DNA of 64,000 nucleotides from Telopea speciosissima (lineage: Eukaryota > Streptophyta > Magnoliopsida > Proteales > Proteaceae): assembly GCF_018873765.1 (NCBI RefSeq), contig NC_057920.1, forward strand, positions 11,793,307-11,857,306, written 5' to 3'. Of the stretch, positions 1-64,000 are shown in pieces. Made by a program: the position numbers and the translations under genes. Each line of letters begins with the position of its first letter. Position 1 is the first letter of the stretch. The notes under the pieces are model-generated. The model saw nothing but the letters and a program-made list of their open reading frames with translations. It made no database searches and was not told the origin of the DNA.

Positions 1-92
1 AAATGGATAAACGGGGGACTGTGACTCTTAGTGAGTTGGCCTACCTAATGACCTGAAGTTCATCAAGAAACCCGAGTTGTTAAATGGTTTAA

Positions 93-365
93 ATGTTTTC
101 TGAACTTATTAACCTCAATGATTTGGATAAAGTTGATCATTCTTGTATGCAAAAACAGAGGGGGATTATGGGACTTTTTGCAGAAAGAGAGAATGGAAGG
201 AAGATTCCAGATAAAGTTTCTTCATTCTTTAATCCTTCATTGTACCTCCTTGCTCATCTTCGTCAACAATCTGATTCTTGTGATGAAATTGGACCAGTTT
301 CTAATGCAGAGCTGAAGCATTATATCCGCAAGAAGAGGAAGAACAAGAAGCTGCTGCCCAAGTAG
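93..365 (+). other. Unassigned 90-codon ORF next to an LTR-like unit
   Basis: An open frame of 90 codons with a lysine/arginine-rich C-terminus that ends in a purine-rich stretch (about 325-370) directly before LTR-like sequence. I recognise no domain. A purine tract followed by LTR-like DNA is the layout of a retroelement 3' end, so this could be the decayed end of a retroelement coding region; that is inference. It could equally be chance. Confidence 0.2.
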
Positions 366-900
366 AAGTAGTACTAGTAGTAGTATTAGCTCCATACTTA
401 GTTTTTTAAGCAGTTTTTATGTTTTTAAATTGAACCGGCCCAACCTGGTTGAACCAGTGGTTCAATTTAAGCGACTTAAGTCACCTCTTTTTATTATTTA
501 TGTTTTCTTTTTTCTTTGGGCCCACACCTCTCCACGATTTCTATAGAGGGAGTGTTTTGTATTTAGACACAGCCTAGGCTGCATAGGAATTTAGGCCTTT
601 GGCCAATATAAATAAAGCTAACCGTGGGGCTCCTCTTTACCTCACTGTTTATGAAAATCTGCTCTTGCAAGCTGCTGCTATCTTTCTTCTCTTGAAGAAC
701 TGCTTTGTATGTGATCAAAGCTGGTGGGATTGGTGTGTGATCCAATCAATACCTTGCGGTGTGAAGCCCGGGTGGTTCGTATTCAAGTTCTACTTCAAGT
801 TTCTGTCCAAGATTCAATTTTATTCAAGTTACTGCAATTATAAGCTGCTGCCGATCATCCTCTGCAACTGCAAGTAAGTTTGGAAGTACCCCCAACCCCA
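366..900 (+). repeat. LTR-like unit A (degenerate)
   Basis: This unit shares ordered blocks with unit B about 1.3 kb downstream: a 'gaaccggc...ggttcaatt' block, a TATA-like AATATAAATAAAG near 604, a 'gcaagctgctgct' block, and 'ccttgcggtg.gaagccc' near 752. Both units are preceded by a purine-rich tract and followed by a C/T-rich stretch. This fits two diverged LTR or TRIM-like copies. No TG...CA ends or primer-binding site could be fixed. Confidence 0.4.
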
Positions 901-1480
901 TACTTCTTCTTCTAATCCTCGACAGCCCAACCCTAAGTTTTCCCCCTTCTTGTTTTCAATTTCCCACAACCCTAAGTCACCCACAGAACAAATCAGCCAT
1001 CACCTCTGCCCCAAATTTGGATCGAATCTTCCCCTCAGTTGGGAAACTCGATCTGAGTTTGACCTTCAAACTCCCTCACAAACCCTAGATTCCATCACTT
1101 CCATTAAAACCCCATAAACCCTAATTCTGCCCAGCCCATCCCAACCATCAGAACCTCACCCAAAGCTGACCGAGTGTCCCCCTCCACACTTGGAAAAATC
1201 GATCCAAAGCCCACTCCCAAATTCCCCCGTTAAACCCTAGAATCCCTCACTTTACACTTTCCTAAAACCCAAAACCCATAAACCTAGCCTGCTGCCATTC
1301 TAGTTTACACTTCTGCTCATCAAAACATCTCAGGACCTTCACTGATAGACTGGCTCACACCTGCCTAGCATAACCAATACTTCTAACCCTAACCCTAACC
1401 GTTAACCAAACTCTAACCCTAGTTTTGACCTAATCGGATCACCAGTTCATATCAGATCCTGGTTTACTGGCTCCTAGTTG
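880..1480. other. C/T-rich stretch with CCCTAA-type motifs, no gene
   Basis: A pyrimidine-rich stretch with repeated AACCCTA/AAACCCTAA words, including a short CCCTAACCCTAACC run near 1386. No open reading frame is supported. It follows LTR-like unit A much as a similar C/T-rich stretch (2100-2600) follows unit B, so it probably belongs to the same element. Confidence 0.4.
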
Positions 1481-1489
1481 ATGCAGAAC

Positions 1490-2200
1490 CAAGGGTGTAC
1501 TCGAGTAAGAAAAAGAAGAAGGTTGCTGCCTAGTGCCTACCTTGGCAGCTAGCCACGATTTTGAGTCTCAACTACTACTGGTGTAACACTGTTCACGTGG
1601 ACAGTGCTGTTCTATTGGGTTGTTATGTTTTAATATTAGAGTCATGTAATAAACCAATGAACCGGCTGGTTCAATTGGTCTAGTTTAAGTTATGGTCAGC
1701 CATGTAGGCTAAGTTAGTAGTCTAGGATATTTACTTTCTAATTTCATTGTAAGAAGTTAGTTTTTATTTTCAGATTTAGTAAGTGTCAAGATTTAGGACT
1801 TCACATCAGTTTAGAAACTGATAGTGTCTGTAACCCAAGTAAGGGGTCAAGGTTGGAAGTTTCTATTTTGGGACCTTTTAATTTTGATCCTCGCTATTTC
1901 TTTTCACTGCAATATATAAAGACAACCCAGGAGGGCAAGCAGCCCACGATTTTGCTATTCAATATTGCTGTCAAGCTGCTGCTTCTGCTCATCTACTGAA
2001 GTATTCCCTTGGTTTTTGATCCTTGGACAAGGAGCTAGTGTATGATCTAGCTGACTCCTTGCGGTGGGAAGCCCAAGAGGTCTCTTCCAGTTGATATTCT
2101 TCATCCCCTTCAAGTTCTCAAGCCATTAGAAGCCTCATCCCTTCAACCGAGCTGCTCTGCTGCTGCTGCCCAACCTACTGTTTTCTGGTTACTTTCTATT
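1490..2200 (+). repeat. LTR-like unit B (degenerate)
   Basis: The second, diverged copy of the unit at 366-900, offset by about 1.3 kb (the 'ccttgcggtg' block sits at 2057 against 752). It contains a TATA-like AATATATAAAG near 1911 and is preceded by a purine-rich tract near 1507. The order of shared blocks is kept although identity is low, so the pair is old. Confidence 0.4.
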
Positions 2201-3829
2201 TTCAGCCTAACCTTCTAATTCCATTACACCCTTCCCCTGCTCAATCCAACCATCACCTTTTTCCCATCTTTTGAGCACACCTTCTCCCCTCCAAGACCCC
2301 CACTCGATCCAAGTTTCAGCCGCATCTGCCCGGCAGATTGGCTGCTATTGGGTTTCTCTCCAATTCTACCCAAACTAGTTTTCCTGGTCTTTTATTTTTA
2401 CTGAATTTTGTTTAACCCTTTTAATCCCCTACTGTTTCAGTCTCATTCAATCACCTTACCCTAATCCTAGACCAACCCCTTAACCCATCTGAGCTTTCCA
2501 GTCCTATTTCCATTAACCTAAGTCACCCCCCTCCTGATTTCAGATCCTGTTTTGGGACTGGTTGAACCTTCATTCCTGTCCTACATTACTATTTGGTCTT
2601 CTCCCAATCTAGGACTACATTAGTTTCCTGTTGAAGTAAATTATGCCTGTGGCTTTTCATGATCATGTGATACTGGATTTCTGTCTCCAGATGAATGCTT
2701 CCGTTTTTGTTTAACTTTTCAATTACCTCATTCCTGCAGTCTGTTGAATCTTTTCTTGCTTAGAAAGGAACAATTTTCACTTGCTATTTAAAAACCAATA
2801 AACCTCAGTTCCAAGAAATCATATCTTCCACCAAGGAAGTGGAAGCTCTTTTGAAAGAAGCTCTTCAGGAACAGATGGAGCACTGTTTTCTACTTCAGGA
2901 GTAAACATAAAAAAGAATAAACACTCTTAAGAGGAAGCATTGATAAGCTTAAAATTTTTTCCAATATTGTGGTTGCTGTTTATTTCCATTTGTATAAAAT
3001 CATTGCTGTTCCATTTGATAAGTTCTATATTTATCATGGAAATCATTACATAGAATCCTTGCAAATGAAATGAGTTACCAAAATCAACAAAATCAGAAAA
3101 GTTTGGGTAGTGGAATCACATTATCTTGAAAAGAGGTCAGCTTGTGATCTGTAGTTGGGAATGGTGACTATAGGAGACCTGACGGTACTCTTCCTCCCAG
3201 TTGGCTAAAATTGGAATGGATCAACTTTCTGAGTACCGAATAATCCTGATTTCAGCCGGGTAAACACAGAACCTTTTAAAAGAAGATCCATTGAAAATTT
3301 CTATCATCAAATTTGAGAAACTTTGTATTACTACATGATTCAATGGTCTCTCTTCTTCTCATGAGCATAATGAGTAATGCTTCCATCCTATATGTTGTGA
3401 TTGAGCCATTTATCTGTGCACCCTCTCCAATTCAGCCTTAGTTTTGCAATAAACTGTCATGAGGCCCTTGAAAAACCTGTAAAAATTCAGGAATTAGACT
3501 GAAAAAGTTGAGTTCTTGTCAGGGACATTTTAAATACCCTTTTACACTGGTACCACTGCATTGTAATTCCTGACTAAACTCCTTGCAGCAGGCATTTTGT
3601 GCTAATTCTTTACTCTCTGGACTTGGGCTGGCTTTTATGCTGTAATCATTAAAAGCATTTACGTGGATTGTTGAATCATTTTCACGTAAATATCTAATTT
3701 AAGCCTGACTATTTTTATTCTTCTTTGGATTTTTTAACTCACTTCATTCAGATTTTCTGTTTGTTATTTTGCTCTTTCGTTGTTCAGTTGCCCTCTGAAT
3801 ATATCATACTGGTGTGTTCTGTGATATTT
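2200..3829. other. Non-coding stretch upstream of the SWIB exons
   Basis: No convincing gene. A C/T-rich part (2200-2600) continues the LTR-like tract. The rest is AT-rich and is probably intron of the SWIB gene. One open stretch near 2806-2903 is not supported by splice sites or a recognised domain. Confidence 0.4.
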
Positions 3830-4156
3830 ATTCTTATTAATACTCACATTACCCTTAATCCTGTAACATTGGCAAATCCATAATTGCTTAAGAGATTACT
3901 GATGTTGGTTATCAATATAATTAACAGCACAAAACAAGTCGACACAAAAAGAAAAGCCACGAAAGCAAGAGAGAAAAGAAGGTGAGATTAATAATTCTTA
4001 TTATACTCACATTACCCTTAATCCTTTAACATTGGCAAATCCATAATTGCTTAAGAGATTACTGATGTTGGTTATCAATATAATTAACAGCCCAAAACAA
4101 GTCGACACAAAAAGAAAAGCCACGAAAGCAAGAGAGAAAAGAAGGTGAGATTAATA
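3830..4156 (+). repeat. Recent 163-bp tandem duplication containing a whole exon
   Basis: Copy 1 is about 3830-3993 and copy 2 about 3994-4156. By eye they differ by two substitutions and one 1-bp indel. Each holds an identical-length candidate exon (3928-3981 and 4091-4144, 54 nt) with its own AACAG acceptor and GTGAGA donor. Both copies have phase-1 boundaries, so zero, one or two can be spliced in without shifting frame. Confidence 0.9.
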
Positions 4157-6139
4157 ACCATTCAACTTTTGTTTCTTTCACTTGGTGTCATTAGCATATG
4201 GTAAAGTTTTGCTTATTCGTTTGATAAAATATTTGCTGTTGATTAAAAGGGTGATCCAGATGTGGTGTATATTCAAATGGGTAATTTTCTATTTCAGATC
4301 CAATTGATCCGAAACCAAAAGAAAAACGGCAGAAGGGAGGAAGCTCTGGTTTTCTTGCTCCTCTTCAACTTTCTGAAGCCCTGGTGAAGTTCATTGGTAC
4401 CGGTGAGAGTGCACTGTCACGGTCGGATGTTGTAAAGAGAATGTGGGAGTACATAAAACAAAATAACCTTCAGGTATTTGTTGCTCTTCTTTCTTGAACC
4501 ATATGCTGTGATAGCCGGTTATTGAGTCACCTTAGAAACTGTAATTTGGGTACCCTCTAGTCTTAAACTATTCTTGTGTATTCTCTTTCTTTAAAAGTTT
4601 CTCCAAGTTCAATATGTAGCCTTCAGTTAATATTTTTTAAAATTTAGCTCCTTCAAATAAGACAGGCTGCAGTGTGCACTGGGGATTGGGGGACAATTTT
4701 ATGGTTAAGAATCCTCTTAAACTAGGGTATTAGATGCCCAATGTATGCTGCATAAACTTGTATGTTTGTAAAATTTGATTTATATCTTGTGGTAAAATAC
4801 ACTGCTTTATGGACTGATAGAGCTTATCATAGGTTTTAACAGAAACGCTAACAAATTGTTTAGTGGCATGAATTAATACTTATTTATGGACCTTGTGATT
4901 GAACAACTTAGAGGAGAGACTGCAAGATTTGAAAAACAAGCTGTATATGATAACCAATGGTGGACTCAGAGAGCTTATCATAGGTTTTAACAGACAGGCT
5001 ACCAAATTGTTTAGTAGCATGAGTTAATACTTAGTTATGGACCTTGTGATTGACAACTTAAAGGAGAGTCTGCCAGACTTGAAAAAACAAGCTATATAAC
5101 ATCCAAGTTCCTTAATAACTTTCCAATGAAATAAGGTAAGACATGCATCATCCTAGGAACAAGCGCAAGCCGGCTTGCTATGGGCTCGGGGTTAAGTATG
5201 ATTGTGGCTTTTGGACTTGAGGTAGAACATGGGTCAACATCAACCCATTTTGATGGACTTTTGTTATGGACCTTTTAAGGGAGCCTGTATCCATCAATTT
5301 TTCTTAACATTATGCTATGCATCAAGTTATTTGGACATTGGGCATCTAAGTACGATCCTACATCATAGTTTCGACTTTCAACTTTATTGGGCTATCATGG
5401 TATAAGCTAGTTCTAATCACTTTTGAGGGTTGCATGTCAATTGTGTAAATTTTAAGAACTTAAAGATCTTCTCATGTCATTCTTAGGCACTTCTGTCTGC
5501 TTGTCTAGGCACTTGTGGATAGAAAACTTATGAAATTATGCAGAGTTTTGCTTTAGTAGTCCTCTCTCTCTCTCTAGATTTGTAAATTTATTGAATTTGA
5601 AGCAGATGCACCATTATCTGAATTCTGAATTCAATTTCAACTTTTAATCTGATAAATTCTTCTTTTATTAGTTCTCCTAGTGTAAATCGATTTTTTTAAA
5701 AGTTAAAATAACCTAAAATTTTATTTTTCATAAAATTATAAATGAAAACATATAACAGTATTAAAGTAGTTATTATATAATCATCGTATAATTTTAAATT
5801 ATGATTGGAGTGGAAGCATCAATGTCCAGTTTCATATCTGATTATATCCCAATATTTTTCATTATGCATATTCTTGTCCAATGCCCATTCAAATAAATAC
5901 AAGTGATTTGGATCGTATCCAGTTTTTTGATTACCCTTTTGCTACCCACATTCTCTCTTTCGTTCTCTCATTTCCAAGTAAAACTCCTCAATGTCTTATG
6001 CTTGTCCATGAAGGATCCATCTGATAAGAGGAGGATAATATGTGATGAGAAGCTGAAAGAGCTCTTTGAGGTCGACTTTTTCAATGGATTTACAGTTCCA
6101 AAGCTACTTGCTACTCATTTCATCAAGACAGAACATTGA
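3928..6139 (+). CDS. SWIB/BAF60b-domain protein, 3' exons only (partial)
   Basis: SWIB/MDM2-fold domains occur in BAF60 subunits of SWI/SNF remodelling complexes and in plant proteins thought to act on chromatin or transcription in the nucleus. Exons seen: 3928-3981 and its duplicate 4091-4144 (a Lys/Glu-rich 18-residue linker), 4298-4473, and 6014-6139 ending in TGA. The last two exons encode one complete SWIB domain, from a Gly-rich start through FLAPLQLSEALVKF, SRSDVVKRMWEYIKQNNLQ and DPSDKRRIICDEKLKELF, and end 41 codons into the last exon. Phases agree across all junctions (1,1,1,0). The sequence resembles the second SWIB domain of Arabidopsis two-SWIB proteins such as At1g49520 (from memory). 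The start codon, an N-terminal DEK_C-like part and a first SWIB domain would then lie upstream; none was found here. The intron 4474-6013 contains its own tandem duplication. Confidence 0.92.
4813..5097. repeat. 151-bp tandem duplication inside a SWIB intron
   Basis: Two imperfect copies, each starting near AGAGCTTATCATAGG (about 4819 and 4970) and running to an 'aaacaagct.tata' end. They are clearly more diverged than the exon duplication upstream, so they are an older event. Confidence 0.8.
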
Positions 6140-7784
6140 GTTACTCCAACCGGTTTTTATGTTAAACCCAAGGAAATGGGCAATTTTGGTCATGGATGTA
6201 ATTTCAAATTTGAACTTTTGTTCTGCTGACTCAAGTTATGTATCCTTCTTCAAAGTGGCAAAAGAGCAATAGTAAAAGTGGAATAGAAATCAGTTCCTTT
6301 TGTCATTTCAATGGCGTTTTTTTTCTTCCGGTTTTTGATTGCTAAACCTTGATATCATCAGAACTTTTCATTTTCTGATTCTCAAATGGGAAAAAGATTC
6401 TGGCATCACATTGGCCAGTTCACTCCATAGGAATTATGCAGAACCCTGAGGTCAAAGAGGCTTTCAACCATGATTTGATCATTCTGAGTTTAGATTTAAA
6501 CCTTCATGAATCAGCTACCTGCTTAGTTTCCTTCATCAATATAATAGATCTTGAATTTCAAATATATTCTCAGTTCCAATTTAAGAATACGCCCACATGG
6601 GTTTTATAGTCTTTATTGGTGTTATATATCGCCGGATTGTGCTCATATTGTTGGACGTGAATTTTATTTGTTATGTGGGTGAATTTGTCTAAGCATGGTG
6701 GGTGGATAGTGATTTGGACCATCATTGGGTTTCATTAAGATTTCAGTTTCCATTCAACCGACTTATGGCGAATTGTTGGCGAGTAAATTGGCATGAGAAA
6801 ATCACAAAGAATTATTGTGTAACATTGGCTTCGACATTGCAGTATTTGACATACGGATCGAATCATATGCGGTGGAATTAACTTTTCAGCTCAGTATTGT
6901 GCATAAACTGGTCTAGCATTATGACTACCATCATCATGTTATGTATCCTAAGCTGTTTTATATTTATTTGTTGGGTGGTATCAAGATTATTATCGATTCC
7001 CATCAATTTACGGACTGCAAATTTGTAGAGGTACAGTAGCATGTAGCCATGTATATGACTGACTTTGTTGCAGTATCTGATATAAGAATCGAACCATGGA
7101 TGAAGTTCACTACTAGTGTTTAGAAGGTGAAGGAATGAGGCGTTGGAGCCTTTCACCGTTTAGCCACTGCAGTGGATCATTTATGGGAAGACATGATATT
7201 GAAGTAACTATTAAAGACGGGCATGGAAGGATGAAAGTCTAACAAATTGACTTTTGTCTTTGTCTAAAAGAGACATTCACCTTGCCTGGAGCTTGGCTGT
7301 TGTGCATGAATTTGTTTTGTGTCAGTCCATACATTTGTAGATTCGCAAAGGTTGTCTGCTTAACTGAACTGATTGGCTGTCTTGTTATGTTTTTTTTATC
7401 TCATTCGATCATTATTTCTGAATTTGATTCCATGTGCACCCGATGCTGTAGATTTTCTTTGGTTCATTAGTTGGTCAATTGTTTGAAATAGATACCTTTC
7501 AGTGAACTAGTTTGATTTTTGAGAAACTCACTTAATCAAATTGACCAGGAACTGCAAAGTGGTTCATGGATCTTTAAATTGATTCATGAATTTGGTTGAT
7601 TCCAGATTCTTGTTAATTCTGAAATATCATGAAATTGATTCAGTGGGAATGAATTCAAAACATGGAAGTTGTGTGAATGGAGCCATCAATTGCAATTTTC
7701 TCATATTTTACAATATCTGGATATATTTCATATGATGCTTTACATTAGGGTTGAGCCTTGGTCCATCCATTATAAAGTTATATT

Positions 7785-8006
7785 ATGTTATTTCATGAGT
7801 CACCTGGAAAAAGTTTGCAACCAATGATTGATTACCTGGGAAAAGCTCTAGAAGCTCTCATAAAGTTAGTTGTTGATAAGCCTTATGACTTTGTGTGTGC
7901 ACTAAAGATCCATTTTTTGGCGAGTTGCAAACCAATTAACTTTGTTGATCTGTACAGCTTAAAAGTAAGTTATGATCATTTGAATATTACAATTTTAAAA
8001 ATTTGA
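7785..8006 (+). other. Exon-like open stretch, unassigned
   Basis: 73 open codons with balanced composition in otherwise stop-rich DNA, with a good donor-like AAAA|GTAAGT at about 7964. It begins as a run of plausible helical protein sequence, but I recognise no family. It could be a fossil exon, an exon of an unannotated gene, or chance. Confidence 0.2.
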
Positions 8007-9988
8007 GATGTGTTGGAATTAATCTAAAGCTGAATCTGTTTCTCCTCTTCCCCCCTTCCCCACACTTGTAAAATATCTGGTTGTTGAAAGTTTTTAAAAT
8101 TATCCCTTTATTTGTCTTCTAAAAGTTATTAAATATGAAATTCAATTTTCTTGGCACTAAAATTTCGCAGATAAGTTTCAAGTGCTTGTCCTGAAATTCA
8201 CCAATTCATTTCTTTTAGCCCGTAAAGTTGAGGCTTTTAAAGTCATGCAAATGAGTTAATATATATTATGGAAGATTAAGTTATTCGAGAATCCACTTAG
8301 ATTCTTTTTGCCTGTGAATTCTGAAACTGAACTGGTAAAGTTTTTCATCCTTTCAAGTAACATAATGAGGTTAAAGCAATGAGATAGGAATCTAAAACAA
8401 TATAATGGGCCCTTTTCTGAAGTATTTGGAGTCCAAAATATGGAGTCTTTTCTTAAGCCTTGCTACTTTCTTTTGAGGGGTCCAGCAAATAAACTTAGTC
8501 TTGTTCCTTCTAACGCATTAATTCTATTGCAAACATTATCTTAAAGATAGAGTGATAGACATTATGTTTGGCGTTTGAATTTTTAACTTTTCTTAATTTT
8601 GTCCAATAAACTTGTTAATATTATTAAAATGATGTTGAAAGACCAAGACAAGGCTCAGTGAAGGTTTTCAGATAGCAAGAGCTTACAACTTGGGGACTGT
8701 GTAGTGGTTATATGGTGATAATTTTAGCTGTGGTAGTTTAATGTTATAATAAATATCTGTTCTATTGTGGCTCAATAAATATTTGTCTTATTGGTACTCC
8801 ATGGTTTAGTGGTTGGGTGAATGTAAATCTCTTTCTGTTAATTAGTACAGTCTCATATGATTGGTCATGAGCATCAGCATGGGAGAGAGATTTATGAGAA
8901 TTCAATAGTAGTATCAAATCTTAGAGGAAATGAGCAGGAGATTGCCTGTCAACCATGAAAATGTCTTGGTGATTGAGCAAGTTTTGGAGTGAAGAGAGTG
9001 GTAAGTACAAGCATAGTTGGAAAACTCGGGTTTTGGTCTCTTTTCGGCCTGATCGAAATTTTGCTGAAATAATGCATTTTTTGCCTTGAGTTCCGGTTGA
9101 CCATTTAGGGGGGGTGGGGAAAACAGCTGAAATGATTGAAATTTCTACCGAAATTTTTGCCGGAAGTTCATTTTGTCTACAATGTAGACATGATCGAATT
9201 ACCAAAATGACCAGAATTTTGACTGAAACAGTGCCGATACCTTAATTCTCCTGTTATTAGCCTCGTTGAAATCACTGAATTTTTTGAAATATCGGTGAGT
9301 TTTTGAACTATTAGTCAGAAACCAAGAATTCAGCCACTTTGATTGTGTGAGCTACTGGCCAGATGCATGAAAGGGCCTATTACAAATGTAAAGGTTTAAT
9401 TGATGAAGTTGAAATAATCAGCATGGAGGATTAATCTAAATTCTGTGCTGCAGTTGAAGCTATACCTCTCTTAATAGGAGTTTGTTTGGAACCATTGCAG
9501 AACAAATAGAAGGTGTCTTGATGGTACAATCCTTGATTTACATACATTTCTTCATTGACTGATTGGAACAAAGATAAGGTTTCTTATAAGGGGTTTGAGT
9601 GCTCTGATGAAACTTGATATTGAAATAAGTTGCCAGAGCTTCACTTGGCTGTTATGGTATGCCACTATTAATGATATTCATTATTTTTTGGGTATCCAAG
9701 GAAATTCCAATTTCTATTCATTCTGTCTTGCATTGTTGTTTTGAAGCATATTGATGGTTGGGAATTGATCATAGGTGCAGTAGTCCCCATAAAGAAAAAT
9801 TGATAACTGTTGTCAAAAGCAATCTTCAACATGGCTTACAGTTAAATGTCACAGAATACTGATTCTGAATTCAGGAAAATGGTCTTTTTTTGCCCATTAA
9901 GATTACAAAATGATCAGACACAGTGCTTAGTTGGTCTTTACAGAGAATTTAAGGGATCTGTTCATGTCTTCTTAAGCTCCTTCTTCAG

Positions 9989-10032
9989 ATTCCATGTCTG
10001 ACAACTCAGTGAATAAAGATGCTGTTGAACAG
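9989..10032 (+). other. Exon-like 44-nt island, unassigned
   Basis: A strong pyrimidine-rich acceptor (CTCCTTCTTCAG) is followed by 44 open bases and a GTATGC donor at 10033. No partner exon could be joined to it with confidence. The call rests on splice signals only. Confidence 0.2.
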
Positions 10033-10809
10033 GTATGCATAGTTCTCTGTGTTTTGTTAGTTATTTTACCAGAAAATGTTTTGTTGCATTATCCTAGTGG
10101 CAGGTTTCTTGATGTTCTTGTGCTCATTATGCGAGTGACACTTGGTTCTTGGAGCTCTGTTTTGTATATAATCTTTTCTGTTTCTGGAATTAGGCTGATC
10201 CAGCCCCTCAGTGAAGCATAAAAATTTTGGGTTTCATGATTAGTTGGTTATGTAGGAAATTTTAGACATATTCACAAACACATATTTTCCATCAGAGGCA
10301 GGTTTTCATTAAATTTAAACCCAGTAGTTTTGTTTGGTGATTATCTTTCTATGGAGCCAAAGAGGACCTAATTATCTCAACCATTGGATGCCCTAATCCA
10401 GGGAGGTACAATGGTCGACCACCTGTATGGTCGGTCTATGGCTTTCCAGTTGGATGTTTTGATTCTTGGGATTTATTTTGTCATCTTTACAGGGTTGCCA
10501 AGAGGAATCAACTTTAAATGATAGCTACTATACACAAACCACGACCCATGATTCCAGTCATTGAGACTGGAAGTTAATACCCATCTTTTTTTTTCCTTTT
10601 GGAAGAATAAGTTGAAAAGAATTTTGCTGGTACACTTATAGAGCAGGAATGTTCCTGCTACAAGGCTAGCAGCCAAGGAAATTTCGTCCAAATAAGTTAT
10701 ACCCAAAAGGAAGTTTGATTACTTTCAACTGGAATTGTCTTCATTAGGAAGGAGTGGTTAGAATTCCATGCGAAAAGGACCTTCAGAAAGAATCAAACAA
10801 GCGAAAGGA

Positions 10810-10995
10810 TATAAATTCAGGGGGAGTGGATTGAATTCAAATTGAATATTACACTATCCATATCTGAATCTGCATCCGATTAGTTTTCGAACAGTTTCAA
10901 ATAGTTTACAAAAAAAAAAATTAATATAGATTCTTCTAAACGGATAGGAATTCTCCATTTACATTTCTAGTCTGAATCGAATGGACTATAGTCTC
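10810..10995. repeat. CGGAT/ATCCG-type dispersed repeat fragment
   Basis: Contains words shared with the fuller copy at 12493-12774 (ATCCGATTAG, CGGATAGGAAT, CATTTACAT). The ends are not defined. Confidence 0.4.
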
Positions 10996-11339
10996 ACCAT
11001 ATACGTTGAGTGGAGGAGAATTGGAGAAGGCATTTTCGAGAATACAAGGTGGTGGAGGGTTGAATACACTACCCGATTAGGGATTTAGGGTTTATGTTGA
11101 AGTGTCATCTGAAAATTACATAGATGTCCTCATGAATTGATAAGGATATTTTAATATTAGAAAATAGAGTGGGAGATTGTCGTCAAGGTTGTGTAGCCCC
11201 TGTGCCCATAGGGAGAGTGAAATGACCACTCGCCTTTGTGAGTCAACCCTTGTTGGATGTCTGTACACGTACTTCCATTAGTCTTCATACTAGTGTAGGG
11301 GCCACGTGATCTGATAATATTGTTTAATCATATTATATA

Positions 11340-11690
11340 ATTGGACCTAAACGGATCCGATTTAAAATTAAAACATCCGTATTGGCATCCAATTAGCTTT
11401 CAAATGGGGTAAACAGATATGAACATGTGTCGTGTCGAATATGGATTTTCGATTGTTCATTTACATACAATGATAACATATCATGTACCCCGCAAGATAC
11501 AGCTTTTCAGATTGGCAGGAAAGAGGATTAGAACAAGGTTAGTAAACAGAATTGGCTTGACCCTTAGAAATCCGGTATGGATTTTGGATTAGTAGGAATT
11601 GGGTTTGAGCTCGGCCAATTCTGCTCGAACTCGAATCCGAACCTAATTCGATCAGACGGATTCTGATTTTTAAAACCCTGATCAGAAAAG
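11340..11690. repeat. CGGAT- and GATCCGAAT-type dispersed repeats
   Basis: Clusters of ACGGATCCGATT, CGTATTGGCATCC and ATTCGATCAGACGGATTC words, again like the 12493-12774 element and the CGATAT family elsewhere. There is no coding potential. Confidence 0.35.
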
Positions 11691-11699
11691 TAAAGGGAA

Positions 11700-12490
11700 G
11701 TCCATCTGCTGAAAGGGTTCCTTGTCCTTAGATCTCTTGAGATGAAGACAATCAGCAGTTATGGAGAATTATATCTCAAGGTCCTGTTCATAAGTGAAGT
11801 TTCATTCTAGTCAGAATTTTCTAAGTGGTCAAAAATCTAATACTATGAGAGAGAACACAATTGTCGAAGTAATTTAGGCACGCATGAAAACTTTCACCGG
11901 TAGTCAGATTGAGTGGTGCTTGTGCTCAAATACAGGAAGGACAAAATGACATCCTCGCCTCTCGGTAAAATAAAAAATCTCACCCTTGTCGAATGCCCCC
12001 TCCCCCACTCTCATTGGCCTCTCATTGGTGCAAAAGCCGGGGAAAGAACACTGCTAGGTGATGTGGTTCCTGGGTTACAGACAAGAGTGCATGAAATGAC
12101 CGTTCATCCCCTAGTGAAATAAAAATTTTCATCCAAATATATACCTCTGTGTGTATGCTCTCATTGGCTCTTACATTGGTGCAGGGCTACATGACCAGGC
12201 AATGACCCCCCCCACCTTTTTTTTTCTCAATGGATTGATAGATTACCCCGTGGTAAAATATAGGGGCCGAGGTTTGCTTGTGCCACTGTTTTAAGAATCG
12301 GATTCGCTTGAGGGCCGATCCCAATTTTTTGCTAATCTGGCTGGATTAGGGCACTTCTTGTGCAGAGTATGGACCGATCCGAGTTGCAAGGGACGTGGAT
12401 TGCCTCAACTATTTGTCCATTCCCTTATGGGTTTGGTGGGACCCATTTTCTTAGAAGCGTGGTGGCATTAGTAGCATTTGTGCCACTGTA
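11700..12490. other. Gene-free stretch with possible decayed foldback element
   Basis: Around 11940-12125 the words 'ctctcattgg', 'tgcatgaaatgaccgttcatcccctagtgaaataaa' and 'atgacatcctcgcct' recur in inverted or repeated order, as in the GC-rich foldback elements at 44989 and 48190. Limits cannot be fixed. Nothing else was seen. Confidence 0.3.
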
Positions 12491-12492
12491 TC

Positions 12493-12774
12493 TAGGAGTG
12501 TAAATGAATAGCCGAAATCCGTTTTCATATTCATGTTCGTATCCGTTTAGCACTATTCGAATCCGTCTAAAAGCTAAACGGATGCGAATATGAATAGACT
12601 ATAGCTATCTGAAAAGTTATATTTACATGTAAACGGATAAAATATTCGATCCGTATCCGTATCCGTATCCGTTTAGCACTATCCGAATTCATCCGATAGC
12701 TAATCAAAAACAGATGCGGATGCAAATGCAGATATAGCATTATCCGAACTGAATCCGATTCGTTTACAGCCCTA
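12493..12774. mobile_element. MITE-like element with TGTAAA-type terminal inverted repeats
   Basis: The ends TAGGAGTGTAAATGAAT and ATTCGTTTACAGCCCTA are inverted repeats of each other with few mismatches. The inside is a run of CGGATACGGAT/ATCCGTATCCG hexamer-like words. Similar ends occur at 44388-44519. No certain target-site duplication. Confidence 0.6.
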
Positions 12775-13069
12775 CTCTGCATCGCATCTTATTCAAAATG
12801 ATTCAATTTTAGGTCAGACCATCTGCCGTCGTCGGGGTTTATTTTAAACTTTAATTAACGGGTTAATAACCCTTAATATTAATATAACATTCGAGTGTAA
12901 AAATCTCGACACGTGACTAAACAAGAAAAAGGTCCCGCCCAGGCGCCCACCACCTCACGACAAATCACCTTGTCTTGTCGGAAGATAGATTCTTCACCTA
13001 TTTCCATATTTAAAAAACACAAAAAAAAAAAAAGAAATATTCAAAAGTCAAACGTTCCAGAAGAAAGAA

Positions 13070-13650
13070 GATAAGATTCCACCAGCTTATGAAGGAAGGG
13101 TCCTACTCAGGTCCGCTGTAAGCAAAACGCGTTAAAATTTTTCACCATTTTAAACACGTTTTGTCGTATATTTTTTAAATATATAGTAAAAAATGGTAAA
13201 TGTCAAGCATTTTCATTTTAAGTGCGTTTCAAATACGTTCTCATTTTTTTGGTATTTTTAAGACCTTTGACTTTACTGGCCATATCTTTTATTCTCTCTA
13301 ACTCTGATTGGCTTGATTCTTTCATCGACGTAAAGATGACTCGAAAGGTTACATTTTTCATGATATAACCTTCAACTCAAAGTCAATGCATAGATACCGA
13401 AAATAGAAGCATGTATTTCAAATAAAAATTTCTCAATTTATATGAGAATAATGGTGTGTTTTTTGTTCCTTTTTTTTGAAATATAAACGTTTAAAACCCG
13501 TACCGTCTGTTTTACGTTATTTACCATTCTCTTTTTTTTAACCGTTTTATTTGACCGTCTGTTTGCAATTTTTTACTGTTTAAAACCCGTACCCTAAAAC
13601 TCTGTTTTATTACCGTACCCCTTTTTGCTACCTATGCTCAGGTTCGCAGA
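13070..13650. other. Gene-free stretch with 'AAACG' and 'AAACCCGTACC' words
   Basis: Several scattered repeats of GTTTAAAACCCGTACC (near 13489 and 13580) and of ACGTTTTG/CAAAACG words suggest a decayed transposable element. There is no open reading frame of note. Confidence 0.3.
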
Positions 13651-13909
13651 GCACACAAATCAAGTATGGGTGGATCGATGGAGGGTATTTCAGATATTTC
13701 ATTTAATAAGTTACAGGGCAGCCTACAATGTGGGTGGTGTGATGTATCATATATTAGAGGGCGAACAGGTTATTTCGTGGGAGTAGAGAAAGACATACAT
13801 TAAAGGATAACAAAGTCATTTCATATGAGGAGAGACAGAAGTGCTAGTGTACTTGCCTTGACCCCAAACTGTTCAATTCTCTAACCAACCATGGTATTAC
13901 AATATATTT

Positions 13910-14039
13910 GGATCCTCTCCAATGAGGAATGCGTCCAATGAGCATCCCCAATGGTTGGGATTGGACACACGTCGAGATGTGTGTAGTTAGCCTAGCCGTT
14001 GGATGTTTCACTAGGCGATCTCCTTATTAGAGAGGATCC
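13910..14039. mobile_element. Foldback MITE (GGATCCTCTCC ends)
   Basis: GGATCCTCTCCAATGAGGA at the left pairs with TCCTTATTAGAGAGGATCC at the right. The inside carries the 'cgttggatg' word found in several other small elements of this window. No clear target-site duplication. Confidence 0.65.
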
Positions 14040-14079
14040 TGATCCACTTTCTCTCTGATTGGTTAGATCAACATATTGA

Positions 14080-14280
14080 TATCGGGGGGGGGGGTCAACA
14101 TTGATTCCTGGCCAATCCCATATCGCTAGATCAATATAAACCAAAGGTAAAATGATTTAAAAAAAAAAAAGATTTTTAAATAAAATCAAGGGCAAATCCA
14201 TTAGATACTGGCCGATCCAAATCAATATCAGATCAATATTTTCCGAGATCGATACCATATCCGATACTAATTCCTAAACA
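14080..14280. repeat. CGATAT-family dispersed repeat
   Basis: Rich in GATATC, CGATACC and GGCCGATCC words with an inner A-rich 'aagggtaaaa' type segment, the pattern seen in about ten places in this window. A G run lies at about 14084-14094. Confidence 0.45.
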
Positions 14281-14489
14281 TCTGATGCTGCTTGCTCAAG
14301 ATTACCCTCTCAGCTCTCCCTATATTTCGATGTTGTATGTTAGCAAAAAGTACATCTTTTCACAAGGTTGTTTATTCATTTTCTCTCTCCTCCCTAAGCA
14401 TTGTGCCCCACTATTTACTATTGACAAACTCATTGCCATCGGTGTGGCATTGGAGAATCAATCCTCTTAATTTAACAGCTTGGAAAACC

Positions 14490-14715
14490 CTCCCGATGGT
14501 AAAAGGTTCAAGGTATGGAATCGGGACCAAATCGGCCTTCGTCGATTCCATTTTGATTCTCATTGAAATCAGCCAAAATCACCTGAGCCCTATAAATTTT
14601 GTTGAGAATGGATGAAACGAATTGAACTAAATTGAGATTGTAATCTATCGATTCTAATCCAAATCGATTGAAATTTTGAAATGGGTGATCTGATCTGATC
14701 TGATTACGATCCTTC
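14490..14715. repeat. GATCCGAAT/ATCGATT-type dispersed repeat
   Basis: AATCGGGACC, AAATCGGCC, ATCGATTCTAATCC and repeated TGATCTGATCTGAT words. Open frames on both strands here are by-products of the repeat. Confidence 0.35.
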
Positions 14716-15129
14716 AAACCACGGCCAGATGAGAAGGTGGTGAAAGAAACTCATTAGAAAAAAAAACAGTTAGCTACCGTTGAGCATGGATCAGGTTCTC
14801 GTACGCTGTAAGGTGCACAGATGGAATCCAATTAAATGAGTGCATGAGTGGGAGTCGAGGAGAAAAGGGTATCTTCGTTGTATCGCAGTCACACGTGTGA
14901 AATATTATCTCCTTATTTTCATCGGAAATCAAATTCTCGGTATTTTCCAGGAAAACCGTATCTGACAAAGAATCTTTAGCCAGCCGGTAATGTCAGATCT
15001 GTCATGAATCTCACGAATTGTGGGTCCGTACGTAGGCTCTCTGGCTCTGTTGTTAATTTAAAGTACTGTTTGGATTGCTGTGAGACTTTTATTAATTTAA
15101 GGTACTGTTTGGATCTCTTGATTTTAATT

Positions 15130-15310
15130 ATGCCCAAGGTCTTAGATATTGATACCAATATGGATTGGTTTTATTGGACCCTTTTACCTCTCAAAAATCA
15201 AAATATTCATACTTTGCTTTTTAATGGATTATTTTACGGTTCTTTGTACCGATACCATCACTATGGGTATTGAATACTAGCGATACCAATGCGGTCGATA
15301 CGATTTCAAG
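15130..15310. repeat. CGATAT-family dispersed repeat
   Basis: Contains GATATTGATACC, ACCGATACCATC and GCGATACCAATGCGG and ends in 'gatccatg', matching the family pattern. There is no gene. Confidence 0.4.
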
Positions 15311-17500
15311 ATCCATGATTATGCCCAGTACTCATAATTTAAATTTAGGTCCATTATAGATATACACAAATCTCTTTTTTTTTTGTTTGATAATTTTCTA
15401 CTTTTAGTCAATGAAGTATATAAGACTAATGGAATTAATCTCTTGTAAGTTAGTTGTATAAGATTTTTGAAGTTTTTTTTTTTAAAGAAAAACATTAAAA
15501 ATTCAAATATATATGAATCGATTTCTAACCTATTTTGATTCAATCCGGATTAGAATCAATGTAGGCAAATCCCATAACCTAGTCAAAACCACCCAAATTT
15601 TTTCATAATAATGGGTGTCAAGCTATCAACAGAAGATTATTCTTTTTTTTTTTTCTTTAAAAAAAATTAGGTTTGGGGCAACCGAATGGTCCAAACCAAA
15701 ATCATAACCAGACCATGGTTCAACGATTATTATTTCAATTATGGAAGAGGGTTCTTTGAGTAACTGGCATAATCGACTGCACCAGTGAGATGTGACAGAA
15801 TGGTTTTTTATATAGAAAACAACGAGATCATTTCATGAGAGAGAGAGAGAGAGGATACTAGCGTTACCTCCCATAGCAACGTAGAAGAATCTTTTTCCTT
15901 TAATTAGTAAATCGAGTTTAATTATTTAATTAAAATTCCTTCAAAAAAATGTACTAGAATTCATAATAATTTAGGGAACAAGAACTCTGTCGGAGAACAT
16001 ACATATTATGCCTCGACACAAAGAAATGTAAAATGATCATCCCGTCCCATGAAAGATGGAAATATCCACCCTATCAATGCTTTCATTCACGCTCCCATTG
16101 GCCCGTGCGCACATAGGGGCCATTCGAGAGAATTCGAATCTCTCCCAATAATTTATTTAGACCTCACTTAATTATTGAAAATCAAAATTCAACCTAGACT
16201 CCAATAACTCAATTGCTAGCCCATCATGCGACTTTATAGGTAATTTAATAGACATTGACATCCCTTTGTAATAATAAATAGGTCAATCTAACCACAAAAA
16301 AAAAGGTAATAAATAGGGCAATCAAATTTCTAACCGTTTTTATTGACCAATACACTCAGTCCTGGATTGACTCATGAAGCCAAACCAGCTTCAAAAGGAT
16401 TGAGGTTGAAATCTGTAAAAAAAATTTTCAAAATCTGTGATTTTTTTGGAGTTTTGTGTTCAATAAACTTAAGATCTTGTTACTGGAAGTCAGTTTCATT
16501 AATTTTTTAACTATTTTACTGATTAAAAGAAAGAAACATGGCAAAAATAAATATTAAACATTAATAACTATAGATTCAAAACAAGGGTTGCAAGCATAGG
16601 CTGGAATTGGAAATGGATTTTTTTCAAGGATAGTGTAAGAAGGGATGTGCACATTACAACCAATGACGGATTGGAAAATTGTATCATCTATATGAGTCCA
16701 CGTGATTAAAATCTGAGAAAGAAATGTCAATGTGAGTCATATTGTTTATTTGAGGAGGGTATACTGGAATATGTATATGGGCAATCTAGCAATCTTGTTT
16801 CCTAATTTTTTTGGGGGTTTGAAAATAGGGAAAAACTTTCCCAAGGGGTCCATTAGAGACAGACCCACGAAAGGGCCAGAACAATAGACCCACAAGAGGC
16901 CAGAAGGGGCCCATGAAGAACCAAAACTTATCACAGAAAGACTTGACTTGCTGTAGATGATAGGGGAGGAGGGGTCTCAAACTCAAGACCAATATACCCG
17001 AACCACCACTGCAACTAGTGGTCCCAACCATCAGTCCAAGACCGATGTTCTTGAGAATGAGATTCTGAGGTTCTCCCAAAAAAATTCTAAATTTCAAAAA
17101 GTAAAACAGTTAGAAAACAAGCATTGTCAAACTCATGTGAGTATGTTGAATTTTTATCATCTGATGTGAGGAACAAATTCTGTCTGTGATAATAATAGAA
17201 ATCTGAGTGGAGAAGGTTGAGATAAAGCCAAAAGCAATAATAAGGGCAAAGGAGAAGTCCTAATCTTAAACAATAGAGGTACTATGAGGTGAATGTCATT
17301 CAAACCCTTACTCCTTGTTTTTGGATTCCTCTGCTAAAGAAACTAATTAACCCAACAAATCCCTAACATTTGTCTTTTAGCTTTTGATAACTAAAAAGGC
17401 TCATTAATCTTATCAGAATCAAGAAATCTAAGCACACTTTGATTCCTTACTTATTCTTCCTCCACATGTTGACAAAGAAAAGTTATTTAAATGATAGAAA
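15311..17500. other. Gene-free AT-rich stretch
   Basis: Short homopolymers, a GA microsatellite at about 15838-15853 and no open frame with protein-like composition or splice support. A short piece near 16090-16120 ('tcccattggcccgtgcgcacatagggg') resembles the GC-rich core of the foldback elements. Confidence 0.4.
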
Positions 17501-17523
17501 ATAGAAGTTAGAAGATAAAAGAT

Positions 17524-17713
17524 GGATCCAAAATCCTCCACCGCGTGCTGCCTGTAGCGGTCTGTGCGGTGCAGATTGAATCGCGCACACAAACACCGCC
17601 TTATTATTGCCCAAACGCCTTGCCCAAGCAAGGGTAAGGTGATCCTTGCGTGCGTGGTCTAGTCTGCACCGCACAGACCGCTACGGACAGTTGCGCCGTA
17701 GACGATCTGAATT
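17524..17713. mobile_element. MULE-like MITE with 10-bp target-site duplication
   Basis: Flanked by GATAAAAGAT at 17514-17523 and 17714-17723. A long inner inverted repeat runs from TGTAGCGGTCTGTGCGGTGC to its near complement ending CCGCTACGGACAG. The outer ends (GGATCCAAAATCC and GATCTGAATT) match only weakly. A 9-10 bp duplication is typical of Mutator-like elements. Open frames on the minus strand here are shadows of the element. Confidence 0.75.
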
Positions 17714-17814
17714 GATAAAAGATAGAGTTTGCTAACAAGGATTGAGTGTTGTTTACTTAGTTTAACATTTGGCCTCTTGTGGTGTATTACCAACCAAGCT
17801 AGAGATAAGGACAT

Positions 17815-17833
17815 TATATATATATATATATAT
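17815..17833. repeat. (TA)n microsatellite
   Basis: An uninterrupted TA dinucleotide run. Confidence 0.95.
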
Positions 17834-18529
17834 GCCCTGTATCTCTACTTTATACTTTTGTTTTAACTTTACAGTTGTGATCAAACGCACCAAGCATCCC
17901 TTTGGTTTGTAAAGCTTTTCCATTTACCTCCACCACTACCACCACCATCATCATCATTTTACTAGACAGACATGTTTGGTATAGATATCGTCAAAACCAA
18001 ACAATTAAGGAAGTTTCGATTTTGGTCTGGTTTCTTAACGGTTTATTGTTATCGATTTGTAATTGAACTACTACCATCTGGTTAGATCCGATTTGATTTT
18101 GGATCTACATGTATACAGAGAGAAATCAATGGAAAATTTTCTATTGGGTTTTTGTTGGTTTTTCAGTTTCTATCAATTCAGTTTGATTTCGATTTCTATT
18201 AGTTCTATAAAACCCTAGACCAAAACTAAACCGATAAGAGTTCGATTTGATTCGTGTTAGAAACCTTTTATACTTCATTTGAAGAAGGAAAGCTGATAAA
18301 CCATGCAATTAATAGAAAATTGCAAAGCACAAACTAATCGACCAAATTGGTGTGGGAGAGGACTCGAACTCGAGTACAAGCCTTAAACCAAGCTTCGACA
18401 AGCAAAACACAAACCAATCAACCAAATCGGTTGAATTAAACTATGATATTTGAGACATGGCTAAACCAAGACATAATTAACTATATTACAGATGTCAATT
18501 ATCAAAAACACTTTTCGAATGTGTTCTAA

Positions 18530-19200
18530 AACCAAGGTTTTGAAAAGCGAAATCGGGATCGTATCAGTTACAGTCGATTCGGATCCGAATTTGTCACAAT
18601 TGACCGAAAATAAAGTAGAATCGATGGAAATCGATTGAAATCAGCCAAATCAATTTGAAACCATGGGCTTAACCCTAGTAATTGGATAATTAACTATCCA
18701 ATTTACATGGACTCACCCTACTACTACTGTTTGCCAGAGAGAGAGAGTTTGCATGTATTACATCCAGATCGGGATCAATCACCTTGGAATCTGATATGAT
18801 ACTGATAGGAATCGGCATGGATCGATTCAAACTTGATGGTTTTGCCCCTAGTTTTCCTTAAAAAATAGTTTTTACTAATTTTACCCTTGATTGTTATTAT
18901 TCCCTAATATGAGATCAGCTAGGTATCAATATTGTCAGTGGCAATACATGACTGATACCTCAAACCACCATGACTACTACTACTATAGACCTTGTACCAA
19001 TTTTACCCCTATTGTATACTAAAAATTGAGTTTTATTTTTTTTTGATAATTTTACCCTTGATTTGATACCATTATACCAATACCCAATCTAAGATCAATC
19101 AGGTATCGATATCATCTTCAACTGGTTTCGATACGATCCGGCCAATCCAATACTAATACTTCAATCCATGTTCATGACCGATACCTCAAACCAAATGTAC
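18530..19200. repeat. Cluster of CGATAT-family dispersed repeats
   Basis: At least two adjacent or nested copies: 18533-18850 (starts 'ccaaggttttgaaaagcg', has CGGATCCG and GATCGATTC) and 18900-19195 (GGTATCGATATC, CGATACGATCCGGCC, ends 'gatacctcaaacca'). Each has an inner 'ttttacccttgat' segment. There is no coding content. Confidence 0.5.
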
Positions 19201-20400
19201 TACTACTTGGTGAGATAGAGAGACTTGCAATGGAAGTAAAGTAAGGTACTTTTCCTAATTCAAAAGCTACAACTAAGCGAGAGAAAGAGAGAGAAAGTGG
19301 AATGAGGAATAAGGAATCTAGAGTGGTAAACTATAATAGGGAATATTTTACCAAAAAAAAATAAAATTAACTATAATAGGGAATAGGAAATCTGGAGTAA
19401 GACTTGGAAAATACGAAATTGGAATTTGTAACGGTCGTTTCGCGAGATTCAATCATGACAGAAACTCTTTGAATGAAAGAATGCGACGACGCGCTTTCTT
19501 GGCGTATGGGTAAGTTTATTATATGAGTCAAGATAGTGATTGATTAGCGTGAAAAAGCCAAGGAAACAAAAAAAAAAAGTGGTAAACACTTGGGTCCCTC
19601 GTATTTATAGATTAGGTGAGAGAGAAAAAAAGTAAGAAAACAATGGAATCGGAGAGAAAAGAATCCAAAAGGAATGGTAGAGACAAGACTACGAGACTAC
19701 AACATCACAAAACCAACCAATGCCGCTCATATGCGGCGAACCGGATACTTAATGGCCACGTCAGCAAATCCATTACAAAATAGCCACGTGGATTAGAGAT
19801 ATTGTTGTCTCTTTTCTCTCATCTACTATTCTAGATTTCTACTGGTCCGTGGGTGGAAACCCGAATCTTTCTCTTTCTTTCCCAAATTCCATTTTTCTTT
19901 TCCTATCTTCTATAGAAATCATTGTATGGGAAAAGCAAGGTTGGAATCTTTAATTCTCTTCCCCACGTTTCTCTCTCTTTCTCTTAAAAAAGGATGGACT
20001 CAGATGATTTACTTAGATATTAAAAAAACCATCAACTTTCCAAACATTGGATTAACAAAACAATGGACTCCTCCATTATTGACTTAGATTCTGGTCACTC
20101 TCATCCAAACAGATTAAAATTCCTTTTAGGGTTTCTATGTGATTTTAGAATATGGAATATCTTCTTTTTCTTTTCAAAAACTAATTAAGAAAGACTTGTA
20201 GCAGATAAAGAGACCTTAAAAGCATCCTAAATTCCTAATCCAACTTACTCTCACACGTCAGTACATATCTAATACTCACCTAATTTATATTACTCAGTAA
20301 TTTACACCATTAATTAAATAACAAATATGTGGTTTTGGGGAAGAAAAAAAAAAAAAAAAAAAAGCTTTGAGAAATTATTGACAAGTCAGTTGTTTAATTT
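19201..20400. other. Gene-free stretch
   Basis: AT-rich with purine tracts and a poly-A run near 20344-20363. A short local duplication ('ctataatagggaata') occurs at 19330-19390. No gene or RNA was recognised. Confidence 0.4.
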
Positions 20401-20424
20401 TTTTGGTAGACAAGTCAACTGTCT

Positions 20425-20597
20425 ACATGGTACCGACAATCATATCGGTCACATCAGCTAACAATATCAATATGTATCGGGCCATATCAGGTCGATACTG
20501 GATCAAAAAATCATTTTTTTATCTTATCAAAATCATGTTGATTGGCCAATACGTTTGTCAATACGTCGGATTTGATTCCGATTCCTATAACCATGAA
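20425..20597. repeat. CGATAT-family dispersed repeat
   Basis: GGTACCGACAATCATATCGG, TATCAGGTCGATACTGG, ACGTCGGATTTGATTCCG words. The open frame across it is incidental. Confidence 0.4.
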
Positions 20598-20865
20598 TGA
20601 AATGACTTTCCCAGCCTGAAAATACAAAAAACAGGAAATCAACATATAATGGGTTATTATATATCGGAGGTAAGCAATGACACTAATTTCACAAATAATT
20701 CATCCAAAAAATATCATGTTTTAATTGAACATTTGATCACATCTTCTCTCTCGAAAGCAAGAATTCCTCAAGCTACTCATGTTTCATGATCATATTAAAA
20801 AAATATATATATTTATCGTAGTTTTTTTTTTTTTTTTCTTGTTTAAATAATATTTTTATGGGAAC

Positions 20866-22140
20866 TTGATCTTATTCAAGCAATCTATAACTTCTTTTTC
20901 CAAGTTTGATGGGGCGGATAATGTTACATCTTTTCATGTAATTTCTCTCACCAATTTATTATATAAGTTTATAGCAAGAAATCTTGTTAACAGATTTAAA
21001 TTGTTTATTGGTGATGTGGTGAGTAATGAACCCGAAGCTTCCTTTGTCATTCTCAGAACTTCTTCGTAGTAACTTTGTTCCATGCCTCATTTCATAGGGA
21101 TCGACAAAGTGGCTCTATTTTATTATATTCAATCCATATCTCAATTCCATTCATTTAATATTCATTTGGCGGTATTGGCATAAGATATGTTGTTTCTAGT
21201 CTATCTCTTTCTATTTATATATGGAAAATGAATAAATCATCATATAATATTGTGGTAGATAAATTGTAATAAAAAAGAAAAAAAAAGGGAGGTTTGTGAC
21301 GATTTTGAAATCTTTTCTAGTAGGTAATCTGTCATCCCTATGCATGAAGATAATTAATTCGGTAGTTGTGGTCGGAATCTATTATGGATTTTTGACTACA
21401 TTCTCCCCTCTTATCTCTTCCTTCTCTGAGCTCAGGTTATCAAGCAATTAACTATTATCTTAGGTAGGGGTATATCCGATAATATCCTCCTTTGTCACGA
21501 GGTTGCCTAAGCTTTTGAAAGGCAGCATCATCCTTCAGTTGTCCTCCTGAAGCTTGACATCTATAAGACTTTTGATTCCCTCCTATGAGAATATTTTCGT
21601 CATATTTTATACAGAATAGACTTCCCTCTTAACTTTATTCATTGGATCCATTGATATATCTCAGTTCTAGTTATTGGCTCTCCCCTAGGGTTATTTTGAG
21701 TCTAAGGTGAGAATTTGGCAAGGTTGTCATAGTTCTCCGTTGTTGTTCTCCATTTCTACGGATGACCTATCTAAAAGTTGGAAAGTTAGACTTATGTAGA
21801 ATCTAATCCAGTAAATCCCAATCTCAAAGTTCTTAAGATTACAAACTTGGCTTTCACTGATGATCTCATGATTTTATTAAAGTTTTCTTCTCTTCCATTT
21901 CCTTAATTAAGACAGCTTTGGATTCTTTCTTGGATGTATCTGGTTCCATCACTTGCCACCTTGAGTTGGATGGTATTCTTTGGTATGCTATGGGCATTTC
22001 AGTTAGTTCGTATTAAAGGAAGAGTAATTATGCCATTAATTTGCATGGTTGAAGTACTCCCGATCACAAACTCTCCTAACTGGTTGGCGGCGTAGAAAAA
22101 CTTTTGCCTAGTTTCTATCTTGAAAAAAGTAAATAACATC
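20866..22140 (+). pseudogene. L1-type LINE reverse transcriptase, dead remnant
   Basis: Conceptual translation in shifting frames gives L1-like reverse transcriptase blocks in the right order: ISLTNLLYKFIARNLVNRF near 20943, then GRGISDNILLCHEV and VVLLKLDIYKTFDS near 21463-21570, and a catalytic-box relative LAFTDDLMIL near 21850. In-frame stops and frameshifts are frequent. Between about 21065 and 21460 is roughly 400 bp of unrelated DNA where intact elements run straight on, so a later insertion or rearrangement split it. No 5' end, endonuclease domain or poly-A tail was identified. A small element at 22151-22286 sits at its right margin. Confidence 0.8.
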
Positions 22141-22150
22141 AATATTTCTA

Positions 22151-22286
22151 GGGGCGTTGTTCTCTGTGCCGCATTGCAGGCTGCGCCCAGGCACATGGGG
22201 GTGGACGCAATGACCACCTTATCCCCTGAGTGGCAAACCCATGTGCCTGGGCGCAGCCTACGCTGCGGCACAGAGAACATTCTCCC
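22151..22286. mobile_element. MULE-like foldback MITE with 9-bp target-site duplication
   Basis: ATATTTCTA occurs exactly at 22142-22150 and 22287-22295. The termini GGGGCGTTGTTCTCTG and CAGAGAACATTCTCCC are inverted repeats, continued by a GC-rich arm pair (GGCTGCGCCCAGGCACATGG and CCATGTGCCTGGGCGCAGCC). A 9-bp duplication points to the Mutator superfamily. There is no coding capacity; the short open frames on both strands are the hairpin itself. Confidence 0.85.
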
Positions 22287-22299
22287 ATATTTCTATTTG

Positions 22300-25190
22300 T
22301 GTTTTTGTGTTGTGCATTTGGATAATTGAAATTAATTTTTTTGTTGAGATGTTGAGACTTATTGAGGTATATGTGTTTTGATATACTCTTGAGTCATCTC
22401 CACATAATGCCTTAAGGTTTACGATCGAGCAATCCAAAACCAATTAATAATAATGATGTCTCCAACACCTATTTACAAAAAGGGGAAGGGTTTCCAACAA
22501 AAGCAATGTAAAAAGGCATCTACACCCAGATGATTTGGACAATGATATCATCCATATAAGATACACATGGAGCACACATGATCAGACAAGGAGAGAGAAT
22601 GTTAGTGTGAGACCGAAAATGATATATTAGAATAATATGCATAAGGGTGGCACATGCTTTCTTTTCCTTTACAAAAATAAAATTAATTTTTGCCAACCCA
22701 CATAAGATGCCAAACGTGACCTTTGAAATTAACAAATACTAAGGACAGTGCATCTCATTCCTATTATTATTTAGAAGGAATAAAAGAATAAAGAAGTAAA
22801 GATTCCATCATTTGTGAGATTCTTTTCTGTTATTAAGAAAGTCACCGTCATACCTAAAGGTGACGAAAGTTCATGCACCCAATTATGATTTGTGGTAATA
22901 TATATTGAGGGACAGCATCTTCTACACCACTACCTCTGGTTAATAAGATTCCTTTCTTTTAATTTTTTTTTTAATATAAGAAAAATTAAGATTCCCTTTG
23001 TGGAGACACAAAAGCTAAGGCTGTACACGCAAGAACAACCAAATTAAAAAAAAAATTATATATATATATCTTCTTCAAGTTTCAAACTTAAAGCATGATC
23101 ATTTTAATTAATTAAACCCAAAAAAGGAAATGACACGTTTCTTCCATTCAAAACAGCATTTTGGGATATTCTTTAAGCTGACCCATTAAGGTATAATCCA
23201 TTTTTTTAATCTATCTTAATCCAATCCATGTTTGGGTTATTAATTGGATATATTACTTGAATATATATGTTGATTTTTAATGCATATTAATTGTCTTCTC
23301 ATCTTATCATCATTTATTATTGGCAAAATTTTTGTAGAAGAATACTTTCTCCAATGGTGATGTGACCCTATGATTGAATTTTGAGTTAATATATAATTAA
23401 TTCCCATACATATTGTCTCTGATAAAAAAATGCCTCTCACAGGTTTTTTTTTTTTTTGGGTAGAAAAAAAGCTATTCATTCATGCACGTCCAACGCCAAA
23501 CAAAGAAGAACAAAAGACGTAATATTGATAGATAACATGATAAACACAAGGTATGGATATCTGGTATCCAAAACTAAGGAGTGAAAATTGTCCTGGTCTC
23601 ACATGCCATTGACTGGGTCATCCTGACTAGGGTATGGTTTACAAACACTACCCTTTCATGGGTTTAATTAGAAGATTTAAATGTCTATAGTGAGGAGATT
23701 TTTCATTCACCATGGATGAAGAAAAACTTGGTCTTTACTTATTTATTTGAAGGCTATGCTCTATGTACGTAATTACAAATTAAGACAACTTAGTAACACA
23801 AAAGGCCATCTTTAAGATTAGCAATTTGGTTCTACGTTCTCATTCTCACCAAGTTCTCCAATAAGGGAGAATGATTAAAAAAGATTTACATAGATTGTAT
23901 AAAATTTTTGTTGGACCATATTTTCCTTCACCTACAGTGGAGGAATCCCCTCACCACTGCCATCTGTCAATTTGATTGGACCAGGGATGTATGTTTTCGA
24001 TCCTATACAATAGGGGTGGTAGTTATGACGAAATGAGAGTCCAATTCCTAATGGTGATGGGATTCTTTCTTCTCCATAGGTGAAGTAGAAATTTCTCCAT
24101 TTTCTTCAAATCTTTTTTTGAAGATTTAACAACTTCCCCTAAGTTTCTTTGAAGGTGTCCACAACTTAAAAGGCAACTCTCTAAATTTACCATAAAAAAG
24201 AGGAAGAAAATTTCAAGGCAGAAACCTAATGTCAACTACTAGGTATCATTGCATGAGTCATTTTCCATCATCCATTGCTTACACTACATTGTTCAAAGAT
24301 GCTCAATCTAAATAAGGCCAGTGTATTATGTTGGGGAGTTGACTAATATATGATAAAAAAAAATTTTGGTAAGTAAATGATCCAATTCATCACAGTTATA
24401 ATGTAATGGTTTTTTTTTATGAATGTGTTGTTTCTTTCAAGGGAAGACCATTATGTTATTGGCGAAGCCTGATCTTAGTCTAATCCAAGAAGTATTCTCA
24501 TATCAATGGTCTTTCTATTGAGAGTATATCACGCTATTTCTTTTAGGGAGAGATTATCATGTTATTTTTTCTAATGTGAATTTTTGAGTCATTTATTCTG
24601 AGAGGCATTTTTGTACTTTCAGAGGTTAAGGTTTCTTTATATTACAATATATCAAAACGCTATACATAAGAGTGATTTTATAAAGAAACGAGAGTGTTAG
24701 GATTTGTAATTTCTTCATCAGAATATTGGAAGCTTTAGTTTATTGCTCGATCGTGGAAGTAGCCCATCTTGGGTGAACCACATAAATCGTAAATAGTGTG
24801 TGGGCTCATGTGTGTGTGTGTGTGTGTGTTTCTCTTTCATATAAATGAAGATCAGTATTAGAAGAACATATTTAGTCTTTACAAATACTTGTACGTACTT
24901 GTATATCATAGTAGAGAATGGTTTTAGGGAAGTTCTATTAAATAGTTATTGCCTTGGTGATGTTTTCATCTCCCTCCTCCTTCTTCCTCATTGTGTGCCT
25001 TTGTATAAGATGATTTGGACAAGTTTTTAATTTTCAATCATATATATCCACTTCATATCTATGATATTTCTTCTTAATTTTATATTTCATCTACTCTAAT
25101 ACAAGCACTTCAATGGCATGATCAACCTCTGTAGCATTTTGCATTTCGAGAGATTATAAAAATTTGGACTCTCTTTAATTAATAATACAA
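22300..25190. other. Gene-free AT-rich stretch
   Basis: Long AT-rich DNA with homopolymers and a TG microsatellite at 24809-24829. I see no open frame with protein-like composition and no RNA gene. Confidence 0.4.
24809..24829. repeat. (TG)n microsatellite
   Basis: An uninterrupted TG run. Confidence 0.95.
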
Positions 25191-25534
25191 ACTACATGAT
25201 TTATTTCAATGCTGATTGAGGAGCATCTATAGTAATCAAAATGGACCATTGTTACAAAGTGAATAGTACTAAGTTGTAATGTTACTTAAAATAATTGTTA
25301 AGATAATTGCATATCTAAAATGAGAAGAAAATTGATTAATAATATACATTATGGGTTAACATTGTAATATATCTTTTAAAGTAAATGAATATTCAAAAAC
25401 TTTTAAACTTTTTCAAAGAAATTTAAAATATAATTCCTATTTTTTGGAGGGTCTACCTACCTATTTAACTACCTAACGGAACTTTAACTACAGCTACAAG
25501 AGAGTAGTGGGGGAAAGAGGAGGGGAAAACGGTG

Positions 25535-27790
25535 CCATATGACATTAGGTGAAGATAGGAGAGTTAAACCCGTGACCTCCTAGGAGGGTGCACTCTATCG
25601 GAAAAGCACCAAGCAACTAAGCAATCTCTTCTAATTTAGCAATTAGGCCCCGTTTGTTTAGAGGGGTTTGTGGGGTGGGAGAATTGTGGGATTACTGACG
25701 GGTGGATCCCATGTATTTGGAAAAGTAAAGAGTTGATGGATTATTGTAATATTCCATGGGAAAGTTGCAAAATTCCACGTATTTAGTGAGTCTTTGTAAA
25801 GCCAAGGGGTGGGAAAATGATGAGATTTGCAATACCATGTCAGCAGACAATGGTCATGATTATGTTCCCTTCATTATCTCAACATTCTCATCCCCTTGCA
25901 AACAAACAGTTAGGGTGGGATTGTTGCAATGCCATGTCAGCATTTTACCACAACTTTCCCACCCCTTTCCAAACTATTCCTCTAAATAAACGGGGCTTTA
26001 GAATCATCATAAATACAAGCTCAAAATCAACTACTTTAGCCAATCAGAAAACACATGTTAGCTAGTGGGGCACGCCATCAAAACGTATCCAAATTGTTAG
26101 AGCAAAGTATTTTTTTTCATAAAATATGAAAAAAAGGAGGATATTCCGGGCGTTACCTCCCATTAAGCAAAACCGTTTTTAGTATTGTCAGACCCTATTA
26201 ACTTGGCCTCATTTACCGCCAAGCGCAAATGTGTATCACTTCTCTTATCTTTTGAGATATGCTCTCATACCAGGGGGGTTTCATATCTCGTCCACAATTG
26301 GAGAATCGGGTCAATAACTTATACTCACTATATGATACGATTCAAATAGAGTGAGTGAACTCAAATATAGATAGAACCTTATGGCACAAGGTGAAGATAG
26401 GAGAGTCGAACCCGTGACCTTTTAGGAGCTTGAACTCTATAGGAAAGGAACCAAACAATTGAGCAAGCAGTTGTCTTCTAATTTAGCAATTAAAATCATC
26501 ATAAATGCATACTCAAAATCAGCTAATTTAGTCAATCAGAAAACGCCTATTAGCTAGTACGGCACGTCATCAAAACGTATCCAAACTGTTAGAGCAAAAT
26601 CTTTTCTTTTGAATAAAATATGGAAAAAAGGAGGATATCCCGGGTGTTACCTCCCATTAAGCAAAACCGTTTTTAGTATCAAGACCCTATTTACTTGGCC
26701 TCATTTGCCACCAGGCACAAATGTGTATCACTTCTCTTATCTTTTGAGATATGCTCTTATATCAAGGGAGATCCATATCTCGTCCACAGTTGGAGAATCG
26801 GGTCAATAACTCACACTCACTATATGATACGATTCAAATAGAGTGAGTCAACTCAGATGTAAATAGAACCTTATGGCACAAGGTGAAGATAGAAGAGTCG
26901 AACCCATGACCTCTTAGGAGCTTGCACTCTATAAGAAAGGCATCAAACAATTGAGCTAAATTTAACAATTAAAATCATCATAAATGCAGACCCAAAATCA
27001 ACTAATTTAGTCAATCTGAAAATGCCTATTAGCTAGTAGGGCACGTTATCAAAACATATCCAAACTGTTAGAGCAAACTTTTCTTTTGAATAAAATATGG
27101 AAAAAAGGAGGATATCCCGGGCGTTACCTCCCATTAAGCAAAACCGCTTTTAGTATTGTTAGACCCTATTAACTTGGCCTCATTCGCCACCAGGCACCAA
27201 TGTGTATCGCTTCTCTTATCTTTTGAGATACGCTCTCATATCAGGGGAGATCCATATCTTGTCCACAGTTGGACAATCGGGTCAATGACTTACACTCGTT
27301 AGATGATCCGATTCAAATAGAGTGAGTCAACTCAAATACAACTAGAACCTTATGGCACAAGGTGAAGATAGGAGAGCCGAACCTCAGACCTCCTAAGAAT
27401 CTACACTCTACCAAAAAGGCACCCAAGCTCAAAATCAACTAATTTAGTCAACCAGAAACCGCCTATTAGCTAGTAGGGCACGTCATCAAACCATATCCAA
27501 ACTGTTAGCGCAAAATCTTTTCTTTTGAATAAATTATGAAAAAAAGGAGGATATCCCGGGCATTACCTCCCATTAAGCAAAACCGTTTTTAGTATTGTCA
27601 GACCCTATTAACTCCGCTTCATTTTCCACCAGGTGCCAATGTATATCGCTTCTCTTATCTTCTTCTGAGATATGCTCTCGTACCTGGGGAAATCCATATC
27701 TTGTCTTCAGTTGGAGAATCGGGTCAATGACTCACACTCGCTAGATGATCCGATTCAAGTAGAGCGAGTCAACTTATATATAAATAGAAT
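25535..27790. repeat. Tandem array of about four 440-490 bp units
   Basis: The unit marker 'caatcagaaaa' or a close variant starts at 26041, 26533, 27012 and 27449, giving spacings of 492, 479 and 437 bp. Each unit carries 'ggaggatat.ccggg.gttacctcccattaag', 'cttctcttatctt' and 'atgatacgattcaaatagagtgag'. Each also holds a reverse-strand tRNA-like segment with a B-box-like GGGTTCGACTCTCC complement (near 25555, 26405, 26897 and 27375). A partial unit precedes 25646. Confidence 0.85.
25646..25997. mobile_element. Tourist-like (PIF/Harbinger) MITE, 352 bp
   Basis: The ends GGCCCCGTTTGTTTAGAGG and CCTCTAAATAAACGGGGCT form 19-bp terminal inverted repeats with two mismatches. TTA at 25643-25645 and 25998-26000 is the 3-bp target duplication of PIF/Harbinger elements. 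The sister unit reads straight through the site as 'agcaattaaaatcatcata', which shows the empty site. It has no transposase, so it is non-autonomous. Confidence 0.9.
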
Positions 27791-28145
27791 TGAGTTGACT
27801 CATGAGTTGGGCTCATTGTTTTCATATTTTGGATTTTTTTCTGCGTATCCTGAATTGGATCCTCTTGCTCATGGCAGGGTTGTTGGCACTCATGCCGCCT
27901 CCACTTTTGTCATGAATTCCATGCACTCCTCTTCGGACCTCAATTTTTTCTAATGAATTTTAAAAGTAACTTTTTTGCTTTGACACAAATAATTTAGTCG
28001 AATGACCATCGTGTTCTTTTATTTTATAATTTTTATACAAATTTACGAACCCAAAAGTTAACCCAACTTGAAGAGAAAATTTAATAAAATAAAAACCAAT
28101 TAAGCACGTACATAATTGATTAAAATAGATAAAATTCTATTTAAA

Positions 28146-29270
28146 TGCTGATTGAGGAGAATTTATATTTTATATTAATCAAAATGGAATTGTATTACAT
28201 AGTGAATAGTATTAATATACTGTTACTTAAAAGAATTGTTAAGATGTATATCAGATGAGAAGAAAATTGATTAATAAAATATCCAAAATAGCATTTCTTT
28301 TTTCTTTTTTTTTTTAAGAGTTAATAGTGTACATTAGCGGATATTTATCCTCTCAAGTGTGGTGCATAGCGCAGTGCACCTTAAAGTGCATCCGATGGTG
28401 GGCATTGCACTTATTCACCTTTAAAATCCACCAATTCATTTTTGGAAACCATCGGATAGACTTTTGCAATGCACCGAGAAGTGCACCGCACTTGAGAGGA
28501 TAAAAATCCATACATTAGTATAGTTCAACATTTGTAATATATCTTTTAAAATTTTTTTTAAAAAAAAAAAAAAACTGTTTTTTGCAAAAAAAATTTAAAC
28601 TTTTTTCAAGAAATAAAAAATGTAATTTATAAAGTCATAATAAAATGCCGACTAAAAATAAACAAGTTTAATCACTCAAAAAACACGACTACTAGTAGGA
28701 CACGTCAGCAAAATGTGTCCGAATTGTTAGAGCAAAATCTTTTCTTCTGAGTAGAATCTGAAATGGAATTGTATCCCAGGTGATACCTCCCATTATACCT
28801 TCCATTAATGAAAAGCCATTTTTAGTATTGTCAGACTCAACTTACTCGGCCTCATTTGCCACCAAGCGCCAATGTGAACCGTTTTCCATATCTTCGAAGA
28901 TACACTTTCATACCAGAGGAGACCAATATCATGTCCACAGTTTAAAAATCGGATCAATGACTCACACTCGCAATATGATCTGATTCAATTCAAGTAGAGC
29001 GATTCAACTCAAACATAACTAGAATTAAGTTGACTCAGTCCATTGGGTTTGGATTTGGTATCTTGAATATGTTGAATTAGATCCTCTTGCCTTGTCATAA
29101 TAAATAGTCCTCTCGGGTTGTTGGCACTCATGCCGCCTCCCTCCTCTCATGAATTCCATGCTTTCTTCTTTGCACCTCAATTTTTCTAATGAATTTTATA
29201 AGATTTACTCTATTGGTCTAGGTTACTTTTTTTGCTTAGACACAAATAATTTAATTGAACGACTATTGTG
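28146..29270. repeat. Segmental duplication, right copy (blocks A, B, C)
   Basis: The diverged sister of 25200-27990: block A 28146-28630 (interrupted by a MITE), one degraded block B about 28680-29030 (keeps 'ttagagcaaaatcttttctt', 'tacctcccatta' and 'gactcacactcgc'), and block C about 29030-29270. It lacks the tRNA-like segment seen in the left array. Confidence 0.8.
28338..28510. mobile_element. hAT-like MITE, 173 bp, with 8-bp target-site duplication
   Basis: TACATTAG lies at 28330-28337 and 28511-28518. The termini read CGGATATTTATCCTCTCAAG and CTTGAGAGGATAAAAATCCA, which are inverted repeats of each other. The sister block A at about 25343 reads 'tacattatgggttaacattg' without the element, so the empty site is visible. 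The 8-bp duplication fits hAT. Confidence 0.88.
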
Positions 29271-29359
29271 TTTTTTTTTTTTAATACAAATTTTAGAAAA
29301 TTCAACCCAAGACAAAAGAAAAATAATAATAAAATTTATGTCTATCCAATTGACATTGC

Positions 29360-29520
29360 ACGGTTTTAGGTATCGATATCGAATCGATCATGACCAATAC
29401 TGATACAATATCAATAAAAAAGGGTCTATTTTTGAATTTTTACTCAATTCAATTCCAATACTATCTGATTCATATCAATATCGGTGGCAATATTGATACT
29501 ATACACTAAAACCATGTAAC
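29360..29520. repeat. CGATAT-family dispersed repeat
   Basis: Starts 'cggttttaggtatcgatatcgaatcgatc', has an inner A-rich stretch, ends 'actatacactaaaaccatg'. The ends are roughly inverted (GGTTTTAG and CTAAAACC). Confidence 0.55.
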
Positions 29521-29919
29521 AATGTTAATTGTTAACATATATCGATGGATATGGATAGAAAGCAATGAGGGTGTTTTAGTAAAATTCGCAACACTTAATC
29601 AGTGTAACTTGTCGGTGAAAAGGAAAGGACAGGTTAATAATCCCCATGACCCGAATCATAAGCAGGTAGAGATAGAGGGGCAATCTTGGGAGTTGAGGAA
29701 AGAGATGAGCCGCAGGAGATTCTTTGATTTTCCCAGATGCGATGCGGGGGGAAGAAAAAGTCAAAGAGAATAAGTGAGAACCCACCAATAGCCGCGTTCA
29801 CTACGAACAACAAATGCCAATTAATCCAATTTTTTTTGGGTAGAATTATTCAAAATTTGAAATAATCAATTAGAAGAAGATTCTACATACTATATTAGTA
29901 TTACTATCCTTGAGACCCA

Positions 29920-30125
29920 TGGTTCAACGAATCGGAATTGAATTGTTCAAATCGGGTGATTTGTATCGGAATTGACAGGCAATGATGTCGATTTTGGACT
30001 GATCTTGCATCGGTGTATCGATATGGATTAAGGGTAGAAAGGTAAAAACAAATTTTTTTTTTGAAAAATAGAAGTACATCTGTTCGATCCATACCGATTC
30101 CAATCCTGATACTAATTATTAAAAC
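29920..30125. repeat. CGATAT-family dispersed repeat
   Basis: From 'catggttcaacgaatcgg' to 'ccaatcctgatactaattattaaaac', with TCGGTGTATCGATATGG inside and an inner 'aagggtagaaaggtaaaaac'. This is the same architecture as 29360-29520 and 40060-40315. Confidence 0.5.
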
Positions 30126-30955
30126 TGTGGTGGATCGTGTGTATGGATATCTCCATGCCAATTCATTAGGTGCACTAAAAGAGTGTCTCACGATTGATAC
30201 TGAGATAGTGTTAGGGAAGAGAGAGACCATGTACTATCATCATTGATACAACGTGTGTCTGTTGTGTTTTTGCATGTGTGTTAGTGTGAGAGGGCATGTA
30301 CCATCAATAGTGTGTTGTGTCCTTTTCATATGAAATGACCTTATTGCCCTCATGTACGAAACTATTCCATCACCCTTACTTATAGATTCTTCTATGTCGT
30401 TTGCTCAGAGACCCATCCCTTATAACTAAAGAATTTGCATGCCACACCAATGGTGGTACAAAAAAAATTATCAAGAAAATAGTAACGAACCCCATGACAA
30501 CCTTCTCTCATTATGATTGGTTTTTTTTTTCTTTCTCTTATTAATCTAAAAAGAGAATCCTTATCTTTCAAGCATTTTCAAATACCCAAATAATAAGATA
30601 ATAAAATTTTAAATTGCTAAAAGGTTCTGAATTTAGCATCCCTCATCATCTACTATTCTTCTCTCCTGTTCATCTCTTTGAAAATAGAAAATGACACTTT
30701 CCTCAATGCGTTATGAGGGTCCATTATGAAACCAAAAGCATTGATTCTTTCACCAAAAGGAAATGGGTTGTGATATCATGTTAGAAAGTCTAATTTAAAA
30801 CCTTAAGTTATTAGGTAGAGATAGCTTTAAGTATTTAAGGATAACAAAGATCTAAACAAATCGACATTGGATTATCTCTATTACTCCTAACTAATATTAT
30901 AACATTAGCAGTGTAAATTAACATCTCCCACATGTTATAGAAAAAATATTTTCTG

Positions 30956-31065
30956 CAACCAACCATCGAATGGTGGGGAGGATTGGACACACATCCCCAG
31001 CCCCCAGGTATTGGCAAATGTTGGGATGTGTGTCCAAGTCCTCTCAATCGATAGATGGTTGGTTG
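30956..31065. mobile_element. Foldback MITE with arms of about 40 nt
   Basis: CAACCAACCATCGAATGG at the left and CGATAGATGGTTGGTTG at the right are inverted, and the pairing continues through GGATTGGACACACATCCC against GGGATGTGTGTCCAAGTCC. There is no clear target-site duplication. It makes a strong hairpin. Confidence 0.7.
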
Positions 31066-31312
31066 GAGAGGAGTTGGAAGTCCAAGTAGTTGGAGAGAAT
31101 CTGAATCCCGTGTTATGTGCTTAATGGGATTCAATCTATATAGATTCAGTATATTGGGCCAGCCTAATATGTGATAGGTTAAAGGATTTGATTTACTGTG
31201 CACTAAATCCGTATACACACAAGCAGTGTGTACATATATACACTAGGAGTGTGTACACACAAGCACAACTGCATCGTTCCTCTTTCTTGAATCCCAAAAG
31301 GGCTAAGATAAA

Positions 31313-31475
31313 AAGATTGAGCTCCTCTCTAGGGAGCCAAATGCCTAGGGTGCATCGAGCCATCAGGTTGTGCCGCACACATCTCGATGATTGATTGGGT
31401 ACGTATTGGGATATGTGTGGCACAACCCAGCCCTTGGATGCCCCCTGGGCACTCCCTGGAGAGGAGCCAGGATCC
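31313..31475. mobile_element. hAT-like foldback MITE with 8-bp target-site duplication
   Basis: AAGATAAA lies at 31305-31312 and 31476-31483. The inverted arms include GAGCTCCTCTCTAGGGAG against CTCCCTGGAGAGGAGC, and GGTTGTGCCGCACACAT against ATATGTGTGGCACAACC. It has no coding capacity. Confidence 0.8.
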
Positions 31476-31479
31476 AAGA

Positions 31480-33100
31480 TAAAATCCTTGCAACCTATCA
31501 CTTTCTCATGAGTGGCTAGTTTCTATTACATGATTATCTATTAATTTACTTTAAAAAAATAAACATTTTATTAAAGTTAGGGATAACTTATAAATACTTG
31601 ATAAGGATTGGCCGGTGGGGTTTGTCTCAATTCTGGTGACCATTACTCAATGTTATCTATTATAGCTGTGATCATAATAATTTCAATTCTCCAATAAGAA
31701 TTATGAGACATGATATGATGGTGGTATATATACTTGTAAAGAACTTTGATTAATTGCCTCATTATACGTTAATTGGCTTCACTAAATCCTAATTTGATAG
31801 AGAATTAGTCCCTTATTAAGGATTTGTATGACATAATCAATTTTGTTTATACATTATTGGAAGATAAGAAGCTCTATTATACTTTAATATCTCTAGTTGA
31901 ATTAGTCAAATGGTAACATGGGATTTGGTCAGATCAACAACCACTTGTTTTCCAAAATTTTGATTCATAAGAGTGGTTGATCTATCTGATTTAACAAAAA
32001 CCGGATTCGAACTGGGGTGAATATTTGGTCTGATTTTAAATATAAAGATGATAAGTTTTCCTTCACCCGTGGAGAAGGAATAATCCTTTCACTATTGGTG
32101 ATTGTGATCCTGTGATTTGGATTCATGTGTCATTATTAAGTTTCACCCCCTATTATAAAGAGTTAAAAATAATTTTTCTCATGCTAATCTAATAATAAGA
32201 TCTCCATGGGTGAAGAGAAAATGGATCCTTAAATTTATTATTCAAAAGCAAATAAAGTACTTAAGTATGATTTTAGTATTTTTAATTTGTCATTATGCCT
32301 ACAATTAAAATAGTTGTTGAATCCTTTCTTTGCTCTTTGACCACTAGTCATTGGTGGACCTCAACATATAGCTTTTAATTTTTTTTCTAATGAAAGACCT
32401 CAATGATACTTGATTCCATTTCAAATTTAACAATTGAAGGGCTATTTAGTAAACAAAATTTTTTTTAAAAAAAATTAGTAAATTGTTTGGGCCTTTGGGG
32501 GACCACCCTCATATCTAAATCTCTCATTAGCTTTATTTTATATAAGATTAGGGCAGGTTTGTCTCCAAAAAAGAAAAAAGAAAAAAAGATTAGGGCAGGT
32601 TTAGTCTTAATTAAGTCATTTTAAACCACCTTCTAATGGTTTCTCCAAAACTTGAACCGGTTCAATTTAGATTTATATATTGTGATCTAACAATGTAATC
32701 TAATCCAAGGTTTTAAGAAATGGTATCTGATACGGATAACCGATACGTATCGATATTGATATCAATTTCATCAGTGACCGATATCGATCGATATCGGTTA
32801 TCCGATACTTTGAAGTAAAACCTTGTTCTTATGTATTGAATTTGAATAGGTAAAATTTCCTTGACTAAATTTAATTTATTGAGGAAAAAACAGGGACAGT
32901 TTGGTGGAAGTCTGGAGAGTTTGGAGGTAAAAGTGAAACCAAATTAAGAAGGAAACCTGACTGATTCCTTTTTCAGTCCCACCTACTACTCCAAAGAATC
33001 TTTCAAAGCCAAACACAACCTGGAATTTCCTTTTAAGTTTCTTTCTATATTCCACGCCACAAAAGAAAGGGTTGGTTGCGTGAGTGTGTCATGTCATGTG
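31480..33100. other. Gene-free stretch upstream of the HHO gene
   Basis: AT-rich, with one CGATAT palindromic element (32712-32812) listed separately. The last few hundred bases probably hold regulatory DNA of the HHO gene, but no specific operator is recognisable by eye. Confidence 0.4.
32712..32812. repeat. Short CGATAT-family palindrome
   Basis: TCTGATACGGATAACCGATA near 32726 pairs with ATCGGTTATCCGATA near 32794 across a core rich in GATATCGATCGATATC. It is the most compact member of the CGATAT family in the window and lies about 0.8 kb upstream of the HHO start codon. Confidence 0.6.
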
Positions 33101-33364
33101 AGATTCAAAACTTTTGCATAAAAAAAAAAACAAAAGAGATTCAAAACTCGGTGAGTCCAGACTCAGAAGAATGAGTCACTCAGTTTCAGACAGAGTTGAG
33201 GTATCGAAGATGATACGCGAGTTACGCGACGACCCGAGAGTGAGTTTGAGTTGTCGAGAACCGGCGTTGTCTAACCGAATCTTCGTAATTTAATCCTTCT
33301 TTCCTGGTTTTCCAAAACCACCTTTTTAGATCCCCGATTCCGGTTTTTGGGAATCCAATCGTTC

Positions 33365-33374
33365 CATATAAATC
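33365..33374 (+). promoter_or_regulatory. Probable TATA box of the HHO gene
   Basis: CATATAAATC lies 163 bp before the ATG and is followed at about 30 bp by CT-rich DNA (33377-33415) typical of plant transcription starts. The leader would then be about 130 nt and includes a GA tract near 33496-33520. Position and sequence are the only evidence. Confidence 0.5.
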
Positions 33375-33536
33375 CTTTCTCTCTCTCTTCCTCTCTCCTC
33401 TCTCCTCTCTATTCATCTATCTATCGTTTTATCTGGGCGTTGTTAGAGGAAAGCTCACAGGAAGAGCACAGAGGAGGAGTGTGTGTGTTGTGAGAAATAG
33501 AGAAAGAGAGAGAGAGAGAGACATCTGAGAGACGAA

Positions 33537-35322
33537 ATGGGTTCGAATTCGCCGGAACTGAACTTAGATTTCAATCTGGCGTACATCCCAGAGACTATCA
33601 GCAGTTTTCTTCTAGAGCTGTCGACGATCGGAGACGTTTCTGAGAGGCTATCGAAACTCAACGAGTATGTGAAGAGGTTAGAAGAAGAAATGAGGAAGAT
33701 CGATGCCTTTAAAAGGGAGCTTCCTCTCTGCATGCTTCTGGTAAACGATGGTGGGTGTCTTCCTTTCATAGCTTTTACGGCAACCCCTTTGTTTTCCATC
33801 TTTTTCTTAAATTTTCTGTTACGGGTTTCTATTTTTTATGATTAAATCTGATGGGTTTTTGTAATTTTTGTTTTTTTAAATTGTATCTCTATCTGTGGCA
33901 GCCATTAAAGCATTGAAGGGGCAAACAATGCAGTGTACGGCATCAGATGTTCGACCTGTAATGGAAGAATTCATTCCATTAAAGAAAATTTCTAAGGAAG
34001 ATGGAGAGGTGAAGAAGGAAATGGATTGCAGAGATAAGAAAAACTGGATGAGCTCTGTTCAGCTCTGGAATACTAATGGTTGTTCAAATGATGATCTCAA
34101 CTGCGACCAGAAACAAAAATCTGTTGCAGATGTAAAAGATGTAATAATCGAATATTTTCTTTCTTTGTTCTTTTTAATTTATAGGAATCATATCGTAATT
34201 TTAAATGATTTAAACGAAGATCAGTTTTAGTAGAAAACTGGTTTTTCCTTCTTCTGTTTTTTTTTTTCTAATAATTTGCCCTTTTGGGTAATGTGATGAC
34301 AGGGACCCGAAGAAGACGATAAGTGTGCCAGTGCCACTGAGAACCCATTTCAGTTATGCAAATACAACAATGGAGGAGGAGGAGGAGGGGCGTTCATGCC
34401 TTTTAAGGGCTATTCTGGTTTTCCGGCACAGCCCCCAAATGAAGAGAAAGAGGAGGCTTTAGCTATCGCTGGGCTTTCTCTTTTGTCTCCTGTACTTAAG
34501 ACTCCCTCTACTGAAGCAAGCTCCGGTCTGAATTCGAAGAGAGCTGTTGCTTCATCTTCTATTAATGGTCAATCAAATTTACAGAAGACGATGACGATTA
34601 CTTCGCAACAGCAGCAAGAGCAGGCTTCGAGAAAGCAAAGGAGATGCTGGTCCCCGGAGTTACACAGGCGTTTCGTTAATGCCCTGCAACAGCTTGGGGG
34701 CTCACAAGGTATAAGATAAGAGAATGATTTCCCTTTTTTTCCCTTTTCTTTTGCTAGATCCAGAATATAGATTTATTCTTTTTAGAAGGAAATTTATGAA
34801 TCGAAAATTAATGTCTCTTTGAATCTCTCAATTCATCTGTATTTGATCCCTGATCATGTTTCGATGCAGCTGCCACACCCAAGCAAATAAGAGAGCTGAT
34901 GAAGGTAGATGGTCTCACCAATGACGAAGTGAAGAGTCATTTGCAGGTGGGTTTTGAAGTTTTACTCTGATTTCATTTTACTTTTCTTGCTAATCTGTTT
35001 AATGGGTGATGAAGATGGAAATTGTCTTGTTTTGTTTCAGAAATACAGACTTCACACCCGTAGAGCTCCAGCCACTACATCCCAAGGGAATCAAACAGTG
35101 GTTGTATTAGGTGAACTATGGATGCCCCAAGATCAGTATGGGGTCACCTCAAAGCCCAGTACATCTCAGTCTGGGTCTCCACAGGGTCCCCTTCAGTTGT
35201 CTGGTACTGCTGGAGGTATCTCCACCACAGGTGGTGAAAGCATGGAAGATGATGAAGATGGCAAATCAGAAAGTTATAGTTGGAAAGGTCATCTTCAGAA
35301 ATCCGGTGAAGACGATGTATAG
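33537..35322 (+). CDS. HHO/NIGT1-family GARP (G2-like) transcription factor, HHO5/HHO6 type
   Basis: A nuclear DNA-binding protein. Relatives (HRS1, HHO1-6, NIGT1) are repressors in nitrate and phosphate signalling or development; the role of this copy is not shown by sequence. Five exons join in phase: 33537-33750, 33902-34140, 34303-34708, 34870-34946, 35041-35322, giving 405 residues and TAG. Residues 1-71 hold the family N-terminus with EAR-like LNLDFNL (8-14) and an amphipathic helix (35-62) ending in the hallmark [14 protein letters not shown]. The G2-like Myb domain is 262-320 with [33 protein letters not shown]. The tail has [15 protein letters not shown] and an acidic end. The MGS-SPEL start resembles HHO5/HHO6 rather than HRS1/HHO1-3 (from memory). 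The intron inside the Myb domain, before the helix starting ATPKQI, is at the conserved place. Exon 2 has two in-frame donors (34132 and 34141). Confidence 0.96.
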
Positions 35323-36700
35323 ACAAATCCACCATGAATTTTGCAGATAAATACTGTTCATAGGGAGTTTAGACTCAAAATGAAGAAAACAAGTGTATTA
35401 AACCATACAGACTGAACTACCCTTTCTGTGATAAAAAACAGATAGAGATATGCTGTGAAAATTTTGCAGGTTTTACAAACAGAAGTTTTAGGTTTTGGTG
35501 TAATGAGTTTCTTGTAAGATCCATATGTGCATGAGGAAACAGGATAAAACTTTCACCCCTTGTTAACGATCCTTTTGTGTGTCTATTCTAATTCATTACT
35601 GTTGTTGAAAGATTCAATTGGTGCTTATTTCCTGTCTAATCTCATTTTCATTCCCAGTTTCAGACTTCGAATCTACGATTGATCAACTTGTTTCTTCCTC
35701 TGTTGAATTCTTGATTCCATGGTTTGATCATACCAGAGAACTTTCATCTATTGCTCAAAAACTTTTGTCATACACTTCGACACAGTGCATAATCAAAAGC
35801 TTTAGTCATTCAACCAAATTAATAAAGGTGCTCTTCCCATGGTTTCTGACTTGGAAAAGAAAATGTTAGGCAGAGCACCATTTGTCTCCCTATTGTGTCT
35901 GAACTCTGAACAGTGACAATACTTTATCAAAACAACCCTTTGAACCAGTAGTCTTCAAGAATTAAGGAGAGGTGACAGGATTTTTTCAAGACTTCAATCT
36001 CTACATGTCCATCTTCTACTAGCTTGAAGTTTCTTTGCTGTAATCCTTCATTTTCTATGTAATAAATCTAATCTTTGACTTGTTTAACTATTCACATTAA
36101 GATTGACATACACATTTGAAACTAAAACACAAAAAATACTAGATTTTTTAATTAAGAATTGGCAGCTACTCTTGCTTTTATATTGACTTTAAATTCTTTG
36201 AGCTATGTTTTCAGGATTAAAGGGAGGTGGTATCCATATGAGAAGAGACCAGACTCCAGAGGATGTAGGTGAACAAAAGTAACTATATAGGTCCCAAGAG
36301 TAAAAGAAGTAGTTTTAGGCATGAACATTAACCAGAAGATCAGGTCCTTTTGCCATTACCATTCAAGTTCGAGACTGGGAATATCAGACACAACCAAAAA
36401 GTTAGCCAAACTTTCTTTGTTTTGTGTAGTTCTGAGGAACCTGAAACCATTCACTTAGATACCCTCTTTGCATCTAAATATGCTCTCCATTTACTTTCCA
36501 AAATTCTAACTAATGTTCTGAAGTCCAATACACATTTACTTTTTAAGTTTCCCCAGCAATATCACATGGAAGAACCAATGTTCAACCACAACTTCCCTTT
36601 TGCTTTGTGACTGGTTCCCCCCCCCCCCCCTTTCTCTCCTTATTTCAGCATTTCATTTTCTATTTTTCCGGTCTCAAACAAAATGAGAATAAAGGGGAGG
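35323..36700. other. 3' flank of the HHO gene, no further gene
   Basis: Contains the 3' untranslated region (AT-rich, possible polyadenylation between about 35500 and 36070, where AATAAA occurs near 36060). Open frames at 35618 and 36350 lack domain or splice support. A C run of about 10 lies near 36617-36630. Confidence 0.4.
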
Positions 36701-36712
36701 CCAATGGATTCG

Positions 36713-37100
36713 AAGTCACTATGAAAGGGTCGGTTAATAGTAGTGCTCTTTCTTTCCCGAGTCTCCTTTCGAAGGCCTTTCTTTGAAAGCCTAATCTGGT
36801 AGGGCCAGAGGTTTTGTTTGCCCTAGTAATAAGATCATGGTCTACAATCAGCTAACGCTCAGGGAGCAATCAAACTAATGCGCTAATGCACCGCACAAGC
36901 AGCAAAGCAGCAAGAAAAACGTTACTTAGGGTGGTCGTAGATCAGCAGCTTGCACGGCTTACTCAAACAAGCAACCTTAGAGTGCGCTAGAACAACGAAT
37001 GCAAACAACAGAAGAAGCCCATTTTTTGTAAGCTGATCTATGAGCACCGTTGCACGTTAGTGATTTAGGACCTGATCTAGACCACTCTCCTCCGGTGGTT
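36713..37100. other. Possible mitochondrial DNA insertion (NUMT)
   Basis: This block differs in texture from its neighbours: balanced base composition, no long A or T runs, and phrases that recall plant mitochondrial intergenic DNA (CTTTCTTTCCCGAGTCTCC, ATGCGCTAATGCACCGC, CAAGCAGCAAAGCAGCAAG). The match is from memory only. Its ends are unclear. Confidence 0.35.
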
Positions 37101-37908
37101 GAACTGATTTACAATCACCCTTAAGAGTCTTGGTTTGATTGTTGGGGCTCATCCATTGTTTGTTCATTCAAAATGACTTGTCTTTTAAGAGTTTAAAACA
37201 CTAAGAAAGTTGAGAATTAGAAACTTTTTTGTAGACTTTCTTGTCCATGATCTCCCATTTAATATCTTTCATAAACCCTTTTTTTGGGGGTAAAATCTTT
37301 CATTAAACCCTGTAGAAGGCAGAATGAACTGTATCAGTTAGGTATTGATTTTGATTTTTGAGTCTTAAAAATCGGTAAGAAACCGAGATCGATTGAACTA
37401 ACCACAACCAAAAAATTGAAAAGCCCAATAAAATTCAAGATATTTTTGACTTTTCCTATGATATATGAAATAGGACAAAGTTTTCCTCCACCCATAGAGC
37501 ACGGTTCATCCACTATCCTAGGGTTCACAAACCCCTCCTAAGGTTTTTGTATGTTCTAAAATACACTCCCGATACCCATTCCCGCTCTATGCTATCCCTC
37601 GGTGAATGGGATCCCATTCAACGTGGGTGGAGGGAAACTTGGTCTCATGAAATGATCCATGCTAGATTGATAATAAACCGATGAAGAAGGGAAAGGGCAT
37701 GATTAAAAGAAATTTATAATGGACAAATACTGTTTTGATTTTTGTAGACCAAACATTTCATCTGTTCACTTTTAATTTGACTTGATATATATAAAAGGGA
37801 GAGGGATAGGCACACCGCCCACATGTGGTAAGCTGCACCAACAAGGCATGAGACGAGGCATCATACATGAGGAGTGGGGGTCATTTTAAAGAGAGAGAGA
37901 GAGAGAAT

Positions 37909-38445
37909 GGACATTAACTTGCGGTACGAGGCCAGTGTGCCAAACTTTTCTTATATTAAAAACCAAACAAATCTATCGAGGCTCAACCAAATCGAGGGGT
38001 TGACACCCGGTGGGTCTAAATTGGTTCGAGTTTAAGTCATACGATACCCTAAACATTTATTAGCAAAACGGAAGTAAAAAAACAAAAAGCGAAAAAGACA
38101 AGGGCACAATAAACAAATTAGTATAGGGATCTAATTTTGGTAAAAAATAATAAATGTGATAGGATGGAGAGACAACGGACATTAACTTGCAGTATGAGGG
38201 TAGTGTGCCAATCTTTTCTTATATTAAAAACCAAACAAATCTATCGAAACTGAACCGAATTGAGGGGTTGGCATCCAGTGGGTCAAAATTGGTTCGAGTT
38301 TAAGTCATATGTTACCATAACCATTTATTAGGAAAACGAAAGTAAAAAAAAAAAAAAAAAAAGCGAAAAAGACGAGAGTACAATAAACAAAATGGTATTG
38401 AGATCTAATTTTGGTAACAAATAATAAATTTGACGGGATTCCTAA
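37909..38445. repeat. 268-bp tandem duplication
   Basis: ACATTAACTTGC starts at 37911 and again at 38179. Both copies contain 'cttttcttatattaaaaaccaaacaaatctatcga', 'ttggttcgagtttaagtcata' and 'gatctaattttggta'. They differ at many positions, and copy 2 has a longer A run. The function is unknown and there is no reading frame. Confidence 0.85.
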
Positions 38446-38807
38446 CGGTACCAGTACCAAAATACCAGTTAAGTATCAGATGGAATTGGAACTACCAAGA
38501 CCCTTTCAAAGGGTATATTTTACGTTCTTGTGTTCAATTTTTATGACTATAGTTTGATGTATTTGGACGGTATTTTCTCTTACGAAGGTTTCAGCTGATG
38601 GACCTTTACTTTTGTTTCTATAAACTTGTTTAGTGATTATACTAAAACCATATATGGACTTGTTTATTTCGTCCTCATTTATTCATAATCATCATTTTGA
38701 GAAGCTTACATGTGATCTTAAGGAGTTTGAAGAAGTAAAATCATGAAATTCCATATGGTTTTATATTCTATGTTGCTTTATTAAGTGAGAATCACCTTAG
38801 ATCTCAT

Positions 38808-39480
38808 AATAGTGAAAAGATCCACAACTTTTGATAATAGAAACATCTTAATAAGAACCATTAAAAATTTTCTCCCTCTTAATAATCGGGACTGAAACGT
38901 ACCATAACCTAAAGTTGTTCTTTAGACTAAATTCCACCTGTCCTAATCTTGTCATTGTGGCCAAAGATTTAAAGTATGTGCATTTTAACCTTACAATGAT
39001 ACAACTTTTTATATGAATAGCATAGATACAATAAATGAAATCAAAACAAGGGAAAAGTATCTGCATGACGATTCTTGGATTCAGCTCCTTTCCTACGAGC
39101 ACCCCATCTGGTGAGTGCTAGTGAGGCATCCACCGCGGGGCTGCTCACATTTGATAATAGTGAAAAGATCCATAACATTTGATAATAGAAACATCTTAAT
39201 AAGAACCACTAAAAATTTTCTCCCTGTTAATAATCGGGACTGAGACGTACCATAACCTAAAGTTGTTCTTTAGACTAAATTCCACCTGTCCTAATCTTGT
39301 AATTGTGGTCAAAGATTTAAAGTATGTGCATTTTAACCTTACAATGATACAACTTTTAATATGAATAGCATAGTTAAAATGTTGATATAAAAAAAATAAA
39401 TGAAATCAAAACAAGGGAAAAGTATCCGCATGACGATTCTTGGATTCAGCTCCTTTCCTGCGAGCACCCCATTTGGTGAG
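38808..39480. repeat. 348-bp tandem duplication that includes part of a MITE
   Basis: AGTGAAAAGATCCA starts at 38811 and 39159. The copies are highly similar over about 300 bp ('cttaataagaacca.taaaaattttctccct', 'ttagactaaattccacctgtcctaatc'). Both run into the left end of the foldback element at 39442; in copy 1 that element is cut short at about 39142. Confidence 0.88.
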
Positions 39481-39607
39481 TGCCAGTGAGGCATCAACGC
39501 CCCAGGTTATGTGCCTAGCCCCACCTGGCGTGCATAGAGCAGCCCTATTGTTGGATGCCTCATTGGGAACTCACTGAGCTCGGTGCTCACTGGAGAGGAG
39601 CCCGATC
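39442..39607. mobile_element. hAT-like foldback MITE; a truncated copy lies at 39072-39142
   Basis: Left end GGATTCAGCTCCTTTCCTGC and right end CACTGGAGAGGAGCCCGATC are inverted repeats, with GCGAGCACC pairing GGTGCTC inside. The flanks CGATTCTT (39434-39441) and CGATTATT (39608-39615) match at 7 of 8 bases, an aged 8-bp duplication. The ends resemble the elements at 31313 and 59999. Confidence 0.7.
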
Positions 39608-40059
39608 CGATTATTCTCTCTCCTTCCAAACCCCCTTATTGTATGATTGTAACTCAAACCCTCCATTCACCTGAACTAGTACTCAGGCGTCGGAGGAAAC
39701 CTTCTCCCTACAAACAAAATCAAAATGAATACTTATGCAAAGTTGCAAACACAATATTCATATAGATTACCTCTCAATGGGCTCTACTAATATGAACCAA
39801 AATAATGAAAAGGTTCCCTCAACATACTCAACATGTCATAGCATCTGAAATTTGTATGGTTTGTTTTTTTTTTTTTGTTGGTAAAACTTTGTATGATTGA
39901 TAATGACAATTGTTTTACTTGTATAAGAAAGCCCCTCTAACAATAACTAGTTATACAATCTCTAGGATATCTAACTTTACCAGATTAATGGACTTACGGA
40001 CCTTTTAAACTTAATTCCTCACAGTTTTACAACAAACCAAGACTTAGATTGGAGACCAT

Positions 40060-40315
40060 GGTTTTGAGGAATCGGTATCAGATCAGTCGATCCATATTGA
40101 TATCAGTGAAGACCGATATAAATTCATGGCCAATCCTGTATCGGTATAGACAAGGGTAAAAATATAGGGAGAAAAAAAAAAGACTAATTATTGGTGAATT
40201 GGTATGAACAAGGATAAAAATGTAAAAAAAAAAAAAAAAAAATTTTAAGAAAACATGACTAATCTAAATCGATATCGACAAAGATGGATACCAATACCAA
40301 TTACTAAAACCTGCT
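40060..40315. repeat. CGATAT-family dispersed repeat
   Basis: From 'catggttttgaggaatcggtatcag' to 'gataccaataccaattactaaaacc'; the ends GGTTTTGAG and ACTAAAACC are roughly inverted. Poly-A runs and two 'aaggataaaaatgtaaa'-like segments lie inside. Confidence 0.55.
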
Positions 40316-42640
40316 CCAGACACATACAACTCTACAACAGAAAATTATCTCCTCTAATTCCCTGCTCGGCCCAATTCCCCCAATGCCTGTATTAATAAGG
40401 GGTGGTGGATCCCACTCGAGCATAGTGTTTGAGCAAGGGTAAGGTGATCATTGCACCACCCTCTTCTTACGGGCACTGGGAGACTGGGTCGAGTAGGAAA
40501 TTGAAGGGGACAAAGATCCACTCTACAACTGTAATTGTCAAGAGAATAAAATATAGTTTTCTTGAAGCTGGATGGCACAAGATCTCGAAGCACGATCTTA
40601 TTATCTATTCTTGTTGAGAATGATGTTAAGATTGCTTTTTACTATTCTTGGGACTATGCTTATCTACCACTGACTATTGTAATCTGTAAACTAGAATAGA
40701 ATAGCAAGGGTTCTTGAGCGGCTAGAGTTTCTCCATGACACGAAATATTTTATTTATTATTTTTAAGCTCCTTATTTTTAAGAAAGAAAAAAATAATTTA
40801 AAAAATTCATATGAGGGAGCATTGAAAACCCGAAATCCTCTATGGTTTCAGAAAGAAAATCTTTCCCCAAAATTGAAAAAGTCAATCACACGTTTTTTTC
40901 CCCCAATTTCAACGCTCTTATGAGCTCATTATACATTCAATTTTTCATTAGGGGGAGGGTCTTCCATGCCGACACTGTAAGGGGAGTTTTTTATTTTTTA
41001 TTTTTTATTTTTTATCTTATACCAATCATGTTGCGGGAAACGGTTTTATCTAGTAAGAGGTTAAGGAGAAGAGAGAGTATTACTGCAAGACCTATATGAT
41101 CAAGGAAGAGAGAAAATGGAAAAGCATCCTCAACCAGTCGCCATGGGGGATCCTTTTCCCCTTTCAGTGGAAGTTTTCCCATGACACGAGATACCCCTTG
41201 CTCTCTCATAGTCTCTCTTCTCCCTCATAACCTCCTTGACACTCTTTCCGTTGCTCTACTGACAAAATCGATCGACACTTGGGCAATGTTATGGCCATAG
41301 TTAATAAGTTCAGGTATGACAAAAAAAAACAGGTACCAATACATAAAGGTATTAATTAGACGACAATAATAATTAAAAAAAAATTCAGCACAAAAGCATG
41401 TATAAAAATAATACAATATGTGTTTAATATGATACTTCCGTTAAAATTTGGAAGCAAAAATACAGGCATGTTTCACTATGCAACAAGCACGTACATCACC
41501 TGATTATAAATAGAATTATAGCATATAGACTATGATTTTAACAAGTATGGTATACTTGAGGATGCGTGGGGGGGGGGTGTATACCAATCACACTTGGGGA
41601 AACAATTTTACCCAAAAAGGGTCTATGCGTACAAAGGCATTGGTTCGAATGTAATTCTTTTATTTCATTGGGGCTAAACGGTCTTTTCGCACATAAAGAC
41701 ATTGGTTTGTGTCTAGACATAACAACCACGAGACTAGTTAGCATTCTATTTCCCAAAAAATAATCATCAATTTACAAGTAAATATGAGCCAGAATTACTG
41801 TATGTTTGTCTTCTTTTACTAAAGAAGGAAATTAATCTGGATCAATTAATTGGAGTATTGGACCACATCAAATACCTAAGAATGCCTAGATGATTCAGTT
41901 CTGAGTCTTCTAATTGGACCACATTATATGTATTTTTCTGCACAAAAGGGCTGGAGAATTTGAACCATAACATTCCTAATTTTGTTGTTTTCTTTGGATT
42001 CTTATAAAGATGGGCCGGATTATGGGCAACCCAAGCCCAGCTAAGGGTGACAAAAAAGTCAAAAGACCAAACCTTAACCCAAGCCCAGCCCAACCTTGGG
42101 TGGATAATATTAATTTTAAACCGGGCCTACCCGATCTCCTTATCCTATCCGGCCCGATATTAGAATTCTGATTTTTTTTTTTTTTCTTTCTGATATTGAC
42201 TTCTCAACTAATATTGAAAATATTTCTTTATCAGTATCTATATCTTCTATTATTTATTGATTTGTGTTATGCATATTCGATCACATGTGGGAAAAAAAAA
42301 TTTGTTTAGGGCTGAAATTGTCCACATGAAATGAGGGTGTAAATAAAAGGCTCCTTCAAAACACTACTCCAACCAATGGTGACCTAAACAAATTGATAAT
42401 TATGATTAGTGCATTATAAATTATCCTAACAAAAAAAAATAATCCAAGTCTCAAGGATATGCATTATAATTATGATTAGTATTCTGTAGTAGATTTACAC
42501 ACCATTTAAATTATTTCAAATTCTATTTATTTTTTGAGTCACAAATTGGGCCTGTTCAATCCTAGCAATATCAGATTTGTTTTATTGGGCTTAAAAAATA
42601 AGTTTGTTCCCAATTGGGCCCAAAACTGTTAACTTGAACC
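40316..42640. other. Gene-free stretch
   Basis: AT-rich. 41030-41060 and 41580-41615 share 'ataccaatca' and 'gggaaac..ttttac' words, which may be traces of a common element. A G run lies near 41570. The open frames are not protein-like. Confidence 0.4.
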
Positions 42641-42653
42641 GACAATAAATTCG

Positions 42654-42824
42654 AGGATGGGGCTCCTCTGTAGCGCAACATGGTGTGTTGCGCACATCCG
42701 AAGGCTTGCAGCGCATGGGCACGCAGCTCAATACCCTGCATGTGTGTTGGGGTACGTGCCCGAGCATGCAGGGCCGTTGGATGGTGCGCTACACACCATG
42801 TCGCGCTACGGAGGACCCAAATCC
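42654..42824. mobile_element. hAT-like foldback MITE, 171 bp, with exact 8-bp target-site duplication
   Basis: TAAATTCG lies at 42646-42653 and 42825-42832. The ends GGATGGGGCTCC and GGACCCAAATCC are inverted with few mismatches, and the arms continue through TGTAGCGCAACATGGTGTG against CACACCATGTCGCGCTACG. It is GC-rich and has no reading frame of note. Confidence 0.88.
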
Positions 42825-43739
42825 TAAATTCGAATTTGAAACCATAAAAACCATTTAACCAAAATCACTAAAATTTTATTTAACCGGAACCATTTATGAA
42901 CTGGTTTCGGTTTGGGGTATTGAAACCATTTAATGGGTTCTGGTTTCTATCCTTCATACTTTGAAACAAGCCAAAACCGAATCGATTAACAGCCTTATTA
43001 TATCTCCTATCACATCCCTAAAAAACATCACCCATTACACTAAACATGGTTCATGCGGTGATTACAAATCTAATTGATTCATCTAATCTGATTTTCGATT
43101 CATGGTAAGCTAATTTACACAAAGAGGTCAGTCAAACAAATCGAGTCGTGGAGGTAGACATGCTCAAGCCAAAATAATTTGTAATGAGACGGAAACTTTT
43201 GTAATCATTATCTCACATAATTGTGTTACTAACTCAAAAGCCTTATTAATCTACTAAAAATTAAGATATCAAATAAGTAATGAAAAATTATATTTTGATT
43301 ATGTCAGAGAGTCTCCTAATACATTATTGGGTTGTTTAGGTAGGTGTTTGGGACAAGGTGGACCCACTAGGTCCAGCCCATGTTCAAACCCAGGCCCATT
43401 TTATAGTATTTACTGGACCACATGAGTTCCTCCTTCATAAGCCAACAAAAGCATTTCACACAGCAAATTGGTCAGCACTCAATAGTATTTTTCCTTTGTC
43501 ACCATCTATTTAAAGTGCTAGATCGAGTAGATAGTTGCTTTCTAGGGCACATCCATGATTTTTTGAGCCTCTTTATAGACTTTATTTACAAGTAAAGTCC
43601 AATAAGGTTGACAATTTTTTACATGGATTGTTTACTTAGAAATGGAATGTGAGGGGAAGAAATGAAAGAAATTAATATGAAAAAAATAGAAATTAAAAAA
43701 TGAACATAAATTTTTTTTTAAAAAGTTGTAAAACTGTAA

Positions 43740-43870
43740 TTAAAAAAAAGGTATAAAGTTCTCTACATTGGGGCTCGCCCCCTGGATGACCCAAACCCGT
43801 CCATGTCCTGCCCCATGTGTTTGGGCACAACCTGCACCCAGATGCGCTCCTAAACAAAGAATTTACGTGC
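43740..43870. repeat. Decayed GC-rich element related to the foldback MITEs
   Basis: Shares words such as 'gccccatgtgtttgggcaca' and 'cctgcacccagatgcgc' with the GC-rich cores at 22151 and 48190. The arms are no longer clearly paired. Confidence 0.35.
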
Positions 43871-44044
43871 GCCCTGAAAAAAAAGATTTTCTTCTTCTTT
43901 ATCAAATCTTTTTTTAGGCGACAATATCTAGAGTCTCAAATTTTCCAAACAAAACCATCAATCTGACTTTGAGTTTGGATTGGAATTGGTTAGGATTTGC
44001 TAGATTTTGCTGGGTATACAAATGGAACCTAACCCTACATGGAC

Positions 44045-44072
<28 letters not shown>
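44045..44072. repeat. (CT)n microsatellite
   Basis: An uninterrupted CT run. Confidence 0.95.
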
Positions 44073-44075
<3 letters not shown>

Positions 44076-44317
44076 TGGCAAAGTACTACCCAAAAAAAAT
44101 GAATTAAACTCAGTTCTTAGAGGTACTTCATGGACATCTTGGTCATTTTGTATGCTTTAAAGCAATCAAAATACTGCAATTACGTGGGATATTCAAATGT
44201 TTATGTTCTTCCTAGATAATATATCTTTTTCCATTGACTCTCTATATATAAGACTGGAACTACCTTGCACCAATTCGGTGACTTTTTCAACTTTTTTCAG
44301 TGTGTCTTTCGGATTTT

Positions 44318-44550
44318 GTTTTGGGATAGTTAGGTCCTAAGGAGAATTGAACTCATGACCTCTTATTTGTGAGGTATTGGTCCTTGTTAAGGATGTAAAT
44401 TGATCAGATTCGGATTGGATGTGATTGGAGTCGGATATTCCCTGATCGAATACGGATACCTCTAAATAGATTTAGATACGGATCGAATTTGGATGTTCGA
44501 CCATTCATTTACATCTCTGCCTTGTGTAACCTGACCTTCCTCCCCCTAGA
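44318..44550 (-). mobile_element. tRNA-derived SINE fragment, interrupted by a MITE
   Basis: The minus strand holds a B-box-like CATGAGTTCAATTC and the 'accaatacctcacaaataagag' spacer, matching the SINE at 54277-54399 in order ('gaactcatga.ctctt.tttg.g' on the plus strand). The A-box side ('ttgtgtaacctgacc') resumes after 44519. It is split by the element at 44388-44519. Confidence 0.55.
44388..44519. mobile_element. Small TGTAAAT-ended MITE nested in a SINE
   Basis: CCTTGT at 44382-44387 and 44520-44525 flanks a 132-bp block whose ends, AAGGATGTAAAT and ATTTACATCTCTG, are inverted. The inside is CGGAT/ATTCGG-rich like 12493-12774. Removing the block restores SINE order. Confidence 0.6.
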
Positions 44551-44988
44551 GGATACAATTCACTCTCAATCCATATCTCTTAGATCTTGATTATCTTTTC
44601 ATCATATTCTAGAAGCTGTTGAATCTTCAAAAACCCTCAAAATCCTTATTTATTTAATTTTTTATTATTAAGTATTTGAATATTTTTTTTCGGATTCGGA
44701 TTTTGTTTATGTCAACTCAGCAACCCCTTGGGGTTGTGTCTTTCATCTTTGAAAATGTAAGAAAAGGTGGCTTATTCAGATCCACGAGGATCCACGTCAC
44801 TCTCCAAGTACGTGTAGCACTTTTTCCCACCCACATGACCTAACAAGGTTTGCTTCTTAATTATTGAGCTTGATAACTACAAGAATGTCTCTTTCAAGGC
44901 CAACCCATTCAATTGCCCAGTATAGGGTATAGGATATAGGTTAACTAATATTTCTCAAACACTACTGGACGCAATCTAATAAACAAAA

Positions 44989-45130
44989 GGGAATAGAACG
45001 CTACCCGCGCCCAGCGTGGCTTGGGTGTCTGGGATTTTCACATTTACATGGGGTAAAGCGGTCATTTCCAGACCCCCAGGGTGGTTTCTGCGTCTAGAAG
45101 TGATCACCACGTTGGGCGTGCGACCGAATA
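44989..45130. mobile_element. GC-rich foldback element, partly decayed
   Basis: CGCGCCCAGCGTGG at the left pairs with CCACGTTGGGCGTGCG at the right. The core 'catggggtaaagcggtcatttcc' is shared with 48190-48372 ('catggggtgcgacggtctttt'), so the two belong to one family. Confidence 0.55.
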
Positions 45131-45136
45131 GTAAGG

Positions 45137-45710
45137 ATGTCAATGGATATTTGAAAATCTGTTTTCGAACCGCATTCATATCCGTTTTGGAGATCCAAAT
45201 CCATCTGAAAACTAATTGGATACGAATATGATAATCCCCCTATCCGATCGATAATTATTCGATTCGTTTAGCAATCCGACGGTAATAAAATGTTTGAAAT
45301 ATTTCTTTGTGCTCCGTCTATCCGATTAAGTTTTTTTTTTTATACAATTTTATAAGTTAAGATAATGTGAATTTTTTTTCTAGATTTTCTATTGGTTTAT
45401 ATATATTGTTTTATGCATTGTGATACATGGAATCACATATCTATTAAAATAAATACAAAATAAAATAAAAAGTACAAAACATAAGAAAATCAAAGATTAA
45501 CAAGCATCGAAGAAAGGGTAGTTGCTGAACTCCCAAGTCTCAACCTTAATCCTCATCAACAAAATGGTAAAGATGTCAACGGGTAGGTTATTAATTATTT
45601 GAATCCGTCCGAAAATCGATAAGATATTATCTGAATCCGTCTGAATATAATCGAATACAAATATGATAATGTCACTATCCGACCGAATTCGATCCATTCA
45701 AATCCTTACC
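45137..45710. repeat. Two CGGAT-family element fragments
   Basis: 45137-45275 and 45568-45712 both start with 'aggatgtcaatgg' or 'agatgtcaacgg' and are rich in ATATCCG, GAATCCGTC and CCGAATTCGATCC words. They are similar to 44388-44519 and 12493-12774. Confidence 0.45.
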
Positions 45711-45719
45711 TGATAGCGT

Positions 45720-48180
45720 TCTTTCTCCCTAAACAAAATTAGGGTTTGATTTGTGGGTTTAACCTCCACATTATGAAAAACGTTACAATAGAAGCTCAGA
45801 CGGATACCCCAATCAGGAACCGACGTAACATCTTACCCTTTAGCTATTCACTTTGAGTGCTTAAGTCATGCATGGGCTTTCTTCCTAAAGCTGAAAGCGA
45901 CCTAAGAAAAAGACCATTTCATCCAAAAAATTAAAAAAAACCTAAGAAAAAGACCAATTTAAAAAAGAAAGAGGAGTGTTCACACACGTTTTCTTTATTA
46001 ATTGTTGATGGTTTCCTAAAATAGCCCACCTTAGAGAATTTTATCAAGATGGTCCAAATATCTGTCACGTGGTAAATTCTAAGGTGTCAATTCTAGGTCG
46101 CATCGGTTGGCCCGACTAAGAAACTTGAAATCGATTTGAACCGTTTGTTAAACGTGCAAGGTTTAAGTCCGAATTGAATTCGATCTATTTGGTCATTTTT
46201 TGTGCGAGTGTCCTACATGATGGCCTCACAACTGGTTTCAACTGCCTAAGAGCTTGATTAAACCCGATCCTCTAATGTCTGTTTAGAGATTAATGTCTCA
46301 GTAGCCCGTTTAGCCTGATTAAAGATCGGTACCCGATCTATTGTTTATAAATAGGATCATGCCTAACCTATGAGGACCAATTACTTAAGCAATTCGATGA
46401 CGGTGCAAGATCCTAAAATAGTGGAGATTGATTAAACCCGACCAAAATTGACCAAACTAACCAATTGACATCCCCTAGTAAATCGAATTTTGACCCAAAT
46501 TTTGTAGACAACCATAAGGTCTTCTGTTCACATGTAAAGTTTCAGACCAAATAAAGTCTCCCAAATAGCAAATTCTAGGTTTGAAAATTAAGAACTATAG
46601 AATAGTGCAGTTTAATGGTCAAAGTACCATAGACGTGCATCGAGAGTATTTGAGTATGTACTAACTATCTAGCAGCCAATTTAAATTGCTGCTTCATCAA
46701 TATTTCACGTGGCACAATGAGGATGGGCGCTTTGATAAGCTTAATTAAGTTGGGTTGTTCAAAGGAGTTTTTTCCTTCTTAAAAGTTGTACCACTCTAGC
46801 ACTCCTTAAATCCATCATGTGGAGGACTGTTTGGGGTGGCTAGTTATTGTAAAGCATTTAGTAAGTATAGTATAAATTTATATACATAGACTCTGTCATT
46901 TAACTTCAATGCTCATTATATGTTTGTTGGGTCTAGAAATCTCCATAAGTTGTCTTCTTGCCTGGTAGCCTGTGCAAAGAAGTAAGGGAGACTAGCAGGG
47001 GACTCTCCGATGCTTAAGTTCGATCTCTCTAAGCAACAATTGAGAATAATTCAGTTGGATCATGTGTGGTTATACCTGAGTATATATATAGTGCTTATGA
47101 CTAGTAGAGGCGGTGAAGGAGAGAGTCCTGATATGGTAAACTTCGTCTTTGGTAAGGGCGTTACTGGTAAAGTCCTTTTAGGAGGGTGATCCCTGTTTCA
47201 TAGGGATTGAGGTGCGCTTCTCTAATAGTTTCCTTGATGGAGTAGATTGGCGCAAGGAAAGAATAATCCAAGCTAACGTGACGTATTGCGCCGTCTTTAG
47301 TACATTCCATAGAGGAACAGATCATGGGAGTGATCTAGTACCCTTTGTTCATTATGGGGCTGTGCTTCCCTGATTATGTGGCGCAATGCAATTGGGTGGT
47401 TATATTTGGGTATAACAATGTTTAAGTAAAAGATTGTTTAAAGGTCACAGATACAAAACCTTTGCAGCTTAGAGTTTAGTAAGGGAGTGGGTTTTGGGAT
47501 GCGAGGTAATCACTTAAATCCTATTAACCATGGAATTGAACTTATCTCGAAAAATAAAGTAGATGGAACAAAGACATCTTCGAAGTGCCCTAAAAAAGTT
47601 GATGATTCTATTGGCTATGTTTTCTATACTTCTAAACGGAGTTACCGCTTAAGATTTGTCCTGCACTACTTTCGCTCAAAGTAATGGGAAACTTAATTCT
47701 TGGTAGTCCATATTCTTCCCCTAGTTTTTTGATGTATCGTCAAATGGGTTAATCTCCACGTAACCATATATGATAAAATGGATTGCTCGTTTTGCAATCT
47801 AAGATCATAAGAAATTTTTTTGTATACAAAGGACAATGTAGATATTTCTCTTTTTATCTAGTTAATGTCTTTTTTCATAACAAAAAAATTGTTGATCACC
47901 ATCTTACCTGGCATAAAAAGACGAAATTCTTTGTGTACAACCCCTATTATATAAAGATTCGAACTGAAGGTTTTTCTCAATGATGTCAGGCTTGATATAA
48001 CTAACCATGGTTAAACCAAGAAATAATCACCAAGTGATCGGGGTGTCAGTACTGCGTCACTTAGAAGCAGTATGAGATTGAACATGGTTTGATGCAATTA
48101 GTATCATTCCCAACAATTGTCATTAAATACTACAAATAATTAAATGTCTCTTGATACTCTAGATTCCTTAGATTGATTTT
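45720..48180. other. Gene-free stretch; a possible LTR-type fragment at 46960-47400
   Basis: 46975-47010 has 'ggggactctccgatgcttaagt', also present at 61719-61741, a phrase I associate with plant LTR retrotransposons (from memory). 46960-47400 could be part of such an LTR; ends were not found. The rest is unremarkable. Confidence 0.3.
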
Positions 48181-48189
48181 ATTGAGGGA

Positions 48190-48372
48190 GAAAGAACGCT
48201 ACATGGGTGTGTGCGGTGTGTTGCCCCTGTGCTAGACACATGGGTGCACAAAATGACCATTGCACCCCTGGGATTTTCCGCCTTTCCATGGGGTGCGACG
48301 GTCTTTTGGCATACCCTTGTGTCTGGGCGCAGGGGCAACGCACCATACACGCCCAGGTAACGTTCTCTTTCA
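48190..48372. mobile_element. GC-rich foldback MITE
   Basis: The left GAGAAAGAACGCTAC and right GTAACGTTCTCTTTC are inverted repeats. The arms continue (GTTGCCCCTGTGCTAGACAC against GTGTCTGGGCGCAGGGGCAAC). Both minus-strand open frames here lie inside the hairpin. No certain target-site duplication. Confidence 0.75.
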
Positions 48373-48792
48373 CTTTTTAATTACATTGGAGGAATAATCA
48401 TGCAAAAAAAAAATGAAAAGTACCATCTAATGTTATATTTATAACTTCGTTCAAGGAAGTTCTAATAGTTTTATTTACTTCTTTTTATTTTTTTTTGATA
48501 ATGTACTTTCTTCTATTTTAGTAATATATATTGGACAGTATTCTAATGAGTTTACAATCAAGATGAATGCCATCACTGAGCAACCAACATTCAAAAATAG
48601 AAAAATTAGCAAGGCCTTCATCAAACCCTAGAGAAGGTGTGGAAGAGATAGACCAGGGAGGATCAGGGCACTAGTAGCATAGAAAGTACGGTTTCAAAAA
48701 TTGGATTGGAATCAATAGAATCGGTTGACCCTTGTTGATTAATGTTGATTCTTGCAACCTACTTTAGAGTCTGCTATGAATGCTTTTTTATC

Positions 48793-49195
48793 TTCATTTT
48801 TGTCATTTTTTTATTTTCTTTTTCTGTTAGAAGGTAAAATTGTAGAAAATTTGTAAAAACTCATTTCTGATAGCAATATCTACAAGTCTTTCGAATAAAA
48901 TACACCAAAAATTCATATTTCAGTGGAAATATTTGTTTCCGAGGGTTCTGGCTGATTTCAGCCAATTCTGATGTAATTCGAATTAAAATGCTTTTTAATC
49001 TTCATTTTTGTCATTTTTTTTTTCTTTTAGAAGGTAAAATTGTAGAAATTTGTAAAAACTCATTTCTGATAGCAAGATCTACAAGTCTTTCGAATAAAAT
49101 ACACCAAAAATTCATATTTCAGTGGAAATATTTGTTTCCGAGGGTTCTGGCTGATTTCAGCCAATTCTGATATAATTCGAATTAAAATTGTTAAA
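48793..49195. repeat. 208-bp tandem duplication
   Basis: TTCATTTTTGTCATTTTTTT starts at 48793 and 49001. The copies are almost identical through 'agaaggtaaaattgtagaaa', 'caccaaaaattcatatttcagtgg' and 'gaattaaaat'. A few substitutions and small indels separate them, so the event is fairly recent. Confidence 0.9.
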
Positions 49196-49199
49196 GGCC

Positions 49200-50640
49200 A
49201 ATCCTGTGTTTGATTCCAATTTTTTAAATCTTGATGCAAATGTTTTTCTAGCCTGTTTGTACGTTCATTGCCAACAATAAATTGATAGGAAGAAGAACGC
49301 ATTCAAGGGAAAAGATATAGTTATAGATCTTCTATACCCAATATGTGATGAAGAAGTGGAATCTATATTTTCTCTTGTGACTCATCTTATAGTCCCACTC
49401 AACAAATTTTCCATCTTGCCAAAAGTATTGAAGGAAAGGAAAAGCAATAATATTAAGGATCTAGTTTTTCTTCCCCCAATGGGTATTATCGACTTCATAC
49501 TATAAGAGGTTGAATATTTATAACCTTAAATGGTGTACTTTTCCTTCACTCACAGTGTAAAAAAAACTTTCTCTTAATATTAATTGGCATTACCAATTTA
49601 CCATGTCAACGAGAAACTATATTTTGTTGAATATGGTTTGATGTAATCATGCTTGCTTTTTCACCAAAAAAAAAAATGTAATCATGCTTGCTTTTCTAAT
49701 TGTATCAAAATAATCATTACATTTGGGCTTTGTTGAAGGAAGATCTAATTTTACTCCTTTTACTTGGTAACATAATGGATTGAAAATCACATAAAACATT
49801 AGTTTCGTCATAGAAATTATAAAGTAACCAACTAATCATAAAACTTTTATTTGAATTAAATTTCTATCAATTTTTTAAAATAATATAAATTTATACATGG
49901 TAAAATTTTAACTAAAATATAGATAAAATTTGTAATAATCTATATTCAAATGAAATATTGACTACATTTTATGTTCTAAAAGAACAGATTTTCATACTAA
50001 TAACAATTAACATCAAGATGGTACCATCCACTTTTAACCTCCATAGCAATTGAATAAATAAATAAATAAAAATAAAAAAACAAAAAAATAAATAATAAAA
50101 TAATATATCATTCTTATTCCAATTTTAATAAACAATTGATTTGATTTTCTGATAACACATCAAGAAATATATAAATGAGGATTACTAGATGCCAAAATTT
50201 ACCTTACATAGATATTTTGTCAAGGATCCTTGATTTTATTGTAATCAAATATTGTAACAACTTTGAAGAATCAATTAAGATTCATACTAATAAATAATAA
50301 CTATTCAACTTAATCAAAGAATTTCTTCTTTCTTTTAAAAAGACATGTGCATCATGTGCACCTTCCTCGATATGTAGGCAAGATACAATTTTCACCCAAT
50401 TGTATAATTCATTCCCTACATGAGGTCTCATTGTGGCCATGTGGAGTCATAACATGGTTGAAGAACTCATAATTTGGTATGTGGTGCTTTCTTAGCTACA
50501 ATGTGTTCAGTTACCAAGAATCTAGTAACAATTATATATTGATCCTTGATGGATTCTAAACTCCAACTATCAACCTTTTACAAGAATAAAGGATTTATAG
50601 TCCAAATCTATCGTTATAAGTTTTTGTATCATGAAACTAA
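49200..50640. other. Gene-free, very AT-rich stretch
   Basis: A/T runs and short repeats such as (AAAT)n near 50053-50080. Nothing else was recognised. Confidence 0.4.
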
Positions 50641-50642
50641 TA

Positions 50643-50772
50643 GCCTGTGTTTGGTATGTATTCTAGGTCGATTTTGTATTCTCGGACAATAAAAATAAAA
50701 ATAATTATTTTTATCGTCCGAGAATGCGAAATCAACCTAGAATGTATTCTAAGAATACATACCAAACACAGC
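50643..50772. mobile_element. Near-perfect hairpin MITE, 130 bp
   Basis: GCCTGTGTTTGGTATGTATT at the left pairs with its complement ending ACATACCAAACACAGC, and the pairing continues through ATTCTCGGACAATAAAAATA against TATTTTTATCGTCCGAGAAT to a tiny loop. The GTGTTTGG end is Tourist-like. The target-site duplication is uncertain. Confidence 0.8.
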
Positions 50773-50834
50773 TTAACTTTTCAAGATCCAACATTTATTT
50801 TTGTTGTTGGAAAGTATCGAAATTAAGTGAACTA

Positions 50835-51173
50835 TCAAAGACTATTGTGCGAAAACTTGGGCCGTTTGGCAAGAGCTTGATTCATTGTGGATGTACCCGG
50901 ATTATATTGTCGTATCCGGATTTGGGTGACTCTATCCTGCGGCTTCATGTATTGCCTGTAGTCTTCGTTGAAGATGTCATCTTGGATACAAGCAATCTTT
51001 TGTTCCAGTTTTGGGACGGCAAAGAGTGAGACCTTTAGCGGAGCCAGCCTTCCTTTCAAAGATATGAGTACACACAGATACCTTAGGTACGGGCTCAGGA
51101 GCGAAGGTTGGGTGCAATTCAAATGTGTAGCATTTTCAAGATGATGCCTACAAGGCAAGGACAAATTCGACAC
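50835..51173 (-). other. Unassigned 112-codon minus-strand ORF
   Basis: It starts ATG at 51173 and ends just inside the flank of the hairpin MITE. Composition is protein-like (charged, no homopolymers) but I recognise no domain. The opposite strand is also open for 101 codons (50724-51029), which lowers confidence that either is real. It may be retroelement debris. Confidence 0.2.
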
Positions 51174-51189
51174 CTGAGAAGTGAGTAAA

Positions 51190-51710
51190 TGATCATAAAA
51201 AGAGAACCTAAATACAAAGACACTGAATGCAATCTAACCATCGAACCATATGAATAACTGCAAATTTGAAGAGGAGATGATGTTGTGCCGACTGGTGTGA
51301 CTCATCTATTCACTAAAATATAAAAGGGAAAATCTAGTTGTAACCACATTTGTATTCTACTATATAGAAGAATCATCTGGAAAATTGACCATTGGATATT
51401 TAGGGAATTGCCTAGTGCTAGCTTGGCCATGTTTACCTTCAAATAAATGCTCGTAATCAAAGAGTCTAAATATAAAGATACTGACTACGATCAAAGGTCG
51501 ATCCATGTGAATAACTACAATATGGGGAGCAAATTAATGATATTGCACCAGCTGACGGTAATCATCTACTCACCGAAAAAATAAAAGGGAAAATCTAATT
51601 GTAATCATATTGATATTTAATCGCACATAAGAAATATGTACAAAATTGATCATTGGAAATTTGGAGAATTCCCTTGCTTTGTTGTCACATTAAACTTCAA
51701 ATTTCAATCA
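51190..51710. repeat. Diverged tandem repeat, period about 260 bp
   Basis: 'aaagggaaaatcta.ttgtaa' occurs at about 51326 and 51587, and 'aaattga.cattgga.att' and 'cataaa/tcaaagag.ctaaata.aaaga.actga' follow the same spacing. Many mismatches, so it is old. Confidence 0.7.
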
Positions 51711-52014
51711 TTTACCCTTCCATCTAATGTCATATTTTCTCATGTATAGCCATGCATCCTCACAATAGTTCTATGCACTCTCATCTAGTCTCTTCTTTTT
51801 TTTTCTTTTTTTTCTTTTTTATTTTTTGGGCAACATGGAAATTTTTTATTAAACTAAAACTTGAAACTTGATAGTGAGTAGAAAGTAGAAACCTTGAAAT
51901 CAATATTTTCACAAATTTTTCAATCCAACAGAACCGACACGTGGCAGAATCAAAATATCGTATCGGGTCTAGATTGTGACCAATGTGGTTGCCTATTACA
52001 GCTAGAGAAGCTCC

Positions 52015-52026
52015 CAATATAAAAAT
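52015..52026 (+). promoter_or_regulatory. Possible TATA box of the LBD gene
   Basis: AATATAAAAATG lies about 1.4 kb before the LBD start codon and just upstream of pyrimidine-rich DNA (52085-52140). The long leader between it and the ATG has signs of an intron (donor at 52547, acceptor at 53396). The promoter could equally be nearer the ATG (a 'tttataaaagagg' TATA-like word occurs at about 53279). Confidence 0.3.
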
Positions 52027-52546
52027 GACATTCTACTCTCGATGGTTAAAGACTTCGCTGCTCGTTTTTATCTGCCCTATTTTTTCAATTTTTTTTTTTC
52101 TTTTTTTACCCTATTCTTTTTCTCTCTTTTCATCTTCTTCTCTTTGGGATCCTGAAACTCGTTCCAAAAGAGTTTCAGAATCCGATCGAGAACGTTCGTT
52201 CCTTCGTTCGCTCGCTCGAAGTAGAGGTTTCAGGGAAGAGAAACCAAAGCGGCGAAAACCTTAGAATCTTCAATCGGAGAACGAAAGCAAGCAACCAAAG
52301 GTTTTTGTTATTTGAAACTTGCGGTATTGATCGATCCATCGATAACTTCTTCTATTCATCACGTGAATGATGTTATTGTTTGACATTTTTGGTTCGTCTG
52401 AACTTCCTTCTAGGGTTTAGTCTTTTATTTTTCTATTTCTTTTACAGATGTTGATGCTCGCTTCTCTAGAGATGATTTTGATAGAGTGAGAAAGAAGCTT
52501 CTAACTCTGATCTGGAGTTTTACAGGCTTAATCTAGGTTTTTGAAG

Positions 52547-52590
52547 GTGAGAGACCTGTCGTCACTGTTTTTCTTTTTTGTTTTTCCGGT

Positions 52591-52622
<32 letters not shown>

Positions 52623-53396
52623 CTTTTAATTACCTTTAATGTTCGTATGATCTCCCAAGTCTGAAACCGAAGATTTGAGATCGTTTCGATTATACATAAG
52701 GAAGATCTCAAACGATTGGAATGGAAATTTTCAGGTCCTTTTTCGTTTATTCATCCATTTATAGGATCCAAATCAAGAAAGATTCTCTGAGATAAAAGAG
52801 AAGATCAGATTTTCGATTTTATCTGTTTCTTCGCATCTTGATTAATTGTTCGCATCCGCAACCGCAACAGCACACCTTCTCTCGTCGCGAGAGAGAGAGA
52901 GAGAGAGAGAGAATAAATCTGTTTCCAGGTTGCTTAAGCGGTTAAGCCTCAGCGTTGCACCAAAGACGAGTACGAGAGAAGGAACGGCTTTGCGGTTCGA
53001 GTATTTCCCCCTCACCCCCTCCTCTTTTCGGTTACATTAAACAGTAAGCTATCACCAGTTAGTTATCTGACTTTGACCCCTTACTATCATTTTTCTGCTA
53101 TTAGATTCTAGAGTGTTCTTCCTGCATTCGCTCACGTCTCTCTCCGGCGTATTTTAGTCGTTTGGAAAAAAGATACTAAATTACCCTAATAAGAAACTTT
53201 TAATGGCACACCTGTTTGCCAAAACCTCTATGAATCCAATAAAATCATAAACCAACTTTTCGGTTACATTTCTTTGCTTTATAAAAGAGGGCAAAGAAAT
53301 ACTGATTCTCTCTGTGATCATTTTTAGTTGTCAATCGTCACACGAAAATTTATTTATTGATTTTGTTGCTGAAATCTTCAACTCTAAATGTTACAG
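52547..53396 (+). other. Candidate intron in the LBD 5' leader
   Basis: TTGAAG|GTGAGAG at 52547 is a good donor and GTTACAG|AAGTGAAG ending at 53396 an acceptor 12 nt before the ATG. AS2-type genes are known to have leader introns. The block contains long CT (52590-52614) and GA (52889-52912) tracts. An alternative is a short leader transcribed from near 53280. Confidence 0.35.
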
Positions 53397-53408
53397 AAGT
53401 GAAGAGAA

Positions 53409-54221
53409 ATGGCGTCGTCGTCGAATTCTCCGTGTGCAGCTTGCAAGTTCCTACGGCGGAAATGCACACAAGAATGCGTGTTCGCACCCTATTTTCCCCC
53501 AGATCAGCCGACAAAGTTTGCGAATGTGCATAAGGTTTTCGGCGCAAGTAATGTTGCCAAGCTGCTTAACGAGCTCAACCCAACACAAAGAGAGGATGCC
53601 GTGAACTCTTTAGCGTACGAGGCAGAAGCGAGGCTTCGCGATCCAGTTTATGGATGTGTGGGTCTTATCTCAGTTCTTCAACATAGGCTGAAACAAGTCC
53701 AGAACGATCTCACCAACGCAAAGAAGGAACTAGCAAACTATATTGGTCCATCTGCAATGCTTCCTTTGAGTCATCAACACCCACACCACCAGCTCCTGCA
53801 CCCACACCCACACCACAACCCTTCTTCCAACACGGGACCCTACGGAATGTCCCCGGTGGGGTTGGGTATGCCAGCAGCACAGGCCCAGTTGTTAATGAGA
53901 GAGCAGCAACAACAGATGCTGGAAGCACAACATCTAGCCGCAGTTGTAGCTGCTAGAGAGCAACAAGAGATGATGAGAAGCTACGCCCAGCAACAACAAC
54001 AGGAGGAGCTTGTCAGGTTTAATGGCGGCTTTGATGGGTCTACCGGGACTGCCATTGGGGGAGTTAGTGGTGGTTTTAATCAAATGACCGCAGCGTTACC
54101 TTCTTCCTTAGCTTTGGCTTCATTCGACAACCCGTTTCAGGTCCAGCAACCTCAACATGAACACCCGCAGCAGAGAGCAGGAAGCGATGAGATTAAGAGC
54201 AGCGTTGATCCGTCTTCTTAA
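53409..54221 (+). CDS. LOB-domain (LBD/ASL) transcription factor, LBD36-like, class I
   Basis: A plant-specific nuclear DNA-binding protein; class I LBD proteins such as AS2/LBD6 and LBD36 act in lateral organ and leaf patterning. It is a 270-residue single open frame. The LOB domain spans about residues 8-108: zinc-finger-like C9-x2-C12-x6-C19-x3-C23, the FGAS block at 44-47, the invariant Asp-Pro at 78-79 in LRDPVYG, and a leucine-zipper-like stretch at about 83-108 (GLISVLQHRLKQVQ). The complete coil marks class I. The tail is His/Pro-rich, then Gln-rich (about 160-200), as in LBD36/AS2-type tails. The N-terminus MASSS-SPCAACKFLRRKC is very close to Arabidopsis LBD36 as I remember it. No coding intron is needed. 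The opposite-strand frame at 53710-53928 is a shadow. A SINE lies just downstream. Confidence 0.96.
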   Translation: MASSSNSPCAACKFLRRKCTQECVFAPYFPPDQPTKFANVHKVFGASNVAKLLNELNPTQREDAVNSLAYEAEARLRDPVYGCVGLISVLQHRLKQVQNDLTNAKKELANYIGPSAMLPLSHQHPHHQLLHPHPHHNPSSNTGPYGMSPVGLGMPAAQAQLLMREQQQQMLEAQHLAAVVAAREQQEMMRSYAQQQQQEELVRFNGGFDGSTGTAIGGVSGGFNQMTAALPSSLALASFDNPFQVQQPQHEHPQQRAGSDEIKSSVDPSS

Positions 54222-54276
54222 GCTCCTCCGCTTGTCATTGCTTTTCCTTTGTTCTCGGTACGATCTCTCTCTTTTT

Positions 54277-54399
54277 TTGGATTAAGTCCTTGTATAATAG
54301 GGGGATTAGGGGATGGGGATAGGCGTCAAGGTGGTTTGAACTCATGATCTCTTGTTTGAGGGGTTGGTCTTTTGTCAACTGAGCTGACCCCTTGGGGTG
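54277..54399 (-). mobile_element. tRNA-derived SINE with 15-bp target-site duplication
   Basis: GATCTCTCTCTTTTT lies at 54262-54276 and 54400-54414. On the minus strand the element begins CACCCCAAGGGGTCAGCTC, has an A-box-like TCAGCTCAGTTGAC, a B-box-like GAGTTCAAACC, and ends in a short A-tail at the plus-strand T run. It lies about 55 bp after the LBD stop codon, so probably within the 3' untranslated region. It belongs with the fragment at 44318-44550. Confidence 0.85.
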
Positions 54400-56052
54400 G
54401 ATCTCTCTCTTTTTCTCTCTCTATCTCTCTCACTCACACATACGGTTTTACACGTGTAACAAGTGTGCGTGCAAACGAAAATTTGGAATAACTGGACGTT
54501 GCATGTGTGCGTCGTTTCAATTTGGTTGACCGGAACGCCTCATAATGTTGCAGGTCAGAATATGATTTTTTTTGTTTAAATTAGTGAAACTTTCATTTAT
54601 AATTACCCAAAAAAAAAAAAAAAAAAAACTTTCATTTATAAAAACATTTATACGAGTACTCCGTACATAACTAGAAGAAGAAATCGTGGATAACTTGTAG
54701 TATTTAAATTTATTTTAAAATGGAAATAAAAACTTCATTTGTTTTTCATTTTTGTTTCTTAAGATTTTGATATACAACGAAAGATACCAAAACGTTAACG
54801 CTAGGAGGAGGAGGTTTTGCAGTCAATGCTCAGAGGTTTCGTAGACAGGTGGTGATGGTGGTGATCTTGTTTTTTTGTTTGGTTCTTTTTTTGGCCCTTT
54901 TGATTGTCTTTCCTTTCTCTAATCTTATTAATGGTTGCCTGGCCATTATATGTAAAAATTTCGCAATCATCACGTTGGCAGGCACCACCTTGAAGCTTTG
55001 TCCCTTCTCTTATCCTATCTGGAGAAATAGAAATTAATATATTTTTTGGGATTTTGGTCTACTCTCCTTAATTAATTAATTAAGGCAAAGCCCTGTAAAC
55101 ACAACCTTCTTTAACTTTTCTTGAAAAGTCTCTCCTCAGATCCCTGTGGCTTAAGAAACTCTTTTTCAGCCAATCGAAAATGAGAAGGGAAAATTGATTT
55201 CTTCTTTGTGGATTTAACTTTTTGTGTTTTTTGGATTTAAGTGGATGCTTAATGCTTTTACTTTGGACAAATTGAAAATATGCTATACTGAAATTTTGTC
55301 TTGTATTTGAATGGTAGAAGACGATTTGATCTTCTTTCCCTCTTTCTCAATCTCTCTCTCTCTCTGGAACTGAATATGTTCTATACCAGAATTTTCTGTA
55401 TAGTCCATTTCTTTTTCTTTAATATTCATGGTCTATTTCAAAGTCTCTGTATCTCATGGCATTTAAGAATCTGTTTGTTGTCACTAATACAGGTTTAACG
55501 GGGGCCCATATCCATAATCATCAAAAGACAAACGAAGAAATAAAAAGTGAAATCAACAAACGACCAGGAGGAGAAGAAGAAGAAAAAGAAGAGCTCGAAT
55601 CATCTGATAAGAGGAGGAGGAGGAGGAAGAGGAAGAATGGGTGATGGTGTTTTCTGTTTTTTTTTTTTTAATTTTTATTGTTCTCGTGTTTCCTTCTCCT
55701 TGAAGTCAATGACAGCTATCTTTTTATTTTTCTTCCCCATCTTTTCATATATTATAGTATAAAACAACTTAAGTTGGTATATGGTAGGATTTTTTGGGTA
55801 TAGCTTCCCAATCTACAAAAAAAACCCAGTTTTTTATTTTGTGCTTATTTTCATTCTTGCTCTTGAACTGCAAGTCTTTAGCAAGTAAAAGGGAAGTTCG
55901 AAGTACATATATATATTTATAGCAGAAACGCAGATGTATTGAGACTATCTCTTTCCTTTTTTATTTCGTTGCTTCTTTCTATGACCAATTGGTCAATGCA
56001 ACTCCAATTAATACTATCTGATGACATGTGGTTTTGTGTTAGCAGGAGAATC

Positions 56053-56056
<4 letters not shown>

Positions 56057-56083
<27 letters not shown>
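56057..56083. repeat. (GA)n microsatellite
   Basis: An uninterrupted AG run. Confidence 0.95.
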
Positions 56084-57019
56084 AAACCCTATAAAGCCTC
56101 CTGGTGTGATTTTGATTTATCTTTCTTTACATCTGAAATTGGGATTTCCCTTCTCATGGTGATGAAATGAAAAACATGAAGGGCAAGCAAGTAGTAATTA
56201 TCAGCGATAAGTCACAAACCTGAATAGACAGGAGATCAGGAATATTTTCATTTCACTGTTTCACTTCAGAAAAGTAATTGAAAGGATGGGGGGAAGGGTA
56301 TGATGTGATAGAACTTAGTCTTTACCATTACATATACAAACGTACACTGTGACTTGCAGTACTACTTGCCTGTCCTCCTGAGTCACTGACCCAGAGTCCC
56401 AGAGCATCATCGGCCACACCCCAACACCTCTGTGTGACCCCACACACTAGTCCTTAAAACAGAGAGTCTCCTACTCTCCTCTCCTCTCCTTGGGCATGGA
56501 TTCTAGCAACTTTTTATTCAACACAGGTTTGTCAATTGGTCCCTCTCCCATTTTTTTAAAATAGTAAAAGACAGAAACACTATTCACTTCTGTACTCCAC
56601 CCCTAGCCTACCCATGTGAGCTCTGTAATTTATTTTAAACACTTTACCCTAACTTCATTAATCCCCACCACCAGGTTTGACTGATCTGATCAATCTTCTC
56701 TCCTAAGACCATGGATTTCAATTTCATTACAGTAGTAATATGTTATTAATAGTTTAAGCTTCATTCTCAAGATTTTTTTTTGTTTTTTGTTTTCTATTCT
56801 ATCCATTTCTTGACATCCAAACACACAGCCTTTAATGATTTGAAAGTTGAGTTGAGATGAGATAGATCATAAGGGTGTGTGGATTGGAAATGAGAGCCTT
56901 TTCGTCTCAATTTTTTTAAAGGTTTATGGGGACCATGAGAACAGAAGAAGCCATAGGAGAGAGAGTAGAGAGAGATATGGGTTGATTACTTTTTGGAGAA
57001 GATGCTGAAATTTATAAAG

Positions 57020-57037
57020 TGTGTGTGTGTGTGTGTG
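57020..57037. repeat. (GT)n microsatellite
   Basis: An uninterrupted GT run. Confidence 0.95.
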
Positions 57038-57569
57038 GGGTGGGGTTTCTGGAGTTGTATGAGTGTGTAGTCCATCAAGAGGAGAGTTAACTGGGAAAGT
57101 GTTTTCCCAAATGACTTTCTGGACACGGATTCCCACAAGGCTGAGAATAGAAAATCAACAATGGCAGGAACTAGGAAGTCAAATCAAATTGCTTTTGATT
57201 TGCACATCCGTATTCTGATCACTTTTGATCTGTGGAAAAATATAAAATTATTTTTATTTTTCTAAGGAGAAAGATAAAGAAATAAAATTTGTTATTTTGC
57301 GTAGGTGATATATCAACCAAATCCAATGTCAGGTATCTGTGGAGACAAAAAGGAAGAACTTATGACTCCTGGAAGCCCCACTTTCTGACATTTTTGGAAG
57401 CTTCTTAACGTTTCAATTTGTGTGTGTGCTTCTTTCTTTTCCCATGGCTTCATGCTTCATTGCTTCATACCTGAATCAGGGTTTGAAAGAGCAAAATTAG
57501 GATCAGAATAATCAACCATAATTGGATAAATTCTATCCTATTCTTAAAAATGCAGCACAGATTTACATA

Positions 57570-58980
57570 TTGGTTGGAATCGGAATAGTTCGGAATCGGG
57601 ATCGGACATCAATTCTGATCTGTGCCAATTGATCCAATCAATCTGAATCAAGAGTTTTAAAACCCTAACTGGAGGTGTGGTATGCAAAGTAATCAAGTTA
57701 TCATAAGGGTTCGCCCTCTCTAGTCTTTCAGTGAAAATTTCTTGTTGTGGGGTGTTATTTTTTTAATTCCATTTTTTCTTCACCCATGGTGACGAAAGAA
57801 TCCATTCACCATGAGATTTTTTATTTTTTTTTGGATCAAGAGGAAATGTCATTCAAAATTTACCATGGGGAAAATCCTAGAGGGAAAGTAAAGTGGTATT
57901 TACAATAAATTAAGAGTAAATCTCAGTGTAACCAAGCATGATTACTTTAAGATGTCATCTTTCCACAAGGTTTTTATTTATTTATTTGGTAAACTTACTT
58001 ACCACATGATTCATATATAAGACAAATGATCATTATGATAGTTGATATCATCAACTGATATAAGAATTTTTATTTAATTATTAATGTTTTTTTTATAGAA
58101 TAAAAAGGACTCCCCTATTGTACGAAGTATGACAAAGTGTAACAAACTATGGTTACATTGAGCATGACCCATTAATTTAAATTTATTTTTACTACTATAA
58201 GATTTATAAATATGAATTACTAAATGAATTAGATAGCTGTGTCACATACGACCAAATCCCAAGTTGATTGTGGATAATGGTATGAAAAAAATGAAACGAA
58301 TTGTTAATGATTTATTAAATAGTTCATTACTTGGATCTTAAGGATAATGGTTTCTTGTGTATCTTTGAAGATCTCAAATAAGATAAAAATAAGAAAAAAA
58401 ATTAGTTGAATACTCATTTTGATAGGGGTAGGCGACGAATCCTTATCCCCTCCAATTCGTTGCCCCTTCCAAATCCTCTAATTCCTCACATGGGGGTGGA
58501 AATGATCACCCTACCTCCCGCCCGAAAACACTGCCCAAGGTAGGATCCATTCCCCTTATTGAAGGAATTGAAGGAATTGGAGGTGTTCACGAATTGGAGC
58601 TGATAATTATTCTGCCACATGCAAGTTATAACTTCCAGATAGCATCATATTTGGTACTCAAATTTTAGGCTCAGTTAGAGCTCACCAAAACCTATTCATG
58701 TGAATAATTTCAATATAAATGGATTCCTATAAATAAAAAAAATCATGGTCAAAGTTAGACTGAAAAAGGAAAGTGGATTAAGGGAAAACCCTAGAGATAT
58801 ATAGTGGACTAATATGGTAGGTGACCATCCATATCTACCCAACGGCCTCACCTTTGAAATCATTAATCAGTGGTAGAGACATTTTCTTTTTGTTTTTATT
58901 GGTCATTTATATTGGTTAATTGTAATTAAACTTCATAGCTTAGTTTGGTAAATAATACCTTTGTTTGAGTAACCAGCTAA
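57570..58980. other. Gene-free stretch with repeat fragments
   Basis: 57570-57670 has GGAATCGGAATAG and AATCGGGATCGG words of the dispersed repeat type. 58430-58610 holds several copies of 'ccaattcgt' and 'gaaggaattg' in opposite orientations, perhaps a decayed foldback element. Nothing else was seen. Confidence 0.35.
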
Positions 58981-58989
58981 TATAATGCG

Positions 58990-59225
58990 AGTTTTAGGTA
59001 TGGGTTTGGTATTGATTTTATCGGTCAATACATATCGGTACGTATCGTCCTATCTGATACATGTCAATAAGCAATCCTAGAAAAATACCCTTAGTCCAAA
59101 GATATGGTATCCATATCTTTAAGGGTAAAATCGTTCGATCGTTGATACAAACGATATTGTTCATGGTATCGGTTCCAATACTGATACTACCGATACTAAA
59201 CAATAATATATACATAAAACCATGG
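58990..59225. repeat. CGATAT-family dispersed repeat
   Basis: From 'gttttaggtatgggtttggtat' through CATATCGGTACGTATCGTCC and 'aagggtaaaatcg' to 'ccgatactaaac...aaaaccatgg'. It has the same end types as the other copies. Open frames on both strands are by-products. Confidence 0.55.
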
Positions 59226-59907
59226 GTAGAACTATCCAACACCAAATCAAGTGGTAATCCCTTTCGCCCAACATGTATGGGGACAAAGATGAAATTCATC
59301 TGTCCAAGAGTCCAATCATAGGGTTACATAGAGGTTGGATTTTGGTTTATGCACGCGTGCATGCATGGTTTTTGCCATGCATGAGATGATGTTTCAATAT
59401 GGGACTATTGCTCCATGGTACTTTATTATTTTCTCTCTCATCGTTTGATTATGATCACTATGTGAATGATACTGTTCTCTGCACCACTATTGGTGTAGCG
59501 TGTAGATTCTCCACCCCCCCCCCCACACTCCCACTATCATGGGAAACTCTCTCCTATACCTTAATTAACTACTAGGTTTGAAAGTCGTTAATATATCCTT
59601 TGCTCCTCATTCTCTTAACAAGGTGAATAACTTTAGCTTCTCTTTGTTATAAGAACTTTGAGTTGCATTTGATATGCATTCTTGGAATAGATTATAGGTC
59701 TATAGTGCATTGAAGCAAGCAAATAGAGAAGAATTGAGTTTCATAACTTTAACCCGAAATGGATTACAGAGTCTGTATAAAATAGTCAAAGACTTGAGGT
59801 AATGAAATTGGATTGCTGATTCATACATGACCCCTTCTGGCTGAATTAGAATCCATGGAGACAATGTTGATTAAATAATTGAAGTAAAGAAAACAAATGT
59901 ATAACAA

Positions 59908-59980
59908 GATGCTGTGGTGTAGTGGTTATCACGTTAGTCTTACACACTAAAGGTCTCCAGTTCGATCCTGGGCAGCATCA
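59908..59980 (+). tRNA. tRNA-Val (anticodon UAC)
   Basis: A full cloverleaf in 73 nt including the discriminator A. The acceptor stem GATGCTG/CAGCATC is perfect. The D arm is GTG...CAC around TAGTGGTTAT. Anticodon stem TTAGT/ACTAA encloses loop CTTACAC with anticodon TAC. The T arm TCCAG/CTGGG encloses TTCGATC. The A box (TGGTGTAGTGG) and B box (GTTCGATCC) are intact, and a T run from 59985 is a Pol III terminator. CCA is not encoded, as expected for a nuclear gene. It is intronless. Confidence 0.95.
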
Positions 59981-59983
59981 AAT

Positions 59984-59993
59984 ATTTTTTTTT
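59984..59993 (+). terminator. Pol III terminator of tRNA-Val
   Basis: A run of about nine T residues starts four bases after the tRNA body. Confidence 0.85.
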
Positions 59994-59998
59994 ACTGA

Positions 59999-60103
59999 TA
60001 GACGAGTTGAGCTCGTCTCCAAGGAGCATCCAGCCATGTGTGCAGCACAGCCCCACCCTTGGATGCTCCTGGGCGCAGAGCTCCCTGGAGAGGAGTCGGA
60101 TCC
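59999..60103. mobile_element. Foldback element immediately after the tRNA
   Basis: AAGGAGCATCCA pairs with TGGATGCTCCT, and GAGCTCGTCTCC with the GGAGAGGAG end. Its right end 'ccctggagaggagtcggatcc' matches the right ends at 31313-31475 and 39442-39607, so it is one family. The left end is worn. Confidence 0.55.
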
Positions 60104-61160
60104 CCGATTGACACCCTCACTCATGTTGATTAACAATCAGCCACCAAAACAGTGTCCATCTTCCTCCAGCCTTCAGCAATGGTTGAACAGTACTATCAAA
60201 GTTATTTTTTAGTCCCCCCTTGGAAGAGGTAGAGAATGAAGAAGACCTCCATCAAGGTCATTTTTTGGGCAACTCAAGACAAGCTTTTCCTAAACTGGGC
60301 CAGGTTTACAGTCCATGCAGGGCATGGTTGGGTTAGGTTGTGTTGAGCTGCGCAAGAGTTGAGACCCATGCTCGAGCTGGCCCATCACGACTATGGATCC
60401 TTGTTGGTAATGTCCAATAAGTACAGAGCAAATGTTTGTTGGGAGAAAACCTAAAACATCCCAACCCTAAACCAATGGAGCCCCTTCTCTGACATTATGG
60501 GAAATTTTTTCTAACTTCAAAAACCTAAAACATCCCGACCTCCACCCCTTCTCTCTCTCTCTCTAAAATATCTCGGTGGTGGAATTGGTAGAGGTGGAGG
60601 AGTTGGAGGTGGTGTTGGAGGTGGGGCTTCAAGGTGGTGATGGTGTTAACGGTGGTGGTGGTATTAGGTATCTACATTGTAAAAGAAGATGATGATATGG
60701 GGAAGATGAGGGCATTTTGGTCTTTTCAAATTTTAGCAAATAGGTCAGGGCAATTAGGTTTTTTCAAGTTTTAGAAAAGATAGAAGAAAGGGTCGTTTGG
60801 TCATTTTATAGCATTTAATGTTTGGCATGGACTTGAATGGCTTTAAGGGGGTAAAGCAGGGGTGGTACGTGGAATTTTCAAGGGTGGTACGTGGACTTAT
60901 CATAACCTTAGGGGCTACGAGGAATATTGGGTGCATTTTAGAGAGGTACGCATATTTAACCCAAAAATATGAGGATGAAAATTCTAACATGGTGTAGCTA
61001 TTTGTGGTGATGGTTCTCAATACTTGACAAACTAACTAATGAAGTGAGATGGGGCTTCCAATTTGATTTAATGAACCCTGCGTCTGGCTTTTTTTTTTTA
61101 CTGAAAAAAAATGAAACATTAAGAAAAGCTTTCAAAGAAAGCTTTGTTCCCATGTGAAAT
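60104..61160. other. Gene-free stretch with a GGT-rich block
   Basis: 60571-60670 is a degenerate GGTGG/GGAGGTGG simple repeat. A 'ttttggtcttttcaaattttagcaaa' phrase recurs loosely at 60716-60780, and 'gggtggtacgtgga' occurs twice at 60859-60897. No gene. Confidence 0.4.
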
Positions 61161-61170
61161 TAAGACAACC

Positions 61171-61440
61171 CTGGGGTAGCTCAATTGGTAAGGGTCCAAG
61201 ATCAAGGAAGAAGAGGTTCTGAGTACAAATCTTCTCCACCCTTGGGGCCAACTGCAAAGTAATTTTATGGTTTCCATTGGTCCCAATCTTTCTTGGTCCT
61301 TGTCGGTTTGGATCTCACATGGACCCTGAGTTTATCCAATCTACTCATAAAAAACCTACCACCTCATCCATGTGAAATAAAAGATGTTGTTGCTGCTGAG
61401 CAGCCTCTTGGTGACGTGTGCAATCTGCAAGGGGAGAAAG
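61171..61440 (+). mobile_element. tRNA-derived SINE-like element
   Basis: The plus strand has an A-box-like GGGGTAGCTCAATTGGTAAG at 61173 and a B-box-like GGTTCTGAGTACAAATC about 40 nt later, at tRNA-like spacing, followed by a non-tRNA body. No target-site duplication could be fixed because the body is tandemly duplicated. Confidence 0.55.
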
Positions 61441-61706
61441 GACAAAGAAGAGACTCGGAGAGGTTCTGAGTACAAATCTTCTCCACCCTTGGGGCCAACT
61501 GCAAAGTAATTTTATGGTTTCCATTGGTCCCAATCTTTCTTGGCCCTTGTCGGTTTGGATCTCACATGGACCCCGAGTTTATCCAATCTACTCATAAAAA
61601 ACCTACCACCTCATCCATGTGTAATAAAAGATGTTGTTGCTGCTGAACAGCCTCCTGGTGACGTGTGCAATCTGCAAGGGGAGAAAGGACTAAGAAGAGA
61701 CTCGGA
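61213..61706. repeat. 247-bp tandem duplication of the SINE-like body
   Basis: GAGGTTCTGAGTACAAATC starts at 61213 and 61460. The copies are nearly identical through 'ttatggtttccattggtccc', 'acatggaccc.gagtttatcc' and 'ggtgacgtgtgcaatctgc'. By eye only a few substitutions are seen. The upstream A-box part is not repeated. Confidence 0.92.
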
Positions 61707-61980
61707 GCGGACTCCGAGGGGGGACTCTCCGATGCCTAAGTCAGTCCGGTGCACGAATGAGTTAATTAGAGGGGTACAGAGAGAGTAAAAATGTCAAGAT
61801 TCTCTTACCTGGGTTCCTCTTTGTGCTTTTCTACCTGGAGTGGTTATCGAGGTAGTTGACAATCTCCATGCTTCCCATCTTTTGACACGTAGCAATAATG
61901 GGGTAGTTACTCGCTCCATTGAGGGGTGACGTCTCCCAGTGGACAGCAGTATCTTCTCCTGTAGATGCCAATTCTAATTG
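61707..61980. repeat. Possible LTR-type fragment
   Basis: Has 'ggggactctccgatgcctaagt' as at 46995-47015, followed by GC-balanced non-coding DNA. The association with LTR retrotransposons is from memory and no ends were found. Confidence 0.3.
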
Positions 61981-62276
61981 CTTCCTGAATTGTGCATGAT
62001 GTCAGCTATTTTCCCCCCAAGGCAAGTCTTGTCGCCATGTGTAGTCCTGTTGTTCTCGGGGCCTTCTTGGCAAGGCCGTGCCACGTGTTTGTTGTTTATC
62101 GGATGGCTATTTTTTGGCGTATTAGATTTCGTTCATGTTGATGTCCTATATGCATTCTCATTGGCTTCTGGTGCAAGGGCCACACAGCTTGGTAGTGAAG
62201 AGGTGCATCCAAACTGTTGTGTGATCGTATTCTTTTAAAACTTAAAGAATTTTTTTTATAAATAGTCATATGATCA

Positions 62277-62686
62277 GCTATGATGTATGGTGCAGAATGT
62301 TGGATTGTTAAGAAACATCATATAGATAAACTCGGTGTAATGAAGATGAGGATGTTGAGATGGATGAGTGACAAAACTAAGAAGGATAAAGTAAGGAATA
62401 ATCATATTAGAGTTGATTTGGGAGTAGGTTTGATAAGCTATGAGAATGTCGTTTGAGGTGGCATGGCCACGTTCAATGGAGGCCTTTGGATGCTCCAATA
62501 TGGAAGAGTGGTTTGATTCAAATTGAAAGGGACTAAAAGAGTCAGGGGCAAACCTAAAATGACCATGCATACCTTAGGCCTTGTATCAAGTATGATTTCT
62601 AATAGAGCTGATTAGAAGGCAAAGTTCCATGCAGCTGCCCCCATTTAGTTGGAATAAGACTGAGTTGTTGTAGTTGTAATTGTAGT
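62277..62686 (+). pseudogene. RTE-type LINE, 3' end of reverse-transcriptase ORF
   Basis: The translation begins with the C-terminal signature of plant RTE-like elements: AMMYGAECWIVKK, MRMLRWM, a lysine-rich 'KTKKDKVRNNHIR', then, after stops, 'KGTKRVRGKPKMT' and 'KFHAAAPI'. It ends in a TTG/TAG-rich tail (62663-62686), as RTE elements end in short simple repeats. Several in-frame stops are present. The catalytic part is missing, a typical 5' truncation. Confidence 0.82.
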
Positions 62687-63006
62687 TTTTCTCTCTTTAA
62701 AAAAATTAACTGGAGAGGGATCTCTACACTACCTCAGTATAGTTTCGGGCGAACGATGAACCCCGTTTGGAATCACCCCAAAAGGGGGAAGGACACTTAT
62801 GATATCACCTCCTCACATGAACAGTGATATGCGAGGGAGTGTGCAATTTCATTTTTGAGCTGGTGTTGTATAAAACTTTTACCCAAAATTAATATTCATC
62901 TTATGCTTGGAGAGGACCCAGATCCTCTCCGATGCGCATCTGATGGTTGGGGATGCGTGGCCAGGTGCTCCTATCAGTTAGATGTGGCTTAAAGAGTCAT
63001 TTCCCA

Positions 63007-63030
63007 TAATAATAATAATAATAATAATAA
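63007..63030. repeat. (AAT)n microsatellite
   Basis: An uninterrupted trinucleotide run just before the telo-box of the bL25m promoter. Confidence 0.95.
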
Positions 63031-63033
63031 ATA

Positions 63034-63165
63034 AAACCCTAACCTAGAAACTTTCAGGCTTTTAATGTGTAAAATTTGCCCATAGCCGAAATGACCCAGC
63101 CGCGACCAAACTGTGGCCCATGTCTACAGTCGATTGGGGCGTCCAGCCCAGCCCAGCCCATAGTA
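63034..63165 (+). promoter_or_regulatory. Telo-box and site-II promoter of the bL25m gene
   Basis: A telo-box AAACCCTAA lies at 63034-63042. Site-II-type words (TGGGCC/T on either strand) lie near 63116 and in the 'cagcccagcccagcccat' cluster at about 63145-63163, 65-85 bp before the ATG. This pair of motifs is known from plant ribosomal-protein and mitochondrial-component promoters. No TATA box is evident. Confidence 0.7.
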
Positions 63166-63228
63166 GGCCATAACAAAACTGGTGCTGCCCTGTAGACTGA
63201 GCAGAGGAGACTAGCAGAGAAGTAGGAA

Positions 63229-63891
63229 ATGGCGAGGTGGTGGAACGGCGCCGCAGGTGGGCTGAGCAGGGCAGTTGCGTTGGTGAAGCCTAGGGCTTCA
63301 TCATCATCATCATCTGCAACTGCATCGTACCATACCATACAGGCAATACCAAGAGATTACACAGGTAGCAGAATGTCCGCCAGGGACAGAGCCCAAGGCA
63401 GGATCCCTGCCGTCATCTTCGCCCAGCAATTCCAAGAACTCGACCCTAATAGCAGTACCAGTAGTGGCAATGACAGTAGAATTAGCACGACAGTGTCAAG
63501 GAAGCATCTCATCACCACTGAAAGGAAACAAATTTATTCCATACTCAAGTCCGTAGAACCTCTATTCTTCTGCTCTACCACGTTTCAGCTCCAAATTCGT
63601 GCAGGTGCCGGCTCCTCTCACCTCCTCGAGTCCGGAACAGTCCTTCCTATAAAGGTAATGCACGCATGATTAAAATCTTATGTTTAATTTCTGTCATTTT
63701 TGTTTGGGAGGAGAGTAAGGGAGTTTGATTCATCGATCGATCGATTATTCGTCTGTTGCAGATTCATAAGGATCCCGACACCGGGAAAATCCTAAACCTG
63801 GTTTTTGCTTGGGCTCAGAGTGGTTCAGAGTTGAAGGTCGATGTGCCAATCGTTTTTGAGGGAGAGGATCGTTGCCCTGGGATCTTGAAAG
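63229..63891 (+). CDS. Mitochondrial ribosomal protein bL25m (L25/TL5-like), first two exons, partial
   Basis: A bL25-family protein of the large ribosomal subunit, which binds 5S rRNA in bacteria; the plant relative is expected in mitochondria. Exon 1 is 63229-63654 (142 codons, phase 0) and exon 2 is 63762-63891 (ends in phase 1 before GTCAGT); the rest lies beyond 64000. The N-terminus MARWWNGAAGG... is Arg/Ala/Ser-rich without early acids, like a presequence. Family blocks follow: YHTIQAIPRDYTGSRMSARD, GRIPAVIF, SRKHLITTERKQI, FCSTTFQLQIRAGAGSSHLLESG-VLPIK, then KDPDTGKILNLVFAW and LKVDVPIVFEGED-CPGILKG. From memory it matches Arabidopsis At4g23620 closely. The start is the first ATG after the promoter motifs and agrees with that relative. 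A poly-Ser stretch (TCA/AGC repeats near 63298-63315) sits in the presequence. Confidence 0.94.
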
Positions 63892-64000
63892 GTCAGTTCG
63901 ACTCTCCCTTTCTGTAATCTACTAGTTCTAAATATAGTCTCTTATACTGGTTTGTTATTTGTTGCGTAACTTGAGTTTATATAGGGAGAACTAGAGTTTA

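Follow-up and report, generated by a model that had tools for sequence, protein, structure and literature searches.

Tandem duplication of exons is a described kind of change in eukaryotic genes (PMC9013439). In such cases, as they are outlined in two papers, near-identical copies of an exon adjoin each other within one gene, each with splice sites of its own (PMC9013439; PMC12343006). The main texts of these two papers do not contain the word 'plant'. A plant gene with small adjacent exons is FLM/MAF1 of Arabidopsis, where the exons are described as encoding 19 and 15 amino acids with different residues, one or the other being included (PMC3266260). For plant duplications of comparable size, a rice study, as cited in a review, blamed inaccurate break repair for insertions of 10–1000 bp, many of them tandem duplications (PMC7407515), and a duplication of 408 bp in VvmybA1 of grape is reported with 3 bp of homology at its junction (PMC7464560). 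In the literature on exon duplication, no case from a plant SWIB gene was found among the matches listed.

Here we describe a locus that shares features with each of these systems. It lies in a window of 64,000 nucleotides, the whole stretch of DNA that was analysed, in a gene whose predicted product has a SWIB domain. As in the described tandem exon duplications, near-identical copies of a small predicted exon adjoin in one gene, each with putative splice sites of its own; the differences are that the copies encode identical peptides and that they are known here from sequence alone (PMC9013439; PMC12343006). As in FLM/MAF1, the exons are small and adjacent and the gene is presumably a plant gene, the exon encoding 18 amino acids; whereas the FLM/MAF1 exons differ in residues and are used alternatively, the residues here are the same and both copies could be included in frame (PMC3266260). 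The locus also resembles the rice and grape duplications in its presumed plant context, in its size range and in its limited junction homology (0–1 nt as read by eye, against 3 bp in grape), except that the doubled unit includes a predicted exon (PMC7407515; PMC7464560). The pair most likely represents a young, undiverged tandem exon duplication with both copies included, 'obligate' in the terms of Exonize (PMC12343006), to judge from the features described below.

The repeat itself is clear. TRF finds a two-copy head-to-tail repeat at 3830–4157 (period 163, 2.0 copies, 98% matches, score 635), with copy 1 at 3830–3992 and copy 2 at 3993–4157 on the plus strand. In a repeat search, 3840–3994 and 4003–4157 are 99% identical, and self-BLAST gives the pair of about 163 bp an E-value of 1.2e-75, so the pair is not due to chance. 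Pairwise alignment of the copies covers 162 sites, with two substitutions and one gap of 1 nt. The gap and one substitution lie 5′ of the exon, and the other substitution is at exon base 2. The locus is, in this respect, a pair of adjoining near-identical copies inside one gene.

Each copy contains a predicted exon of 54 nt, at 3928–3981 in copy 1 and at 4091–4144 in copy 2, both on the plus strand and of phase 1/1. The copy 1 exon has a CAG acceptor and an AAG/GTGAGA donor and would encode, with its first codon split, (split codon)QNKSTQKEKPRKQERKE; the copy 2 exon would encode the same peptide. The two are separated by a predicted intron of 109 nt (3982–4090, plus strand; 72% A+T), retention of which would bring in an in-frame stop. 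A CTGAT branch-point candidate lies 26 nt 5′ of each exon copy, the 45 intron bases 5′ of the exon are identical between the copies, and the donors agree as far as +13. The branch-point motif is little telling here: at the gene's other two acceptors, a comparable word lies only at 56 nt in one case and is missing within 60 nt in the other. The acceptor is pyrimidine-poor, with 8 of 17 pyrimidines at −20 to −4 against 11 and 12 of 17 at the next two acceptors, which makes partial skipping of the exon plausible. The exon itself is 80% purine, rising to 89% in the last 36 nt, a composition that resembles exonic enhancers.

We infer the exon status of the segment from such signals. Its openness to translation is no evidence of coding, since the 54 nt are open in all three frames. 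When the 64 kb are scanned on both strands for segments with a YAG acceptor, an upstream CTRAY, an AG/GTRAG donor and a length of 30–150 nt that is a multiple of three, exactly the two exon copies emerge on the plus strand and nothing on the minus strand. The pattern was set with the exon already in view, and its sensitivity is low: the exons of every other gene in the window escape it, as does the rest of the SWIB gene itself, whose next exon has 176 nt and a GTATTT donor. The scan is therefore support for the exon call, not proof. The incoming phase is likewise a prediction, the upstream exon being outside the window or not found, and given that phase each copy has its own predicted acceptor and donor and a phase compatible with its neighbours.

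Downstream, a predicted intron of 153 nt (4145–4297) leads to a predicted exon at 4298–4473 that encodes the end of a linker and the first half of a SWIB domain. A further predicted intron of 1540 nt (4474–6013) and a predicted terminal exon at 6014–6139, with the second half of the domain and the stop codon, complete the visible part of the gene; all of these are on the plus strand. The 54-nt exon joins in phase to 4298–4473 and 6014–6139 and reads in frame to the stop. In the joined exons, Pfam identifies the SWIB domain (PF02201) with 98.4 bits against a cut-off of 25 (E=2e-28). The initial annotation had proposed a SWIB gene with two 163-bp copies that differ by two substitutions and one indel. 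Both points hold. So do its splice junctions at 3981, 4091, 4144 and 4298, which agree with the predicted exons, and, at the level of prediction, its assignment of a separate acceptor and donor to each copy, the intronic signals being identical.

Among solved structures, ten matches were obtained. Yeast UAF30 ranks first (E=3.2e-14); the others are six SMARCD-type SWI/SNF subunits, one DM2-domain protein and two hypothetical proteins named by clone (1v31 and 1v32), which we take to be plant proteins. The gene shares the SWIB domain with UAF30-type and other SWIB/MDM2 proteins and differs from them in that a single SWIB domain is visible within the window, where a DEK_C domain was not seen either. 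One plant subgroup consists of proteins with DEK_C plus two SWIB domains. The initial annotation had placed the exon in the linker ahead of a second SWIB domain, a wording that would call for a first one upstream. We searched by tblastn with the window's own SWIB sequence and two plant segments, queries that matched the known exons. A further SWIB-like exon was not found in the window, the best matches outside the known exons, among the matches listed, having E=0.88 and E=0.054, and the gene's 5′ part may lie past the window's edge. The same approach found no upstream exon or donor in the 3.9 kb of the window 5′ of the 54-nt exon, and two upstream open frames have no Pfam match up to E=1.

Some other features of the window may be recorded. 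Within 1–2640, in the presumed upstream intron, two stretches, judged by eye, look LTR-like or TATA-like and contain similar short words, and one open frame there has no Pfam match. An open frame at 53403–54221 encodes a LOB-domain protein (Pfam E=2.4e-42), and gene content of this sort suggests that the source is a plant. Another, at 34300–34719, has an end that presumably resembles a GARP/G2-like DNA-binding domain; the fragment has no Pfam match at E 0.001.

What would the duplication do to the protein? The single exon difference, NCA against NCC at the split codon, is silent for all four preceding bases (T/T, P/P, A/A and S/S). The initial annotation had rightly called it silent but had limited this to a preceding G, when any base will do. 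Read with G in front, the unit of 18 residues contains 5 Lys, 2 Arg, 3 Glu and 3 Gln. Inclusion of the exon zero times, once or twice preserves the frame in every case, in keeping with the earlier proposal, which the sequence bears out through the 1/1 phase, that double inclusion adds 18 Lys/Glu-rich residues without a frameshift. Since the same 18 residues are encoded by both copies, a choice between them cannot alter the protein; only their number (0, 1 or 2) can. With peptides and intronic signals identical, a preference for one copy would need position or the one silent exon base.

The spacer of 109 nt exceeds the minimum for plant introns, about 60–70 nt. Given a symmetric exon and an A+T-rich intron with intact signals, we would expect the spliceosome to remove this intron like any other, so that the usual mRNA would carry both exon copies. 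Many plant introns are said to be recognized by intron definition (PMC2674458), a mode that favors the removal of a short intron between the copies. The protein would then have its Lys/Glu/Gln-rich linker lengthened by 18 residues ahead of the SWIB domain. Skipping of one copy would give exactly the single-copy protein, and skipping of both would still keep the frame. Double inclusion appears to be the simplest expectation, and the duplication is probably near-neutral.

As to origin, we suggest that a local error of DNA repair at a break, with 0–1 nt of junction homology, doubled 163 bp of the gene, and that by chance a whole small exon, together with its branch-point region, acceptor and donor, fell inside the doubled unit. 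The junction homology, read by eye, fits end joining but is no proof of it, and the junction departs from a single clean join in that copy 2 is without one A nearby. The unit size is inside the range of 10–1000 bp given in the review (PMC7407515). Two other origins were considered and rejected. A mobile element is not indicated, as the unit, searched by BLAST against the window, has no third copy and gives only matches of 12 nt. Unequal exchange at an ATTAATA word near both ends would leave fewer bases at the junction than are seen there by eye.

The neighborhood is rich in similar events. Five of the 16 TRF rows have periods above 100 (starting at 3830, 4810, 25998, 48803 and 61212), and three more pairs, adjacent or nearly so, come from self-BLAST (37899/38167, 38806/39154 and 51186/51444, with identities of 85%, 91% and 72%), the latter two with gaps of about 20–30 nt between their copies. 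Besides 3830–4157, the two methods thus give seven direct duplications with units longer than 100 bp in the 64 kb, and in this context the duplication is ordinary. The individual cases vary. The next intron of the SWIB gene has a tandem duplication at 4810–5098 (period 151; 13 substitutions in 137 aligned sites). At 25998–27789 there is an array of units of about 490 bp (2.9 copies by TRF), and diverged matches reach 29335 by self-BLAST. The direct duplications at 37899–38439 (85%) and 38806–39498 (91%) are found by self-BLAST and are missing from the TRF list. A tandem duplication at 48803–49188 has a period of 199 (5 substitutions in 186 aligned sites), and 61212–61707 consists of two 247-bp copies with 6 substitutions and no gaps. 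Across the five TRF arrays the divergence of the pairs runs from 0.012 substitutions per site, at 3830–4157, to 0.11.

The description of the event as very recent holds only in part: the copies are indeed nearly identical, but the dating is loose. Two observed substitutions have a 95% interval of 0.2–7.2 events. At rates of 1.5e-9 to 1.5e-8 substitutions per site per year, for which three values were used, point estimates range from 0.4 to 4.1 My, and the whole span is 0.05–15 My. Conversion between the copies could mask a greater age.

We hold it probable, taking these points together, that break repair produced a tandem duplication that enclosed a small symmetric exon by chance, and that the 109-nt intron is spliced normally with both copies usually included. 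The readings that compete with this are not wholly exclusive of it or of each other, and their likelihoods need not add up to one. The strongest competitor, which we would still give no better than a minor chance, is flexible or cassette use, in which either or both copies would be included in varying proportions through weak, identical acceptors, giving 0, 1 or 2 linker units. Both acceptors are pyrimidine-poor, the upstream donor would face two identical acceptors, and every inclusion state preserves the frame; under intron definition, however, the shortness of the intron between the copies and its intact donor favor its removal, and in the four columns of one table of splicing events, exon skipping and cryptic exons account for 10.0–20.2% of events against 40.1–51.9% for intron retention and cryptic introns (PMC2674458). 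A regulated choice of mutually exclusive exons, as in FLM/MAF1 of Arabidopsis, seems to us the least credible outcome. Such pairs have been linked to tandem exon duplication (PMC9013439), and FLM/MAF1 is an example from a plant (PMC3266260). At this locus, however, the choice would have no effect on the protein, double inclusion causes no frameshift, the copies are spaced by 109 nt, and the sole stretch that was folded (3830–4297, the upstream intron lying outside it) has no excess of structure (z=−1.01; 14 of 100 shuffles as stable). The earlier suggestion of possible mutually exclusive exons is therefore not supported as a meaningful outcome.

Two further readings question the locus itself. 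That the 54 nt do not form an exon, so that only intron was duplicated, or that this copy of the gene is a 5′-truncated pseudogene, we regard as unlikely: the preceding 3.9 kb yielded no upstream SWIB-like exon and so short a segment is open in three frames, but the good donor, the branch-point candidate and the phase match speak for an exon, its Lys/Glu composition runs on into the linker of the next exon, and the SWIB reading frame is intact. Still less likely is a single genomic copy doubled by misassembly or by the merging of haplotypes. Alleles could well differ by as much as two substitutions and one gap, but the junction carries a separate indel, and the pairs in the remaining four TRF arrays have diverged by 0.025–0.11 substitutions per site, as a real and continuing process would give.

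In closing, one reading goes beyond usual double inclusion. The exon would have been duplicated so recently that the encoded peptides have yet to diverge, and splicing, or differences between individuals, would set how many linker units (0, 1 or 2) precede the SWIB domain, so that copy count and not exon sequence would tune the length and charge of the linker; we think this rather doubtful. If both copies are spliced, the locus would be a clean natural starting point for following what becomes of an exon between its duplication and the divergence of its sequence. Otherwise, it would be one more local tandem duplication, of an ordinary kind, in a duplication-rich stretch of the genome.
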